From positions 1 to 64,000 of the forward strand of contig CAMCIC010000002.1 of assembly GCA_945874895.1 (NCBI GenBank): a DNA stretch of 64,000 nt, in the 5' to 3' direction. Source of the stretch: Akkermansia muciniphila. GTDB taxonomy: Bacteria; Verrucomicrobiota; Verrucomicrobiia; Verrucomicrobiales; Akkermansiaceae. The position numbers and the translations under genes are program-made. Position 1 is the first letter of the stretch; the number at the start of each line of letters is the position of its first letter. The notes beneath the pieces were generated by a model. It saw only the letters and a list, made by a program, of their open reading frames with translations, did no database searches and had not been told where the DNA came from. This document shows, in pieces, positions 1 through 64,000 of this stretch.

Positions 1-90
1 AGAGGACTATCCTCGGAATATGCAACCGATGTTGGGGATGGATTGGCTTGCAAAGGAATTTGTGAGACAAGGGCACGTAAGATCAATCTT

Positions 91-351
91 ATGGTTGATT
101 CCAACTCAAAGGTAATGGCCGTAGCCAATACACAAGTTAAGAAGAACGCATCTTTTTCAATAGTTGCAGGCGTTTTATTTGGGGCGATGGGGTTTTTTAT
201 GGGGTTACCTTCTGGGCAGCCGATGGCACTCCTTTTTTGCGGACTTGGACTGCTATTTATATTCAGAGGCATTTCCGGATATACTCGATCTTCCAAGTAT
301 CCATCATCCGAAGCAGAAGGCGAACAAGGCGCGGATGGCAACCCCAACTAG
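91..351 (+). CDS. small two-TM hypothetical membrane protein
   Basis: The 86-residue product is not recognised. It has a short polar N-terminus, two hydrophobic segments (about residues 23-39 and 44-62) and a charged, Glu/Gly-rich tail, so it is probably a small inner-membrane protein. The frame is open back to a TTG at 43, and ATG codons occur at 91 and 115. I chose 91 because it is an ATG and keeps a plausible N-terminus, but no good ribosome binding site supports any of them. The stop codon lies inside the left arm of the attC-like hairpin at 319-446, an arrangement typical of integron cassette ORFs. All neighbours in the first 5 kb are likewise small, unrelated and on the same strand. Confidence 0.5.
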   Translation: MVDSNSKVMAVANTQVKKNASFSIVAGVLFGAMGFFMGLPSGQPMALLFCGLGLLFIFRGISGYTRSSKYPSSEAEGEQGADGNPN

Positions 352-446
352 CCCCTCTGTTCTCCATGTTTCCACGTAACTACAACTTCAACCCCGCGTT
401 CAACGTTGGCTCCCGCTAGTGGGGTTGCCATCGCTCGGACGTTCAA
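319..446 (+). repeat. attC-like imperfect inverted repeat (integron cassette recombination site candidate)
   Basis: The left arm (about 322-352) and right arm (about 415-444) pair as GAAC/GTTC at the base, then a short unpaired section, then an 18-bp stem with a single bulged A at 346, closing on a loop of about 62 nt. AAC/GTT ends, an unpaired spacer, extrahelical bases and a large terminal loop are known attC traits. The upstream ORF stops within the left arm. The right end (GTTCAAA) departs from the usual GTTRRRY consensus. No integrase gene is visible in the window. A plain transcription terminator is less likely because the loop is long and no T-run follows the stem directly. Confidence 0.45.
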
Positions 447-508
447 AAAATTTGCATTTGCGACTCCTGAATCGCTACACTTTCGTGTCGTAACTCCTAC
501 CCCAATCT

Positions 509-994
509 ATGAAGAAAACGATGAAGACCATTTGCGTGTTTTCGATAACGTTGGTGCTATTGAATCTAGTAAAAGCAGACCAATATAACCCAACCGCGGC
601 AGCCAACGACCGTCCCGCTTCGCCGCCGTCGGGGATGGTGGTCTCGCTGCCCGACAAGGTATCGTTGAACATGGGAGGGGGGATCCCACTCCAACTCCAT
701 TTCGTCAACGTGGCTGGGACCCATTACACGTTCACGAACTCACAAATGACAATCATCTTGCTCGACGAGGGTGGTCAGCAGGTTAGGGATCCACACAAGG
801 ATCCTTTCTACCGCGAGGCTGCTGTTCGAAATGTGGTGCTAGAGGGCCACGCTCCTGAGTATTCGCCGAAGATTACATTCAACAAGGACTTCAAGGGTCT
901 TCAGGTGGGAAAGCGCTATCAGATCGTGTGCGCCCTTCCAACAGGGGGCGTTCAGGTTCTCGCAGGCTCAGCTTGGTTCATCCTCTCGGAGTAA
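509..994 (+). CDS. secreted hypothetical protein
   Basis: The 161-residue product begins with a clear Sec signal peptide: two lysine pairs or singles, a hydrophobic core (about residues 8-20) and an Ala-type cleavage site near residue 23. The mature part is beta-strand-rich by eye, with Gly/Pro turns and no cysteines before the C-terminal third, which suggests a small periplasmic or extracellular beta-sandwich. I do not recognise the family. The ATG at 521 is an alternative start with a shorter n-region. It starts about 60 bp after the attC-like repeat and is followed by another small + strand gene after 118 bp, fitting a cassette layout. Confidence 0.55.
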   Translation: MKKTMKTICVFSITLVLLNLVKADQYNPTAAANDRPASPPSGMVVSLPDKVSLNMGGGIPLQLHFVNVAGTHYTFTNSQMTIILLDEGGQQVRDPHKDPFYREAAVRNVVLEGHAPEYSPKITFNKDFKGLQVGKRYQIVCALPTGGVQVLAGSAWFILSE

Positions 995-1017
995 CAAAGC
1001 CGCTAACTACAAACAAA

Positions 1018-1106
1018 GAGGCCGAACAATCCATACGAGGCAACCGGCGATCATGCAACGAGTCGAATCGAAGTTTGTCCCGCTGACGCCGCCACTCTAT
1101 CCTTAG
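1018..1106 (+). repeat. weak candidate cassette-site left end in the 995-1112 gap
   Basis: The gap after the secreted-protein gene contains GGCCGAACAA at 1020-1029, matching the left-end motif of the 319-446 hairpin (GGCGAACAA) and of 2081-2089 (GCCGAACAA). A possible right end is the TTAGC at 1102-1106, but arm pairing is poor. It is listed because the motif recurs once per gap, not because it folds well. Confidence 0.2.
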
Positions 1107-1112
1107 CAGAAA

Positions 1113-1586
1113 ATGACTGCACTTCACTTCGCCAAGTTTTGGGATACTCAGCCTAGCAAACTTGAAGAAATGCTGATGTGGATTCCTATCGTGGGATGGT
1201 TCTTTGGTGCCTTACTGTATCGGGTCCGTATACGACCCATTGCTGAGGATATCTACCGCCAGCTTCAGAATCGAGCAGAGCCTTCTTTGTCCGTCTGGGG
1301 CGAAGACTCTCAACGGAGAAAAATGGCTGACTACATTGTTCATCAGCTACCCATTGAATTTGGGTGGCCGAATCATCATTTTATTCCATCTGACCCACTT
1401 TGGATTGCGGCATGGGCCCATCAAGATGGACTGGATGATGTTTCCTTCTTTCGCAACATCGCAAGACATTATAAAGTTTCTATGGATGCGCCGTTTTCGC
1501 GCGATGCAACCCTATCCGATCTGGTTGATTGCGTTTACCAAGAGACAAAGAAATCAACTCATCCAGCCTTCCAGCCAACGCGCTAA
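1113..1586 (+). CDS. hypothetical protein with one membrane segment
   Basis: This 157-residue product is not recognised. It has one hydrophobic stretch (about residues 22-36) preceded by an amphipathic segment, then a soluble region rich in Trp, His and Asp. The C-terminal part, with a Ser-Asp-Leu-Val-Asp turn near residue 140, resembles the small cytosolic domains seen in many cassette-borne hypothetical proteins, but I cannot assign a fold. The start is the first ATG in frame after a 118-bp gap. The stop lies inside a short GCCAAC...GTTTGGC element (1574-1614). Confidence 0.5.
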   Translation: MTALHFAKFWDTQPSKLEEMLMWIPIVGWFFGALLYRVRIRPIAEDIYRQLQNRAEPSLSVWGEDSQRRKMADYIVHQLPIEFGWPNHHFIPSDPLWIAAWAHQDGLDDVSFFRNIARHYKVSMDAPFSRDATLSDLVDCVYQETKKSTHPAFQPTR

Positions 1587-1614
1587 GGTGCGTGGCTAAC
1601 GATTGACGTTTGGC
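1574..1614 (+). repeat. short inverted-end element at the end of a small ORF
   Basis: GCCAAC (1574-1579) and GTTTGGC (1608-1614) are near-complementary ends enclosing 28 bp, including the stop codon of the preceding gene. The AAC/GTT ends resemble attC core boxes, but the inner pairing is only a GCGC/GCGT tetramer, so this may be chance or a decayed site. Confidence 0.2.
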
Positions 1615-1747
1615 AAGAAATAATCGCCTTGCTAGGGAGGCTGAATCGATCATTGTAGGAATCTACAACCTCAACATTGTCTCCCACTTCCTCCCTCGCT
1701 ACTGGTGATGGTAAAATCCAGGTTCGTCAGAAAATCCATATCACGTC

Positions 1748-2131
1748 ATGATCCATACAGACCAAACCAAAGAGCACATCCGGAGTATGCCCGAAGAGAT
1801 TCAAAACTCATTGGCATCCTTGGAGCTCTCGCAATTGAAAAACAGAACCCGACTGGAGCGCATCGCGGAGGCTTCAGCATGGCAGAAACTTTGGTGTTTG
1901 ATCCCAATCATTTTTGCCATACTGATGCTTGGTATGGGCCGCGACTCTTTTCCCATACTCACAGTGTCCTTCTTCTCCGTGATCGCATGGGGGATTGCCG
2001 ATCTGCATCGTCGGATCGATGCCATGCATCGCTTGATGAAAGATGATCGTGATACTCTCGTAGCTAGGATCCACCAAGAAGCCGAACAAGCCGCGCCGGT
2101 ATCCTCTCTTCCGGTCGTTCAGCCTAGATGA
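1748..2131 (+). CDS. small membrane hypothetical protein
   Basis: The 127-residue product has a charged, helical N-terminus (residues 1-45), two closely spaced hydrophobic segments (about 48-62 and 67-84) and a charged helical C-terminus rich in His, Arg and Asp. This is the layout of a hairpin-type inner-membrane protein with both ends cytoplasmic. No known family was recognised. It is on the same strand as its neighbours and has 161 bp upstream. The last codons run through the GCCGAACAAG motif seen at the end of the first gene, so the C-terminal Ala/Pro-rich residues may be recombination-site sequence, not conserved protein. Confidence 0.5.
   Translation: MIHTDQTKEHIRSMPEEIQNSLASLELSQLKNRTRLERIAEASAWQKLWCLIPIIFAILMLGMGRDSFPILTVSFFSVIAWGIADLHRRIDAMHRLMKDDRDTLVARIHQEAEQAAPVSSLPVVQPR
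2081..2123 (+). repeat. compact attC-like element at a gene end
   Basis: GCCGAAC (2081-2087) pairs with GTTCAGC (2117-2123) with one mismatch, and an inner CCGG pairs with CCGG around an 11-nt loop. The left end matches the end of the first gene, and the right end GGTCGTTCA matches GGACGTTCA at 437-445. The element is only 43 bp, short for an attC, and it lies in coding sequence. Confidence 0.25.
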
Positions 2132-2402
2132 TTTCGTCTGAATACACCCTCACCCTCGAGATCGAATTGCGTTCCAGCTTATTCGCTTGCATGAGCTTTG
2201 ACATCCACTAGTAAAATCAAACCCAATACCCCTCGCCCATCGCTAACAACGACTTTCTTTGAATCTCTCTTTCGCTCATACTGGCTTTGGGCGTTATACT
2301 TCGGGCTCACAACACACTGAACTTCGGTGTAAGACGTAGATCTAATGCGTTCAACTAGATCATGGGTGAGTTGTTGTCAGAATATGCAATCAAAGGAGAA
2401 AA

Positions 2403-4223
2403 ATGAAACAGAACTACAAACCACAGAGAGCTTTTTCTCGAACATTCATTGCATTCATGGCGCTCGCCCTCTCGTCTGTTGCCACCGTATCGATGGCGGA
2501 AACACGAGCCGAGCTGAAACCGATCAATGTCAAAGATTTTGGTGCCAAAGGCGATGGCGTGACCGACGACACAACGGCCATCAACGCAGCCATTGTTGTG
2601 GCGCAGAAGCAGGGTGAGGGCGCTATCGTTTCGCTACCTTCAGGCCGCTACAAAACTGGGCTGGGAAAGGAAAAGTCGATTCGCATCTCTGGTGCTGACA
2701 GTCTGACTTTTCAGGGTGAAGGCGAAACGACCATCGTGTCTGGTGATCTGGATGAGCCTGTGTTTCGCATCGTAGACAGCAAGAGCGTAACCGTAAGGAA
2801 AATCTCTATTGATCATGAGCCTCTGGGCTACACACAGGGAACGATTACGAGTGTAGATATACCCAACATGACTTGCGAAGTCTCGATAGACCCAGGCTAT
2901 CAAGCCCCAAACGATCCATCATTCAAAGGCTCGCAAGTTCATCCGTTCGTGTTGCCAGAGAAGAACTACTATCAACTCGATCGTCATTGGCCCAACCCAT
3001 CTGAAATGGTAAAAACCGCTGAGAACACCTGGCGCTGGAAACTGAAAGGTCCGCCCAACATTGAAAATTGGCCAGGCAAGAGGTTTTTCATCTACACAGA
3101 AAGTCGCAGCCACGCTTTCATTCTCACTAATCTGCGCGATACGACTTTGGATGACATCAATTACTGGGGTGGCGGAGCCAATGCAGGCTTCTACGTCAAC
3201 GGACTGGAAGGCACAACGACGTTCAAGCGGTTTGTGATCGGCGTGCCTCCTGGCTCAAATCGTCTCTATTCCTGCGCGGGCGGTGGCCAGATAAGCGGTC
3301 TGCGCGGAAAGCTTCTGCTCGATCAGTGCAACTTTTCCAAAATAGACGACGACGGCATTGATCTATTGTCCAATTACACGCGTATCATCGAGCAGAGAGA
3401 CAAGCGGACGCTGGTCGTGCAGGCCAAAAACAGCGACTACCGTGCGGGCGACCGAGTGGAACTCTGGGATTGGCAGCACAAGAAAATGCGGTCGCACGCC
3501 ATCATTACAAAGGCCACCAGCCACACCGACGGAACGTTCGTGATTGCTTTGGATCGAGATGTCGTGACCGACCGAGTCGGTGTGGGCGTGGGCATGAACT
3601 TCAGTCGCGAATCAATGACCGACGGCATAGACCGACTCATCAACGTGGCGACGGTGGGGCAGGAAACCATCATCCGCGACAGCAAGTTTCAAGTCTTTCG
3701 CGCGAAATGCCTCAACGTAAAAGGCGCCAATTGCACAATTGAGCGCTGCACGTTCAGTAATAGCTTCCAACCCGCGATTTCTGCCGCGCCCGAATGGTAT
3801 TTTGAGGAAGGTTCATCGATTCGAAACTTCACTGTGCGCAACTGCACGTTCACCGATAACAATCACCCCAACATCGTGATCGGCGCGTCTCCCATTTCTG
3901 GAGTTCCTGGCAGCAAACCCATCGTGAGCGATGGACCGGGAAATATCTCGCACGACAGCGAGAACATCCTGATTGAAGGTAACTCGTTTTCTGGCTTCGG
4001 CACCACTCCGAGTGTCTTTGATTGGAACTGGCCCGTCGGCCCTGCAATTACGATCACCTGCGCGGCACACGTGATGATTCGCGGTAATACTTTTGGCCCT
4101 CTTGCTAAGAATGCGCCCAAAGGCACACCCAAAGTCCACGTTGAGAAATCCAATGACGTGAAGTTCATCAACAACCAAGGTCTTTCCGCAGAGGAAACGA
4201 CAGTCCAAAAACCTGAGCAATGA
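2403..4223 (+). CDS. secreted right-handed beta-helix glycosidase, GH110-like
   Basis: The 606-residue product has an N-terminal signal sequence (hydrophobic residues about 14-31, cleavage after an Ala-Glu region) followed by the pectate-lyase-superfamily opening (Val-Lys-Asp-Phe-Gly-Ala-Lys-Gly-Asp-Gly, about residues 41-50) shared by GH28, GH110 and related parallel beta-helices. Later come beta-helix repeats, including an Ala-Ile-Ser-Ala-Ala-Pro-Glu-Trp-Tyr stretch (about 460-468) that resembles GH110 alpha-1,3-galactosidases. The specificity is inferred. An AAGGAG ribosome binding site (2393-2398) sits just upstream of the ATG, unusual for this window. The 271-bp gap upstream shows no gene. 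An open frame continues beyond the stop in the +1 frame, suggesting a possible frameshift near the end. Confidence 0.7.
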   Translation: MKQNYKPQRAFSRTFIAFMALALSSVATVSMAETRAELKPINVKDFGAKGDGVTDDTTAINAAIVVAQKQGEGAIVSLPSGRYKTGLGKEKSIRISGADSLTFQGEGETTIVSGDLDEPVFRIVDSKSVTVRKISIDHEPLGYTQGTITSVDIPNMTCEVSIDPGYQAPNDPSFKGSQVHPFVLPEKNYYQLDRHWPNPSEMVKTAENTWRWKLKGPPNIENWPGKRFFIYTESRSHAFILTNLRDTTLDDINYWGGGANAGFYVNGLEGTTTFKRFVIGVPPGSNRLYSCAGGGQISGLRGKLLLDQCNFSKIDDDGIDLLSNYTRIIEQRDKRTLVVQAKNSDYRAGDRVELWDWQHKKMRSHAIITKATSHTDGTFVIALDRDVVTDRVGVGVGMNFSRESMTDGIDRLINVATVGQETIIRDSKFQVFRAKCLNVKGANCTIERCTFSNSFQPAISAAPEWYFEEGSSIRNFTVRNCTFTDNNHPNIVIGASPISGVPGSKPIVSDGPGNISHDSENILIEGNSFSGFGTTPSVFDWNWPVGPAITITCAAHVMIRGNTFGPLAKNAPKGTPKVHVEKSNDVKFINNQGLSAEETTVQKPEQ

Positions 4224-4314
4224 GGTAAAGGCTGAAAAAGTACAACGCCAATTGAATGAGATGGAAGCGGTCATCCAAGAACACTCGGATACGAACAAAC
4301 CTCCTCAGAAGTAA
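4224..4314 (+). other. open +1-frame tail after the glycosidase stop
   Basis: Directly after the stop at 4221-4223, the +1 frame stays open for about 30 codons to a TAA at 4312-4314. It encodes a highly charged, helix-forming tail (repeats of Glu, Lys, Gln with Leu/Val spacing). The same frame is open back into the end of the glycosidase gene. It could be a C-terminus lost through a frameshift, or a remnant of another gene; it has no start of its own that I trust. Confidence 0.25.
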
Positions 4315-4615
4315 GCATCGTCTATTTCAGACCATGGAACGCAGCTAAGGGAACCAGAGCCAATTACAAGAAGAACAGACACACGCAACGGCGTGCAAAG
4401 TGGTGCTTTGATTTCTTACTTCCTTCCCCACATTGGATAAGCTAGACATATAGCCCACGACTGCAAGAGTCATGGGTCAGATCTCTGAAATGCATCGAAC
4501 CTTGACAAAGCAAACTGCAAAAAAAAGGAAGCAGGCAACGACTCGAATGACATTTTATGTGTCATCGATGCTACCTGCATGCCGCTGCCTAATCCCTAAT
4601 TAACCTTCAAAAAAT
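4315..4615. other. non-coding gap with two imperfect hairpins
   Basis: No gene is seen here. Two hairpins stand out. One is CCCA-C-GACT / AGTC-A-TGGG with a 5-nt loop at 4454-4476. The second is a longer imperfect stem at 4531-4578 (GCAGG / CCTGC at the base and ATGACA / TGTCAT at the top, with bulges between). Neither is followed by a T-run, so neither is a clear intrinsic terminator. An A8 run precedes the second. Confidence 0.35.
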
Positions 4616-5239
4616 ATGACACCAGGTCCTACACTTATCATGAAAGCCCCCGGCTGCAAAAAGCCGGTCAAATTCTCCAGCATTGGTTCCGGAAATACCT
4701 TTGGAGCTACATTCTGGACTGATGGAAAGAGAGAAGCGCCGATGCTTCCCGATGAGCCTTGGCTGAGAAAGAGCCCTTCAGAAGGCGTTTTATTCTGGTC
4801 AGATGAGTGCGAAGAAATCGGGCAGATCGATTTCTTTGCCTATAAAAATGAGAACCCGCAATGGGACGATCTTGAGTTTGCGAAAGAACCAAATCAAAGT
4901 GACTACTTTGCCGCGCTCAGCAATGGCATCGCTGACACGGAAGAGAAATTGAGATACATCAGGATACGACTTTGGTGGCGTGGCAATGACCAAGTCAGAA
5001 ACAAGAAAATCACGCAATTGCCGGATAAGCACATTCAGAATTTGACGGAACTCGCTCCCCTCTTGTCGGAAGAGAATGAGAACCAACGATTGATGAAGGC
5101 GGAAGTTCTGCGAGAGCTATCTCGTTTCGATGAATCCCTAAGATTGCTCGAGAGCAACTTCCCTGCCGACTACCAACATGCCGTTCATCGTATACGAGAA
5201 TTGGCGACGTCTCATGATCCACTTGTTGCTACTCTCTAA
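4616..5239 (+). CDS. zinc-ribbon-type hypothetical protein with lost cysteines
   Basis: The 207-residue product opens with Met-Thr-Pro-Gly-Pro-Thr-Leu and contains Ser-Gly-Asn-Thr-Phe-Gly-Ala, Asp-Gly-Lys and Ala-Pro-Met-Leu-Pro, the hallmarks of a widespread uncharacterised family whose N-terminus normally forms a zinc ribbon with two CxxC-type pairs. Here only Cys14 of the first pair remains, and the expected second pair reads Lys-Ser-Pro-Ser-Glu-Gly, so metal binding is probably lost. The C-terminal half (from about residue 85) is helical and charged, with a TPR-like Arg-Phe-Asp-Glu-Ser-Leu motif near 165-175. The function is unknown. It is the last + strand gene of the accessory segment. 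Confidence 0.6.
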   Translation: MTPGPTLIMKAPGCKKPVKFSSIGSGNTFGATFWTDGKREAPMLPDEPWLRKSPSEGVLFWSDECEEIGQIDFFAYKNENPQWDDLEFAKEPNQSDYFAALSNGIADTEEKLRYIRIRLWWRGNDQVRNKKITQLPDKHIQNLTELAPLLSEENENQRLMKAEVLRELSRFDESLRLLESNFPADYQHAVHRIRELATSHDPLVATL

Positions 5240-5383
5240 AAATCTCTCAAGGAAGCCGATCAAGTAAAACGCGCTGACCGAAAACGGAAGTTGGAGTAGG
5301 CGATTGTGTCCCTTCCCCAAAAACCGTGACACGCCGGTTTGTGGATCGGTCCGCTTCCTCCAGTTCGAGCTCTCGATAATAGC

Positions 5384-5415
5384 AAAAAAATCCCGACCTC
5401 AGGTGAGATCGGGAT
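5384..5415 (-). terminator. intrinsic terminator of the sucC-sucD operon
   Basis: Read on the minus strand, a 12-bp stem with one mismatch (ATCCCGA outer arm, CTC inner arm) and a 4-nt loop is followed by seven T residues. It lies 25 bp after the sucD stop codon. Confidence 0.85.
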
Positions 5416-5440
5416 CTTCGAAAAAGACGATGGGTTCGTA

Positions 5441-6337
5441 TTACTTGCCCCAACGGGTGAGCAGAGTCGAGGCCATGTCGCTGGGTGTTTCCGCCACGGC
5501 GATGCCGCACTCGGCGAGAATGCGCTTCTTAGCGGCGGCGGTATCTTCCTCGCCCCCCACGATGGCTCCCGCGTGACCCATGCGGCGTCCTGGAGGTGCG
5601 GTGGCACCGGCGATGAATCCGGCGATGGGCTTCTTGCAGTTCTCCTTGGCCCAGCGTGCGGCTTCCACTTCAGCCGTGCCACCGATTTCACCGATCATGA
5701 TGATGGCCTCGGTCTCGGGGTCCTCGTTGAACATTTTCAGCACATCGAGGTGGGAAGTGCCATTGATTGGGTCGCCGCCGATGCCGACGCAGGTGCTCTG
5801 ACCGTAGCCGAGTTGGGTCAACTGGAACACGGCTTCGTAGGTCAGAGTGCCGGAGCGCGAGACCACTCCGACGTTACCGCGCTTGTGAATGTAACCCGGG
5901 GCGATGCCGATGCGGCAGCCGCCGTGGGATTTCTCGCCGTAACCGGGAGTCACCAGACCGGGGCAGTTCGGACCAACGAGACGCACGGGCAGACCTTTGA
6001 TGGCTTCTTTCACGCGCATCATGTCCATCACGGGAATTCCTTCCGTGATGCATACGATCAACTCCACGCCGGCATCGGCCGCTTCGAGGATGGCATCGGC
6101 CGCGAATGGAGGCGGCACAAAAATCGCAGATGCGGTGGCACCCGTTTCTTTCACGGCATCGGCCACGCCATTGAAAATGGGAACGGTATTTTCAAACAAC
6201 TGGCCGCCTTTGCCCGGAGTAACGCCGGCGACGACTTTGGTGCCGTAGGCGAGCGACAAGGAAGCATGGCGAGCACCGAAGCTGCCGGTAATGCCCTGAA
6301 TCAGGACTTTCGTATTTTCGTTGATGAGGATGGACAT
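5441..6337 (-). CDS. sucD: succinyl-CoA synthetase alpha subunit
   Basis: SucD (298 residues, the usual family length) forms the CoA-binding and phosphohistidine half of succinyl-CoA ligase, which interconverts succinyl-CoA and succinate with substrate-level NTP formation in the TCA cycle. The N-terminal CoA-binding Rossmann domain starts with the Gly-Ile-Thr-Gly motif (about 15-18). The Gly-Pro-Asn-Cys-Pro-Gly motif is at 122-127, and the phosphorylated His is His255 in Gly-His-Ala-Gly. I start at the ATG at 6337; the open frame continues upstream but overlaps the neighbouring gene without family similarity. It is the last gene of the operon and is followed by a strong terminator. Confidence 0.95.
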
Positions 6338-6372
6338 GGTGGTTAAGTGTGAAGTTTGAAGTGAGCAGTGTG

Positions 6373-6900
6373 TTAGACAATCAATTTCGATAGGACATCG
6401 GCAGGAATGAGTGGTTGCAAATGGGGATGTGACTCGAGCAATCGTGAGATATCGGCGAGGTCTTTCTGGCGCTTGCTGGGACGCCGGGCTGAATCGCTGA
6501 ATGCGGCAATTTTTCCGGCAATCGTGTCTTCCAAACTGGCGACGCGCATGAGAATGCCGTGGACATCGGCCGGGACCGAACGAAGGGGGAATTCCTGATA
6601 GAACGGCGCGGTGGTGATCTGAATGCTGACCTTGGACTGACCTTTCAGGTTCACCGAATGCTCGAATTGCTGACGGGTGAATCCCATTTGTTCGCAAGCG
6701 GCAATCGCTGAGTCAAGGGCATCCGCGACGATAACGATGTCCACATCGGCAGTGGCCATTGGCTCGGCGGCCCAGTGGTTCACGGCAAGCCCGCCGATCA
6801 TGCACCAGGAAATGTCCCGCTCTTCCAACAACTGGATGAGGGTGGAAACATCTCTGCTTCCGCCCATCGTTTGCCAGTCGTAGAATTGCTTTTGCGTCAT
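6373..6900 (-). CDS. nucleotidyltransferase-fold protein between sucC and sucD
   Basis: The 175-residue product resembles small nucleotidyltransferase-fold proteins (MNT/AbiEii-like). It has a Gly-Gly-Leu-Ala-Val helix cap (about 36-40), the metal-binding Asp-Val-Asp pair (about 53-55), and a Lys-Arg-x-Lys-Asp-Leu-Ala-Asp-Ile motif (about 143-152), common near the C-terminus of this group. The fold is clear, but the substrate is not. It lies in the same strand and reading direction as sucC (12 bp upstream) and sucD (35 bp downstream), so it is probably co-transcribed. That interrupts the normally adjacent sucCD pair. No partner HEPN or antitoxin gene is next to it. Confidence 0.75.
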
Positions 6901-6912
6901 TCGCGAAAAAAG

Positions 6913-8094
6913 TTAGCCTACAAGTGCGACAATTTTCTCTGCCGCATCGGCCATGGTGGAAGCGGCGGTGATGTTGATGCCGCTGGCGGCAAGGGTGGCT
7001 TTTCCGGCTTCGACATTATTGCCTTCGAGGCGCACGACGAGCGGAATGGGGAGTCCGGTTTCTTTGGCGGCGGCAACCACACCTTCCGCGATGACGTTGC
7101 AGTCCATGATGCCACCGAAAATGTTGATCATGATGCCTTTGACGTTCGGGTCGCCGAGAATGATCTTGAAGGCTGCGGTCACTTGTTCTTTCGAAGCGCC
7201 ACCGCCCACGTCGAGGAAGTTCGCGGGTTCACCACCGAAATGCTTGATGATGTCCATCGTGGCCATGGCGAGACCAGCGCCATTGACGAGACAGGCGATG
7301 TTGCCATCGAGACCAATGTAGTTCAGCTCATACTCAGAGGCAGCCACTTCGCGGGGGTCCTCCTCCTCCTTATCGCGCATGGCGACGATATCGGGATGGC
7401 GATAGAGAGCGTTGTCGTCGAAGCCGAACTTGGCATCGAGCGCGAGCACGCGGCCATCGGGCGTAGTGACGAGAGGGTTGATTTCCAGCATCGAGCAATC
7501 GCACTGGATGAAAAGCTTGTAGAGATTGCCGAGCAATTTAGCGAACTGCTTGGCAAGATCGCCGCTGAGGCCGAGGGCGGCGGTGATTTTCCGAACTTCA
7601 TAGGCTTGCAGTCCGAGCAATGGGTGGATGAATTGGCGGATGATTTTTTCAGGGGTGTTGTGGGCCACATCCTCGATGTTCATGCCGCCTTCCGTGGATG
7701 CCACGATGACGGGGCGGCAGGTCGCGCGATCCATCAAAATGGCGAGGTAGTATTCGTGAGTGATGTCCACGGCCTCGGCAACCATCACCTTGCGGACCAA
7801 GCGTCCGGCCTCACCGGTTTGCACCGTCACGAGTGTTTCGTTGAGCATTTTGCCAGCGAATTCGGCGGCTTGCTCGGGAGACTCGATCAAATGCACTCCG
7901 CCCTTGAAGCCATTCTTGAACGTGCCTTTGCCACGACCACCCGCGTGAACCTGGGCCTTGATGACCAACGAGGATCCGGCGAACTCGCGGGCTGCGGCCT
8001 CAGCCTCGGCGGGAGTAGAAGCGACTCGCCCTTTGGGGCTGGGAACTTGAAAACGGTCAAAGAGTTCTTTTGCTTGGTATTCGTGGATGTTCAT
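6913..8094 (-). CDS. sucC: ADP-forming succinyl-CoA synthetase beta subunit
   Basis: SucC (393 residues, family length about 388) carries the ATP-grasp nucleotide-binding domain and the succinate-binding domain of succinyl-CoA ligase. The start Met-Asn-Ile-His-Glu-Tyr-Gln is the classic SucC N-terminus, so the ATG at 8094 is preferred to the longer frame from 8118. Visible motifs include the Gly-Gly-Arg-Gly-Lys-Gly loop (about 51-56), Glu-Ile-Asn-Pro-Leu in the ATP-grasp core (about 199-203), and a Gly-rich Asn-Ile-Phe-Gly-Gly-Ile segment (about 314-319). It leads the operon sucC, nucleotidyltransferase gene, sucD. The 98 bp upstream should hold the promoter. Confidence 0.95.
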
Positions 8095-8192
8095 ACGTGT
8101 ATCGAAAATTTTCCGCACAGAAACTAGGCGAGCAGTTCGCAGCGGTCAAGAATTGTCGGATTTTTTTCGGTTCAAGCCCCGCAACCGCTCTT

Positions 8193-9629
8193 TCATGACA
8201 AGGGCAAGCAGAGCGTCGCTCTGGCGCCGCCATTCGGGCGATTCACCAGCGTAATGGCACCACGATGCAAATCGGCCGCTTCGCGCACCAAATTTAGCCC
8301 CAAGCCCGTGCCCTTGCGACCACTGTGATGATGCCGCAGCGAATAAAAACGCTCGAAAATTTTCTCTCGGGCATAGTCTGGAACACCGGGACCTTGGTCA
8401 TCTATGCGAAGAAAAACCTCATCCTTTTCGACCTCGATTGTCACTGTCACCGTGGAATCTGGTGGCGAAAATTCCATTGCGTTTTCCAGTAGATTCGACA
8501 CTGCCGCACGCAGGATAAAGCGATCGCCCTTGACCGTGGGCCGAGACTCTGGTGCCTGCAGCTCCATTTCCACTCTGGCATTTTCTGCGGTAGGTCGAGC
8601 CTCTTCCAGCGCAGCTTCCACGATCGCCACGAAATCAACAATTTCTGTAACATCCAAATGGGAACGGCTTTCCACCCCGGCAAGTTCCAGCAATCGTGAT
8701 ATCAACCGCTCGGCGCGCTGGCTCTCGGCACGGATGTTTTCCAAAAACCGCCTGCGTTGCTCCTCGGGCATTTCCTCATCCAACAATTCCGCTGCACCGC
8801 GGATCGCTGCCAATGGGCTCTTCATCTCATGGGTGAGTGTCTGAGTGAAATGTTCCACATATCGGCGTCCTTCCAAAGCCTCCCGCATTGTCTCAAGGGC
8901 GTGGTAGAGAGCATTCACCTCGCGTCCAGCACCCAAGAGGGGCTTGGGCGGGCGCTGACCTTTTTCCACGGCTTTCGCATATTTCGTTAGAATGCCGATG
9001 GGTTGATACACCCACCAGAACACTGCCGCGATTAATAACAAGATGCCTGTGCCAATGATCACGATCGCTTGAATCATCACTGCACGGCGCTCGGCAATCA
9101 TGGGTAGCGCATCGGCCTGTTTTTTGAACACGGTCACCACACCTCGGGGCGCATGACGTGGCCCGAGAGGCGCCGCGACATACATGATCGATGTCGTTGA
9201 ATCCTCCTCGGTTTCTCGAGAACTGCGAGCACCGTATTGCCCGCTCAATGTCAATCGCACATCGCGCTTGCTCATGTAGTCCTGTCCCTCACGCTTGCCA
9301 TCTTCACTATCAAAAATGACCACGCCAGCCGTATCGGTGACATAGAGGTTCATGCCGACCTGTTGTTTCTGCAGCGTGAAAATCTGTGCCTGAAATTCAT
9401 GATCGCGGGCACGTTGGAACATGTCCCGCAACTGCTTTTTATCCAAAGCGCCTTCGTTCATTTCCTGAGAAACCATTTCGGAAAAGACGTGTGCTGCATC
9501 AACCATCACTTCCTCAGTGGCTTGGAGAATTTGCGGTTCCACATCATCGAGCAAAGACCTCGTCAATCGATAAAATCCCAGCGCCATCACGAATGTGATC
9601 AGCAGTAAGGTGATGCGTGTCAGCCTCAT
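8193..9629 (-). CDS. creC: sensor histidine kinase, CreC-like
   Basis: The 478-residue membrane kinase has an N-terminal TM (about 6-22), a periplasmic CreC-type sensor domain, a second TM (about 185-206), a HAMP-like linker and a HisKA domain with phospho-acceptor His267 in Thr-His-Glu-Met-Lys-Ser-Pro. A HATPase domain carries the N box (Asn-Leu-Leu-Glu-Asn-Ala), Asp-Asp-Gln-Gly-Pro-Gly-Val and a final Gly-Thr-Gly-Leu-Gly-Leu motif. The N-terminal run from the first TM to the Ala-Thr-Glu-Glu stretch matches CreC, which senses growth conditions in enterobacteria; the signal here is unknown. It starts 16 bp after creB, so the two are co-transcribed. No creD gene follows. Confidence 0.85.
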   Translation of the reverse strand: MRLTRITLLLITFVMALGFYRLTRSLLDDVEPQILQATEEVMVDAAHVFSEMVSQEMNEGALDKKQLRDMFQRARDHEFQAQIFTLQKQQVGMNLYVTDTAGVVIFDSEDGKREGQDYMSKRDVRLTLSGQYGARSSRETEEDSTTSIMYVAAPLGPRHAPRGVVTVFKKQADALPMIAERRAVMIQAIVIIGTGILLLIAAVFWWVYQPIGILTKYAKAVEKGQRPPKPLLGAGREVNALYHALETMREALEGRRYVEHFTQTLTHEMKSPLAAIRGAAELLDEEMPEEQRRRFLENIRAESQRAERLISRLLELAGVESRSHLDVTEIVDFVAIVEAALEEARPTAENARVEMELQAPESRPTVKGDRFILRAAVSNLLENAMEFSPPDSTVTVTIEVEKDEVFLRIDDQGPGVPDYAREKIFERFYSLRHHHSGRKGTGLGLNLVREAADLHRGAITLVNRPNGGARATLCLPLS

Positions 9630-9645
9630 GATAAAAAAACATCGA

Positions 9646-10341
9646 TCATTCCATTACCAACACGTAGCCCAGACCGCGACGCGTTTGAATCAAATCCTCT
9701 GCCCCAGCACGAGCCTGTCGCATTTTCGCCCGAACGGACTTGATATGAGCATCGACTGTGCGATCGGTGACAGCACCTGGGTCATACCAAGCTTTTTCCA
9801 ACAACTGGTCGCGCGTGAAGACTCGACCTGCATTTTCCAATAAAACCAGCAAAAGTTTGTATTCATGCGCGGTCAGATCGAGGCAAATCCCATGGCAATG
9901 GATGCGCATCGCCACCGCATCATGGAAAAGAACTTCGACCGACCTCTCTGTCGTCATGCGAACTGGCGAGCTCTCCCCTGCCCCACCCCTGCGCAAAATG
10001 GCCCTCACACGGGCGGTGATTTCACGAGGAGAAAAGGGCTTGGTCACATAATCGTCGCCACCAATCTCAAGACCAAGGATGCGGTCGATTTCGGCATCGC
10101 GCGCCGTCAGAAACAACACGGGCACGGCGGAAGTCTCACGCAGCCTCCGACACAAATCAAAGCCCGTCATGTCTGGCAAACCTACGTCAAGAATCACAAA
10201 ATCGAATTCCTCGTCCACCAGCATGGCCAGTGCGTCGCCACCTGTCATGACATGACTCACCTCAAATCGATCGGTTTGCAGAGCATAGACCAGAGCATCG
10301 GCAATCGCCGGTTCATCTTCCACCACCAAGACACGCGTCAT
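9646..10341 (-). CDS. creB: OmpR-family response regulator, CreB-like
   Basis: The 231-residue regulator has a receiver domain with the acidic pair near residues 9-11, the phospho-acceptor Asp52, a Thr in Leu-Thr-Ala-Arg, and Lys in Thr-Lys-Pro-Phe. It is followed by a winged-helix DNA-binding domain of the OmpR/PhoB type (from about residue 130, ending in Arg-Arg-Gly-Leu-Gly-Tyr). Length and pairing with a CreC-like kinase favour CreB. I start at 10341 because Met-Thr-Arg-Val-Leu-Val-Val-Glu-Asp-Glu is a standard receiver start; the frame extends 21 codons further upstream. The 177-bp divergent region upstream is shared with the E2 gene. Confidence 0.88.
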   Translation of the reverse strand: MTRVLVVEDEPAIADALVYALQTDRFEVSHVMTGGDALAMLVDEEFDFVILDVGLPDMTGFDLCRRLRETSAVPVLFLTARDAEIDRILGLEIGGDDYVTKPFSPREITARVRAILRRGGAGESSPVRMTTERSVEVLFHDAVAMRIHCHGICLDLTAHEYKLLLVLLENAGRVFTRDQLLEKAWYDPGAVTDRTVDAHIKSVRAKMRQARAGAEDLIQTRRGLGYVLVME

Positions 10342-10518
10342 GCCACGATTCTGGCAGATTTTGTCGTTGATTCCAAGCCCGAATGGACCGATGAACGAAA
10401 TCACCGCAACATGTGATGCCTCACCTTTTTCGACTCACGATTATTGCACAGAAAAAACTGGCAAATCGTAAGTCCCTGCCCTAGAGTCCGCCCGTTCCCA
10501 ACAGATTTTTCAACTACC

Positions 10519-11823
10519 ATGGCTGTTAACATTGAAATGCCCAAGCTTTCGGACACGATGACCGAAGGAACCCTTCTCAAATGGCACAAAAACGTCGGTG
10601 ATCGAGTGGAAATCGGCGACATCATTGCCGAGGTTGAGACCGACAAGGCCACGATGGAAATGGAAGCCTTCGACGATGGTGTGTTGACATCCATCTTCGT
10701 TCCTGCGGGTGGCAAAGCCGCCATCGGTACCATTCTCGGTGTGTTGGATGGCAACGACGCAGCACCTGCCGCTGCGCCTACCTCAACAGCTGCACCCGCC
10801 ATTACAGCACCAACCGCCGTAGCCACTCCCGCCGCTAGCCCTACTCCTGTGACCGCGCCATCTGCCTCGGGAGAACGCATCAAATCCTCTCCACTGGCAC
10901 GTAAGGTCGCCGCTTCCCTGCAGGTGAATCTGGCCACGGTCACAGGCACAGGCCCGGGCGGACGCATCATTCGCAAAGACGTGGAAGCCGCTTCGAGTCA
11001 GCCCGCATCCGCACCCGCCGCGAGCCCCTTGGCTGCCGCTGCCTCCGCACTCGCCGCTGCCTCCAAGGCTCGTGCTGCAACTCCCGCCGCACCTGCGCCG
11101 GCGCCCGTGGCCATCGCTCCGGTGGCGAAAGCCGAAGATCAGATCATCGAGCTTTCCTCCCTGCGCAAGATCATCGCCAATCGTCTTCTGACTTCCAAGC
11201 AGACCATTCCTCACTTCTATCTCCATGTCGAGGCTGATGCCGCTCCGCTGATGAGCTTACGCAAGCAAATCAATGATCAGGCCGCCAACACCACGGGCAA
11301 CAAGTATTCGGTCAATGACTTTATCATGAAGGCACTGATCAACGCCACCATGGCCGTTCCTGCGATCAACGCCTCCTTCGGCGGCGACCACATCGTGCGC
11401 TTCGGTTCTGTTGGTCTGTCCGTAGCCATCGCTATCGAAGACGGCCTCGTTACTCCAGTCGTGAAGAACGCTGAAACCAAATCCCTGCTGCAAATCTCGC
11501 GCGAGGTGAAGGACTTCGCCGTTCGTGCCAAGGACCGCAAGTTGCGCCCCGATGAATTCGATGGCGGTACGATCACGATCTCCAACCTCGGCGCCTGGGG
11601 CATCGAGTCCTTCGACGCCATCGTCAATCCTCCCCAAGCCGCGATTCTCTCCGTCGGCGCCGTGATCGAGAAGCCCGTTGTGAAAAACGGACAGATCGTC
11701 GTCGGCCAACGCGTCAACCTCGGACTCTCCTGCGATCATCGAGTGGTCGATGGTGCCGTGGCAGCTGCCTTCCTCAGTGAGATCAAAAAACTCATCGAAA
11801 GCCCGGCGTTGATGCTGGTCTAA
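10519..11823 (+). CDS. pdhC: dihydrolipoamide acetyltransferase (E2), pyruvate dehydrogenase type
   Basis: The 434-residue E2 enzyme transfers the acetyl group from lipoamide to CoA in a 2-oxoacid dehydrogenase complex. Domains are a lipoyl domain (1-78, lipoyl-lysine Lys43 in Thr-Asp-Lys-Ala), an Ala/Pro-rich swinging linker, an E1/E3-binding domain (about 118-155, Ser-Pro-Leu-Ala-Arg-Lys start), a second Ala/Pro linker (about 160-205) and the catalytic domain with the Asp-His-Arg-Val-Val-Asp-Gly active-site motif near the C-terminus. The Met-Pro-Lys-Leu-Ser-Asp-Thr-Met opening favours the pyruvate type. The start at 10519 removes a non-homologous upstream extension. E1 and E3 genes are not adjacent. 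Confidence 0.92.
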   Translation: MAVNIEMPKLSDTMTEGTLLKWHKNVGDRVEIGDIIAEVETDKATMEMEAFDDGVLTSIFVPAGGKAAIGTILGVLDGNDAAPAAAPTSTAAPAITAPTAVATPAASPTPVTAPSASGERIKSSPLARKVAASLQVNLATVTGTGPGGRIIRKDVEAASSQPASAPAASPLAAAASALAAASKARAATPAAPAPAPVAIAPVAKAEDQIIELSSLRKIIANRLLTSKQTIPHFYLHVEADAAPLMSLRKQINDQAANTTGNKYSVNDFIMKALINATMAVPAINASFGGDHIVRFGSVGLSVAIAIEDGLVTPVVKNAETKSLLQISREVKDFAVRAKDRKLRPDEFDGGTITISNLGAWGIESFDAIVNPPQAAILSVGAVIEKPVVKNGQIVVGQRVNLGLSCDHRVVDGAVAAAFLSEIKKLIESPALMLV

Positions 11824-11850
11824 CAGAATTGGCATAGCAGGCCACTTTGC

Positions 11851-11885
11851 AAAAACACCCACGGAGCTTCTCCGTGGGTGTTTTT
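11851..11885. terminator. strong bidirectional terminator between pdhC and smc
   Basis: A perfect 16-bp inverted repeat (AAAAACACCCACGGAG and its complement) with a 3-nt loop carries five T residues at its 3' end on both strands. It sits between two convergent genes. Confidence 0.92.
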
Positions 11886-11942
11886 GATTTTCGTGAGGCT
11901 ACGTCCTTGGCCGAGCTGAGACACAAGGACACCCGGGCATTG

Positions 11943-14900
11943 TTACGCATCGAGTCGCAGGGCTGCCTTTTGGGCGGCGGTCTTGGCTTCCTGTTTGCCT
12001 TGGCCATCCGCTTGCGTGAGGCGCATGCCTACAGGTTTGGATACCCCAAACTCTTCCATGGTCACACCATACATCACATCCGCGCGCGCCATGGTGCGCT
12101 TGCTGTGCGTGACGATGATGAACTGGCTGTTGTCGATGAAACGGTCCAGCACACGGACGAAACGGTTGATGTTCGACTCATCCAGCGGCGCGTCCAACTC
12201 GTCGAGCACGCAGAAGGGACTGGGCTTGATCATGTAGATCGAGAACAACAAGGCCACCGCGGTCATAGAGCGCTCGCCACCGGAGAGCAAGGTGATGGAC
12301 TGGAGTTTCTTCCCGGGAGGCTTAGCGATCACTTCGATACCACTTTCCAAGGGATCGTTTTCATCAACGAGGAGAAGATCCGCTTTGCCTGTTTCACCAA
12401 ACAACTCCTTGAACATCTCTTTGAAATTCTCCCGCACTTGCGCGAAGGTTTCGCTGAAACGGCGCTGAGTTTCCTCGTTGATGCGCTCGATGATGCTCAG
12501 CAATTCCGTCTTAGCATTGACAAGGTCATCGTGCTCGGAGCGCATGAAGTTGAAGCGTTCTTCCAATTCCTCGTATTCTTCGATGGCATCGAGGTTGACT
12601 GGCCCCATGGAATCCAAGCGACGCTTGAGATCAACGACGATGCTCTCGACAAATTCCCAATCTGGTTCGCCTTCCATTTCACCGGGCAGGACTTGGTTCG
12701 TTGGATGAATCGCACGCGCGCTTTGCGCTTCGTTGTAGACCACCACTTCGGGCTCTTCCTCGCCTTCCTCACTCTCGGCGACGACGCGGCGTCCTCCTTC
12801 CTTTTGCAGCGCTTTTTGTTGAGCGATGCATTGCAGCAAGGCATGGGCATCGGTCTCAAATGCAGCGAGTTCCACTTGGTGGCGCTCCTGGACCGTTTGC
12901 ACAAGGCTTTCGAGGCGAAGTTCGATTTTCGTGGCGGACACTTCCTCACGACCACGCTGCTCAGCAAAACGCGCGTGTTGACGACGAATTTCCGAGAGCT
13001 GGCCCTCGGCTTCATCGATGCGCTGCATGATGGCCTCGCGTCCGGAACTGCGGGTATTCAACTCGGTTTGCAAGTCCTCGGCTTCGGCGGAATGAGTCTC
13101 GATTTCTTCAGCAAGACGAGCATTTTCCGCGATGGCGGCCTCGATGCGTTGGGTAAATTGCTCGATCTCCGCTTCGCGGCGCAGCGACAACTCACGCAGC
13201 TCCATCAAGCGCAGCTCCATCGGCTTCTGTTGCTCCTCCGCAGCTTGTTTCGCACGGCGATCCACCGCCAGAGAGGTTCTCATTTCGTTCAACAGGCCTG
13301 CCAGTTCGGCCTCATCGCGCAGGGAGGAATCCAACTCCATTTGCAAGCGTCGTTGGTCAGCATCGAGCGCTTCCAGTCGCACCCGTGCGGAGTGTAGTTC
13401 CTCTTCCAAGCCGGCACGGCTATCAGCGGCGATTTGCTCTCGTTTCTCCAACTCCCCGCGCTCCCAAATGACATTCTGCAATTTCGTCTCAAAGGATTCC
13501 ACCTCTCGTTTGGCAAGCGAAAGCTGACCCTGCAGCGTAGAGATTTCCACCTTCTGGCGTTGCAATCGGTCGCGAGCCACTTCCACCGCCTCGCGCTGCT
13601 TGTCCAGAGTGGCTTCCAACTCTAACAACTTCATGCGGCAAGCCTCGTCTTCTTGGGCGAGACGATCGACCTCGATGGTTAGATCGCGCACCTCGTTCTG
13701 ACGCTCCAACAAGGAATCTGCACCGTCACCGGATACCCCACCGCTGATGGTTCCCTCAGCACGCAGAATCTCACCCTTCAGTGTGGCAAAAGTCGCATCG
13801 GGGATGCTCTTGCGCAGACGCATGGCAACCGTGAGATCCGGTACGATCATCACTTTTTCTAACAATTTTTCAACCAGAGCGGTCACTCGGGGATCGACCT
13901 TCACGCGATCAAGCGCCCAGGCAATTCCGCCTTCCGGCACAGCTTCCATTTGCGTTCCCAAAGACGTGCCTACAAAAGATTGCGGGATGATCGCAGCCTT
14001 GCCGAGCTTTTGTTCGGTGAGACGATCGATGACTGCAGCGGCCATGGTTTCATCCTGCACCAGCACGGCCTGCACGTGGGAGCCGAGAGCGGCTTCGATC
14101 GCGCGCGCGCAAGTGGAATCGGCATCGAGGAAAGAGGCCAAAACCCCATGGATGCCGGCGGAAAATTGCTCCGGAGCACCCAGCCCCCCAAGGACTTGAC
14201 GCGTGCCTTTTTCAAAGCCTTCACCGCTTTTCACAAGCTGGCTCACCACTTCCAAACGAGAGGAACGCTGGGCATAGAGCTTGTGCGTCTCGGCCGACTG
14301 GATGCGGGTGGAATCGAGGTCGCCACGAATGTGCTGGAAACCGCGCTCGGCACTTTGGAATTCCTCCTCCAACGCCTGCTGTGCGCCCGTGTGCTGATCG
14401 AGTTCCTCGACCACACGGGATTCCTCACTGCGCAACTCCTCGAGCGTGAGACGCAGTCGCTGCTCCTCATCGGACAACTGCCGCGCGCGGTCGCGATTCC
14501 CCTCCATCTGGGCGATGGAGCTCTCGATCTTGGCTTGCGACGAAGCAATGATGGTCTGCGTTTTGTTGGCTTCCGCACGGCTTTCGCGTAGGCTCGCTTC
14601 GACACCCTCGCGACGAGATTTTGCCGCCATCGTGCGCTCCTCGTGCTCCTGCACTTCCATTTCACGATCGATGATGCGTTTCGTCAACGACTCCAGCTCG
14701 GCGTGGCAGTTTTGGAAAGCGAATTCCTGCTGTGTGAGCTTTTGGCGGGTGTCCTCTACGTCTTCGAGGTTCTGGCGGATGCGACCTTCCAGTTCCGATT
14801 TGCGTTCGGCATTGAAAGCCACACGCCCTTGCGCCGAAGTGAGTTGGTTGCGGTGCTCGTTCAAACGCTGGCGCAACTCGGCGAGCTCTGACTCGAAACC

Positions 14901-15731
14901 ACGCGCAATCGCACGGGCCTCAGCCACCAGTTCTTCCTTACCTGGAATTTGCGCCTCGATCTCCGTTTCCCTTACATCAAGTGAATGGATCGATGTTTTC
15001 AATTCTCCCAACTCGGCGGAAAGTTCGAGGAATTTCTTGTGACTGAGATGCGTGTCGAGAATTTTGACATCGATGGCCAGTGCCTGATAACGACGAGCCT
15101 TGGCGACCTGGCGACGCAGTGAATTCATGCGGCGCTCCTGCTCCGCTAACACATCACTGACGCGCAACAAGTTCGCCTCGGTGTATTCGAGCTTGCGCAA
15201 GGCTTCCTTTTTCTCACGCTTGTATTTCGTGATGCCAGCGGCTTCCTCGAATACCGCACGGCGTTCCTCGGGCTTGGAGGAAAGAATCTGATCGATCTGC
15301 CCCTGCGCCATGATCGAGTAGGCCGTGCGACCGATGCCCGTATCCATGAACAAATCGTGGATGTCCTTGAGTCGGCAAAGAGTGTTATTGATCCGATACT
15401 CGGACTTGCCATCGCGGAAGACACGACGAGTGATCGAAACCTCGTTGTAATCGACCTTCAACGATTTCTCGCAATCGGCCATGGTGAGAGTCACCTCCGC
15501 CATGCCCTGGGCCTTGCGTTTTTCCGTGCCGTTGAAAATGACGTCTGCCATCTCACCGCCGCGCAGAGCCTTCGCGGAGGTTTCACCAAGCACCCAACGG
15601 ATGGCATCCACCACGTTCGACTTGCCGCAGCCATTCGGCCCTACGATCCCCGTAACACCCGTGGCGAATTCGAAGATGGTTTTATCGGCAAAGGACTTGA
15701 AGCCGTGAATTTCGAGAGATTTGAGATACAT
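11943..15731 (-). CDS. smc: chromosome segregation ATPase SMC
   Basis: The 1262-residue protein is the core of the bacterial condensin-like complex, which loops and compacts the chromosome with ScpA and ScpB. An N-terminal ATPase half has Walker A Gly-Pro-Asn-Gly-Cys-Gly-Lys-Ser at 31-38. Two long coiled-coil arms flank a hinge of about 500-650. The C-terminal half has the ABC signature Leu-Ser-Gly-Gly-Glu and the Walker B stretch ending in Leu-Asp-Glu-Leu-Asp-Ala-Pro-Leu-Asp. Length is close to the usual 1150-1250. The ATG at 15731 gives the standard Met-Tyr-Leu-Lys start; an upstream in-frame ATG adds 20 atypical residues. scpA and scpB are not in the window. Confidence 0.95.
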   Translation of the reverse strand: MYLKSLEIHGFKSFADKTIFEFATGVTGIVGPNGCGKSNVVDAIRWVLGETSAKALRGGEMADVIFNGTEKRKAQGMAEVTLTMADCEKSLKVDYNEVSITRRVFRDGKSEYRINNTLCRLKDIHDLFMDTGIGRTAYSIMAQGQIDQILSSKPEERRAVFEEAAGITKYKREKKEALRKLEYTEANLLRVSDVLAEQERRMNSLRRQVAKARRYQALAIDVKILDTHLSHKKFLELSAELGELKTSIHSLDVRETEIEAQIPGKEELVAEARAIARGFESELAELRQRLNEHRNQLTSAQGRVAFNAERKSELEGRIRQNLEDVEDTRQKLTQQEFAFQNCHAELESLTKRIIDREMEVQEHEERTMAAKSRREGVEASLRESRAEANKTQTIIASSQAKIESSIAQMEGNRDRARQLSDEEQRLRLTLEELRSEESRVVEELDQHTGAQQALEEEFQSAERGFQHIRGDLDSTRIQSAETHKLYAQRSSRLEVVSQLVKSGEGFEKGTRQVLGGLGAPEQFSAGIHGVLASFLDADSTCARAIEAALGSHVQAVLVQDETMAAAVIDRLTEQKLGKAAIIPQSFVGTSLGTQMEAVPEGGIAWALDRVKVDPRVTALVEKLLEKVMIVPDLTVAMRLRKSIPDATFATLKGEILRAEGTISGGVSGDGADSLLERQNEVRDLTIEVDRLAQEDEACRMKLLELEATLDKQREAVEVARDRLQRQKVEISTLQGQLSLAKREVESFETKLQNVIWERGELEKREQIAADSRAGLEEELHSARVRLEALDADQRRLQMELDSSLRDEAELAGLLNEMRTSLAVDRRAKQAAEEQQKPMELRLMELRELSLRREAEIEQFTQRIEAAIAENARLAEEIETHSAEAEDLQTELNTRSSGREAIMQRIDEAEGQLSEIRRQHARFAEQRGREEVSATKIELRLESLVQTVQERHQVELAAFETDAHALLQCIAQQKALQKEGGRRVVAESEEGEEEPEVVVYNEAQSARAIHPTNQVLPGEMEGEPDWEFVESIVVDLKRRLDSMGPVNLDAIEEYEELEERFNFMRSEHDDLVNAKTELLSIIERINEETQRRFSETFAQVRENFKEMFKELFGETGKADLLLVDENDPLESGIEVIAKPPGKKLQSITLLSGGERSMTAVALLFSIYMIKPSPFCVLDELDAPLDESNINRFVRVLDRFIDNSQFIIVTHSKRTMARADVMYGVTMEEFGVSKPVGMRLTQADGQGKQEAKTAAQKAALRLDA

Positions 15732-15854
15732 AGGTTGAAACGGGGAAAATTCATGGAGCTCTGTATGGCTCGCGAGGGAAATCTTATCCAAGCCCCCAGA
15801 AATGGCAACTCACCAACATGAAACAATACTACATATACCACAAAAAACAATCGC

Positions 15855-15881
15855 TTCACACAACATACTGTGTTTTGTGAA
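15855..15881. promoter_or_regulatory. dyad in the AT-rich smc upstream region
   Basis: TTCACA (15855-15860) and TGTGAA (15876-15881) form perfect 6-bp arms separated by 15 bp. The dyad is about 125 bp upstream of the smc start in the most AT-rich stretch of the window. It could be an operator, but no matching regulator is known here. Confidence 0.25.
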
Positions 15882-15972
15882 AATTAAGGGAAGTGAAGCA
15901 AAATGCAATGTGAAACCGAATCGCGGGCGCAGTTCTCCTATGGAATGAAAGCGCCCTCCAAAACTCAACGCC

Positions 15973-17898
15973 TCACAGTGGCAGCTCGTAGCCACGGCCG
16001 GACATGCCCTCGAACCAGCGAATGTAGGCGGCGTTCACGGTGGCATAGCCGCCAGGTGTGGGGTAGTCACCGGTGAAATACCAATCGCCGCAGGGGCCTT
16101 TGATCGAGGCGTGGAGATTCTCGATGGTCTGGAAAATGATTTCCACATCACCGTTCCAGTTCATGTCCTCGGGATAGACCATGCGACTGATCTCGGCAGA
16201 AATTTCTTCCTGAGTGAAGTCTTCATAAACTCGCTTCACAGCATTTTTCACCTCGGCAGCGGGCTTTTTCAGCTCGGCGCGGCAAGCCGCTGCGACTTCA
16301 TCAAGCAAGAATTGTCGTCCGGCGCGCCGGTGCAATGCCACCGCGGCCTGGAAAGCGATGAACTTGCCCATCTCCGACATATCGATGCCGTAGCAATCAG
16401 GATAGCGGATCTGCGGTGCGGTGGAGCAGACGACGATCTTTTTCGGATTCGTTCGGGCGAGGATTTTGAGGATCGACTTTTTCAACGTGGTGCCGCGGAC
16501 GATGGAGTCATCGATGACGACCAGATTGTCGTTCTCCTTCACCACGCCATAGGTGATGTCATAGACGTGAGAAACAAGTTGCTCGCGGCCTTTCTCTTGG
16601 GTGATGAATGTGCGCATCTTGATGTCCTTGTGCGCGATTTTTTCGCCGCAGGGCCAATTTTTCAAGATGAGGGAATCGACTTTATCGGGAGTCAAACTCC
16701 CATCGGCAAGACCGGCGAGAATTTCCGAACGTACTTGCTGGCGCCGATACATGCGCAAGCCATCCATCATGCCGTAGTAAGCGGTCTCGGCAGTGTTCGG
16801 CACAAACGAAAAAACGGTGTTGTCGAAGGAGTGCTGAATGCTGCGAACAATCTGATCCACCAGAGCCGCGCCCATGGCCTTGCGTTCGCGGTAGATGGCA
16901 GGATCGTTGCCACGAGAGAAATAGATTTTTTCAAACGAGCATGGAGCCGTTTGTTCCACAGAGGCGAACTTGCTCTCGCGCATGGTGCCATCGGCCTTGA
17001 TGACGATCAGTGATCCAGGCTCAAGGACCTTGACCTCGGCCGCGCTCGCTTCAAACACCGTCATCAGGGGCACCCGCTCGGAGGCGAAAGCGATGACCTC
17101 ATCGTTGAGCAGCATGTGGCAGGGACGAATGCCATGAGGATCACGCATCACGAACATATCGCCATTGCCGACCACACCGACGATGGCGTATCCCCCATCC
17201 CAAGCTTGAGCGCTGATTTGCACGATGTTTTCCACATCGAGCAATTCGGAAATTTTCTCAGGCATCTCGCGGCCTTCGAAGCCCTCGTCGCGCAGCCGAC
17301 GATACAAATCTGTGTGAGCTTCATCGAGGTGGAAACCGATTTCCTCCAGCACTGTCTGCGTATCGGTACCAAACACCGGATGTTGACCTCGCTCGATCAA
17401 CTTGCGGTTCAGGTCACCGGTGTTGGTCATGTTGAAATTCCCCATCACCATGAGCGTTCGTGTCGGCCAATTGCTGCGGCGCAGATAAGGATGGCAAGAA
17501 CCGGAGTCAAATTCACCCGAGGTGCCGTAGCGAAGGTGACCGATGAGAATTTCCCCGCCGAAATCAAAATGTTCTTTGACGCTGGCTGGATTTTGAGGGT
17601 CGATTTTTTCTTTTCGTGCGAGTTTGTTGAACCATTTTACCTCGGAGCGAAACAGGCTGGCCAGTGAATCTTTTTCGGCATCACGACGGCGGAAAATGTA
17701 GGGTGAACCGAGCGGCATGTCCAACTTCGCGCAACCGATGCCTACACCATCGTGGCCACGGTTGTGTTGCTTTTCCATGAGCAGGAAAAGCTTCTGGAAT
17801 CCCCAGAGACAAGTGCCGTAGCGATCGTAGTAGTAGGCTAAGGGCTTACGGAGTCGCACCGCAGCGATTCCGCATTCATGTTTCAAAAAATCACTCAT
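15973..17898 (-). CDS. purF: amidophosphoribosyltransferase, large form
   Basis: The 641-residue enzyme commits PRPP to purine synthesis by adding an amino group from glutamine. The class II glutaminase domain begins at Cys9 (His-Glu-Cys-Gly-Ile), so an 8-residue propeptide must be removed. The PRPP-binding motif Val-Ile-Asp-Asp-Ser-Ile-Val-Arg-Gly-Thr-Thr lies in the phosphoribosyltransferase domain. It is about 140 residues longer than enterobacterial PurF and matches the larger Bacteroidetes-type proteins, with extra inserts and a C-terminal extension. The start at 17898 follows that family; the frame extends upstream. It lies 31 bp downstream of purM on the same strand. Confidence 0.9.
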   Translation of the reverse strand: MSDFLKHECGIAAVRLRKPLAYYYDRYGTCLWGFQKLFLLMEKQHNRGHDGVGIGCAKLDMPLGSPYIFRRRDAEKDSLASLFRSEVKWFNKLARKEKIDPQNPASVKEHFDFGGEILIGHLRYGTSGEFDSGSCHPYLRRSNWPTRTLMVMGNFNMTNTGDLNRKLIERGQHPVFGTDTQTVLEEIGFHLDEAHTDLYRRLRDEGFEGREMPEKISELLDVENIVQISAQAWDGGYAIVGVVGNGDMFVMRDPHGIRPCHMLLNDEVIAFASERVPLMTVFEASAAEVKVLEPGSLIVIKADGTMRESKFASVEQTAPCSFEKIYFSRGNDPAIYRERKAMGAALVDQIVRSIQHSFDNTVFSFVPNTAETAYYGMMDGLRMYRRQQVRSEILAGLADGSLTPDKVDSLILKNWPCGEKIAHKDIKMRTFITQEKGREQLVSHVYDITYGVVKENDNLVVIDDSIVRGTTLKKSILKILARTNPKKIVVCSTAPQIRYPDCYGIDMSEMGKFIAFQAAVALHRRAGRQFLLDEVAAACRAELKKPAAEVKNAVKRVYEDFTQEEISAEISRMVYPEDMNWNGDVEIIFQTIENLHASIKGPCGDWYFTGDYPTPGGYATVNAAYIRWFEGMSGRGYELPL

Positions 17899-17929
17899 GG
17901 AATCTTGGGTTTGGGCTGCTTGCCGGCGT

Positions 17930-18925
17930 TCACTCGCCTGAGACCTTGACCTTGACACCCTCTCCCTCGCGCATGGTGCCGAGGATGACGCCACCAGGGC
18001 CGACCGAGCACGCTTTTTCGGCATCCTCTGCGGCGACGATGGCCACCCAGCCGATGCCCATGTTCAGGGTATGGAAGCGGTCTTCTGAGTCGATGAATTC
18101 GTAAAGCTTGTGGATGCCAGGCAAGTCCCACGCAGGGATGGTGAGATCGGCACCGAGACCTTGGAACAGACGCTCGAGATTTTCTGGCAAGCCGCCACCG
18201 GTGATGTGAGCCATCGCCCGGGGTTTGATGCCTGCGGCCTTTAGACCGCGAGTGACATCGTGATACAAGCGCGTCGGCTTCAACCAATGCTGCAATTCCT
18301 CCTCGGTGGCGACCTCGGGGTGCTCGCGCAAGACACGGCGCACGAGGCTCCACCCATTGGCATGAATGCTATCCGAGGCGTAACCGACCAGCACATCGCC
18401 GACGGCGACGGTGGTGGGGTCGATCAAATCCGATTTTTCGGCGCAGCCGATGCAGAAGCCGGACAGCTCCACAACGCCTTCGGGCACGATGCCAGGCATT
18501 TCCGCCGTTTCCCCCCCCGCTAAAATGCATCCGCAGCTTTCCAAATGATCCGCCATGCCGGCGATGAGGCGCTCGATTTTCTCGCCATCCAAAGCGGGAA
18601 TGCCAATGTAGTCGAGAAACATCAGCGGATCGCCGCCCGTGGTGAGAATGTCGTTCACATTCATCGCCACCAAATCCTTGCCGGCGGTCTCATACATTTC
18701 ACGTTCCAGCAACAGATCGATCTTGGTGCCGACTCCGTCACATCCCGTCATGATCACCGGTGCCTTGTAGGCACTGAGATCGTAGCAAGCGGCGAATAGG
18801 CCGAATGCGCCCCAGAGTTGCCGCTCCTTCTGCGTGCGTTTCACGTGGCTTTTGATGTCCCCGACAATCGCCGCGGCTTTGCGCGTATCGACCCCTGCTT
18901 GTTGATAAGTCAATTTTCCCGACAT
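17930..18925 (-). CDS. purM: phosphoribosylformylglycinamidine cyclo-ligase
   Basis: PurM (331 residues) closes the imidazole ring of aminoimidazole ribonucleotide in purine synthesis, using ATP. The sequence shows the AIR-synthase features: Thr-Tyr-x-x-Ala-Gly-Val-Asp near the N-terminus, Asp-Gly-Val-Gly-Thr-Lys, Met-Asn-Val-Asn-Asp-Ile, Gly-Gly-Glu-Thr-Ala-Glu-Met-Pro, His-Ala-Asn-Gly and His-Ile-Thr-Gly-Gly-Gly. I start at the ATG at 18925, since the 12 upstream codons from a GTG are not conserved. The gene heads a purM-purF operon and is divergent from the esterase gene, with 138 bp between the starts. Confidence 0.95.
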   Translation of the reverse strand: MSGKLTYQQAGVDTRKAAAIVGDIKSHVKRTQKERQLWGAFGLFAACYDLSAYKAPVIMTGCDGVGTKIDLLLEREMYETAGKDLVAMNVNDILTTGGDPLMFLDYIGIPALDGEKIERLIAGMADHLESCGCILAGGETAEMPGIVPEGVVELSGFCIGCAEKSDLIDPTTVAVGDVLVGYASDSIHANGWSLVRRVLREHPEVATEEELQHWLKPTRLYHDVTRGLKAAGIKPRAMAHITGGGLPENLERLFQGLGADLTIPAWDLPGIHKLYEFIDSEDRFHTLNMGIGWVAIVAAEDAEKACSVGPGGVILGTMREGEGVKVKVSGE

Positions 18926-19063
18926 TGCGTTCAGTGCCTCGCGGCGCAACGCTTGTGCCACTCTCAGGCGAATGAGTCACGCTTAAAAACCACCGCGCCG
19001 TGTTTTCTGTTTTTCCCATTGATAGGAGGTAGGGTTGATCGCGTATCCCATGTTCTCACATTC

Positions 19064-21463
19064 ATGAAAAATCTTATTTTCCCCATGGTCGGCATCGTTG
19101 GCCTGTGTTTTCTCACACAGGCGGCATCGATTCCGCTGCAACTGCCATCTCCCGACGGCAAAGCTGGTGATTCCACCCAACCTGTGAAGGTCTACGTGCT
19201 TTCGGGACAATCGAATATGGTTGGCATGGGAGACATAAAGGGTGCTACTCCGCCATTCACCCATCATTACTATCTCTCCGATCCGACTCTGATCCCTGGC
19301 ACTTTGCCCGTGGGATCTGGTTTTCGTGGTCCGGTGGCCACACTGCCATTCGGAAAACATGGACTATACGATGCCAAAGCCACGATTTTCGACAAAGCCG
19401 CAGGCAAGGTCCTGGCATCAGAATCGGTCCACCTGGGAAAAAGCAACGCCACTCTCCCACCGATCACAGGCACTCAGGTTCTCGTTGTTCGTGCTACCAT
19501 CGACGCCCCAGTTACTGGCAACTACGTGCTGAGAGCAGGGACGGGTGCGAGCAGCCACAATGTCATCCAACTCGCGGGTAAGGAAGTCTATCGCAAGGAC
19601 AGGGGCGGCAAAGCGGTTGTCACCCAAATCGCGCTTGAAGCAGGAAAACGCTATCCGATCGAAATCACCTACAGTGAGAGCGGATCCGCCGCATTTTGGC
19701 TGGAGCAAGTTGAAATTCCGGGCATAGGTGACTTGATTTGGCATACACGCACGGCGGGAAAATACCCCTACCTCATCGATGGACCCGAACAATGGAGCGT
19801 GCGCAGTGATGTCACCTACTTCGATCCACGTTTGTTCCCGACGCGGGCCAGTTCATCACTCTCTGCGACCTCGAACAACGGCGGGACCATAGGCCCAGAA
19901 TTGGGCTTCGGCCATGTGATGGGGCTTTTTCACAACGAACAGGTATTGCTCATCAAGTGCGCCATGGGCAACCGTTCTCTGGATTTTGATTTCCGACCGC
20001 CATCGAGTGGCAAGACGAACCGTGAGGGGGCAGAGACATGGGAGGGCCTCGAGTATCGATTGATGATTGAGGGCGTGAAAAAAACGCTGGCAGAGATCGA
20101 GAAGGTTGTCCCCGGCTATGCGGGTCAGGGCTATGAAATTGCCGGCTTCGGTTGGTTTCAAGGACACAAGGACAGTGGCTCCAGCAAGGAAGCATACGAG
20201 AAAAACCTCGTTCATCTGATCAAGGATTTGCGCAAAGATCTCCATGCACCGCAGATGAAAGCTGTTGTAGCCACCGTGGGGTTCCACGGCTATGAAGTGA
20301 ACACAGGAAACTGGAAAGGCGCGTGGGAAGCTCAAATGGCAGTAGGCGATGCCAAGCAGCATCCGGAACTTTCTGGCTCGGTGGCATCCGTCGATACCCG
20401 AGATTTCTGGCGCGAGCGCAGTGAATCGCCCCGCGATCAGGACTACCACTACCACCGCAATCCAGAAACGTATTTGCTGATCGGCGAAGCCATGGGACGC
20501 GCCATGGTGCGTTTGTTTGGCGGTGACGCGGAGACACCACCGAAGTCTGAGCGGGAAGCAGCAACTGCTAAGCGCGTGGCCGAGCGCATTGCAGAAGCAG
20601 CCCGGCCGGCGCCGACAGCTGCGCAAGTGGTGGCATCGCGCGAGGCGGTGAAGCCCGTGATCATGGAGGCAACCATTCCCGACTTCATTGCCAACCCGCG
20701 TGTCCAACCTGCCATCCTCGCTGCCCACCGCGGCACCCTACCTGCCAAACCGAATTACGCGCTGCGCGATGAACTCGATAGCGTTGTGGATCACTACAAG
20801 GCTGCGGGAGTGCAGACATACAACTGGAAACCCATCTTCGGCACCAGCAACGAGACATGGGATTATCTCGGTTTCAACTTGCCTGAGGGCTTCGACCTCA
20901 CCAAGCCGATTGCGGATCTCGCCACCATCCTGCCGCAGGGTCAGGAAAAGTGGCATGCTCTCGACTTCGATGCAAAAAAATCCGGTTGGAAAAACGGTGC
21001 GCAGACATTCGGCGTGGCTGAAGACAAAACGATCTACCCCGATTGGTTTGTTCAAAGGTACGGCGGCAGTCGCTATGTCAAACCGAAGACAGTGGTCGAA
21101 AATGATGTCCTGCTGCTGCGCGGCACTTTTGACCTACCTCCCCTCAAAGAAAACCATCGCTACCGCATCTTGATCAACGGTAGTCCTCATACCAATTCGG
21201 GGGATGCCTATGCGATTTTTGTCAATGGGAAACCGATGGCCTTTTTCAACACTGGCATCACCGCTTGGCGTCGCGAAGGCGGCCAACCACGCGGCGCTCA
21301 CATCACAGGAGAATTCCGCAAGGAGTTTTCCCAAGACAAAGTCACCCTTGCCATCGCATCCTTTCCCTCAGCCAATGTGAAAGCAGCCACCGACGTGCCG
21401 CCCGCAGGAGCATCGTTGAGCATTTCGATCGAAGAAATGCCGCTACCCGACATCGGTCTCTGA
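19064..21463 (+). CDS. secreted SGNH carbohydrate esterase with inserted and C-terminal domains
   Basis: The 799-residue protein has a signal peptide (hydrophobic residues 5-20, Ala-Ala-Ser cleavage region) and a SASA/CE6-like SGNH esterase core. The nucleophile motif Gly-Gln-Ser-Asn is at 48-51 and the acid/base residues probably lie in the Asp-Tyr-His-Tyr-His segment near 466. A carbohydrate-binding-like beta insert (about 115-225, with a Lys-Arg-Tyr-Pro-Ile-Glu PA14-like stretch) splits the core. A further ~280-residue C-terminal region of unknown fold follows. It probably removes acetyl groups from plant or algal polysaccharide. The start at 19064 gives the signal peptide; the upstream frame is coding on the other strand. 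Confidence 0.75.
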   Translation: MKNLIFPMVGIVGLCFLTQAASIPLQLPSPDGKAGDSTQPVKVYVLSGQSNMVGMGDIKGATPPFTHHYYLSDPTLIPGTLPVGSGFRGPVATLPFGKHGLYDAKATIFDKAAGKVLASESVHLGKSNATLPPITGTQVLVVRATIDAPVTGNYVLRAGTGASSHNVIQLAGKEVYRKDRGGKAVVTQIALEAGKRYPIEITYSESGSAAFWLEQVEIPGIGDLIWHTRTAGKYPYLIDGPEQWSVRSDVTYFDPRLFPTRASSSLSATSNNGGTIGPELGFGHVMGLFHNEQVLLIKCAMGNRSLDFDFRPPSSGKTNREGAETWEGLEYRLMIEGVKKTLAEIEKVVPGYAGQGYEIAGFGWFQGHKDSGSSKEAYEKNLVHLIKDLRKDLHAPQMKAVVATVGFHGYEVNTGNWKGAWEAQMAVGDAKQHPELSGSVASVDTRDFWRERSESPRDQDYHYHRNPETYLLIGEAMGRAMVRLFGGDAETPPKSEREAATAKRVAERIAEAARPAPTAAQVVASREAVKPVIMEATIPDFIANPRVQPAILAAHRGTLPAKPNYALRDELDSVVDHYKAAGVQTYNWKPIFGTSNETWDYLGFNLPEGFDLTKPIADLATILPQGQEKWHALDFDAKKSGWKNGAQTFGVAEDKTIYPDWFVQRYGGSRYVKPKTVVENDVLLLRGTFDLPPLKENHRYRILINGSPHTNSGDAYAIFVNGKPMAFFNTGITAWRREGGQPRGAHITGEFRKEFSQDKVTLAIASFPSANVKAATDVPPAGASLSISIEEMPLPDIGL

Positions 21464-21472
21464 TGCAGGGGT

Positions 21473-21506
21473 AAAAAAATTCCCTGTCGGCAGGACCGAC
21501 AGGGAA
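21473..21506. terminator. intrinsic terminator between esterase and aminotransferase
   Basis: An 11-bp perfect stem (TTCCCTGTCGG and complement, 5-nt loop) is flanked by an A7 run, so on the minus strand it ends in a T-run after the aminotransferase gene. The + strand side has only AAAATG after it, so it mainly serves the minus strand. Confidence 0.85.
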
Positions 21507-21525
21507 AATGCGAAAAAGCGAGGGA

Positions 21526-22692
21526 TCAATGTTCGCGGCAGAATGCCTCGAAGCGATCCAGACCTTCCGCTAGCACATCGAGCGTGGTGCAGTAGCTCAG
21601 ACGGATGCCATCATCGTAACCGAAGGCGGTGCCGGGAATCGCAGCGACTTTGTAACGGGAGAGCAACTTGTCGCAAAGATTCATCGACTTCAGTCCGAGC
21701 TTGCCGGTGTAAACGAAGAAATAGAAAGCACCCTGCGGCTCCACCACACGGATGTTCGGGATCTGACGCAGGCGGCCGAGCATAAACTGGCGGCGCACAT
21801 CGTATTCCTCCACCATGTCGCTCACGAACGACTGATCACCTGTCAAGGCTGCCAGAGCACCATACTGGGCAAACGAGCAAGCATTCGAAACCGTGTGATT
21901 CTGGATTTTCTCAATCGCCTCTGCCAAGGGGCGTGGAGCAGCAGTGTATCCCAAGCGCCATCCCGTCATGGAATAACCTTTCGAAAATCCGTTCACGGTA
22001 ATGGTGATGTCGTAGAGTTCCTGGCTCAGCGATGCGATGGAAACGTGCTTCGTTTCACCGTAGACAAGCTTTTCGTAAATTTCGTCGGAAAGGATCACGA
22101 TGTCCTCCGAGAGAGCAATTTCGCCAAGGGCTTCCAGTTCCTCCGCCGTGTAGACTGCTCCTGTTGGATTGCCGGGGCTGTTGATGATGACCATCTTGGT
22201 GCGTGGGGTCATGGCTTCCTCGAACTGCTCGGGAGTCATTTTCCAGCCGTTTGCCTCCGTCGTTTCCACAATCACGGGAACGCCGCCGGCCATCAACACC
22301 ATGTCGGGATAACTGACCCAATACGGTGCGGGGATGATCACTTCGTCTCCTTCTTCCACCACGGAAAGAATCGCCATGTAGCATGCCATTTTGGCACCAC
22401 CTGTGACGCAGATGTCCTTGGTGTCATAGGTAAGATGATTGTCAGCCTTGAGCTTGGCGGCCAGAGCTTCACGCAGTTCAGGGATGCCGGAAGCAGCGGT
22501 GTATTTGGTGAACCCGGCCATCAGGGCGGCGGCACCGGCTTGTTTGACATGCTCCGGAGTGTCCATGTCCGGTTCACCACCCGCCAGTCCGTAGACTTCT
22601 TCGCCTCGGGCTTTCATGGCCTTGGCTTGATTGGTGATGGCGAGAGTGAGAGAGGGAGAAACTTTATTGATTCGGGATGAGATGCTTTGCAT
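21526..22692 (-). CDS. aspC: pyridoxal-phosphate aspartate aminotransferase, class I
   Basis: The 388-residue enzyme transfers amino groups between aspartate and 2-oxoglutarate, or related acids, with PLP. The fold-type I motifs are all visible: Gly-Gly-Glu-Pro-Asp near 40, Asn-Ser-Pro-Gly-Asn-Pro-Thr-Gly, Ser-Asp-Glu-Ile-Tyr, the PLP-lysine in Gly-Phe-Ser-Lys-Gly, and the C-terminal Arg in Gly-Ile-Arg-Leu-Ser-Tyr. The family (aspartate/prephenate type) is clear; the exact substrate is not. The start at 22692 follows family length; the frame runs upstream through a hairpin-rich leader. It ends at a strong terminator. Confidence 0.88.
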   Translation of the reverse strand: MQSISSRINKVSPSLTLAITNQAKAMKARGEEVYGLAGGEPDMDTPEHVKQAGAAALMAGFTKYTAASGIPELREALAAKLKADNHLTYDTKDICVTGGAKMACYMAILSVVEEGDEVIIPAPYWVSYPDMVLMAGGVPVIVETTEANGWKMTPEQFEEAMTPRTKMVIINSPGNPTGAVYTAEELEALGEIALSEDIVILSDEIYEKLVYGETKHVSIASLSQELYDITITVNGFSKGYSMTGWRLGYTAAPRPLAEAIEKIQNHTVSNACSFAQYGALAALTGDQSFVSDMVEEYDVRRQFMLGRLRQIPNIRVVEPQGAFYFFVYTGKLGLKSMNLCDKLLSRYKVAAIPGTAFGYDDGIRLSYCTTLDVLAEGLDRFEAFCREH

Positions 22693-22716
22693 GGTTTGCG
22701 CAGATTCGTTTTGATC

Positions 22717-22772
22717 GCCCGTTGACGGGCCACGATACGGGAAGAACGCGCGTCGCCTGCGGTGCGGGCGAC
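22717..22772 (-). other. two hairpins in the aspC leader
   Basis: Between the cytochrome-type gene stop (22837) and the aspC start (22692), two stable stems occur: GCCCG/CGGGC (22717-22730, 4-nt loop) and GTCGCC/GGCGAC (22752-22772). Neither has a T-run on the minus strand, so they could be Rho-dependent terminator relatives, leader structures or chance GC-rich pairing. Confidence 0.35.
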
Positions 22773-22836
22773 CGTTTTGCCGCTTCCACCGCCGCAACGC
22801 AAGCGGAATGCGTACTCGCACCTATTTTTTTCCGAC

Positions 22837-24693
22837 TCAGCGCTCAGAACCCCGAAATTGAAAGGGTTGACACGCCACGATGGCAGCGATCACGGGACGC
22901 ATGCGGAAATCATTCTTCACCAGTGTCTTGTAGAGATCCTCGATCACCGGTTCATCGTAATACTCCAAAGGCCGCCCCAAGGCGTAGCCGAGAAGCTTGC
23001 GACAGAAGTTTTTGCAGAACAGTTCGTTGGATTCAACCAGCAACTTCTTGAGTTCCGCGGGTGATGAAAAAACGATATCTCCAGGCAAAGCAGAGAGCGA
23101 ATCCACCGTTTTCCCATTCGTATCATGGGTGCGCCACCGCCCAATCGCATCGAAATTTTCCAACCCAAAGCCCAAAGGATCGATTTTCTCATGGCATCCG
23201 GCACAGTTTGGTTTTTTGCGATGGAGTTCCAGTTGTTGACGGAACGATAGCCCCTGCGTGGATTTGTCATCCGCAGGAAGCACCCCCGCATCGGGCGGCG
23301 GTGGCGGCGGTGGGGTGCCCAGTATGGTATCCAGGATCCACTTGCCGCGTTTCACCGGACTGGTGCGCAGGGGCAGTGAAGTCGCGGTGAGAATCGAAGC
23401 CTGTCCGATCACGCCCCCCCTCTGCGGATCATTGATTGACACCTGACGCATCTGGGTTCCGACGACACCAGACATTCCATAATGACGAGCCAGTTCTTCG
23501 TTCACAAAGGTATAGTTGCTATCCAACAGTTCCGTGATGGGTCGATTTTGTCGCTGGATGTGATGAATGAATTCCACCGATTCGCGATACATGGCGACGC
23601 GCAAACTTTCCGTGAAAGAAGGAAAACGTTTGGCATCGGGATTGACCGACTCGCGCAAGTCATCAAATCCCAACCATTGCCCGGCGAAATAGCGGGCCAA
23701 TGTATCAGCACGTGGATCATCGAGCATGCGCAGGACCTGCTGTTGCAAGACAACCGGATCGGACAGCTTGCCTTGGTCCGCGAGTTGAAACAGCGTGCGA
23801 TCAGGCATGGAGGCCCAGAGAAAATAGGACAAACGGGTGGCCAATTCGAAGGAATCCACTTGCCACTCGCCCTTACCTGGCTGATCCGCTTCCCATCGGA
23901 AGAGAAATGATGGATGAATCAGCAATGCCTGCAGAGGAGAACGAAAGGCATTTTCGTATGACTGACCTTTTTTCCGTGACGATTCGAACAGTCCAAGAAG
24001 CGAGGAAATATCATGATCGCTCAGGCGCCGGCGGAAAGCCAACGAAGCATGAGATACGAGCACTGCACGCGCGGCAGCCAGTGGATCCTCCTTTTCCAGA
24101 GGCTTTCGGAAAATCACACGCTTGAGCAAAGCGGGCTGGGCGTAGATCGCATCCACTACCTTGCGCGAGGCCTGAACGTATTTTTCCATCAACACCGGTG
24201 GAATGAACAATGAATCGCCCACATTGTCGAAGCCCTCGCCACCAGCACCATCTGCAGGAAATTCCTGCCCAGCCATAAAAGCAATGCCAAACAAATCGCG
24301 CACCGTGTTGTTGTATTCGTTGCGATTCAACCGACGCACCGTGGGTTGCCCCGGCTTGCGCGGGAAATCGCCTTTTTTCAATTGCGCCATGAGCTTTTCG
24401 ATCTCCGCAACCATCAAAGAACGCTGCTCGGGCGTTGGCAATGCATCGATATCGTCCTCAGGCGGCATGTCACCACTTTTGATCTGAAGGGCGACATTTT
24501 TCAAAAAACGATGAGAACGATATGCATCCTCCACCGTCTTGATCTGATGCAATTCGATGCCTCCCTTTTGCTTTTTCTCACCATGACAGGAATAGCAATG
24601 ATCCTCGAGCAGGGGCACGATCTGTTGGGAAAACGTATCACCCCACACGGGCCACGTGAGACCGATCCAAAGTGTCAGAAAACGAACATTCAT
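22837..24693 (-). CDS. PSCyt-type DUF1592/DUF1588/DUF1585 protein
   Basis: The 618-residue secreted protein belongs to the large, uncharacterised planctomycete/verrucomicrobial cytochrome-like group. A signal peptide (residues 1-18) is followed by a c-type heme motif Cys33-x-x-Cys36-His37, then the DUF1587, DUF1592 (Thr-Arg-Leu-Ser-Tyr-Phe-Leu-Trp) and DUF1588 regions. A second Cys-x-x-Cys-His sits in Ala-Gly-Cys-His-Glu-Lys-Ile-Asp-Pro-Leu-Gly, and DUF1585 lies at the end. Such proteins are often clustered with DUF1501 proteins and glycan degradation genes; a redox role is inferred. The start at 24693 yields the signal peptide. It is divergent from the isomerase gene. Confidence 0.85.
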   Translation of the reverse strand: MNVRFLTLWIGLTWPVWGDTFSQQIVPLLEDHCYSCHGEKKQKGGIELHQIKTVEDAYRSHRFLKNVALQIKSGDMPPEDDIDALPTPEQRSLMVAEIEKLMAQLKKGDFPRKPGQPTVRRLNRNEYNNTVRDLFGIAFMAGQEFPADGAGGEGFDNVGDSLFIPPVLMEKYVQASRKVVDAIYAQPALLKRVIFRKPLEKEDPLAAARAVLVSHASLAFRRRLSDHDISSLLGLFESSRKKGQSYENAFRSPLQALLIHPSFLFRWEADQPGKGEWQVDSFELATRLSYFLWASMPDRTLFQLADQGKLSDPVVLQQQVLRMLDDPRADTLARYFAGQWLGFDDLRESVNPDAKRFPSFTESLRVAMYRESVEFIHHIQRQNRPITELLDSNYTFVNEELARHYGMSGVVGTQMRQVSINDPQRGGVIGQASILTATSLPLRTSPVKRGKWILDTILGTPPPPPPPDAGVLPADDKSTQGLSFRQQLELHRKKPNCAGCHEKIDPLGFGLENFDAIGRWRTHDTNGKTVDSLSALPGDIVFSSPAELKKLLVESNELFCKNFCRKLLGYALGRPLEYYDEPVIEDLYKTLVKNDFRMRPVIAAIVACQPFQFRGSER

Positions 24694-24807
24694 GCGGTAA
24701 CCTGAAGCACGATACGCAAACGCGAAACCAATATTACAGCACATTCGCGGTTTTGCGTGACTTGCTTCTTGCTTGCGCGAATCATCCTTCCCCGTGTAAT
24801 CAGAACC

Positions 24808-25737
24808 ATGCACCGCAGAAAATTCATCGCTACAGCGGCTGCCGCACTCGGATCCGCTACTTCTTTGCATGCGGCCGATGCCAGCCCCTACAAAAAAACG
24901 CAACCTATCCTCGGCTTTTCAAAATCATTCTCCGACCTCTCCTTGGCAGATAGCGCCGCACTGGTAGAGGAAGTGGGATGGGATGGTGTGGACATTCCCA
25001 TCCGCAAAGAAAGCACTCATATCCCCATCGATCGTGTGGCAGATGATCTTCCCGCCTTTATCGAAATGCTTCGAAAGCGCGGTAAACACCATTGCATGGT
25101 CACCACCGATGTCATCAGCGCTTCTCCCGAAAATGAAAAATTCTTGCGAACCCTGGCATCCTGCGGCATCAAAAAATACCGACTCGGTTTCCATCGCTAT
25201 CAAGCGAACGACAATCCGATGAAAGTCGCGCGCGATATGGCGGCCCGATTTCAGGACATCGCAGCGCTCAATCAAGAATTGGGATTGTGGGGTGGCTATC
25301 AAAATCACTCGGGACCCCAGTATTTCGGGGGACCAATCTGGGATGTGATGATGGCGATAGAAAAAACCGATGCAAACCATCTCGGACTTTGTTTCGACAT
25401 CGCCCATGCCACGGTCGAGGGAGGACAAAACTGGCCGATCCAATATCGTCTGGCACGCCCGCGTCTGGGAGTCGCCTACATCAAGGATTACCGTTGGCGA
25501 GAGGCAGACGGCGTGTGGCATCGGGATGCCTGCGCGTTCGGCAAAGGAATCGTGCGCAAGACGTATTTCGAATCAATGCGCAAGAGTCAGACCGAGGGAG
25601 AATTCTGTCAGAATCACGATAAGATTCCGTTTGAGGGCGAATTCTGTCAACATCACGAATACCCGATCGGAACCGGAAAAGAACGCGCGATACACTACAA
25701 GACCGATCTGGAATCGCTCCGCGTATTTCTCGCCTGA
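24808..25737 (+). CDS. Tat-type sugar phosphate isomerase/epimerase
   Basis: The 309-residue protein starts with a Tat-like signal (Met-His-Arg-Arg-Lys-Phe, then an Ala-rich hydrophobic stretch to about residue 22). It has the TIM-barrel features of the AP-endonuclease-2/xylose-isomerase-like sugar isomerase/epimerase superfamily, including Gly-Trp-Asp-Gly-Val-Asp, Asn-His-Ser-Gly and Phe-Asp-Ile-Ala-His-Ala, where metal-ligand Asp and His are expected. The family is common near Planctomycetes/Verrucomicrobia sugar oxidation genes. A 27-bp in-frame near-repeat around residues 270-292 duplicates a Glu-Gly-Glu-Phe-Cys-Gln stretch. The ATG at 24808 was chosen because it starts the Tat motif. Confidence 0.8.
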   Translation: MHRRKFIATAAAALGSATSLHAADASPYKKTQPILGFSKSFSDLSLADSAALVEEVGWDGVDIPIRKESTHIPIDRVADDLPAFIEMLRKRGKHHCMVTTDVISASPENEKFLRTLASCGIKKYRLGFHRYQANDNPMKVARDMAARFQDIAALNQELGLWGGYQNHSGPQYFGGPIWDVMMAIEKTDANHLGLCFDIAHATVEGGQNWPIQYRLARPRLGVAYIKDYRWREADGVWHRDACAFGKGIVRKTYFESMRKSQTEGEFCQNHDKIPFEGEFCQHHEYPIGTGKERAIHYKTDLESLRVFLA

Positions 25738-25818
25738 GAGGTCTCCGTGGTTCATCTCGACTCGCATCATCTTTCTCGCAAAACGGCAACTCATTCGCTC
25801 ACTTAGGACAGAACTCCG

Positions 25819-27402
25819 ATGAAATCACCCATGGTCGTTGCCTGCTTGATGTCCCTACTTACAGGACTGCCACTGACTGCCAAACAAATTGCCGACGTCG
25901 TAGTGTATGGCGCCACCCCGGGGGGATTCAGTGCAGCAATCGCCGCTGCCCGCGAAGGAGGATCGGTCATTTTGTTAGAAACGACCACCCACATCGGCGG
26001 TCTGAGCACAGGAGGACTCAGCCATTGCGATTCGAATCAAATGGTTCGCTCCACGCTCATGGGATTGTTTGATGAATGGCATACGAGAATCGTAAAAGAT
26101 TACACCGACCGCGGCCTTCCCGCGCCTTATCAACCACAGATCAAGGATCATGCGCTCTGGACCTTCGAACCCCACGTTGCGCTGCGGGTCACCCAAAAAA
26201 TGCTGGAGCAGAGCGGTGTCAAGGTTCTGGTCGACCAAGGACTGCCGAGGGTAGAAAAAGAGGGCGCACGCATTAGGGCCTTGATCACTCGGAAAGATAC
26301 CTACGAAGCCAAAGTTTTCATCGATGGCACCTATGAAGGAGATCTCATGGCGGCCGCCAAGGTGGACTGGACCACCGGACGCGAGGGACGCAAGGAATAC
26401 GGTGAATCCTACGCAGGCAAACAATATCCCAAGAAAACGATGTCGATCAACGGCTTCGACGATCAAGGCAAGCCGCTGCCACTCATCACCTCCATGGAGC
26501 GAGGGAATCAGGAAGAAGGTGACGCCTTCATGATGACCTACAGTTTCCGTTTGTGTCTCACACGCGATCCAAAAAATTTCATACCGCTGACCAAACCGAA
26601 ACACTACGACCCCGCTCGCTTCGAACTGGCGCGTCGGGCCCTGAAGGCGAAGCAAACTGTGGGCTTCGACATGTATCCGCTGCCTGGCAAAAAGTTGGAT
26701 GGCAACAATTCGATTGGTGGACAAATTTCGTTAGGATTGGTCGGCCGCTGCAACGAATGGCATCTCGCTGACGAAGCAGGTCGACAAAAGATCTGGGAAG
26801 AACACAAAGAATATACCCTCGAGTTTCTCCATTTCTTATTGCACGACCCCGCCGTTCCTCCTCACGTCCGCAAAAAATTCGAGGGCTTGGGCTTCTGCAA
26901 GGATGAGTTCGCGAAAACCGGACATTTTCCACCGGCACTTTATGTCAGGGAATCGCGGCGCATGCGAGGACTCTACGTCATATCACAAAAAGACATTCTG
27001 GAGAACCCGGTCAAGGAAGACCCGATCGCCATTTCCTCCTTTCCCATCGATTCTCACGACTGTCAGCGCATCGCCTTGCAGGGCGGTGGAGTGATCAACG
27101 AAGGCACGATTTTCCCAGTGCGCAAAACCAACCCGAAAGTCGGCTATCCTTATCAAGTCCCTTATCGCGCGATCTTGCCAAAAGCCGATCAATGCAACAA
27201 TTTGCTCGTGCCGGTAGCATTATCCTGCACGCATGTAGCCATGTCCTCGCTTCGCATCGAGGGCGCTTGGATGGCAATCGGCCAAGGCGCCGGTGTGGCG
27301 GCTTCGATATCCGCTAAACAAGGCGTAACCGTTCAAAACCTCCCCTACCCGATCTTGCGAGAGCGACTGCTCAAACAAGGACAGGTTGTGGATCTACCCT
27401 GA
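25819..27402 (+). CDS. secreted FAD-dependent oxidoreductase
   Basis: The 527-residue protein carries a signal peptide (residues 1-21) and an FAD/NAD-binding Rossmann start, Val-Val-Val-Tyr-Gly-Ala-Thr-Pro-Gly-Gly, followed by Ala-Ala-Ala-Arg-Glu-Gly and Glu-Thr-Thr-Thr-His-Ile-Gly-Gly. This is the FAD-dependent oxidoreductase group (PF12831-like), often next to sugar catabolism genes in PVC bacteria. Later motifs include Asp-Gly-Thr-Tyr-Glu-Gly-Asp-Leu and the C-terminal Gly-Ala-Trp-Met-Ala-Ile-Gly-Gln-Gly-Ala-Gly-Val-Ala. The substrate is unknown. It begins 81 bp after the isomerase stop, probably in one transcript. Confidence 0.85.
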   Translation: MKSPMVVACLMSLLTGLPLTAKQIADVVVYGATPGGFSAAIAAAREGGSVILLETTTHIGGLSTGGLSHCDSNQMVRSTLMGLFDEWHTRIVKDYTDRGLPAPYQPQIKDHALWTFEPHVALRVTQKMLEQSGVKVLVDQGLPRVEKEGARIRALITRKDTYEAKVFIDGTYEGDLMAAAKVDWTTGREGRKEYGESYAGKQYPKKTMSINGFDDQGKPLPLITSMERGNQEEGDAFMMTYSFRLCLTRDPKNFIPLTKPKHYDPARFELARRALKAKQTVGFDMYPLPGKKLDGNNSIGGQISLGLVGRCNEWHLADEAGRQKIWEEHKEYTLEFLHFLLHDPAVPPHVRKKFEGLGFCKDEFAKTGHFPPALYVRESRRMRGLYVISQKDILENPVKEDPIAISSFPIDSHDCQRIALQGGGVINEGTIFPVRKTNPKVGYPYQVPYRAILPKADQCNNLLVPVALSCTHVAMSSLRIEGAWMAIGQGAGVAASISAKQGVTVQNLPYPILRERLLKQGQVVDLP

Positions 27403-27624
27403 GGACTCCTTTGCGAAAGCCACCTATGGCCAGAAAGAACCAATCGCTCGCACATAGGCTCAGAGGTGTCATGTTGGCGAAGGTATCGTCATTTTTTGAC
27501 TCGCATGAAGATTGTTTTGCTTCCTACAATCTCCCAAGCGGATTCACATCACCCAAAACCATTTTCCTACGCGCCCTTTGACACTTTTTAGGGACAATTT
27601 GCACCGTTACCAACATCATCAACC

Positions 27625-30438
27625 ATGAAATCGATCATCTTCCTCGTTTTTGCCTGCCTATTTGCGCAAGCGCACTCCACGCTAGATCTGAAAGTCGAGC
27701 ATAGGACAAGTCCGATCGGCATCGATGACTCCCAGCCGAGATTTTCATGGCGTATGGAAGGTGAGGAAAAAAACCTGGCCCAAACCCGTTGCCACATCCT
27801 TGTTGCCACCAGTGCCGATCGTTTGGAGATCGGTAAAGCCGACCTGTGGGACAGCGGAGAGATCAAATCGTCGACACCCAGCATCCGTTATGCAGGAAAA
27901 CCTCTGCCTTCTTCCACCTGGATCCACTGGAAAGTCCGTACCGCAGCGGACGACAAGACCTCCGCTTGGTCCACACCACAAACATTTCTCACCGCACTGA
28001 TCAACAAACAACCGAGTCAGGCTTTCATATCCTTCAAAGACGAATCGGCATTTCACAAGGAGCGCAACAAACTCCATCTTCCGCCGGCACGCTACTATCG
28101 ATGCAGTTTCAAGCCGGAGAAAAAAATCATCAGCGCCATCGCACACGCTACCGCTTTGGGCATATACGAACTCCAGATCAACGGCAAGCGCGTGGGCGAC
28201 TCCTGTTTCGCTCCCGGTTGGACGGATTACCGCAAACGTGCCTACTATAACACCTACGACCTTACCCCTTATTTCTCGGAAAAAGAAAACGTAATCGGTG
28301 CCATCGTGGCCGACGGTTGGTATGCTGGTTACGTCGGCTATGGGAAGCTAGTAGGCTATGGTCCCCACAAGACTGGACGTAACATTTACGGCAAGACGCC
28401 ATCACTGATGGTCGAAATTCACCTGAATTACGATGATGGTAGTAGCCAAATCATCGGCACAGATTCCACCTGGAAAACGTCCACTGGCCCCGAGATCGAA
28501 GCCGATTTCCTCATGGGCGAGACATATGATGCCCGCAAGGAAATGACAGGATGGTCGACAGCGAACTTTGATGCGTCCTCGTGGCCGTCAGCGATTCTCG
28601 CCAAAGACAACGGATCCGTCATCGAACCGTTCTCCGATGCCTTCATCAAAAACGAAAAGCGCGAGTTTGGTTTTGTTCGGCCACCTGTGATGCAGGCCTA
28701 CCCTGCTCAACCAGTAAGAATCACTCAGAAAATCTCTGCCAAGTCCGTCAAACAAATTCAACCGAACACATGGATTTTTGATCTGGGTCAAAACTTCGCT
28801 GGCAATGTTCGCCTCAGTCTCAAGGGCAAGGCGGGGCAGACATTTGTGCTTCGGTATGCGGAAATGCTGCATCCCGATGGTCGAATCATGACCGAAAACC
28901 TGCGTCAGGCCCGCGCCACCGATACTTACATCGCCAAAGGTGATCCGAATGGTGAGAGCTGGACTCCGCGTTTCACCTTCCATGGATTCCAGTATGTGGA
29001 AATCACTGGCTTTGATCAAAAGCCTCCGCTCGATACCATCACAGGCCTCGTCATTCACTCGGATACTCCCCTCGCATCGAACTTTGAATGCTCTGACGCA
29101 GTGGTCAACAAAGTCTTCCAAAATGCAGTGTGGACCCAGCGCGCGAACTGGATCGAACTCCCTACCGACTGCCCTCAGCGCGATGAGCGTCTCGGTTGGA
29201 CAGGCGACGCGCAGATCTACGCCGCTTCGGCCGCGATCCATGCCGATGTGGCCGCGTTTTTCCGCAAGTGGTTGCGAGAGCTCAATGAGGCTGTGACACC
29301 TGAGGGATTCTATCCATCATACGCGCCCTATTGCTTTGGCCACGGCGGCGGCATTCACGGCACGGCTTGGTCGGACGCGGGAATCATTGTGCCTCACTCG
29401 CTCTGGAAAGCCACAGGAGATCGTTCGTTTTTTACAGACCACTGGAAAAACATGACGCATTTTATGAAAGCGCGTCATGCGCGGGATCCGGAGCTCAAAG
29501 GCAAGGCCTTCGGGGCACTATGGGGCGATTGGCTGAATCTCGATGATCCCACGCCCCATCCCTACGTGGAATTGGCTTATTTCACCAAATGCGCCATCAT
29601 GATGGAGGAAATGGCACGGGCTGCCGGAAACAATGATGAGGCCCAGCAGTATCATGATTGGATCAATAGGGCTCGAAAAAACTTCCGCACCCAGCACCTG
29701 AAGCCTGATGGCTCGATTCAGCCAAGCTCACAATCCGCTTACGTTCTCGCACTCGACTGTCAACTCATCACGGATGAGCGAGAGCGAGAGATTGCGGGGC
29801 AGCATCTCGCAGCTCTCATTCGCTCCAAAGCCAGCGACAAGAGCACAGGCATGACCACCGGATTTCTCGGCACCAAGCCATTGCTGCCTGTGCTGACTGA
29901 TACGGGGAATCTGGATCTTGCCGTGGTCATGCTGCAGTCGCGCAAGTATCCTTCTTGGGGTTACGAGGTCAAAAACGGAGCAACCACGATCTGGGAACGA
30001 TGGAACTCCTACACAGAGGAGCATGGCTTCGGTGGAGCGGATGGCAAAATGAATGCCGCCATGAATTCCTTCTCGCACTATTCCTTCGGTGCTGTCACGG
30101 AATGGATGATGACAGAATTGGCTGGCATCGCCCCGAAGGAACCCGGCTATCGCGTCATACGCCTTCGGCCCCAATTTCCCTCCAAAAATGCCTGCAAAGA
30201 AACGGATACCGTTTCGTGGGTCAAGGCGCACCATGACAGCCCGCACGGACGCATCTCGGTCTCATGGCGACGCCAGGAGGATGATTCTTTATCCTATGCA
30301 GTCACCGTTCCTCCCAACACCTCCGCAGAGCTCACATTACCGGAAAAATCGCCATGGAAATCGCAAGGGACCCCAGCAACTGCCGCTACAAAAACTCAGA
30401 CTCTGCTACCGGGCATTCATTCGTTTCTTGTGAAATGA
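27625..30438 (+). CDS. secreted alpha-L-rhamnosidase (GH78)
   Basis: The 937-residue enzyme has a signal peptide (1-18) and the full GH78 layout: an N-terminal fibronectin-like domain opening Leu-Lys-Val-Glu-His-Arg-Thr-Ser-Pro-Ile-Gly-Ile, carbohydrate-binding beta domains, an (alpha/alpha)6 catalytic barrel and a C-terminal beta domain. The active-site segment Asp-Cys-Pro-Gln-Arg-Asp-Glu-Arg-Leu-Gly-Trp-Thr-Gly-Asp lies near residues 513-526, with acidic residues used in inverting hydrolysis. It releases terminal L-rhamnose from glycans or glycosides. It follows the oxidoreductase after 222 bp and precedes the PSCyt gene, so it is the best guide to the cluster substrate. Confidence 0.92.
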   Translation: MKSIIFLVFACLFAQAHSTLDLKVEHRTSPIGIDDSQPRFSWRMEGEEKNLAQTRCHILVATSADRLEIGKADLWDSGEIKSSTPSIRYAGKPLPSSTWIHWKVRTAADDKTSAWSTPQTFLTALINKQPSQAFISFKDESAFHKERNKLHLPPARYYRCSFKPEKKIISAIAHATALGIYELQINGKRVGDSCFAPGWTDYRKRAYYNTYDLTPYFSEKENVIGAIVADGWYAGYVGYGKLVGYGPHKTGRNIYGKTPSLMVEIHLNYDDGSSQIIGTDSTWKTSTGPEIEADFLMGETYDARKEMTGWSTANFDASSWPSAILAKDNGSVIEPFSDAFIKNEKREFGFVRPPVMQAYPAQPVRITQKISAKSVKQIQPNTWIFDLGQNFAGNVRLSLKGKAGQTFVLRYAEMLHPDGRIMTENLRQARATDTYIAKGDPNGESWTPRFTFHGFQYVEITGFDQKPPLDTITGLVIHSDTPLASNFECSDAVVNKVFQNAVWTQRANWIELPTDCPQRDERLGWTGDAQIYAASAAIHADVAAFFRKWLRELNEAVTPEGFYPSYAPYCFGHGGGIHGTAWSDAGIIVPHSLWKATGDRSFFTDHWKNMTHFMKARHARDPELKGKAFGALWGDWLNLDDPTPHPYVELAYFTKCAIMMEEMARAAGNNDEAQQYHDWINRARKNFRTQHLKPDGSIQPSSQSAYVLALDCQLITDEREREIAGQHLAALIRSKASDKSTGMTTGFLGTKPLLPVLTDTGNLDLAVVMLQSRKYPSWGYEVKNGATTIWERWNSYTEEHGFGGADGKMNAAMNSFSHYSFGAVTEWMMTELAGIAPKEPGYRVIRLRPQFPSKNACKETDTVSWVKAHHDSPHGRISVSWRRQEDDSLSYAVTVPPNTSAELTLPEKSPWKSQGTPATAATKTQTLLPGIHSFLVK

Positions 30439-30478
30439 CACATTATCGAGGGTTTTCTGGGGAATTTTCTCTCATCTG

Positions 30479-30487
30479 TGCTATGAT
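30479..30487 (+). promoter_or_regulatory. possible extended -10 upstream of the PSCyt1 gene
   Basis: TGC followed by TATGAT fits an extended sigma-70 -10 element 47 bp upstream of the gene start, with no good -35. A small CACGC/GCGTG hairpin (30494-30510) follows. This is the only promoter hint between the rhamnosidase and PSCyt genes. Confidence 0.3.
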
Positions 30488-30533
30488 TTCGTCACGCGCT
30501 TGTAGCGTGGCTCTACCGATTTTTTGACATTTC

Positions 30534-33422
30534 ATGATGCGCATTTTTCTCACGCTTTTGTGTTTTTCTCCTCTGCTGATCGCTGAGGAGATTTCCTTCA
30601 ATCGCTCCATTCGTCCCATTCTTACCAGTCATTGCACTTCCTGCCATGGTGGCGTCAAAGAAGCGGGAGGCATCTCCTTTGTGTTTCGCGAAAAAGCATT
30701 GGCCATCGGCGAGTCGGGCAAGCCAACCATCGTTCCCGGCAAACCAGAGGAAAGTGAACTGATCCAACGCGTCACCTCGAGGGATCCTGATGAAATCATG
30801 CCACAACCGGATCATGGTCCGCCGCTCTCCGATGTCGATGTGGCGAACCTGCGTCAATGGATCCTTGAGGGCGCGAAGTGGGAAGAACACTGGGCCTTTG
30901 AAAAACCGCACAAGCCCGCGCTTCCGAAGGTCAAAGATCAATCGTGGTCCAAAAATGACATCGATCGTTTCGTTATCGCCCGATTGGAATCTTTGCAACA
31001 AAAACCGAGCCCCGAGGCGGAACCTGCCTTGCTGCTGCGCCGTTTATCCCACGATCTCATTGGTCTCCCGCCGACTCTGGCCGAGCTCGATGCCTTTGAA
31101 TCCGCATGGAAGTCCGATGCCCATGCCGCTTGGCAAAAGGAAATCGATCGTCTGCTGGCCTCACCGCACTACGGCGAAAAATGGGCATCGAACTGGCTCG
31201 ACCTAGCCCGCTATGCTGACACCGAGGGACTGGGTCTCGATCGTCCGCGCACGGCATGGCCCTATCGCGACTGGGTCATCCGCGCCTACAACAGCGACAT
31301 GCCCTTCGATCAGTTTACCATCAAACAACTGGCCGGTGATCTCTTGCAAAAGCCCACGCTCGATGATCGCATTGCTACCAATTTTCACCGTCACACCCAA
31401 GCCAATGCCGAGGGTGGCACGGACGATGAAGAGTTCCGCATGACTGCCGTCATGGATCGTATCGCCACCACTTGGGAAACATGGCAAGGGGTCACCATGG
31501 GCTGTGTGCAATGCCACTCGCATCCCTACGATCCCATTCAGCACGAGGAATACTACACCAGCATGGCGTTTTTCAACGAGGCGCGCGATGCAGATTTGGA
31601 TCAACATTTTCCGCTCACTCCCATTCCCAAGGATCCAGCACGAGCCGCTGATTTTGCCCGCTGGCTCAACGAGCGCAACGATTTACTCCAACAACTGCAC
31701 ACACGCCATCAGCAAATCCGCGATCATACATCATGGAAGCCCGCGTCACGCATGCTAGCCACCTCCACTCAGGTGTCCCTAGAAGTTCGCTCGGTCGATG
31801 AACATCAGGAGTTCAGAACCAAATCGAACGTGCCCAACAACACCAAGATCAAACTGGAACTGAAAGCGGATCCTTCTCTGGCCGCCATCACTGCCATTCA
31901 ATTCGAAGTTCTTCCCGTTGACCCTAAGACTGCCGCCCACACACCAGAATGGGGATCCGTGCTTTCCCACGTCCAATTGGCGGTCATCACATCGAACAGC
32001 AACGAAATGCGCCCCGTGCCACTGGCTCGAGTCATTGGCGATGAACCGGACCCGCTTTTCGATCCGAACGATAGCCTGAAAGCGGATGCCAATGGTTGGG
32101 GTGCATACACGAAGATCGATCGGCCGCGTTCATGCATCCTAGTTCTCCAGCAACCGCTCGCTCTCGACGCATCATCCACGCTGGCAATCACTCTGACCCA
32201 AAGCATGAGCGCGGCCGGTAGCGTTCCCCTGGCTGCCAAGCGTGGAAGGATCCATTTCACCGACCAGAGCGCTTGGACCGCACTACTGACGGATGCCGCT
32301 GTCGGCAAAACCCTGGCACGTGTGACAGAAATCGATAAAGCGCTAGCGCAACAAAAACTCACTGCAGTGCCGAGTCTACAGCAGCAGAGTCCGAACATGA
32401 AACGATCGACACATCAATTTGTTCGCGGCAACTGGCTGAATAAAGACAAGCGTATCGAAAACCCTGGTATCCCAGCTCTTTTCGGCAAACTTCCCGAAAA
32501 ATCCCCCACGAATCGACTCGGGCTCGCGCAATGGCTGGTTTCCCATGAGAATCCACTCACTGCCCGCGTTGTGGTCAATCGTTTGTGGGAACAGCTTTTT
32601 GGAATAGGTCTAGTGGAAACCCTCGAAGATTTCGGTTCCTCAGGCACGAAGCCCAGCCATCCAGAGTTGTTAGACCATCTTGCCTTGCGATTCCGCGATG
32701 ACCTGCGCTGGAGCCAGAAGTCGCTCTTGCGGGAAATCGTATCAAGTGCGACCTATCAGCAATCGGCGGTAAGCTCCGCTGAGCAACGTGCGGAAGACCC
32801 GCGCAATTCCCTGCTGGCGCGTGGGCCGCGGGTAAGGCTGAGCGCAGAGGCCGTGCGCGATCACGGTCTTGTGGCTTCTGGACTTCTCTCACCGACCCTG
32901 TTCGGCCCGCCCGTCTATCCCCCGATGCCACCTGGTGGATGGACTCCCTTCAAGAGTGGGGAAAAGTGGAGCACTCCAGAGATAGGCAAACCGGATCGTT
33001 ACCGCCGGGCGATCTACACATACACCAAGCGCTCGAACCCCTACCCCGGCTTTGCCACGTATGATGCACCCCCTCGTGATCTTTGCACCAAACGCAGAGT
33101 CTTATCCAATACCCCCCTACAAGCGCTGGAAGCACTCAACTCACCAGCCCATGCCGAATTTGCCCAAGCACTGGCACGTCGCATGAAAAACGAAATTCCG
33201 GGCGATCTCGCACAAAAAATTTCCGTAGCTTACCGTATCACCACCTCACGACGCATCTCACAGGAACGACTGAAGGAACTGTTAGAAGCTTACCAGACGC
33301 TTGAATCGAACTATCGCAAGAATCCGCAGACGATGGAAGGCATGGCTGGCACGCCGGACGGCGCGGCCTTCACTGTGCTTGGTTCCATTCTGCTGAATCT
33401 TGATGAGGCGGTCGTCAAATAA
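30534..33422 (+). CDS. PSCyt1/DUF1549/DUF1553 protein
   Basis: The 962-residue secreted protein starts with a signal peptide and a CxxCH heme motif (Cys34, Cys37, His38) in the planctomycete cytochrome-type domain. DUF1549 (Asp-Ile-Asp-Arg-Phe-Val near 142, Arg-Arg-Leu-Ser-His-Asp-Leu-Ile-Gly-Leu-Pro-Pro-Thr, Tyr-Gly-Glu-Lys-Trp) and DUF1553 (Pro-Leu-Thr-Ala-Arg-Val-Val-Val-Asn-Arg, and Thr-Pro-Leu-Gln-Ala-Leu near the end) follow. A Cys-x-x-Cys-His also occurs around residue 323. The family is strongly tied to a downstream DUF1501 gene in PVC bacteria, as here (22-bp gap). Its biochemistry is not known. Confidence 0.9.
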   Translation: MMRIFLTLLCFSPLLIAEEISFNRSIRPILTSHCTSCHGGVKEAGGISFVFREKALAIGESGKPTIVPGKPEESELIQRVTSRDPDEIMPQPDHGPPLSDVDVANLRQWILEGAKWEEHWAFEKPHKPALPKVKDQSWSKNDIDRFVIARLESLQQKPSPEAEPALLLRRLSHDLIGLPPTLAELDAFESAWKSDAHAAWQKEIDRLLASPHYGEKWASNWLDLARYADTEGLGLDRPRTAWPYRDWVIRAYNSDMPFDQFTIKQLAGDLLQKPTLDDRIATNFHRHTQANAEGGTDDEEFRMTAVMDRIATTWETWQGVTMGCVQCHSHPYDPIQHEEYYTSMAFFNEARDADLDQHFPLTPIPKDPARAADFARWLNERNDLLQQLHTRHQQIRDHTSWKPASRMLATSTQVSLEVRSVDEHQEFRTKSNVPNNTKIKLELKADPSLAAITAIQFEVLPVDPKTAAHTPEWGSVLSHVQLAVITSNSNEMRPVPLARVIGDEPDPLFDPNDSLKADANGWGAYTKIDRPRSCILVLQQPLALDASSTLAITLTQSMSAAGSVPLAAKRGRIHFTDQSAWTALLTDAAVGKTLARVTEIDKALAQQKLTAVPSLQQQSPNMKRSTHQFVRGNWLNKDKRIENPGIPALFGKLPEKSPTNRLGLAQWLVSHENPLTARVVVNRLWEQLFGIGLVETLEDFGSSGTKPSHPELLDHLALRFRDDLRWSQKSLLREIVSSATYQQSAVSSAEQRAEDPRNSLLARGPRVRLSAEAVRDHGLVASGLLSPTLFGPPVYPPMPPGGWTPFKSGEKWSTPEIGKPDRYRRAIYTYTKRSNPYPGFATYDAPPRDLCTKRRVLSNTPLQALEALNSPAHAEFAQALARRMKNEIPGDLAQKISVAYRITTSRRISQERLKELLEAYQTLESNYRKNPQTMEGMAGTPDGAAFTVLGSILLNLDEAVVK

Positions 33423-33444
33423 CCATTCTTCAGAATTGCATCGC

Positions 33445-34932
33445 ATGAACCCTGAAACCTTGCTTCGAGAACTCCAAAGGACATCTCTGGAACAACACAC
33501 GCGTCGGCATTTTCTCCGCCATTGCGCAACTGGCATGGGCGCGCTCTATCTCGCATCGCAGCAGCAATGCCTCGGCCTTTCCGCTCCCGCCGTTTCTCCC
33601 GATCCGGCAGCACCGCTCATGCCCGCTCTGCCTGCGCTGCAAGCCAAAGTCAAACGCGTGATCTATCTCCACATGTTGGGAGCGCCCAGCACGCTAGATC
33701 TATTTCACTATAAGCCAGAACTGGTAAAATACAATGGCAAGGAATGCCCCAAGGAATTTCTTGAGGGACAACGTTTCGCCTTCATTCAAGGCGTGCCTAA
33801 ATTGCTAGGACCACAATTCCCCTTCCAACAATACGGACAATCCGGTGCATGGGTATCCGATCAGTTGCCGCATCTATCCAAACACGTGGATGATCTTTGC
33901 TTCGTGCATACGATGGTCACGGAACAATTCAATCACGGACCGGCGGAGCTCGTGGTGCACACTGGCCAAGCCAATCTCGGCCACCCCTCCATCGGCTCGT
34001 GGGTGACATGGGGCTTGGGAACAGAAAATCAAGACCTGCCGGGTTTCATCGTCCTGCTATCGGGTGGACAAACTCCACGCGCAGGCAAAAGCGTATGGGG
34101 CTCCGGATACCTCCCCTCCGTCTATCAGGGTGTGCAATGCCGATCTTCCGGTGATCCGGTGCTCAATCTACGCAATCCCGCCGGCGTGGGCCGCGATGTC
34201 AGACGCTCAGCTCTCGATGCTCTGGGAAATCTCAATCGCATGACCGAAGCGGAATTCGGTGATGCCGAAACCGCCACACGCATTGCCCAATACGAGATGG
34301 CATTCCGTATGCAAATGACGGCACCTGAGGTCATGGACATCAGTCGCGAGCCCGAGGAGATCCGCGCGCTCTACGGCGCCACGCCTGGCCGCGAGTCATT
34401 CGCCAACAACTGCCTACTAGCCCGTCGTTTGGTCGAAAACGGCACTCGTTTTGTGCAATTGTTCGACTGGGGATGGGACTCCCACGGCTCGAATCAAGAA
34501 GAAGCGCTCAACATCGGATTTAAGAAAAAGTGTCGTGACATTGACCAACCGATATCTGCCTTGCTCACGGACCTCAAACAACGTGGTCTTTTGGAAGACA
34601 CCTTGGTGGTATGGTCGGGAGAATTCGGTCGAACGCCCATGCAGGAAAACCGTGGCGGAGCCGATGGGAAGTTCACGGGGCGCGATCACAATCCAAATTC
34701 CTTTACTCTCTGGATGGCCGGAGCGGGAGTGAAACACGGTGTGTCTTATGGGGAAACCGATCCACTTGGTTACCACGTCGCTAGCAAACCAGTGCACGTC
34801 CGAGATTTCCACGCCACCCTGCTACACTTGTTAGGAATCGACGCCCAAAAGCACACGTTTCCCTTCCAAGGACTGAATCAGAAACTCACCGGCGTGAAAC
34901 CTGCCAAGGTCATCAAAGACCTTCTCGCTTGA
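33445..34932 (+). CDS. DUF1501 Tat-exported protein
   Basis: The 495-residue DUF1501 protein begins with a Tat signal (Thr-Arg-Arg-His-Phe-Leu near 20-25, then a hydrophobic region), followed by an alkaline-phosphatase-like fold region with Gly-Ala-Pro-Ser-Thr-Leu-Asp-Leu-Phe and Gly-Glu-Phe-Gly-Arg-Thr-Pro. It is the habitual partner of DUF1549/DUF1553 proteins. The sulfatase-type fold suggests a hydrolase, but the substrate is unknown. I start at 33445, where the Tat n-region begins, 22 bp after the upstream stop; the frame extends further upstream into the overlapping coding region. It ends 36 bp before a convergent gene. Confidence 0.9.
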   Translation: MNPETLLRELQRTSLEQHTRRHFLRHCATGMGALYLASQQQCLGLSAPAVSPDPAAPLMPALPALQAKVKRVIYLHMLGAPSTLDLFHYKPELVKYNGKECPKEFLEGQRFAFIQGVPKLLGPQFPFQQYGQSGAWVSDQLPHLSKHVDDLCFVHTMVTEQFNHGPAELVVHTGQANLGHPSIGSWVTWGLGTENQDLPGFIVLLSGGQTPRAGKSVWGSGYLPSVYQGVQCRSSGDPVLNLRNPAGVGRDVRRSALDALGNLNRMTEAEFGDAETATRIAQYEMAFRMQMTAPEVMDISREPEEIRALYGATPGRESFANNCLLARRLVENGTRFVQLFDWGWDSHGSNQEEALNIGFKKKCRDIDQPISALLTDLKQRGLLEDTLVVWSGEFGRTPMQENRGGADGKFTGRDHNPNSFTLWMAGAGVKHGVSYGETDPLGYHVASKPVHVRDFHATLLHLLGIDAQKHTFPFQGLNQKLTGVKPAKVIKDLLA

Positions 34933-34968
34933 TAAAATCCTGCAATGCTTGCATCGCGCTATCGCGGT

Positions 34969-35658
34969 TTATTGACCGAAACGATAGCGTCCGAGCACCA
35001 TGCTGTAATCCTTGAGTTTATTTTCCCAAACGACTCCTTGTTGCCAGTGATGAACGATCCATTTCTCATTCGCATGAAGACCAGGACCAGGAACGATGAT
35101 GGCTGCGTGTGCATTGCCATCGGGAAGCGTCCAGAAAATCACATCACCCACGTTCACGTCTGATGCGGAAAAATCCTCCCCGGAGCGGTGGAAAAAACGT
35201 TGCAAGTTGGGCACGCGAGTCGCATCGATCTCCTTGTTGGGACCACGCTCATACCAAAGCTGTGGATATTGGGAAAAAGCGCTACTCATATCTTGGTTCA
35301 GCAACTCCCTGATATCCATTCCCAGCGCCTTTTGGTAAGCCGAGTTGATCAACTCCGCTGTGCTATTGACCTGTGAATTTTTGTCATCCTTTTTGATCAG
35401 AGACAACGCAGCCACAGCAAGCTTGTCACCGGGTCGAGTTGAAGCATGCAGTTCTTCGATCATGCGATCCGCTGCCGCATCCGTGCCGACGACCTGCTCG
35501 GAACGCAACGATGCAAGCAAGGGACGACCGAAGAAAAGCCCCATGCCCACCGCAATCAACAAAATAACCCAACCACCGAAAAAATTCTTTTTCGGTTTTT
35601 GCGGGCGAGGACCAATGTATTCGATGGTCGTCAAACTGCCGTATGGATTGCGTCGCAT
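34969..35658 (-). CDS. membrane-anchored DUF1287 protein
   Basis: The 229-residue protein has a short cytoplasmic N-terminus, one TM helix (about residues 28-46) and an extracytoplasmic DUF1287 domain with Asp-Val-Ile-Phe-Trp-x-Leu-Pro-Asp-Gly and a later His-Ala-Ala-Ile-Ile, related to NlpC/P60-type cysteine hydrolase folds. No active-site cysteine is obvious, so hydrolase function is uncertain. It is convergent with the DUF1501 gene and divergent from the CBM9-like gene (143 bp between starts). The function is unknown. Confidence 0.7.
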   Translation of the reverse strand: MRRNPYGSLTTIEYIGPRPQKPKKNFFGGWVILLIAVGMGLFFGRPLLASLRSEQVVGTDAAADRMIEELHASTRPGDKLAVAALSLIKKDDKNSQVNSTAELINSAYQKALGMDIRELLNQDMSSAFSQYPQLWYERGPNKEIDATRVPNLQRFFHRSGEDFSASDVNVGDVIFWTLPDGNAHAAIIVPGPGLHANEKWIVHHWQQGVVWENKLKDYSMVLGRYRFGQ

Positions 35659-35801
35659 GAACTCGGAGATGTGGTAAGCAAAATACGTTCCTATGGCGAG
35701 ATTTATTGTGAAAAAATCGCATCTTTTGATGGATCAATCCTTAGGTTTTCCTTACTAAATTCGACCTCGACCGAAAATCAGGATCACCTTATCGTGAACG
35801 C

Positions 35802-36407
35802 ATGTTGATTCTTCGAAGCGCCCCACTGATTCAATGGGGTGATCTCTCTTTGCCCGTCTGGGGTCTTCAGCGCGACTGGCACGGCAAAGAGTTAGACTCT
35901 CCCCTGATGTTCTCGCTGGCGGAAGACGACCATAGACTTTGGTGGATTGCGGCGGGAAAAACTCCCGCGAAACTTCATCCGCAGGCGCGACCCGGAGCTT
36001 TTTTGGCAGAGCTGTGGCGATATGATTGTGCTGAGCTGTTTCTCGCAGACCCAGTGAGCGGACGGTATTTCGAATTCAACCTCGCGGCCAACGGAGCTTG
36101 GTGGAGTGCGGAGTTTACCGCACCACGACAGCGGGCGGAAAGCACAGACATCGCTTTCCCCGAGGTAGCCACTTTCGCAGAACTGTCCCCGGATGGTGGA
36201 TGGATGAGCGCGATGGCTCTGCCCCTCGATCTACTCAAAGCCCGATTGCAATGGTCGGAATCCTCTCTCATCAACGTTACTTTTATCGTCAACTCGCCTG
36301 ACCAACAATTTGTCAGTGCCACGCGGCTGCCGGGTGATGATCCAGACTTTCACCAACCCAAGCATTTTTCGTCATTTCGCTATCATCCTCTGGAAAATAC
36401 GATCTAA
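35802..36407 (+). CDS. CBM9-like protein, probably cytoplasmic
   Basis: The 201-residue product lacks a signal peptide and looks like a single CBM9/DOMON-type beta-sandwich: a Cys-Ala-Glu-Leu-Phe-Leu-Ala-Asp motif near 75-82, then Tyr-Phe-Glu-Phe-Asn-Leu, and a Trp-x-Trp-rich core. Proteins of this type bind sugars or heme, and many have been annotated only by fold. It is followed after 44 bp by a glycosyltransferase gene on the same strand, so a role in envelope glycan work is possible but not shown. Confidence 0.6.
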   Translation: MLILRSAPLIQWGDLSLPVWGLQRDWHGKELDSPLMFSLAEDDHRLWWIAAGKTPAKLHPQARPGAFLAELWRYDCAELFLADPVSGRYFEFNLAANGAWWSAEFTAPRQRAESTDIAFPEVATFAELSPDGGWMSAMALPLDLLKARLQWSESSLINVTFIVNSPDQQFVSATRLPGDDPDFHQPKHFSSFRYHPLENTI

Positions 36408-36451
36408 GCTAGAAATCATTGCGAAACATTTTTTACGACGATTGCATCGCC

Positions 36452-37480
36452 ATGTCCCATCCAGCACCGAATCCTATACCGGACAAGCCCCCCATCGGGC
36501 TCTATGGCAGTGACATTCTTTTCGCCGCCCCTCGGCGTTGGGATGAGACCTGTTTTGCGACTCCTGCTCTCCGTGCTATACGATCTGCTAGACCCACTTG
36601 CACGCTGGGAGTCATTTGTCATGAGGAACAAGCCGATTACTGGTGCTCTGTGACCGGCATCAATGCCATCATCACGTATGGCAACAGGACCAAACTACGC
36701 GACATGTTGCGGGCTCATGAAGATTCCCCACATTCATGGGATGCTTCGATTCTCTGGGAAAAAGATCTCGCTGCGGAATTTTGCCGGTCTCTTGCCGTGA
36801 AGCAACGTCTTGGATATGCGCTGAAGCCACTGATGAAATTTCTCACAGATGCGGCTCCTCTCGATGACAATCCCGGCCCCGTCAAACATCGCGTGCAATA
36901 TTACCTGGATCTCATGGAAACGTTGAAAATTCCTACGAGAAAAGCAGAGATTTTCGCACCGTCATCGATGCCGACACAGCGCCAAGCCAAGCACTTGCTG
37001 ATCGCACCCGATTCTGACTTCGGCCCATCGCACGAATGGTCGTTCGGAGGCTGGGAAAAAACCATCGAATGGCTTTGGAACGCGGGCTTCACGGAGATCA
37101 CCCTTTTGCCTACTTCGTTAGAAAAAAATCCCCTTTCCCTGCAACTGGCTCAGCGCTTTCCTCAATGCCGAGTTCCACAAATCGGCAAGACTGCAGACGC
37201 GCTGCCTCTGTTGGCATCAGCCGAGTTTGCGATCTGTGCCGATTCGAGCATCTGTCACCTGAGCGCCCATGTCGGAACGACCACGCTGACACTTTTCGGA
37301 CCCAACGATCCGGATTGGCGACGCCCCTTGGGCAAACAGCATATCGTGGTGCGGGAAAAGGTCGAATGCTCGCCGTGTCTCATGCGGAAATGCCTGCTGG
37401 ACCGTCGTTGCCAAAACGAACTTTCCGCGAGGAAGGTCATAGCGGCGTGCGAATCACTCTTTCAGCGCAACTCCGTTTGA
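36452..37480 (+). CDS. glycosyltransferase family 9, heptosyltransferase-like
   Basis: The 342-residue cytoplasmic enzyme has the GT9 (heptosyltransferase, GT-B fold) pattern: an N-terminal Ala-Thr-Pro-Ala-Leu-Arg-Ala-Ile segment, and a C-terminal Ser-Ala-Glu-Phe-Ala-Ile-Cys-Ala-Asp-Ser, His-x-Ser-Ala-His-Val-Gly-Thr, Leu-Phe-Gly-Pro-Asn-Asp donor-binding region followed by a Cys-rich stretch (Cys-Ser-Pro-Cys-Leu, Cys-Leu). It probably adds a heptose or another sugar to LPS core. A TTG 33 bp upstream is a possible start, but the ATG at 36452 is better. Its stop codon abuts the convergent ispG stop with no gap. Confidence 0.8.
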   Translation: MSHPAPNPIPDKPPIGLYGSDILFAAPRRWDETCFATPALRAIRSARPTCTLGVICHEEQADYWCSVTGINAIITYGNRTKLRDMLRAHEDSPHSWDASILWEKDLAAEFCRSLAVKQRLGYALKPLMKFLTDAAPLDDNPGPVKHRVQYYLDLMETLKIPTRKAEIFAPSSMPTQRQAKHLLIAPDSDFGPSHEWSFGGWEKTIEWLWNAGFTEITLLPTSLEKNPLSLQLAQRFPQCRVPQIGKTADALPLLASAEFAICADSSICHLSAHVGTTTLTLFGPNDPDWRRPLGKQHIVVREKVECSPCLMRKCLLDRRCQNELSARKVIAACESLFQRNSV

Positions 37481-39274
37481 TCACTCGGCGATCACGACTG
37501 GCGCTTCGATCCACTTACCGTGCTCGCGAATCAGATCGATCAAACGTTCGACCGCTTCCGCCTCAGGAATGTTAAACTTCACAGCCGTCTTGCCCACGTA
37601 GAGATTGATCTTGTTTGGCGCACCACCGACGTAGCCGAAATCGGCATCCGCCATTTCTCCAGGACCGTTGACGATGCATCCCATCACCGCGATACGAACT
37701 CCCTTCAGGTGCCCCGTAGCAGCGCGGATTTTCTGAGTGGTGGACTGGAGATTGAACAAAGTGCGCCCGCAACTCGGGCACGCGACATAATCCGTTTTGA
37801 AAATCCTCACCCCTGCAGCCTGCAGGATGTTGTAGGACAAACGGAAGCTCTGCCCCGGAGCGCTTTCACCCTGCACCATGACGGCATCGCCGATCCCATC
37901 GCAGAGCAACGAACCCAGATTGCGCGATGCGACCAACAGAGCATTCTGAAAATCGACATCGCCAGAAGCAGGCACCAAGGTATCCTTGAGCAAGATCGGG
38001 TGACGGGCCTCCAGCTGTGCCGCTAGCAAGCGGAACGCATGAATCACTTCTACATCGAGACCGTCCGCCACGGTCACGAACTGCGGACTCGCCGCAGCAT
38101 TGACTTGCCTTACGGCCTCATCATCCCGCGGATCAATGGCGATCACACCGGATTTTTCCAGTATGATTTCAGGCTTGAAGTCACCGAGTGCGGAAAACTT
38201 GTGCGCCACTGCGTTCCATTTCTCCTGAGTGGTTACGACACGGACCGTATCACCCCCACCCACCGTCACACCCATTGCCTCGATCGCAGAACTACTACGT
38301 TTCTCGTAACTAAAAGGATCGTAAGAAAGTTTTTCTGCTGCATTCAGATCATTGTTGCCTGCGCCGAACGTGCCGTCGAGAAAAGGTTGAACCAAAGCCT
38401 TCGCCACGGGAATTTCGTAAATGGCATCCTCTGTGAGAGAAACCCTGACTGTGTCACCTATGCCATCTGCCAGCAGCGAGCCCATGCCAATGGCACTCTT
38501 GATGCGACCGTCCTCACCGTCGCCAGCCTCCGTAACGCCCAAGTGAATCGGATAGTTCCAATCGCTCCCCTCTTTTTTCAAGCGCGCCACGAGCAACCGG
38601 TAAGCCTCGATCATGACCTTAGGATTGGATGCTTTCATCGAGAAGACAAAATTGTGATACTCCATCTCGCGGGCGATGCGGGCAAATTCGAATGCGCTTT
38701 CGACCATACCCAGCGGCGTATCGCCATAGCGATTCATGATGCGGTCCGAGAGTGAGCCGTGGTTCGTGCCGATGCGCATGGCGCGATTCTTTTCCTTGCA
38801 CAAGTCGACCAGCGGCGCGAATTCTTCGCGGATGCGCTGCAGTTCTTCCTCGTATTGCTCGTCTGAATATTCGCGGATCTCAAATTTTTTCTTGTCGGCA
38901 TAATTGCCGGGGTTCACACGGATTTTTTCCACCCACTTTGCTGCCTCCATGGCGGCATCGGGCTTAAAGTGAATGTCCGCCACCAGGGGAACGATGCATC
39001 CGGCGGCCCGCACTTCGCGGGCGATGTTTTCGAGATTTGCGGCATAGACTTTCGTCTGCGCCGTAATACGAACGATCTCGCAGCCCTCCTCGGAGAGCTG
39101 CAGCACCTCCTTCACACAAGCTGGGGTGTCACGAGTATCGGAAGTAATCATCGACTGCACTCGGATCGGGTTGTTGCCGCCGATTCCCACGTGGCCAACC
39201 ATTACCTCGCGGCTCTCGCGGCGAGCATAGTGAAGTAGATCGGGACAATAACGCAGCAGTTCATTCGAATTCAT
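37481..39274 (-). CDS. ispG: 4-hydroxy-3-methylbut-2-enyl diphosphate synthase, large form
   Basis: The 597-residue IspG (GcpE) catalyses the penultimate step of the MEP isoprenoid pathway, reducing cyclic MEcPP to HMBPP with a [4Fe-4S] cluster. The N-terminal TIM barrel opens with Gly-Gly-Asn-Asn-Pro-Ile-Arg-Val-Gln-Ser-Met. The C-terminal cluster-binding region has Cys-Pro-Ser-Cys-Gly-Arg-Thr and Met-Gly-Cys-Ile-Val-Asn-Gly-Pro-Gly-Glu. It is longer than the ~370-residue enterobacterial form because a central ~250-residue insert is present, as in Chlamydiae, Bacteroidetes and plants. The start at 39274 follows that family; the frame extends upstream. Its stop directly abuts the GT9 gene stop. 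Confidence 0.93.
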   Translation of the reverse strand: MNSNELLRYCPDLLHYARRESREVMVGHVGIGGNNPIRVQSMITSDTRDTPACVKEVLQLSEEGCEIVRITAQTKVYAANLENIAREVRAAGCIVPLVADIHFKPDAAMEAAKWVEKIRVNPGNYADKKKFEIREYSDEQYEEELQRIREEFAPLVDLCKEKNRAMRIGTNHGSLSDRIMNRYGDTPLGMVESAFEFARIAREMEYHNFVFSMKASNPKVMIEAYRLLVARLKKEGSDWNYPIHLGVTEAGDGEDGRIKSAIGMGSLLADGIGDTVRVSLTEDAIYEIPVAKALVQPFLDGTFGAGNNDLNAAEKLSYDPFSYEKRSSSAIEAMGVTVGGGDTVRVVTTQEKWNAVAHKFSALGDFKPEIILEKSGVIAIDPRDDEAVRQVNAAASPQFVTVADGLDVEVIHAFRLLAAQLEARHPILLKDTLVPASGDVDFQNALLVASRNLGSLLCDGIGDAVMVQGESAPGQSFRLSYNILQAAGVRIFKTDYVACPSCGRTLFNLQSTTQKIRAATGHLKGVRIAVMGCIVNGPGEMADADFGYVGGAPNKINLYVGKTAVKFNIPEAEAVERLIDLIREHGKWIEAPVVIAE

Positions 39275-39437
39275 GCGCGGCAAAACTAGCACAACTGCCA
39301 GACACTGCACAACCTTTCGAGTCGGAGAATTTCCATGCGAGGCATCGTTCCCCATCAAGATCATTGCCATTGAGCAAAAAAGAAAAGTCATCCGGACTTG
39401 TCAGCGTGGACAAATCCGCCATAGTGTGAAGGAGCAC

Positions 39438-41135
39438 ATGCGGGAATCGAAAATTGAGTGGGTCATACGCGGGGAGTCATTTCAAATGGATGATAATGAC
39501 CTGAGCGATGATTTTCCCTCGATTCTTGCTCACCTCATCCGCCAGCGCAACATTGCCGAATTGGGCTCACTCGATCGCTTTCTTGATCCCAAACTCAAGG
39601 ACCTGGCCGATCCCTTCCTACTGCCTGAGATGCGTAAAGCCACGGCGCGAATCTTTCAGGCGGTGGACCAAGGTCAAAAGATCGGTATTTTCGGTGACTA
39701 CGATGTCGATGGGGTTACTTCCATCACGGTGATGCGTTCGATATTGCGCGCCTACGGCGCGGAGCCAAAGTATTTCGTGCCACAGCGAAGCGCGGAAGGA
39801 TATGGTCTAAGCGCAGCTGCCTTGGAACGTTTCGAACGCGAATGCGGCACTCCCGATCTGCTGATTGCTGTCGATTGCGGCACAAGTTCCATCGATGAAG
39901 CAGCTATGCTGAAGGCAAAGGGAGTGGACTTGATCATTCTCGATCATCACGAACTCGGACCAAGGGGTAGGCCTGAATGTGTTGCCTTGGTCAACCCTAA
40001 GACAGGGGATGATTTCACCTATCTTTGTGCAGCGGGTGTCTGCTTCAAGGTCGCCCACGCCATGCTAAAAACACGGCCCCATCCAAGCTACGACCTCAAA
40101 GATCTGTTAGATATCGTGAGCGTCGCCACCATTGCCGACATCGTGCCGATGATCGGAGAAAACCGCCTGATCGTGCGCCATGGGCTCAAAAGACTCCCCA
40201 AAACCACCAACCTAGGACTGCGGGCACTGCAAAAAGCTGTTGGTATGAATGGCAACGCCAGCTCCATGGATGTAGGGTTCCGCATCGGACCTCGCCTCAA
40301 TGCTGCGGGACGAATGGATCAGCCAGAAATGGCCTTGGCCACTCTCATGTGCGAAGAGGAGAAAGAGGCGGCAGAGCTGGCAGCCCTGCTCGATGACTTC
40401 AACCGCGAGCGCCAGACCATGGAGGAACGCATGCGGCGCGAGGCGCTGGAAATGATGAAAAATTACGAAAACGATCCAGTGATTGTACTCGGGTCGCGCG
40501 ATTGGCACCCGGGCGTGGTCGGCATCGTAGCTTCGCGGTTGATGCGACAGTATCATCGCCCCACTTTCATCATTTCCATTGATGAAAAAGGCGTAGGCAA
40601 AGGCTCGGGTCGATCGATTCAGGGCGTATCGCTGGTGGATGCGATCGACGAATGTCGTCCGATCCTTCTCGCTGGGGGCGGACACGAAATGGCGGCGGGC
40701 ATTTCCATCGAGGAAAACCAGCTAGAGGCTTTCCGCCAGAAGTTTTCCGAACACGTTTTGCGCCTCACCACTTCAGAGCAACGGCTTCCCAAAATCCATC
40801 TCGATGCGGAACTCAATTTCGAGTGGCTTTCTCTGGACTTCCTGAAATCGTACGAACTCCTTCAGCCCTTCGGCAGTGGCAATCCACAACCCGTGTTTTT
40901 CGCCCGGGATGTCTATCTGAGCCGGCCGCCCATGCATTTGAAAAACAAACACCTGCGACTGTTCCTAAGACAGGGCAAAAGTGGTCTCAATGAGCAATCC
41001 GCGATGTTTTTCAACGGTGGCGAGCGCCAGCTTCCCGACCCGCCCTGGGACATCGCTTTTACCATCGATCGCAATACATTCCGCGGTGTGACTTCGCTAC
41101 AAATCGTTATCACTGATGTACGTGCGGCGTGCTGA
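39438..41135 (+). CDS. recJ: single-stranded-DNA-specific exonuclease RecJ
   Basis: The 565-residue 5'-3' exonuclease works in recombination and mismatch repair. DHH phosphoesterase motifs are present: Phe-Gly-Asp-Tyr-Asp-Val-Asp-Gly-Val-Thr near 88-97, Asp-Cys-Gly-Thr, and the name-giving Leu-Asp-His-His-Glu-Leu-Gly. A DHHA1 domain follows with Gly-Ser-Gly-Arg-Ser and Gly-Gly-Gly-His-Glu-Met-Ala, and the C-terminal OB-type domain ends it. Length and motif set fit RecJ. The ATG at 39438 has a GGAG box about 5 bp upstream, favouring it over a longer frame that would overlap the divergent ispG start. Confidence 0.93.
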   Translation: MRESKIEWVIRGESFQMDDNDLSDDFPSILAHLIRQRNIAELGSLDRFLDPKLKDLADPFLLPEMRKATARIFQAVDQGQKIGIFGDYDVDGVTSITVMRSILRAYGAEPKYFVPQRSAEGYGLSAAALERFERECGTPDLLIAVDCGTSSIDEAAMLKAKGVDLIILDHHELGPRGRPECVALVNPKTGDDFTYLCAAGVCFKVAHAMLKTRPHPSYDLKDLLDIVSVATIADIVPMIGENRLIVRHGLKRLPKTTNLGLRALQKAVGMNGNASSMDVGFRIGPRLNAAGRMDQPEMALATLMCEEEKEAAELAALLDDFNRERQTMEERMRREALEMMKNYENDPVIVLGSRDWHPGVVGIVASRLMRQYHRPTFIISIDEKGVGKGSGRSIQGVSLVDAIDECRPILLAGGGHEMAAGISIEENQLEAFRQKFSEHVLRLTTSEQRLPKIHLDAELNFEWLSLDFLKSYELLQPFGSGNPQPVFFARDVYLSRPPMHLKNKHLRLFLRQGKSGLNEQSAMFFNGGERQLPDPPWDIAFTIDRNTFRGVTSLQIVITDVRAAC

Positions 41136-41191
41136 TACGAAGAGCAAAAAAAAGCAAATTCACCATTGATTTATGAAATTTTCAGAATATA

Positions 41192-41743
41192 ATGAAAAAC
41201 GTGAGTCACAAAAAAGAAATTACCCAAGCCGAAAAAATAGCTCTTAAGGCTGCGCGTGACGAATTTGTATCGCAGTGGGGCGCCTTGGGATCGCAGTGGG
41301 GAATCAACCGCACCATGGCGCAGATTCATGCACTGCTCATGACCATGGATCAACCCTTGACCACCGATGACCTGATGGAAGAGCTGGAAATCAGCCGCGG
41401 CAATGCCCATTCCAACGTCAAGGAACTCATCGCTTGGGGTCTCGTTCGCACGGTGGTTGTGCGTGGAGAGCGCAAAGAGTTTTTCGAAGCAGAAAAAGAC
41501 GTCTGGGAAATCGCTCGCACGGTCGCACGCGAGCGCAAGCGTCGTGAAATCGAACCTGCGCTGGGTGTGCTGCGCGAGTGCGTGGAAAAAAGCCGCCGTT
41601 GGGAGAGCACGGAAGCAAAGGCCTTTCATCAACAAATGCGCCAGCTCGAAGAGTTCGTAAGCTTCGCTTCCAAAGTCGCAGATCAAGTATCGGGCATGAA
41701 GCATGGCTTCGCCGTCCAACTCGCCGCGAAGTTGCTTGGTTAA
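41192..41743 (+). CDS. GbsR/MarR-family transcriptional regulator
   Basis: The 183-residue winged-helix protein resembles GbsR-type MarR relatives: an N-terminal helix, then a DNA-binding core with Leu-Thr-Thr-Asp-Asp-Leu-Met-Glu-Glu-Leu-Glu-Ile-Ser-Arg-Gly-Asn, and a long C-terminal helical dimerisation region. GbsR controls compatible-solute genes in Bacillus, but the ligand here is unknown. A perfect TATAAT box (41188-41193) overlaps the ATG at 41192, with TTGATT 16 bp upstream; if this promoter is used, translation would begin at the GTG at 41201. An epimerase gene follows 76 bp later. Confidence 0.8.
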   Translation: MKNVSHKKEITQAEKIALKAARDEFVSQWGALGSQWGINRTMAQIHALLMTMDQPLTTDDLMEELEISRGNAHSNVKELIAWGLVRTVVVRGERKEFFEAEKDVWEIARTVARERKRREIEPALGVLRECVEKSRRWESTEAKAFHQQMRQLEEFVSFASKVADQVSGMKHGFAVQLAAKLLG

Positions 41744-41819
41744 ACATTCCTTTTTTTGCCACAAGATTTCATTTTTTACTGAAAAGAATAAAACAACAGA
41801 AACTATAGAAAAATCAATT

Positions 41820-42815
41820 ATGAAACCGATCGCTGTCATCACGGGAGCCAATGGATTTTTGGGTCGCTATCTTTGCCGTCACTGGGCGCGCAAGGGATAC
41901 GAGATTGTGGCGATAGCGCGTCATCGCGATGGCTGGAGTGGCGATGGCATGTTTCTTCCATGGGACGGCAAAAACGGTGGCGCATGGGAACTGGCTCTGG
42001 AAGGAGCTGCCGTGGTGGTCAATCTCAGCGGACGTTCGGTGGACTGTCGTTACGATGAGGAGAATCGCAAGCAGATCCTCGAATCGCGCGTGGACAGCAC
42101 CTGTGCCATTGCCCGCGCGATCCGCCAATGCAAAAAACCGCCTGCGGTATGGATGAATGCGAGCACGGCCACATGGTATCGGCACGCGGAGGATCAAGCT
42201 CAGGACGAATGGAATGGCGAGATGGGTGAAGGATTTTCTGTCAGCGTAGCACGCGCGTGGGAGGAAGCCTTTTTTCGCGAAGTCACACCAGCCGCCACGC
42301 GCAAGATGGCGTTGCGCACGGGCATCGTGATGGCAAACGAAGAAAAGACCGCCTTCGATGTGATGGCTCGCATCACTCGGCTTGGCCTCGGTGGCAGCCA
42401 AGGAAGCGGCATGCAACGCATCAGTTGGATTCACATGGATGACTGGTTGACGGCACTGGATTTTCTCCTCGCCAATCCTTTGCTCGATGGAGTGTTCAAT
42501 CTTACCGCACCCGAAGCTCCCACAAATCGGAAATTCCAGCAACTGCTGCGTGAGAACCTGGCCATGCCGATCGGATTGCCTGCGACTGCGACGATGGTCC
42601 GACTGGGCGCATGGCTGCTACGCACGGAGGCCGAGCTTGTCTTGAAGAGTCGTTGGGTACAGCCCATGCGACTGAAGGAAGAGGGCTTCCGTTGGCGGTT
42701 TCGCACGGCGGATTCGATGATGGCGGACCTCTTGACGCGGCGCGGGATGGAAGCCTTTTTCACCCACCCCGGGCGTCGCGCCATGGGAGCAAGAGTATGG
42801 GCCACTGCCACCTGA
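41820..42815 (+). CDS. TIGR01777-type NAD-dependent epimerase
   Basis: The 331-residue protein is an extended SDR of the YfcH/SDR39U1 group (TIGR01777). The N-terminal Rossmann loop Gly-Ala-Asn-Gly-Phe-Leu-Gly (8-14) binds the cofactor, and the Ser-Gly-Arg-Ser-Val-Asp-Cys and Asn-Ala-Ser-Thr-Ala segments fit this family, which lacks a strict YxxxK motif. Its substrate is unknown. The C-terminal DUF1731-like helical domain is present. The ATG at 41820 was chosen over longer frames because it gives the family N-terminus. Its stop lies 3 bp from a convergent gene. Confidence 0.8.
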   Translation: MKPIAVITGANGFLGRYLCRHWARKGYEIVAIARHRDGWSGDGMFLPWDGKNGGAWELALEGAAVVVNLSGRSVDCRYDEENRKQILESRVDSTCAIARAIRQCKKPPAVWMNASTATWYRHAEDQAQDEWNGEMGEGFSVSVARAWEEAFFREVTPAATRKMALRTGIVMANEEKTAFDVMARITRLGLGGSQGSGMQRISWIHMDDWLTALDFLLANPLLDGVFNLTAPEAPTNRKFQQLLRENLAMPIGLPATATMVRLGAWLLRTEAELVLKSRWVQPMRLKEEGFRWRFRTADSMMADLLTRRGMEAFFTHPGRRAMGARVWATAT

Positions 42816-42818
42816 CAA

Positions 42819-43511
42819 TCAATCCAATACGACCCGCAGTGACTCGAACAATCCGTTTTTTACGGCTTCCCAGCGCATCGGTTTGCCATCGAGGAAAAGC
42901 CGGTTGCTCACTTGAAGTTCGATGCCTTGATACTCGGCCGACGATCGCTCCTTGCGCAGGGTATCCAGAATCGTTTTGGTCTGCTCCGGATAAAATGCCT
43001 GATTGCCCGAGATCGAGAGTCCAAGCATACGTTCCTGCATGACGCGCAGCCAGTGCAGTGCCAGCGATGACTCCCCCACCCGTCCCTCGGAGTAGAGCAG
43101 ACTGATGTGCAAATCTGGATGAATCAAGGGATCGAAGGTGTGCACCGATACGTGGAGAACCGATGGATGACGTTCTAGTTCATTCGAGATGCGCTGGCGC
43201 AAAGAGGAAAGATGCGGCACATACTGCCGTTCGTGAAGTTTCTCGCGTTGCGTTTCTGTCAACCGCATCGAACATTCACTCCATCGCGACTCATGGTTTT
43301 CCTGGGTGTAGCAATCGAGAATGAGACGACTGATTTCACAATGGGCCAGTGGTGTGCGGAATTTCATCGCCAGAGCTTGAGCGAGGTTCAGCGCACCGGG
43401 GTCCCATCCTTCAGCGGAAGTAATCCTCTCCTCGTCGCCGGCCAACACTTCCTTGTAGGCATCGGGCACGGCGCAAGTGGCATGTTCACAGGAGAAAATG
43501 ACGGGGATCAT
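42819..43511 (-). CDS. N-formylglutamate amidohydrolase-like protein
   Basis: The 230-residue product matches the N-formylglutamate amidohydrolase (FGase) fold, starting with Ile-Pro-Val-Ile-Phe-Ser-Cys-Glu-His-Ala-Thr, whose Glu-His pair is a metal-ligand site, and containing Val-Ser-Val-His-Thr-Phe-Asp-Pro and Leu-Leu-Tyr-Ser-Glu-Gly-Arg. These enzymes act in histidine degradation or on similar amides; the substrate is not known. I start at 43511 (43523 is possible). The longer frame to 43817 overlaps dnaB and is not family-like. The dnaB gene starts 118 bp away on the other strand. Confidence 0.75.
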   Translation of the reverse strand: MIPVIFSCEHATCAVPDAYKEVLAGDEERITSAEGWDPGALNLAQALAMKFRTPLAHCEISRLILDCYTQENHESRWSECSMRLTETQREKLHERQYVPHLSSLRQRISNELERHPSVLHVSVHTFDPLIHPDLHISLLYSEGRVGESSLALHWLRVMQERMLGLSISGNQAFYPEQTKTILDTLRKERSSAEYQGIELQVSNRLFLDGKPMRWEAVKNGLFESLRVVLD

Positions 43512-43629
43512 TGGGCGGCACATAGTAGGCGACTGTGAGGCAAAGCGGGCAAGACTTTTCGAGAAAAATTTCCGCAAGCGATCCGCAGCATTGACGAGTT
43601 GGGGCGACATTTGCCAATCTGTCCACCGC

Positions 43630-45072
43630 ATGATCGCCAAAGACCCCACCAGCAACGCAGAATTTGGTAAACTCGCCCTGCAGCAGAGCCAGGACGTGAA
43701 GACCGATGACGTGATGCGCGCCATGCCGCACGCCTTGGGTCCGGAGAAGTCGATCCTGAGCTCCATGCTGCAGAACCCTGCGGAATACATCAGCACCGCC
43801 ATCGAAGAAAAACTCACCCGATCTCATTTCTATCTGCCCGCCCATGCCATCATCTTCGATCTATTGCTGGAATTTTTCGAACAGAGCATCGAGGTAGAGC
43901 TGGTTTCGCTGGTGCAAAAACTCATCGACAAAGGCATGCTAGAGTCCGTGGGTGGTCCTGCGGCATTGACTGAGCTGTATTCCTACGCACCGAACTCCGG
44001 CCATTTCCTGACGCACCTTAATTTTGTCAAAGACAAGTTCACCTTGCGTTCGATCATCGGTTCCTGCAATGAGGCGATCGCCGGAGCTTACGATAATCCC
44101 GAGAACGTGCCACAGTTGCTGGACAGCGTGGAGACTGCGGTCTTGGCCATTCGGGAAAACTCAGAAGTCAACCGCGCCGTCACGATCCACTCAGCAGTAA
44201 AGGATGTGATGGAGCACTTCGCGGCTTTGGTCAACGATGAGAAAAAATCTCAGGGCTACATGACGGGATACGAGGTTCTGGACCGCATGTCGGGCGGGCT
44301 CAAGCCTGGGGAAATGTTCATCATAGCCGCACGTCCCTCGATGGGAAAAACCTCATTTATGATGAACATCGTGGAGCACATATGCATCGATCAACAACGA
44401 CCCGCGATGGTGTTTTCCTGCGAGATGACCACTTTCCAGATCGTACAGCGTCTGATTTTTTCGCGGGCGCGCTACAAGTTTTCTGACCTCAGCAAGGGCT
44501 TAAAACCGCAGAAAAAAGACCTCTTGAGCATCCGAAGAGCCTCTGAAGAAATCAGCCAGTCGAAACTATTCATCGACGATACCGCCAGCATTACCATCAA
44601 TGACTTGCGCGCCAAGGCACGGCGAAAAAAACGCGATGCTGACATTCAATTGATCGCGATCGACTACCTTCAGCTGATGCGATCGTTGAGCAAACAAGCC
44701 GCTAACTCCCGTGAGCGGGAAATCGCAGAAATCTCCTCCGGTCTCAAGGCTCTGGCGAAGGAACTGAACATTCCTATCATCGTGCTCGCGCAGCTCAACC
44801 GTGGACCTGAGGGGAGGAGTGGAGGGACTCCGCGGATGTCCGACCTCAGGGAATCGGGGTCGATCGAACAGGATGCCGACATGGTCGGGCTGCTCTACCG
44901 GAGTGCTTATTACGCGGAAAATCAGGAAGAGCGTCAGGAAGAAGAGGGCAAGGCCGAGCTGTTGCTATCCAAAAACCGCAACGGCGAAACGGGCAGTGTG
45001 CCACTTACCTTCATTGCTCCGCTGATGCGATTTGAAACGGGGGCGCCGGCTCAAGAACCTGCAGGCTCTTGA
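43630..45072 (+). CDS. dnaB: replicative DNA helicase DnaB
   Basis: The 480-residue hexameric helicase unwinds DNA at the replication fork. An N-terminal helical domain (residues 30-135) is followed by the RecA-like ATPase with Walker A Ala-Arg-Pro-Ser-Met-Gly-Lys-Thr near 235-242, Walker B-type Leu-Ile-Ala-Ile-Asp-Tyr-Leu-Gln-Leu-Met, and the Arg-finger region Asp-Leu-Arg-Glu-Ser-Gly-Ser-Ile-Glu-Gln-Asp-Ala-Asp. Length is typical, and no intein is present. I start at 43630; the frame extends upstream over the divergent gene. A short gap of 63 bp separates it from lgt. Confidence 0.94.
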   Translation: MIAKDPTSNAEFGKLALQQSQDVKTDDVMRAMPHALGPEKSILSSMLQNPAEYISTAIEEKLTRSHFYLPAHAIIFDLLLEFFEQSIEVELVSLVQKLIDKGMLESVGGPAALTELYSYAPNSGHFLTHLNFVKDKFTLRSIIGSCNEAIAGAYDNPENVPQLLDSVETAVLAIRENSEVNRAVTIHSAVKDVMEHFAALVNDEKKSQGYMTGYEVLDRMSGGLKPGEMFIIAARPSMGKTSFMMNIVEHICIDQQRPAMVFSCEMTTFQIVQRLIFSRARYKFSDLSKGLKPQKKDLLSIRRASEEISQSKLFIDDTASITINDLRAKARRKKRDADIQLIAIDYLQLMRSLSKQAANSREREIAEISSGLKALAKELNIPIIVLAQLNRGPEGRSGGTPRMSDLRESGSIEQDADMVGLLYRSAYYAENQEERQEEEGKAELLLSKNRNGETGSVPLTFIAPLMRFETGAPAQEPAGS

Positions 45073-45135
45073 TAAAATCTCTTGCTTGCCTCGCACGGGC
45101 TTGACCGCATGTCTTGTTTGTAGTGTGTTCAGTCC

Positions 45136-46092
45136 ATGTTCGCCTACGTTCACGATTGGGATCCGATCATCTTCGATATCTGGCGCGGCATCAAGCTGCG
45201 CTGGTATGGGCTCTCTTACCTGATGGCCTTTGTGGCGGCTTACTATCTGCTCACCTATCTCTCGCGGAAAAACTTGTGGGTGATCGCAGAAAAGCAGATT
45301 GGCGATTTCATTGCACTGCTGGCCATGCTCGGTGTGTTTGTGGGGGGGCGTCTAGGCTATGTCTTGTTTTACATGCTACCCAGCGAAGGCATAGCGCTTT
45401 TGCGGGAAGACCCGCTTTCGGTCATACGAGTCTGGGATGGGGGCATGGCTAGCCATGGTGGCTTCCTAGGTGTGGCCATCTTCACCTATTTTTACGCGCG
45501 CAAACACCGCATCTCATGGACTGGCATCGGGGACGGCATTTGCCTTGTGGCACCGGTGGGTCTGTTTTTGGGACGAATGGCAAATTTCATCAACGGCGAA
45601 CTCTACGGACGTGTGGCACCGGACCTGCCGTGGGGAGTCAAGTTCCCTCAGGCGCTTGCCAGCGAGAGCTACTCGACACAAGAAAGCATTGTCACGGCCT
45701 GCGCCGACCGTGCCCCCGAATTTGCCGACATGGCAATGACGCCTCATGGACTGAGCGAAGCCGTGCGAAAATCATCAGAAGTCCGTGCGATTGCTGAACA
45801 ATACTTGACCGCTCGTCACCCTTCACAGCTGTATGAAGGTCTGCTTGAAGGATTGCTGATCTTTGCCATCATGTGGTTCCTTCGTTTCCGTTTTCCGCGG
45901 GCACGAAACGGATGGCTCTGCGGTATTTTTTTCATTCTTTACGGAGGATTTCGTATCCTTGCGGAACAATTCCGCGAGCCTGACTCCGCGATGATCGGCG
46001 TCTTCACCAAAGGACAGTTCTACTCGCTTTTCATGGTTCTGGCAGGCGTTGCGTTTCTGGTCACCATGCCGCGCGCAAAACTTCACGACTAA
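45136..46092 (+). CDS. lgt: prolipoprotein diacylglyceryl transferase
   Basis: The 318-residue inner-membrane enzyme attaches diacylglycerol to the lipobox cysteine of prelipoproteins, the first step of lipoprotein maturation. Seven TM segments are visible, with the family signature Gly-Arg-Met-Ala-Asn-Phe-Ile-Asn-Gly-Glu-Leu-Tyr-Gly-Arg near residues 145-158 and the His-Pro-Ser-Gln-Leu-Tyr-Glu motif near 229-235. A longer insert sits between them, as in other PVC enzymes. The start at 45136 matches the family. The stop overlaps the convergent DUF2007 gene stop by 4 bp. Confidence 0.93.
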   Translation: MFAYVHDWDPIIFDIWRGIKLRWYGLSYLMAFVAAYYLLTYLSRKNLWVIAEKQIGDFIALLAMLGVFVGGRLGYVLFYMLPSEGIALLREDPLSVIRVWDGGMASHGGFLGVAIFTYFYARKHRISWTGIGDGICLVAPVGLFLGRMANFINGELYGRVAPDLPWGVKFPQALASESYSTQESIVTACADRAPEFADMAMTPHGLSEAVRKSSEVRAIAEQYLTARHPSQLYEGLLEGLLIFAIMWFLRFRFPRARNGWLCGIFFILYGGFRILAEQFREPDSAMIGVFTKGQFYSLFMVLAGVAFLVTMPRAKLHD

Positions 46093-46424
46093 GGACCACC
46101 GATGGCACACCATCGCTCGTGCTGGCAATTCCAGCAAAAGTCGAAGCTTCCGGGATTCATTTCACCACAAGTGACACAACGGAACTCCTGCTCATCATGG
46201 TCCGTCCATGCATCTGCCGGAACGCAATAAGGCCGCAGAACCTCCATTGCCATCTCATAATCAGCCTCCTCAACGCACAAAATCGGATAGAATGCGGGTC
46301 CCTGCAATTCGCTAAGAGCGGCAGCATGTTCATTGCGGACGAAGCAGGCAATGCCCGCCTGCTCTAGGATCGAACGGTAATGTCCTACCAGCACGCCTTC
46401 ACGACAGCCAAAAATTTCTTTCAT
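46089..46424 (-). CDS. DUF2007 zinc-ribbon protein
   Basis: The 111-residue product has an N-terminal DUF2007 domain (Leu-Val-Gly-His-Tyr-Arg-Ser-Ile-Leu-Glu-Gln-Ala-Gly-Ile, Val-Arg-Asn-Glu) and a C-terminal zinc ribbon (Cys-Val-Thr-Cys-Gly-Glu ... Cys-Trp-Asn-Cys), a common arrangement of small PVC regulatory-looking proteins of unknown function. I start at 46424: its ATG overlaps the upstream gene stop as ATGA, typical of translational coupling. An in-frame ATG 30 bp further upstream is possible. The gene ends within 4 bp of the convergent lgt end. Confidence 0.8.
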   Translation of the reverse strand: MKEIFGCREGVLVGHYRSILEQAGIACFVRNEHAAALSELQGPAFYPILCVEEADYEMAMEVLRPYCVPADAWTDHDEQEFRCVTCGEMNPGSFDFCWNCQHERWCAIGGP

Positions 46425-48220
46425 CGTCCGGATTTTTCCGTTGCGAGGCGCCATTTCACATGAATGCGAAGCTCTTCACCACGCGCCACAACAAAGCCCA
46501 GCATGCGAAAGCCCTCATTCTTGTTTTGCTCGGGCGTAGGTGGCAGTAAGGAAAATTCTCGCCACTCGCCTCCCATGTCGTCCTCGCGCGAAAGGATCAA
46601 GCGCTTGCCGTTTTTTTCTAGCATCACCGATTTGCCATCCAGCCTCACTGAGGCATCCGTCACCACCGCCCAGCGCAGATCACCGACTGGCTTTTCCACC
46701 AAGTCCTTGATGCTAACGGCACCATTCGTTTTATCGAAGGTCACACCTCGCATCGCGCGGGCACATTGTTTGGCGTATGCTGGTGTAAGATCAATCTCAC
46801 AACTCGTAGAGCCTAACTTCTCGGGGGTCCAGTCGGAAACGGGACAACCAGGCATAGCCGCCACTTGCAAGGCATCACCAATCACCCAGGTGTTGTGCGA
46901 GCGGTTGTTCAACCGAAAATAATCCCAGCGCTGCTTTCCGAAGTATCCCGGTAAATTGTAATTCTCCTTGCCCAAATCGACAAACCATCGCACGCCGCCT
47001 GCTTCATAGACAAAACTTCCGGCATCGAGATGTCCGTGGCTCGCAGCCCCTGTTCCGCCTTTGATCGCAAGCCACGCTGCGTGGTCCCCCCAAGCGGTTC
47101 TGGCAAATGCCATTTCCTGTTCTCCACGGAAGCGCGCATGCGTCGAGATCGAATCCTGCTGATCTTTCTGTGCGGGCAACCACAAGAGATGCAGGGGATG
47201 AAACCGGTGATCGATCTGTGATCCCGAGGTCTTTCTGGCGGGCAGGGATGCGGCGAGAGCTTGGCGCGACCATCCAGGCAATGAGCTGTCAGAGAACTTG
47301 CTGGCAATCCATGTCTGCGCGGGAGTGATGAAGCCAGAGCGCAAGCCGCCATCGGCAAAATTGAATGGCATGCCGCTTGGGCCGTTGAGATGAATCATGA
47401 ATTCCGCCGAGCGTCGCCACAGACCAGGCGGGGCCGATTGACCAAAGAGCACTTCCATTGCTGCTAGATGCATGATGTGGTAATTGCTGCCGTAGTGCCA
47501 ATAATCGGGTCCCTCTGGATACGCTCCATCAGGTTGATAGAAACGCAGACATTCCTCCACCAGCCTGCGACTCTGCTTGAGAATATCGGCACAAATCTCA
47601 GGCTGCCTCTCATCGATCGCAATCGCCGCAAAGCTCATGCCTGTGCCGCATACCTGTGACCAATTGTTCGTCGCCCCTGTCCACCATGGCGAACTACGGG
47701 TGATCAAGGCGCGCAGTCCCTTTTGCTCGATTTGTTGGGCATATCTATCGCGTTGCTTCTGATCCAGATCGCGATACAGCCAGTCATAACCTATCGCCAT
47801 AGCCGTGCTCATTTCCGCGGTATCAAGAAAATGAGTGGGGTTCCAGTCATTCATCGCACTTGCCGCTTCCATCTCTGCCAGCGCGCGATCGAAGTATTTT
47901 TTCTCACGAGTCATACGCCATGCCCAGGCCGTATGCATGATTTGATGAAGAGCCAGACGAGACTCAGGCAAAAGACGCTTGCCGTCTGATTTCTCATACC
48001 GACACGTCCTATCACGCAATACCGCATTGGCGCGGGCGAGAATGTTCTCGTGCAACTCAGCCGCCAACGGATCCGCAGCGATTTTCTCTCTCAGCTGCGC
48101 CTCCATTTCGACGGGAAACAATAGCCTAGGGTGTGCGTGATCCGAGGGTCGCTCCACCGCGAACAGCGGGAGGAGTGAAACCAACCATGACCCTATGACA
48201 AAACTACGATGCATAGCCAT
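46421..48220 (-). CDS. secreted heparinase II/III-like polysaccharide lyase
   Basis: The 599-residue protein has a signal peptide (residues 1-22), a helical N-terminal toroid (Trp-Ala-Trp-Arg-Met near 100) and the heparinase II/III-type beta domain with Ser-His-Gly-His-Leu-Asp-Ala-Gly-Ser-Phe-Val-Tyr-Glu-Ala-Gly-Gly-Val-Arg (about 396-413). His and Tyr residues expected in beta-elimination are present, but specificity is unknown. An ATG at 48214 is an alternative start. It lies 40 bp downstream of msbA and overlaps the DUF2007 gene by 4 bp, so the three probably form one operon. Confidence 0.8.
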   Translation of the reverse strand: MAMHRSFVIGSWLVSLLPLFAVERPSDHAHPRLLFPVEMEAQLREKIAADPLAAELHENILARANAVLRDRTCRYEKSDGKRLLPESRLALHQIMHTAWAWRMTREKKYFDRALAEMEAASAMNDWNPTHFLDTAEMSTAMAIGYDWLYRDLDQKQRDRYAQQIEQKGLRALITRSSPWWTGATNNWSQVCGTGMSFAAIAIDERQPEICADILKQSRRLVEECLRFYQPDGAYPEGPDYWHYGSNYHIMHLAAMEVLFGQSAPPGLWRRSAEFMIHLNGPSGMPFNFADGGLRSGFITPAQTWIASKFSDSSLPGWSRQALAASLPARKTSGSQIDHRFHPLHLLWLPAQKDQQDSISTHARFRGEQEMAFARTAWGDHAAWLAIKGGTGAASHGHLDAGSFVYEAGGVRWFVDLGKENYNLPGYFGKQRWDYFRLNNRSHNTWVIGDALQVAAMPGCPVSDWTPEKLGSTSCEIDLTPAYAKQCARAMRGVTFDKTNGAVSIKDLVEKPVGDLRWAVVTDASVRLDGKSVMLEKNGKRLILSREDDMGGEWREFSLLPPTPEQNKNEGFRMLGFVVARGEELRIHVKWRLATEKSGR

Positions 48221-48260
48221 CGATACGGCATTTCAAAAGAGAAACTTGCATGGCCCTCTG

Positions 48261-50060
48261 TCATGCCTCACCTGCCGCATCCAAGAGCTTGCGGAAAGTT
48301 CCGGGCTGTGACTGGAGTTCGGCAAATGTGCCATCAGCCACCACACCACCACGCTCCAGCACAATGATGCGACTGGCCATGCGAATGGTGGAAAAACGAT
48401 GCGCGATCAGAAATGTGGTGCGTCCTTGGCACAGGCTCTGTAGCGACTCGGAGACAGCGGCTTCACTCTCTGCATCGAGCGCACTGGTGGCTTCGTCGAG
48501 AATCAAAATCGGCGCATCTTTGAGAAAGGCTCGAGCCATCGCAATGCGTTGTCGCTGTCCGCCCGATAAACTGGAGCCACGCTCGCCTACAACAGTTCGG
48601 TATCCATCAGGCAGACGTTTGATGAACTCATGGGCGTGCGCTTTTTTCGCGGCCGCAATGACTTCATCTTCCGTGGCTCCTTCGCGGCCCACCAGAATGT
48701 TTTCCATGATACTGTCCTGGAACAAGACTGGCATTTGCGGCACGACGGCAATGTTGCGACGCAGATCACGAAGCGACCAGTGGCGCAAATCACAGCCATC
48801 AATTTTCACCATACCTTGCTGAGGATCAAACAGTCGCGGCAACAGATTGACCATGGTCGTCTTGCCGGAACCGCTAGGCCCCGCCAATGCCACCATCTCG
48901 CCCTGCGCTACGGAGATCGAAACCTGCCGCAACACGGGTTGATCGTCGTAGGCAAAAGAAACATCGCACCACTCCACCTTGCCTTGAATGGCACCACGCG
49001 CGAGGACCTCATCGTCCGGTGGTTCGCTGACCGTCTCCTCGGCCTGCATGATCATTTCCATGCGCTCCGCGGCCGCCGCTCCTTGACGCAACAGAGCGTG
49101 GAGAGCTCCCAGTTTTTTGACCGGTTCATAGGCCATGAACAAGGCTGTGCCCACCGACATGAATTGCTCCAAAGACATACCGCGCTGCACACCGAGGTAA
49201 AGAGCCCATGCAAAACCGACTGAAGCGACCACTTCGATGGCCGGAGATATCATCGCCTTGTATTTGACCACTTTCAGCAACAACCGGAGGACCTGTCGGA
49301 TTTGGCTACCGTAGCTGTCCTGCTGGCGCTTTTCCAATTGATACACGCGCACCTCCAGAGGCGATTGCAGTGTTTCGCTGATGATCGATGATGTCTCTCC
49401 CATCTCTCGTTGCACAGCAGAACTGCGGCGACCGATGCGCTTGCCCGCTCTCGAAATCGGCAATACACAAAGCGGTATCGAAAACAATCCGATCATCGCG
49501 ATCGCCATGCTATCTTGTTTCCAAGCAGCGGAGACCAGATAGACGATCGATGCGATCAATGTGGCTGGTTGCTTGATCAGATCATTGCTGCCTTGCGCGA
49601 TCGCATTGCGGATCACTTCCGCGTCATACGTCAGACGAGACAGTAGGTCGCCTGACTTCTGGCCATGGAAGTAATTCATCGGCAACCGCTGCAATTTGGT
49701 GAAAGCCATGGTGCGCACATGCTCTAGCACCTGAAACCCCGTCTTATTGATGAGGTAGGTGTTCATGTAGGCCGCAAGACCACGCACGAGGAAAATCATG
49801 GGAATGAATGCACAAACCAACATGGTCATCGCCTCCACCGAGTTTTGGAGGTATTGCTCCTTGCACTGCAGCAACCAAGTAGGCACTTCTTTCATGCCCT
49901 TGGCGTCGCGAAACAAAATCGGGAAAACATATTTCACCATCGTCGGCAATCCCAAACCGCTGGCCATGCCGTAGACCACTCCTGCAAGCACACCGCCACC
50001 AAAGGTCCATCTGGCCTCCCACAGCAAGGGGTAATACCGTCGCAAGCTACTTTGTTTCAC
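48261..50060 (-). CDS. msbA: lipid A export ABC transporter, MsbA-like
   Basis: The 599-residue half-transporter fuses a six-TM ABC exporter domain (about residues 15-325) to one ATPase domain, a layout shared by MsbA, the lipid A flippase. Walker A Gly-Pro-Ser-Gly-Ser-Gly-Lys-Thr-Thr, signature Leu-Ser-Gly-Gly-Gln and Walker B Ile-Leu-Ile-Leu-Asp-Glu-Ala-Thr-Ser-Ala-Leu-Asp are intact. The closest role is lipid or glycolipid export; a related drug transporter cannot be excluded. It is the first gene of the minus-strand operon, with a 333-bp region upstream shared with yebC. Confidence 0.85.
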   Translation of the reverse strand: MKQSSLRRYYPLLWEARWTFGGGVLAGVVYGMASGLGLPTMVKYVFPILFRDAKGMKEVPTWLLQCKEQYLQNSVEAMTMLVCAFIPMIFLVRGLAAYMNTYLINKTGFQVLEHVRTMAFTKLQRLPMNYFHGQKSGDLLSRLTYDAEVIRNAIAQGSNDLIKQPATLIASIVYLVSAAWKQDSMAIAMIGLFSIPLCVLPISRAGKRIGRRSSAVQREMGETSSIISETLQSPLEVRVYQLEKRQQDSYGSQIRQVLRLLLKVVKYKAMISPAIEVVASVGFAWALYLGVQRGMSLEQFMSVGTALFMAYEPVKKLGALHALLRQGAAAAERMEMIMQAEETVSEPPDDEVLARGAIQGKVEWCDVSFAYDDQPVLRQVSISVAQGEMVALAGPSGSGKTTMVNLLPRLFDPQQGMVKIDGCDLRHWSLRDLRRNIAVVPQMPVLFQDSIMENILVGREGATEDEVIAAAKKAHAHEFIKRLPDGYRTVVGERGSSLSGGQRQRIAMARAFLKDAPILILDEATSALDAESEAAVSESLQSLCQGRTTFLIAHRFSTIRMASRIIVLERGGVVADGTFAELQSQPGTFRKLLDAAGEA

Positions 50061-50393
50061 TTGCCAACGCTATACGGTGGCAATCTGCATGGCAATCCCG
50101 ATTTGTATCCCGTGAGAACAAGCAAATGAGCGCAAGCCCATTCGCCATCATGGGCAACCACCGCCCCAAGGGTTCGCCAAAAAAAAGTTTGCCAAACCCC
50201 TCACCGTGGATCACATTCTTCTCGTTAGCGCGCACAGGCGTTCCCACTCGATTCGAGAACCTGCTGCGCATGTTCCTCCCTGGGTGATCTTTGATCCCAA
50301 TGCCCCAGAACATGATGCTCACACTCGTTTTCCCATCCCGCGTTCGATGATGACGCGCGATACAAATGTTCATTATCACTCCCTCATTTCTTC
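50061..50393. other. divergent intergenic region, msbA/yebC
   Basis: I find no convincing gene. A 110-codon minus-strand open frame (50047-50379) has an arbitrary composition and overlaps the msbA start. One imperfect inverted repeat (GGGTT...CAAA / TTTG...AACCC, 50165-50199) surrounds an A8 run. Promoters for both flanking genes are expected here, but none is clear. Confidence 0.4.
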
Positions 50394-51143
50394 ATGGCCG
50401 GTCATAACAAATGGTCCAAGGTCAAGCACATCAAGGCCAAGGTCGATGCCGTCAAAGGCAGAGTCTTTTCCAAATGTGCTCACGAAATTGCCCTCGCAGC
50501 GCGAGCTGGGGGGGGCGATCCTTCCGCAAACGCCCGATTGCGCACGGCGATCGATAACGCCAAAGCCGTATCCATGCCACGCGAAAACATCGAGAGGGCC
50601 ATCAAAAAGGGCACCGGTGAGCTGGGAGGAGCCGTCATCCAGGAAGTCACCTATGAAGGCTATGGTCCATCGGGCACAGCATTTCTGATCGAGATCGCCA
50701 CGGACAATCTCAATCGCTCGGCGCAGGACATCCGCACCATTTTCTCAAAAAACCAAGGAGCCGCCGCCACTCCGGGGGCCGTGGCATATCAATTTGACCG
50801 CAAAGGGGAAATCATCCTACCAGCCGAAGCAGGAAACGGCGATAGCATGTTAGAAATCGCCATCATGGCGGGCGCCGATGATGTGTTTTCCGACGATATC
50901 GAGCACGTGATCCACACTCCCGCGAACCAATTAGCCGCAGTGGCGCAAGAACTCCGTGCGCAGGGCCTGACGATTCGATCCGAAACATTCACATCCATTC
51001 CCCAGACGCCTGTTGTCATCGATGACCCATCCGTGGCAAGACAGGCATTGAAACTTTACGACCTGCTCGACTCCTACGACGATACCCGCAACGTGTTCAC
51101 GAATTTCGAACTCTCCGACGCGGTGCTGTCACAACTCGACTGA
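50394..51143 (+). CDS. yebC: YebC/PmpR-family transcriptional regulator
   Basis: The 249-residue protein has the family start Met-Ala-Gly-His-Asn-Lys-Trp-Ser-Lys-Val-Lys-His and later Lys-Gly-Thr-Gly-Glu-Leu-Gly-Gly, Tyr-Glu-Gly-Tyr-Gly-Pro-Ser-Gly and Asp-Asn-x-Asn-Arg, all typical. YebC-type proteins bind DNA and affect quorum-sensing and RuvC-linked genes in some species, and newer work also suggests a role at stalled ribosomes. Length matches the family. rho starts 24 bp after its stop. Confidence 0.92.
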   Translation: MAGHNKWSKVKHIKAKVDAVKGRVFSKCAHEIALAARAGGGDPSANARLRTAIDNAKAVSMPRENIERAIKKGTGELGGAVIQEVTYEGYGPSGTAFLIEIATDNLNRSAQDIRTIFSKNQGAAATPGAVAYQFDRKGEIILPAEAGNGDSMLEIAIMAGADDVFSDDIEHVIHTPANQLAAVAQELRAQGLTIRSETFTSIPQTPVVIDDPSVARQALKLYDLLDSYDDTRNVFTNFELSDAVLSQLD

Positions 51144-51167
51144 TCCCACACCGACCGATTTACCAGC

Positions 51168-52880
51168 ATGAGCGACACTACTCCATTCAACGAGGAAGCC
51201 CAAAAACCCAAGAAACGGGCTTCAAAAAAAACCGCGGCCTCACGTGTCGAGGATGCCCCGCCCACCCCCAAAAAAGTGGCAAAAAAAGCAGCAAAAAAAA
51301 CAGCAACGAAACCAGAAGCTGCACCCGCCTTAGAATCAACGGTTCCGCCAGCCAAAAAGCGGGCAACCAAAAAAACCACCGTCAATGTCGAGGAACCGGT
51401 GAAACCCCGTAGCACGACCCGCGCAAAGAAAATCACCTCATCCGCAGCGCGTGCTGAATCCCCTGCCGCTGAACCGACTCCCGCCCCCTCCCCCCTTCCG
51501 GTTGCGAGCCCAGTCCCTCCCGTTGCGGAGCCAGTCAGTCACAAACAAAGTCAAGCGCCCACCCCATTCCCCAGCCAGCGCGAACCTCAAGTGCAAGCGT
51601 CTCCATCCGGCAGACAGCATCCCAACGATTACAAGAAAAACAAGTTTGGTAAGAATAAGAAGAATGGTTTTGATCGTCATGCCAAACAGAAGAACAAGAA
51701 TCACGGGCATGTTCCAGGGGGGATGAAACAGGATCCCGATGCCGATCGCTCCCATGCAGTCCTGGAAGGTCCGAAAACGGAAGTCGAGGGTCTGTTGGAA
51801 CTCACTCCCAAGGGCAGCGGCTTCTTGCGCAGCGTGAAAAAAAGTTTTGAGATGGGCAAGGACGATGCCTTTGTCGCAACCTCGATGGTCAGTAAATGGG
51901 GATTGCGCTCAGGTGCTGTCATCAAGGCCCTAGCTCAATCGGGCCCCCGTGGTCCGCAGGTGGTCGAGATTCTTGCCGTCAACGACATGCCGCCAGAGGA
52001 AGCTCGTCGACTTCCGCACTTTGAGGAACTGACCGCCGTCAATCCGAACAAGCGCATTCCTTTTGAGAACGATCAAAACCGCTTTACGACGCGCGTGCTC
52101 GATATCGTTGCACCCGTGGGGCGTGGTCAGAGAGGATTGATCGTATCGCCACCACGTTCCGGTAAAACGACACTCATGCTCCATATCGCTGAATCGGTGA
52201 GGCAGAGAGAAGACGATAACCTTCACCTGATGATCCTGCTAGTGGATGAGCGCCCGGAAGAAGTCACAGAATTTCGTCGCGCGCTTCCGGGGGTGGAAAT
52301 CCTCGCGAGTTCGAACGACGAACATCCGCGCAACCACTGCCGCATTGCGGAATTGACCATCGAGCGCGCGAAACGACTCGTCGAAGCAGGCAAGCATGTT
52401 TTTCTGCTGATGGATTCCATCACACGACTCGCACGCGCCTACAATAACACAGGATCCACGCACGGTCGAGGCATCGGCTCCGGTGGCGTCACCGTGGGGG
52501 CACTGGAAATCCCGCGCCGGCTTTTCGCCGCAGCGCGCAACACGCGCGGCGCTGGTTCATTGACCATCCTCGCTACCGCCCTGATTCAGACCAATTCGCG
52601 CGCGGACGAGGCAATTTTCCAAGAATTCAAAGGCACGGGCAACATGGAGATCGTGCTCGACCGCAAGATCGCAGAAAATTACATCTATCCGGCCGTGGAC
52701 ATCTTCAAATCGGGCACCCGCCGCGAGGAGCTGTTATTGCCCGAACACATGCTGCATAAAATCCACCTGATCCGCCGCGGATTGTCAGGACACAAACCCC
52801 TGGAAGCGATGGAGCGCTTAACCTATTTCCTGAAAAAATTCCCCTCCAACGCGCAGATGCTGCTCGAGATCAAGGGCTGA
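51168..52880 (+). CDS. rho: transcription termination factor Rho with long N-terminal extension
   Basis: The 570-residue Rho hexameric RNA helicase ends non-coding transcripts. From about residue 205 it has the cold-shock RNA-binding domain (Gly-Ser-Gly-Phe-Leu-Arg-Ser), then the RecA-type ATPase with Walker A Pro-Pro-Arg-Ser-Gly-Lys-Thr and the secondary-site region Asp-Ser-Ile-Thr-Arg-Leu-Ala-Arg-Ala. The first ~200 residues replace the usual ~47-residue Rho_N helical domain: they are Lys/Ala/Pro-rich and probably disordered. A6-A8 runs in the coding sequence occur at 51224-51231, 51270-51275, 51281-51287, 51293-51300 and 51369-51375. A convergent gene stops 1 bp after. Confidence 0.92.
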   Translation: MSDTTPFNEEAQKPKKRASKKTAASRVEDAPPTPKKVAKKAAKKTATKPEAAPALESTVPPAKKRATKKTTVNVEEPVKPRSTTRAKKITSSAARAESPAAEPTPAPSPLPVASPVPPVAEPVSHKQSQAPTPFPSQREPQVQASPSGRQHPNDYKKNKFGKNKKNGFDRHAKQKNKNHGHVPGGMKQDPDADRSHAVLEGPKTEVEGLLELTPKGSGFLRSVKKSFEMGKDDAFVATSMVSKWGLRSGAVIKALAQSGPRGPQVVEILAVNDMPPEEARRLPHFEELTAVNPNKRIPFENDQNRFTTRVLDIVAPVGRGQRGLIVSPPRSGKTTLMLHIAESVRQREDDNLHLMILLVDERPEEVTEFRRALPGVEILASSNDEHPRNHCRIAELTIERAKRLVEAGKHVFLLMDSITRLARAYNNTGSTHGRGIGSGGVTVGALEIPRRLFAAARNTRGAGSLTILATALIQTNSRADEAIFQEFKGTGNMEIVLDRKIAENYIYPAVDIFKSGTRREELLLPEHMLHKIHLIRRGLSGHKPLEAMERLTYFLKKFPSNAQMLLEIKG

Positions 52881-52881
52881 T

Positions 52882-53961
52882 TCACAGTTCATAGCGCCAC
52901 ATCTGCGGCGTCCAATCACCACTTTTCCAATGATCCTTGGTGGCAAATTCGCGCACGATCATTTCCTTCACTGAGATGGTAACGTGCAGCACGCCTTGAG
53001 TCGATGAGTGAAAATGTGCTCCGTTGTCCGTATTCAAAAATGGCACTCCTTGGGTGGCATTCACATCCGCCGTGCCATCCCATCGCATCGTGCGCCGCAC
53101 ATGTGTGTGTCCGCAAATGCAGGCGGCAATCCGATAGGGAGAAATGATGCGATAGAATGCCTGAGCATCGCCATAATCCCATTCATGGTTTTTGACCTTC
53201 TCGTCCGCAACCGTGGCGGAGTAGCGGTGGACATCCACGTGATGAATCAACACCACAGGTTTGCCGCTTTTTCCCACGTAGGTTTGCAAATCCTTTTCCA
53301 AAAACGGTAGACTTTGCATCGGATCGTAGCGGCGTTTGCGCACCACCTGCGGAGCATCTCCGGCAACGATGCCCAGAGCAACGAAATGCACGCCACCCCA
53401 CTCCCATGAATAGTGCAATCCGTTCTCGGATACATGCAGCACCCCCTTGCGGCGCTTATTGCGGGCGATGATTTCCTTCACCATGGGAGTATCTCCCTGC
53501 GGACCATCATGGTTGCCATGGACTTCCTTTACCGGCCATCGCAAAAGCCCCTCGCCACCATTGAGCCCCCAGTCACTCGTGAACGCTGCGCATTCAGTAA
53601 GCACCATTTCGTTTTTGCTAGGTCCCTTGTCGCCGTTGTCGATGATATCCCCCGCATGAATCACTCCTTCTGGCTCAGGAATGATGCCACCGCCGATCGA
53701 AGCGGGAAACACCTTACCTGGGAGTTCATTGAGCCATCGCAAGAGCCTCTGATTGATCTGCAAGGAATGATCCCACATCTGGGAAGGATGATCCTGAAGA
53801 GCACAGTAATGGGTATCCCCCACCACGAAAAACGAAATCGTCTGCGTTCGCACATCTCCCGCTCCTGCTCTTGAACACATGGCAGCACAAATCGGTATCG
53901 AACCCAGAAAGTCACGCCGCGATATCAGGAGTTGCCTCAGCATCGGATCCATCATCCCCAT
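52882..53961 (-). CDS. Tat-exported calcineurin-like metallophosphoesterase
   Basis: The 359-residue protein has a Tat-like signal (Ser-Arg-Arg-Asp-Phe-Leu-Gly near 14-20) and the calcineurin-like metallophosphoesterase motif set: Gly-Asp-Thr-His-Tyr, Gly-Asp-Ile-Ile-Asp-Asn-Gly-Asp, Gly-Asn-His-Asp-Gly, His-His-Val-Asp and Gly-His-Thr-His, giving metal-ligand Asp, Asn and His residues. It could hydrolyse a phosphomono- or diester outside the cytoplasm. Alternative starts at 53952 and 53943 keep the Tat motif. It is convergent with rho and divergent from the oxidoreductase gene. Confidence 0.85.
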   Translation of the reverse strand: MGMMDPMLRQLLISRRDFLGSIPICAAMCSRAGAGDVRTQTISFFVVGDTHYCALQDHPSQMWDHSLQINQRLLRWLNELPGKVFPASIGGGIIPEPEGVIHAGDIIDNGDKGPSKNEMVLTECAAFTSDWGLNGGEGLLRWPVKEVHGNHDGPQGDTPMVKEIIARNKRRKGVLHVSENGLHYSWEWGGVHFVALGIVAGDAPQVVRKRRYDPMQSLPFLEKDLQTYVGKSGKPVVLIHHVDVHRYSATVADEKVKNHEWDYGDAQAFYRIISPYRIAACICGHTHVRRTMRWDGTADVNATQGVPFLNTDNGAHFHSSTQGVLHVTISVKEMIVREFATKDHWKSGDWTPQMWRYEL

Positions 53962-54089
53962 ACTGAGAACCGCAGCAGATTCTTCAAAAAATTCGTCCCA
54001 TCCGCGAAACTAGGGTTCCGATCCACTGTGCAGCAGAAGTTGCCGAATTTTTGAAACGTATTTTGTCCCCATCTCGTAAAGGTTCTGTC

Positions 54090-55358
54090 ATGACAAATCT
54101 CACACGTCGGAATGCTCTCAAAACCATCGCAGCCTACGCCTCGATCCAAGTCGTCCCCGGACACGTATTGGGACTGCGAGGACAAACGGCACCATCCAAT
54201 CAACTGACGCGAGGCATCATTGGCTGCGGCGGAATCTCCGCTTCTCACTTGGGCATGCCAGGCAAGTTGCTCGCGCTCTGTGATGTTGACAAAAACCATC
54301 TCGCTCAGCGCATGAAACAGGCCAAAGCCGAGGAAAACGGCATCAAGGGCTACGAGGATTTCCGCGAAATGCTGACGCGCAAGGACATTGATATCATCCA
54401 TGTCGCCACTCCTCCTCACTGGCACGCACTCATGGCGATCGAGGCCGCCAAGGCCGGCAAGGACGTCTGGTGCGAAAAACCCATGAGTCGCACGATCGGC
54501 GAGGGCATGGCGATGGTGAAAGCCGTAGAGAAACAGAATCGCGTTTTCCGCCTGAACACTTGGTTCCGCTTTAAGGACAATTTTTACGGCATGGGAGTTC
54601 CGGTCAAACAACTGAAAAAGGCCGCCATGAACGACCTCCTCGGCTGGCCACTAAAAGTAACGGTTTCCGGTGTAACGGGATTCGACTGGAAATTCTTCTG
54701 GGTCGGAAAAACCCATCTTCCCACCCAACCGGTTCCCCCTGCGCTCAACTACGATATGTGGCTCGGCCCCGCGCCGATGAAACCTTACAACGCGCACCGC
54801 ACCCACCAGACCTTTCGCGGTTACTGGGACTACGATGGCGGTGGTCTCGGCGACATGGGACAACATTACCTCGATCCCGTGCAATACATTCTTGGCAAGG
54901 ACGATCAGGCCCCCATCTCGGTGGAAATCGATGCCGATCCTCAGGACAGTGACGCCATCGGCACCTGGCGTCGCATCGAGTTCACCTATGCCGATGGCTG
55001 CAAGGTCATCCTCGACGGCCAGAACAAGGACAAGGAAGCCGCCTACATCGAAGGTCCCAAAGGGAAAATCTTCAAAAATTTCCGCTGCGACATTCCCGAC
55101 CTCGACAAAAAGCTCGCCGCCCTGCCGGATCCTCCAGAACAGATTGTCGACTTCCACGAATCAGTGAGAACACGCAAAAAATTCGCTCTCAATGAACAAA
55201 ACGGATTCTGGTCTTGCACTATGGTCAACATGGGAGTGATGGCCCATCGCCTGAACAAAAACCTCAAGTTTGATTCCAAAACGCTGAAGTTCGATCTACC
55301 CGAAGCCAACGAGTTGATCCATCAACCCATGCGCGGGCCTTGGAAGATCGAAGTCTGA
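54090..55358 (+). CDS. Tat-exported Gfo/Idh/MocA oxidoreductase
   Basis: The 422-residue protein begins with a Tat-type signal (Thr-Arg-Arg-Asn-Ala-Leu near 5-10, then a hydrophobic stretch). Its Rossmann domain has Gly-Ile-Ile-Gly-Cys-Gly-Gly-Ile-Ser near residue 45, and the family Glu-Lys-Pro-Met motif occurs near 140. The C-terminal beta-sheet domain carries His-Tyr-Leu-Asp-Pro. The NAD(P)-dependent Gfo/Idh/MocA family oxidises or epimerises sugars. PVC bacteria have many Tat-exported members. The start at 54090 fits the Tat motif; the 13 codons upstream are not needed. Confidence 0.85.
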   Translation: MTNLTRRNALKTIAAYASIQVVPGHVLGLRGQTAPSNQLTRGIIGCGGISASHLGMPGKLLALCDVDKNHLAQRMKQAKAEENGIKGYEDFREMLTRKDIDIIHVATPPHWHALMAIEAAKAGKDVWCEKPMSRTIGEGMAMVKAVEKQNRVFRLNTWFRFKDNFYGMGVPVKQLKKAAMNDLLGWPLKVTVSGVTGFDWKFFWVGKTHLPTQPVPPALNYDMWLGPAPMKPYNAHRTHQTFRGYWDYDGGGLGDMGQHYLDPVQYILGKDDQAPISVEIDADPQDSDAIGTWRRIEFTYADGCKVILDGQNKDKEAAYIEGPKGKIFKNFRCDIPDLDKKLAALPDPPEQIVDFHESVRTRKKFALNEQNGFWSCTMVNMGVMAHRLNKNLKFDSKTLKFDLPEANELIHQPMRGPWKIEV

Positions 55359-55437
55359 CGTCAGTCATCCTTTTTCGGAATCGATCGTGTAACATCGAAT
55401 CTGGACACTCCCGCCATGCGCTTGAGCCTCGACATCG

Positions 55438-56103
55438 ATGACCATTGACATGGCGAGAAAAATCGGGAACATCAAGCGCACGGAAATGGGAAAAGGAGTA
55501 AAACTGAAGGACATCGAAGCGGGACTGTTTGTGCCGCAGGACTACTTTGCCCGTATCGGCAGCGCGGCGATTTTCCCTTGCAACGCTCCATTCGAGGTCG
55601 ACCTCGGCTGTGGCGACGGAGCGTTTTTGCTAGCGATGGCGAAACAATTTCCTGAGCGCAATTTCCTCGGGGTGGAGAGATTGCTCGGACGCGTGCGCAA
55701 GGTCGCGCGCGACATCACAAGAGCAGGCCTCACAAACGCCAAGGTGCTGCGACTCGAAAGCAAATACACCGTCGAATGGTTGTTAGAAAAATCCAGCATC
55801 GACCGGCTCCATCTGCTTTGCCCCGATCCTTGGCCAAAAGGTAGGCATCACTCGCGCCGTTTGGTGCAGCAGGAATTTTTGCAAGCACTGTGGGATGCAC
55901 TCAAGCCCGGTGGTGAGTTCCTTTTCAAAACCGACCATGAAGAGTATTTCCAATGGGTCTGCCGCGAGGTTTCGGAATTCGAAAAATTCACGCAATTGCC
56001 TTGGAGCGACGGAGATTTTTTCTACCCAAAAACCGACTTCCAATTGCTCTGGGAAAGCCAAGGGAAAATTTTGCAGTCGCTGCGGTGCCTGAAGGATGTC
56101 TAA
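55438..56103 (+). CDS. trmB: tRNA (guanine-N7)-methyltransferase
   Basis: The 221-residue SAM-dependent enzyme methylates G46 in the variable loop of tRNAs. The Rossmann-like fold has the SAM motif Asp-Leu-Gly-Cys-Gly-Asp-Gly near 54-60, and the TrmB signature Cys-Pro-Asp-Pro-Trp-Pro-Lys followed by His-His-x-Arg-Arg-Leu is present. Length matches the family. The ATG at 55438 and the one at 55450 are both usable. It follows the oxidoreductase by 79 bp; no functional link is implied. Confidence 0.92.
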   Translation: MTIDMARKIGNIKRTEMGKGVKLKDIEAGLFVPQDYFARIGSAAIFPCNAPFEVDLGCGDGAFLLAMAKQFPERNFLGVERLLGRVRKVARDITRAGLTNAKVLRLESKYTVEWLLEKSSIDRLHLLCPDPWPKGRHHSRRLVQQEFLQALWDALKPGGEFLFKTDHEEYFQWVCREVSEFEKFTQLPWSDGDFFYPKTDFQLLWESQGKILQSLRCLKDV

Positions 56104-56267
56104 GCAGGGCATTCAATAATCCGAAATCAAGTATCATCCATCGTGAATTCTTCCCATGGTGCAACACGGTTCCTTTTGATAGACGATTGCTGATTCGCGA
56201 TTTTGTGAGATACGGTCGATCGACTAAAAAAAAGATCGATAAAATCGTTCTTGGATCAATGATCCGA

Positions 56268-58652
56268 CTACAATTCGTTCGTAGCTTCCTCCGTGCGTTC
56301 GAGGCGCCAGAATCTGCGCGGCTCGTTCATCGGCCAAGAGCCGAAATTCTTCCAAGTGCCGTCGCCGTCCAGTGTTCCGACGGGAGGCGCGCTGAAGTCG
56401 AGATTGAGACTGGTGCGAAGATCATAACGGAAACCGGCGTGAGCCGGCACGAAGACAGCCGCCTGACCGGGTGTCGTTGTGGTATCCACGGTCAATGGAC
56501 CAGGAGTGTTGAAGTAGGCATAAGCATCCCACTCGAGGACAGAAACAGGCGTCGAATTGTTTTGTGAACTGTAACTTGCTCCCATGCCCGGAAGTTTCTG
56601 ATAGAGCATTTGTAGCACTCCATCCCGCTTCCAACGCGCCTCATCGTAGGTGCCCTCCCAGAATCCGAGATTTTCGTGGGTCAAGTTCATACGAGTCCAG
56701 TTGTTGCGATCGGGGTCTTGCGCGAGGGGCTCAGAAAAGACGGCCGTTATGCCCGGAAATCGGTTGTCGTTGTAGAGCACGATGATCCGGTCCGCGGAAT
56801 CGGTGATGACGATCGGTCGCCCCATGAAACTTGCGCTCAAGGCGGGGCCAGTGCCCCCGTATTGGTCGGCGGGGCGATCGAGATTGCGTGCGGAAACAGT
56901 GCGCTGTTGCCAAGCAGCACCATCATGGAAAAAGATGTGGTATTGCCGAGTGTTGTTGCCGCTGGCGGCATTGTCCGCCCACCAGTTGGCAATGATCGGG
57001 CGACCTGAGCTGTCAGTGGTCATACCAGACTCATTCATGATGCTGTGATTTTGTGGAAGATCCTTCACGATCTCGGGAAGGTGAGCCGCAGGCAGGCCCG
57101 CGAAACCGATCCGCTCAACTGCGGGCAGGTTGATGGTGGTGCCGTTGCTGCGTTGCCACGTAACCCCTTGATCGGGCGAACGCAGATAGACATAGCGATG
57201 GTTCGTCTGCATGGTAGCGGCCGAGTTACGGAAAGGACCGGCGAGATGAAGCATCCCATTCGGACCAAGCGTCATCCTATCGGGATAGAAGCAGTTGCTC
57301 GGTGAGTCACCATTGCCCTTCATGAAAGGTTGATGCACGCCGCTGGTCGCGTGAACGGGAGCCCATGTCGATGTCGCCGTATCATAGCGATTGAGATACC
57401 AGTCGCCAGAGCCCGAACCACCTTCACGGAAGAGGAACAACAGGTCGCCATCAGGGAGGGTCAGGTATTTGGGATACGTGACGACATTTTCCTGACCTGT
57501 CATCTGCCCAGCGACCAGCGAAATCGGTCCTGTTCCTAGCACCGAGGTGGTGCTTTTCGCATAGCGCGGAGGAATGACGCCATGCACCGTGGCGTGCATG
57601 CCCCAGCTGATATGCAGAAAGCCACTTCCGTCGATGGCAAAGCTAATGACGCAATGGGTATTGTTGATTTCCGCGGAGCTGATGACAAAGTTTGTGGAAT
57701 ACACTTGCCAGACGGATTCGTCGATGTAGCGGCGGGCGATGAGAACACACCTGTTGCTCGGGTGGCTGGAGTTGGTGGCGTGTTGCCCGTAGTATGCGAT
57801 GAACTGTTGGTCACCCACCGTGATGAGGTTGTCCTGAATGAAGGCGATCGAGTTGGTCGCTGAACCTGCATAGCCATTTTCATCGGTAGCCTCATTGCCA
57901 TCACTCACCGGAATGAACGATACGAGTGGCAGATAGTCCGGTGGCGGAGGAGGTGGTGGTGGCGGCTCGGTGCTTGATCGGGTGAAGTTTCCCAAGGTCC
58001 AGGTCGAGGCATCGGTTCTCATGTCCGAATAGAAGCCGATGGCTCTACCGTTGGTGGTAATGGATGTGGTCGAGGCTCCGACGACGGACGTAATGTTCGT
58101 ATGATGAATCGTCTCGATACCGCTTTTGATGGATCCGAGAGTCCACCCTGTAGCGGTGCGCTCGATGAAAACGGAGTCCGGTCGACCGGAAGCAGGGTAT
58201 GCGGTTGCGGAAGTCGTATTGCTACCACTCGCGTCAAAATTGGTGAGATACATCGAACCGCTCCGCCATCCCCAGACGAAAAAATTGGCACGACTGGTCG
58301 GCGTCTTCGTATTCGCAACCGCTACTGCTACTGTATCGGCGGAATGATTGAATGTGGCGGAGATGAGAGTTGCCGTGATCCGATCACCCGTCGTTAGTGC
58401 AGGAAATTCCTCCGTGAGATAGGTTTCTTGCCCTACCACGCCATTCGCATGTCGAGTCGCAGTAGTCACCGTGACGTTTGTTCCGCTGGGAGTAAACGTT
58501 TGATTGCGGATGTTCGGCGACGTCAGCAAGTTGCCACTTTCGCTAAAATTGCTGAAACTGGTGACCATTTGCGCGCGGGCAAGCCCGAGGATCATAACGA
58601 TCACAACGAGAACGAAGGGCCATCGATGGTGAAATGTATAGATAGGAAACAC
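56268..58652 (-). CDS. secreted BNR_4-type protein with N-terminal beta domain
   Basis: The 794-residue extracellular protein has a signal peptide (to about residue 27), an N-terminal concanavalin-like beta domain (about 28-225) and a nine-proline linker (231-239). A beta-propeller region resembling BNR_4 (PF15892) follows, with Ser-Phe-Ile-Pro-Val-Ser-Asp-Gly-Asn-Glu-Ala. This family includes PL24/PL25-type ulvan lyases and sialidase-like enzymes; I cannot tell which. The end, Arg-Arg-Phe-Trp-Arg-Leu, matches a C-terminal motif seen in many verrucomicrobial secreted proteins. It is convergent with trmB (164-bp gap). Confidence 0.75.
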   Translation of the reverse strand: MFPIYTFHHRWPFVLVVIVMILGLARAQMVTSFSNFSESGNLLTSPNIRNQTFTPSGTNVTVTTATRHANGVVGQETYLTEEFPALTTGDRITATLISATFNHSADTVAVAVANTKTPTSRANFFVWGWRSGSMYLTNFDASGSNTTSATAYPASGRPDSVFIERTATGWTLGSIKSGIETIHHTNITSVVGASTTSITTNGRAIGFYSDMRTDASTWTLGNFTRSSTEPPPPPPPPPDYLPLVSFIPVSDGNEATDENGYAGSATNSIAFIQDNLITVGDQQFIAYYGQHATNSSHPSNRCVLIARRYIDESVWQVYSTNFVISSAEINNTHCVISFAIDGSGFLHISWGMHATVHGVIPPRYAKSTTSVLGTGPISLVAGQMTGQENVVTYPKYLTLPDGDLLFLFREGGSGSGDWYLNRYDTATSTWAPVHATSGVHQPFMKGNGDSPSNCFYPDRMTLGPNGMLHLAGPFRNSAATMQTNHRYVYLRSPDQGVTWQRSNGTTINLPAVERIGFAGLPAAHLPEIVKDLPQNHSIMNESGMTTDSSGRPIIANWWADNAASGNNTRQYHIFFHDGAAWQQRTVSARNLDRPADQYGGTGPALSASFMGRPIVITDSADRIIVLYNDNRFPGITAVFSEPLAQDPDRNNWTRMNLTHENLGFWEGTYDEARWKRDGVLQMLYQKLPGMGASYSSQNNSTPVSVLEWDAYAYFNTPGPLTVDTTTTPGQAAVFVPAHAGFRYDLRTSLNLDFSAPPVGTLDGDGTWKNFGSWPMNEPRRFWRLERTEEATNEL

Positions 58653-58865
58653 AGGTTAGATTGGATGGGTAACACTGAGGAAACGAACAATCCAAGTTGG
58701 ATGGAATGGGTGGAGACACTTGAGTGCGGCCTCACCGTGTCAAGCAATCACAAGAATCGCATCCAGTCAACCCGTCAGATTGCGGCACGTAGGCATCACG
58801 CATCGTCTCAACTCATTGGATTGACGATTGATGATGATTGATACCTAGTTTACGCTTCTCAAACA

Positions 58866-59327
58866 ATGACATCTGAAACATTCAGGCCGAGTAGATTTGT
58901 TCATTTGGTGGGGATTGGCATGCCCATGTTGATGGCGCATCTGGCCTACCGATCCTGTGTTGATGAGTTTGTGAATGGCGGCCTTCCTTTACGCATCATC
59001 CTCATTGCATTCTCCATCGCTATGGCGATTCTTCTATCGTGGCTGTATGTGCGAAGTGGACTGATTGTTTACATTGTGACCGACGATGGACTTGAGCTTC
59101 GCCGCTTGATGCGCCGCAAGGTGATTCCTTGGGATCAGATTTCCGAGCTGAGATGGAATCGAGCACTTCACTATTTCTCTATCAGGAGTTCCGATGGAGT
59201 GATCAGCTTCTCATCGACGGATGGCTTTCCCAAAGCTGGTGATCTTCTGGATCAAATTTATCAACGCAGCCGATGCCAACTACCCGAAAACTTGCGATTC
59301 GCATTGTATGGCACCACAGAACAATAG
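58866..59327 (+). CDS. small membrane protein with PH-like domain
   Basis: The 153-residue product has two TM segments (about residues 12-28 and 41-62) followed by a short bacterial PH-like domain (Gly-Leu-Glu-Leu-Arg-Arg-Leu-Met-Arg-Arg-Lys-Val-Ile-Pro-Trp). Such domains are common in membrane-bound regulators. The function is unknown. The 213-bp gap upstream contains no gene. After its stop a hairpin ATCACCC/GGGTGAT (59333-59351) has no T-run, so it is not a clear terminator. Confidence 0.55.
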   Translation: MTSETFRPSRFVHLVGIGMPMLMAHLAYRSCVDEFVNGGLPLRIILIAFSIAMAILLSWLYVRSGLIVYIVTDDGLELRRLMRRKVIPWDQISELRWNRALHYFSIRSSDGVISFSSTDGFPKAGDLLDQIYQRSRCQLPENLRFALYGTTEQ

Positions 59328-59450
59328 CCTGATCACCCTGTCTGGGTGATTACCGTCGGGACAGAACCTAGTTTTTATGGTCGGTTGCACAAGATACCAC
59401 ATTCTGCTCAGCTTTGGTGTTTCCGCTATCATCATGAACCACTTTTGAAT

Positions 59451-60071
59451 ATGAATTCTAGCAAAACAATCGTCAATATCTGGTGGATGATAATCCTCGT
59501 AGTGGAATTATCGTCATGTGCGCCATTTGACCCCAATGAAATACCTGCCCCGACGGCGGAATACTTGAAGATGAAAAATCAAACGTTCATCAGTCCAACG
59601 AACGAAGCGGTATTTCGGCTAACGCTCGGAGAACTGCACCAACTCCACAGCAATCCTGAAGAGGTTGTCCCGTTTCCGAGAGAAGTTTCAGGAGTGCGTT
59701 ATGCGACCTCTTCCTATTACTTGATCATGCCTATCGATCATGAAGGTTACTCCATGGCTGAAAGTTCAATCACTAAAGGATCGGAGTACGCAATCGACCA
59801 CATCAAGATTCAGTATGAATCGGACAGCGGTCGGATTCTGATAACTGAGGATATTTCTGATGGGCTAAGTTGTAAGCGTTACATTCTATTTACTCCGAAT
59901 CGATCGAGTTACATCATCGATTACCTAGCGCCCAGCTACAAATACATCCCAGAACTCGACAACCTGCCGCATATGATCCTCATGTCCAATGATCGTGCTT
60001 GGGTGGACGGCACAGTCTTACCACTTTCTAAGATACTTAAGAGTCAGCATCCATTCTCGCTAGGAGGCTAA
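59451..60071 (+). CDS. lipoprotein of unknown function
   Basis: The 206-residue product has a lipoprotein signal: a hydrophobic core around residues 8-18 and a lipobox Leu-Ser-Ser-Cys at about residue 23. It would be processed by Lgt and LspA; lgt is encoded in this window. The mature domain has no recognised motif. The start at 59451 is the ATG just before the signal; the open frame extends upstream from 59346. It lies between the PH-like membrane protein and a convergent acyltransferase. Confidence 0.6.
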   Translation: MNSSKTIVNIWWMIILVVELSSCAPFDPNEIPAPTAEYLKMKNQTFISPTNEAVFRLTLGELHQLHSNPEEVVPFPREVSGVRYATSSYYLIMPIDHEGYSMAESSITKGSEYAIDHIKIQYESDSGRILITEDISDGLSCKRYILFTPNRSSYIIDYLAPSYKYIPELDNLPHMILMSNDRAWVDGTVLPLSKILKSQHPFSLGG

Positions 60072-60139
60072 TCCTACCAACCATGGCATGTCATCTGAAC
60101 TTCTAGGCTGCCAAAGCCGATAAATGCTATAGCCCCTGA

Positions 60140-60757
60140 CTAGAGAGCTTCGATTTCCGCCATGATGCGGTCGGCGATTTTTTGGTAACCCTCTTTGCCT
60201 TGGTAGTCCTGACCGGAAAAATCGATGGCTGGGCCAATGCTGACGACGATGCGGGCAAAGCGAATGCGGCCCGATCCTCGAGGCAGAGCATCCATGGCGC
60301 CGCGGATGCGAACGGGCTGCACCCTGACGTTCGCTTTGGCGACGATCAGACCCACACCAGGCTGCCCCTTGCCGAGCGCTCCGGTTTCACTGCGTTCGCC
60401 CTCGGGGAAAACCAATACTTTTTCTCCTCGGTGCAGCAATTTCACCATGGTCTTGAGGCTGGCCATATCGGGCCGCTCTTGATCCACGGGAATGGCATTC
60501 CATTGACGGTATAACCACTTTCCGAGGCCTACAAACAAAGTCTTGCGGGCGAGGAAATACATTTCCTCATCATACAAATTCCCGATCAAGGGTGGATCGA
60601 GGAAACTCTGGTGATTCGCCGCCACCAGCACGGGTCCATCGGTGATGAGGTGCTCTTTCCCCTCAATGCGCAAGCCGAACAAAGTGCGATATGCCGCACC
60701 AAAACTCATCCATCCCAACCAATAAATCCATCGCATCATGATCGTATTATGCTTCAT
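60140..60757 (-). CDS. plsC: 1-acyl-sn-glycerol-3-phosphate acyltransferase
   Basis: The 205-residue membrane-associated enzyme adds the second fatty acid in phospholipid synthesis. The HX4D motif (Asn-His49-Gln-Ser-Phe-Leu-Asp54) and the Phe-Pro-Glu-Gly-Glu-Arg-Ser motif (a variant of the usual Phe-Pro-Glu-Gly-Thr-Arg-Ser) are present. It is shorter than many family members (about 240) but complete. The ATG at 60757 overlaps the cmk end by 11 bp; the ATGs at 60739 and 60736 would avoid the overlap. It is the last gene of aroA-cmk-plsC. Confidence 0.88.
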   Translation of the reverse strand: MKHNTIMMRWIYWLGWMSFGAAYRTLFGLRIEGKEHLITDGPVLVAANHQSFLDPPLIGNLYDEEMYFLARKTLFVGLGKWLYRQWNAIPVDQERPDMASLKTMVKLLHRGEKVLVFPEGERSETGALGKGQPGVGLIVAKANVRVQPVRIRGAMDALPRGSGRIRFARIVVSIGPAIDFSGQDYQGKEGYQKIADRIMAEIEAL

Positions 60758-61409
60758 TCACCGCCAAACCCTGGCTTCGCAAAATGTCGAGCGCGGCAGC
60801 CACTGCAGATGCCACGGTGTGATCAGAATTGTCCAACACCACCGCACCATCCGCCACCAACAGAGGGGCAGTGGTGCGATTGCTGTCCGCCTTGTCGCGC
60901 GCTGCGACGCTATCCGTCACGCCCTCGGCAGAACGACGTGCGGCGCGCACTTCCTCAGAGGCATCCACGTAAATTTTGTAGGGTGTATCGGGAAAAACGA
61001 TGGATCCAATATCACGTCCCTCCATGACTACGCTGGTGTGTTGCAGATAGTCACGCTGCTTTTGCACCAGCACCTCGCGCACACGGGGTATGGCGGCAAC
61101 AACAGAAACTGCAGTGTTCACGGCGGTATCGCGCAGTTCCTCATTCAACTCTCGACCATCGATGGCCACGGTGGAAAAACAACCTTCCACTCCGCAAACA
61201 ATATCCATGGAATCGAGCGCTGACAAAACCGCGGCACTGTCGTGCGGGTCTAGGCCGAGCTGTAACACCTTCCATGTCACAGCGCGATACATGGCACCGG
61301 AATTCACCATCACTAGGTTCAGTTCCCTTGCAAGGCATTTGGCGATCGTGCTTTTCCCCGATGCCGCAGGACCATCGATGGCGATGGCAAAATGAGCGCT
61401 CGTATGCAT
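60747..61409 (-). CDS. cmk: cytidylate kinase
   Basis: The 220-residue nucleotide kinase phosphorylates CMP and dCMP with ATP. The Walker A Gly13-Pro-Ala-Ala-Ser-Gly-Lys19-Ser-Thr occurs at the N-terminus; Arg-Asp-Ile-Gly-Ser-Ile-Val-Phe-Pro and Asp-Ala-Ser-Glu-Glu-Val-Arg follow, matching the family. Length fits. Its ATG overlaps the aroA stop by 1 nt (TGATG), and its end overlaps plsC, so the three genes are translationally coupled on one transcript. Confidence 0.93.
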   Translation of the reverse strand: MHTSAHFAIAIDGPAASGKSTIAKCLARELNLVMVNSGAMYRAVTWKVLQLGLDPHDSAAVLSALDSMDIVCGVEGCFSTVAIDGRELNEELRDTAVNTAVSVVAAIPRVREVLVQKQRDYLQHTSVVMEGRDIGSIVFPDTPYKIYVDASEEVRAARRSAEGVTDSVAARDKADSNRTTAPLLVADGAVVLDNSDHTVASAVAAALDILRSQGLAVNEA

Positions 61410-62767
61410 CAGAGGGTATGGGAAACGGTGGGAAGTTCGTAAGCACTCGCATCGCTTGCTTCCGCCATGATGGCATCGAGGTGTCGGGAAAAACCTGGGT
61501 ATGAGGTATTCACGCAGGCGGTGTTTTCCACAATCGTTTCGCCACTAGCAAACAATCCAGCAATCGCGAAGGCCATGGCGATGCGATGGTCGCCGAAACT
61601 TTGCAGTGTGGCTCCGTGCAGCGCGTGTCCACCCGTGATTTCCATGCCGTCTTCGAACTCCTCCACCTCGCCGCCCATGCTGCGCAGGTTGTTCACCACG
61701 GTAGTGATGCGATCGGTTTCTTTCACCCGCAACTCCTTGGCATTGCGGATCACGGTCTTGCCACTGGCCAACGCTGCGGCCACGGCGATGACAGGAATTT
61801 CATCGATTAGGTTCGGCACCTCGGCGGGGAAAATTTCAGTGCCAGAGAGTGCGGCACCACAAATCTCCAGATCGCCCATGGGCTCGCCATCCTGTGAGGA
61901 AGCATTCACCACGGTAATCTTCGCGCCCATGCGGCGCATCACATCCACGATGGCGGTGCGCGTAGGATTCAAGCCCACGTGGCGAATCAACAATCGAGAA
62001 CCGGGCATGGCAGAGGCGGCCACGATCCAAAATGCGGCACTGGAAATATCGCCCGGCACACGGAAGTCGCGCGCTTGAGGTGTTTGCCCACCGGTCAAGC
62101 GGATGGCCTGGCCCTCGCGCTGTGTTTGCACCCCAAAGGCCTCGAGCATGCGCTCGGTATGGTCTCGAGTTTCCGCCGGCTGAATCACGGTTGTCACACC
62201 TTCACAAAACAGCCCCGCGAGTAGCACTGCGCTCTTTACCTGAGCACTGGCTACCGGCATTGTGTAGGAAATCGGCTGCAAGGAACAACCGTGGATACGC
62301 AAAGGCGCGCATCCGGTTTTTTCACCAAGGGCATCGATCTTGGCGCCCATTTGCGAAAGCGGATTGATCACCCGCCCCATAGGACGTGAGGACAAAGATT
62401 CGTCTCCGAACAATTCGCATTCGAAGGGCTGGGCTGCCAGCAATCCCGCCAACAAGCGCATGCCGGTGCCGGAATTGCCGCAATCAATGGGCTTCTGCGG
62501 CGCCTGGAGCTTGCCCTTTCGACCGTGGATGCGCAAGGCGATAGGCCCGAAGCCGACCATCTCCTCCAACACCTCATACGAAACCCCTGCCGCCGCCATG
62601 GCATGCAGCGTATTGAGACAATCCTCACTGGGCAAAAAATTGCGAATCAACGAATCGCCGTCGGCAAGCCCGGCAATGATCGCGGCGCGGTGTGACATGC
62701 TTTTGTCTCCTGGCACGCTCAATTCCGCTTGCAGGCTCTGGATGGCTTTTACTTGAAAATGACTCAT
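61409..62767 (-). CDS. aroA: 3-phosphoshikimate 1-carboxyvinyltransferase
   Basis: The 452-residue EPSP synthase joins shikimate-3-phosphate to PEP in aromatic amino acid synthesis. The two-domain fold shows Pro-Gly-Asp-Lys22-Ser near the N-terminus, Gly-Asn-Ser-Gly-Thr-Gly-Met-Arg near 95, and Arg-Val-Lys-Glu-Thr-Asp-Arg-Ile near 344. The start at 62767 was chosen because the upstream ~139 codons have no family similarity. It is the first gene of aroA-cmk-plsC. The 178-bp region upstream is shared with a divergent gene. Confidence 0.94.
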   Translation of the reverse strand: MSHFQVKAIQSLQAELSVPGDKSMSHRAAIIAGLADGDSLIRNFLPSEDCLNTLHAMAAAGVSYEVLEEMVGFGPIALRIHGRKGKLQAPQKPIDCGNSGTGMRLLAGLLAAQPFECELFGDESLSSRPMGRVINPLSQMGAKIDALGEKTGCAPLRIHGCSLQPISYTMPVASAQVKSAVLLAGLFCEGVTTVIQPAETRDHTERMLEAFGVQTQREGQAIRLTGGQTPQARDFRVPGDISSAAFWIVAASAMPGSRLLIRHVGLNPTRTAIVDVMRRMGAKITVVNASSQDGEPMGDLEICGAALSGTEIFPAEVPNLIDEIPVIAVAAALASGKTVIRNAKELRVKETDRITTVVNNLRSMGGEVEEFEDGMEITGGHALHGATLQSFGDHRIAMAFAIAGLFASGETIVENTACVNTSYPGFSRHLDAIMAEASDASAYELPTVSHTL

Positions 62768-62945
62768 TCGCGATGTGATGGAGGATGAAATCGGCCATAC
62801 GCCATCGACCCTTGGATCCCATGCGCGCAAGCCGCAGACATCCAAGCGAAGAAGCCGAAAATTGCAAGCCCATTCCCCGCTCGTTTTGCGCAATTCATGG
62901 TATTTTTGCCATCGCCAAACGAAGCAACATTTGCGAAAAAAACCC

Positions 62946-64000
62946 ATGCGTTTGCCTCTGCTTGTGGTCTGTCTGCTCCATATTCCTATCTTTTCCGCAG
63001 AAACGACTCTGCCCCCCACCCTCGCGATGCGCATCGAAAAGGAACAGGCATCCTCCAAAGAATTCAAGACAGCCTGGCAGCAATGCCCTGCCGAACAGCG
63101 CCCCGGCATGGAATTCCTGCTGATCCACATGTCCACCCGCGATGCCTCTTCGCTCCCATCGGAATTTCTGTTAGAAAATATCAAACTCGCCTATCAAGCA
63201 CGTCAAGAGATGCCATGGGGCAAGGACATTCCCGACGAGATTTTTTTCAATGACGTATTGCCCTACGCCGTGCTCGATGAGAAACGCGACAACTGGCGTG
63301 CGGATTTTTACCAGCGCTTCAAGAAAATCGCCGGTGATGCGACCACCTCTTCCCAGGCCTTGGAGCGCATCAATGCCGCCATCGCCAAGGAATTGGGCGT
63401 GGAATACAACACCAAGCGCCGCGCGCCGAACCAGGGTCCCCACGAGTCGATGAAACTGAAAATGGCCTCCTGCACGGGGCTATCCATCCTGCTGGCCGAT
63501 GCTCTGCGTTCCGTCTGCATCCCCTGCCGCATCGCTGGCACCGCGATGTGGACAACGAAGGAAGGCAATCACAATTGGAACGAAGTCTGGCTGCCCGAGC
63601 ACAAGCGCTGGCTTTTTACCGAATACCATCCGGATAAAAATGGCCTCGATCACGGTTGGCTGATGGCCGATGCCGCTCGCGGTGTCCCGGGATCGGTCGC
63701 CCATGGCGTGTATGCGACCTCTTGGAAAAAAACCAACGCGCATTTCCCGATGATCTGGAACATGAGAGACACTAGCGTAGCGGGTGTGGATGTCACGCAG
63801 CGCTACATCGATCTCGGAGCCAAGACCATGATCCAACCGGGCGACTGCGAATTGCGCATCGATGCCTTCCTCCTTCAAGCTGATGGCAGCAAAAAACGCG
63901 AGGCGCTCGACGTGGAAGTCCGTCAATTCGACGTGGTCGTAGCTAAAGGAAAAACCCCTTCTACGACTGCAGACATGAACGATTTTCTGAGCATCCGTGT
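62946..64000 (+). CDS. secreted transglutaminase-like protein (truncated by window end)
   Basis: The frame is open from the ATG at 62946 to the window end, giving 351 codons, so the gene is incomplete. A signal peptide covers residues 1-18. A transglutaminase-like core follows with Cys176 (Ala-Ser-Cys-Thr-Gly-Leu), His209 (Asn-His-Asn-Trp-Asn-Glu-Val-Trp) and Asp230 (Tyr-His-Pro-Asp), the expected catalytic triad of this cysteine-protease-like superfamily. It may act as a protease or amidase on proteins or peptidoglycan. It is divergent from aroA. Confidence 0.8.
   Translation, partial: MRLPLLVVCLLHIPIFSAETTLPPTLAMRIEKEQASSKEFKTAWQQCPAEQRPGMEFLLIHMSTRDASSLPSEFLLENIKLAYQARQEMPWGKDIPDEIFFNDVLPYAVLDEKRDNWRADFYQRFKKIAGDATTSSQALERINAAIAKELGVEYNTKRRAPNQGPHESMKLKMASCTGLSILLADALRSVCIPCRIAGTAMWTTKEGNHNWNEVWLPEHKRWLFTEYHPDKNGLDHGWLMADAARGVPGSVAHGVYATSWKKTNAHFPMIWNMRDTSVAGVDVTQRYIDLGAKTMIQPGDCELRIDAFLLQADGSKKREALDVEVRQFDVVVAKGKTPSTTADMNDFLSIR

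Follow-up and report, generated by a model that had tools for sequence, protein, structure and literature searches.

The start of contig C2 raises the question of whether four small, unrelated genes on one strand, the first of which ends in a long hairpin, belong to an integron, and, if so, what became of the integrase. We analyzed the window, a stretch of 64,000 nucleotides that opens C2 in a 2.92-Mb draft genome of 26 contigs (97% complete). The original prediction was a possible integrase-less cassette cluster in a Verrucomicrobiota chromosome. Homology of the attC site, the finding of four attC sites, the breaks at cassette ends and the failure to find an intact intI all support it. We therefore consider the segment to be, very likely, the 3′ end of an array of integron cassettes now without a working integrase (CALIN). 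Elements of this kind are known, the bacterial group is poorly described, and no new mechanism is involved. Since base 1 of C2 is the first base of the window, cassettes further upstream are missing, and the contig start falls inside cassette 1. C2 and C15 (L024, G000:C15) share identical first 149 bases and diverge within ORF1. This points either to a repeat at which the assembly forks or to a second copy that is truncated. All four ORFs and their attC sites or remnants lie on the same strand (Table 1).

Table 1. Features of the cassette segment at the start of C2 (window coordinates).
Feature	Position	Strand	Remarks
ORF1, gene of cassette 1	1-351	+	5′ end lost; two transmembrane segments by eye
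attC1, intact	319-447	+	R″ 319-325; stem 334-352/415-432; loop 353-414; R′ 441-447
Cassette 2	442-1102	+	contains ORF2 (509-994, 161 aa)
attC2, decayed, short class	1021-1108	+	R″ GCCGAAC 1021-1027; R′ now CTTAGCA 1102-1108
ORF3, gene of cassette 3	1113-1586	+	157 aa
attC3, strongly decayed long-class remnant	1626-1728	+	possible R′ GTTCGTC 1722-1728
ORF4, gene of cassette 4	1748-2131	+	127 aa; stops inside attC4; membrane-protein-like by eye
attC4, decayed, long class	2081-2209	+	nhmmer 31.4 bits, E=5e-8
Right limit of variable region	about 5384-5445	.	DNA similarity to seven congeners resumes; 3′ end of sucD

We took an attC site to be a palindrome that runs from R″ (NNNNAAC) to R′ (GTTNNNN) over a long stem, with extrahelical bases on the R″/L″ side and spacers that stay unpaired. 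attC1 starts with the R″-like box GGCGAAC and ends with the R′-like box GTTCAAA; between them, GATGGCAACCCC (334-345) and ACTAGC (347-352) pair with 415-432 to form an 18-bp stem with one extrahelical base, flanked by unpaired spacers and closed by a 62-nt loop. The AAC/GTT ends, unpaired spacer, stem, bulged base and loop of about 62 nt that had been predicted were all read in the sequence. The first ORF indeed stops inside the hairpin, with its stop codon (349-351) within the stem. Folded as the bottom strand, attC1 has R boxes that pair over a short stretch, spacers that stay unpaired, and extrahelical bases on the R″/L″ side, which is the attC layout established for integrons. It is as the folded bottom strand that attC sites are used (PMC11023631). 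attC1 thus has the R-box ends, long stem, spacers and extrahelical bases of an attC site.

An attC-like structure scan ranked attC1 first in the 64 kb, with a score of 18.5. Because shuffled sequences matched both this score (2 of 60 dinucleotide-shuffled windows scored at least 18.5) and the stability of the fold (12 of 200 shuffles of a 136-nt piece were as stable), structure alone is weak evidence, and folding energy was discarded as an argument for attC1 since it does not discriminate. A scan with strict R-box matching overlooked attC1, owing to the departure of its R′ from its R″, and a relaxed scan recovered it. The home-made covariance model R1 returned 319 and 2081 as its two best matches in the window, both weak. 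It found attC1 only as a local alignment (319-365, 19.7 bits; E=0.004 over the window and 0.18 over the genome), placing the 3′ arm within the loop and leaving the full-length site unrecovered. R1 was therefore replaced by a sequence profile (nhmmer). No Rfam family was found in the window at the gathering threshold.

By homology to integron sites, attC1 stands far beyond chance. We gathered and aligned 27 attC sites from loci around the IntI genes of the family, and the covariation in this alignment was 0.495, versus 0.10-0.15 for slid pairings. The nhmmer profile, built from 12 long-class attC-type sites of relatives with the host genome's own sequences excluded, matched window positions 319-444 with 115.4 bits (E=6e-34), whereas its best score in five shuffled windows was 5.6 bits. 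BLAST of positions 1-450 gave matches in 15 of 29 genomes, host genome counted, with 23 matches in G008 alone; except for the C15 match at 1-149, they were confined to about 299-450, that is, to the attC and a few flanking bases. DNA relatives of attC1 occur both within the genus and across other families of its order. The relative in the congener G003 (L051 3656-3786; 74% over 132 nt) lies beside IntI, where it is the first attC after intI and attI. attC1 is thus homologous to attC sites that adjoin integron integrases, and, judged by this homology, the hairpin at 319-447 is a genuine attC site, a member of the family found next to intact IntI in the same genus and family.

An attC or attC remnant was detected behind each of the four ORFs, one intact and three decayed. 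attC2 is 72.5% identical to an intact attC of C14 over 1017-1106 (BLAST) and scores 12.0 bits over 1021-1101 with the short-class profile (nhmmer); its recombination triplet has changed from GTT to CTT. The attC3 match is weak on its own (8.8 bits by nhmmer over 1646-1709, envelope 1626-1716), with some support from its position between ORF3 and ORF4. attC4 is 70.5% identical over 2079-2206 (blastn) to an attC of C10, a contig with two attC sites. In an integron cassette, the R′ at the start should be complementary to the R″ at the end; for cassette 2, the R′ box of attC1 and the next R″ agree at only 4 of 7 positions. The repeated motifs on which the original prediction drew, GGCCGAACAA (1020), GCCGAACAA (2081), GGACGTTCA (437) and GGTCGTTCA (2113), are all present. 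They had been placed near ORF ends. The motif at 437 ends a real attC, but that at 2113 is no R′ box. We considered GGTCGTTCA as the R′ of a 43-nt attC and rejected it, since the profile gives a decayed 129-nt site that runs to about 2209 and to whose internal loop the motif aligns.

Searches of Pfam, NCBIfam and PADLOC with ORF1-4 revealed no convincing family or function. ORF1-4 encode small cassette proteins; by eye, three of these show features of membrane or secreted proteins, and the N-terminus of ORF2 looks like a signal peptide. ORF1 is a distant relative of a cassette ORF in the C14 array of the same genome (28% identity, E 3e-6), and ORF3 has a 37% identical homolog in G007:C7 with an attC-like site directly 3′ of it (L027 5667-5744, 26.9 bits).

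If these genes are cassettes, each should carry a same-strand attC and break off as a unit at R′ and R″, which is what we observed for ORF2. Its cassette recurs in the congener G008:C200 (matching JAIYDP010000283.1, recorded as a Verrucomicrobiaceae MAG) with 83% identity over window positions 449-1027, and the similarity starts just past R′ and ends at the GAAC of the R″ box. The order in G008:C200 is an attC1-like hairpin, a different gene, a second attC-like site and then the ORF2 cassette; the second site is 81% identical over 122 nt to a site in an intI-linked array of G151. The original prediction called for an alignment of relatives to look for presence/absence breaks at GTT. At the level of DNA comparison, the ORF2 cassette travels between species as one block that is cut at R′ and R″. 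The original prediction would have failed had the small genes been conserved and syntenic in relatives, and the opposite was found. None of them is present in seven congener loci around sucD or the lyase gene, nothing of window positions 1-5380 lies beside sucD in seven congeners, and the sucD-side similarity in those loci ends at about 5384-5445. The gene content at this position has therefore turned over between species. The window also holds a pectate-lyase-like gene (2403-4223, 606 aa) that is 82-85% identical in the congeners G006, G001 and G002; in G006, this gene and sucD lie on different contigs.

Integron integrases were searched for with TIGR02249 (NCBIfam) at its cut-off. By this measure of homology, integrons are common in this Verrucomicrobiota family, with IntI in 82 of 260 genomes and in 4 of 9 congeners (G002, G003, G008 and G009). 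The assembled host genome, in which C2 begins inside cassette 1 and so would not show an adjacent attI or intI, contains no integron integrase above the cut-off. As candidates for the integrase, the tyrosine recombinases of C1, C5, C7 and C15 were rejected, as none passes the cut-off. An intI remnant is present on C23, at the locus L083 (G000:C23:8000-19583). It is 83% identical to the G009 integrase over residues 3-55, is then interrupted, continues at 66% to about residue 97 and has nothing beyond; an attI, one 161-aa cassette and an attC adjoin (9620-11446). This decayed gene indicates that an integrase was formerly present in the genome and has been lost, at least from the C23 locus. C14 carries a well-preserved array (L026, G000:C14:11000-21000; 2850-8005) with an attI that resembles those of G009 and G003 and no adjoining intI; R′/R″ complementarity is 7/7 at six of its seven junctions and 6/7 at the other. 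Thus the genome combines an intI remnant on another contig with an array on C2 that has no adjoining intact intI and attI within the assembly.

Taken together, we propose the following history. The substrate of an integron integrase is attC in the form of its folded bottom strand. Such an enzyme would have inserted the four small genes, which are unrelated and carry one attC each; it was presumably the lineage's own IntI, acting at either an attI or a secondary site, between which the data do not separate. Lack of the integrase may then have let attC2-4 mutate. The cassettes are probably fixed now, apart from possible mobilization via attC1 by an IntI acting in trans. Two routes could have produced the CALIN, intI loss and insertion off target, and both have been proposed before (PMC8618304).

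The second of these routes is a variant of the same explanation, wherein an IntI acting in trans inserted the cassettes at a secondary chromosomal site that never had an attI or intI of its own. Off-target insertion has been proposed as a route to CALINs (PMC8618304), one IntI could have served the other platforms of this genome (C14 and C23), and the lack of window positions 1-5380 beside sucD in seven congeners fits an insertion. However, this evidence fits rearrangement or local loss of intI equally well, and the insertion junction lies off the contig. We regard this variant as a tentative possibility, somewhat short of an even chance.

It is much less probable that the array belongs to an integron that is complete and functional, with an intI and attI located beyond the contig break, upstream, and absent from the draft. 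Because the array begins at a contig end, an intact intI may have escaped assembly; the 149 bases shared with the start of C15 form a fork typical of repeats, and drafts are known to split arrays and inflate CALIN counts (PMC9024848). Against this, no IntI above the cut-off was found in the assembly, the sole intI found is the truncated and interrupted remnant on C23, and three of the four attC sites are decayed, as expected without an active integrase. The reading of the hairpin as an ordinary terminator, a REP-like element or a chance palindrome among normal chromosomal genes, for which its unexceptional fold energy and the shuffled windows that equal its score could speak, is already refuted by the profile match and the relatives beside IntI in the same genus, by the asymmetric extrahelical bases and the lack of an Rfam family, and by the cassette boundaries at R′/R″ and the missing congener synteny.

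An array without a working integrase thus accounts best for the segment, and several known systems resemble it. Like a CALIN in the IntegronFinder definition, it has attC sites, same-strand cassette genes and no integrase alongside within the assembled genome. By default, IntegronFinder 2 asks for at least two attC sites; profile and BLAST give one intact and three decayed sites here. The array differs in that only one of its four sites is intact, a contig end cuts it, and attI sites and a remnant of intI persist in its genome. Origin from a degraded integron is among those proposed for CALINs (PMC9024848, PMC8618304). Sedentary chromosomal integrons of the Vibrio and Xanthomonas type are likewise chromosomal, with similar attC sites within a genome, small cassettes of unknown function and toxin-antitoxin genes, which here lie beside the C23 and C14 arrays; they differ in that no intact integrase was found here and the arrays are short and spread over several contigs. 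The integrons of G002, G003, G008 and G009 share related attC sites with the window, the same attI motif (G003 and G009) and the ORF2 cassette (G008), but these congeners keep an IntI above the cut-off.

Integrons have already been recorded in Verrucomicrobiota (PMC8618304), and published taxon-specific attC models cover 11 taxa, Verrucomicrobiota not among them (PMC8352920). The attC family described here comes from a phylum outside those models. The locus is a clear example in which intI has been lost and attC sites have decayed, and the origin of an integrase-less array can be traced within one genus. A further, rather unlikely extension is that cassette arrays of this lineage long outlast the death of their integrase, among them the C14 array, which, with its attI and without intI, could still receive cassettes from an IntI in trans; if true, integrase and array would be separable parts across the population.

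Some minor observations concern the arrays outside C2. Behind the C23 locus lie a MazF/PemK-type toxin gene with a probable antitoxin gene and then the beginning of an apparent transposase gene. Among the products of the C14 cassettes are a DUF4279 protein and a membrane protein with a weak match to the B-box zinc finger. Just upstream of attI (L050 10150-10225, L026 2858-2925 and L083 10060-10130), the inverted repeat GTTCGTATATCAG...CTGATATACGAAC is conserved together with a T run behind it, an arrangement that resembles a terminator placed between intI and the array. Finally, cassette ORFs read into the attC in ORF1, ORF4, L084 592-930 and L026 2964-3551, and several of them consequently share attC-encoded C-terminal tails (for example AEQAAP and GEQ...).
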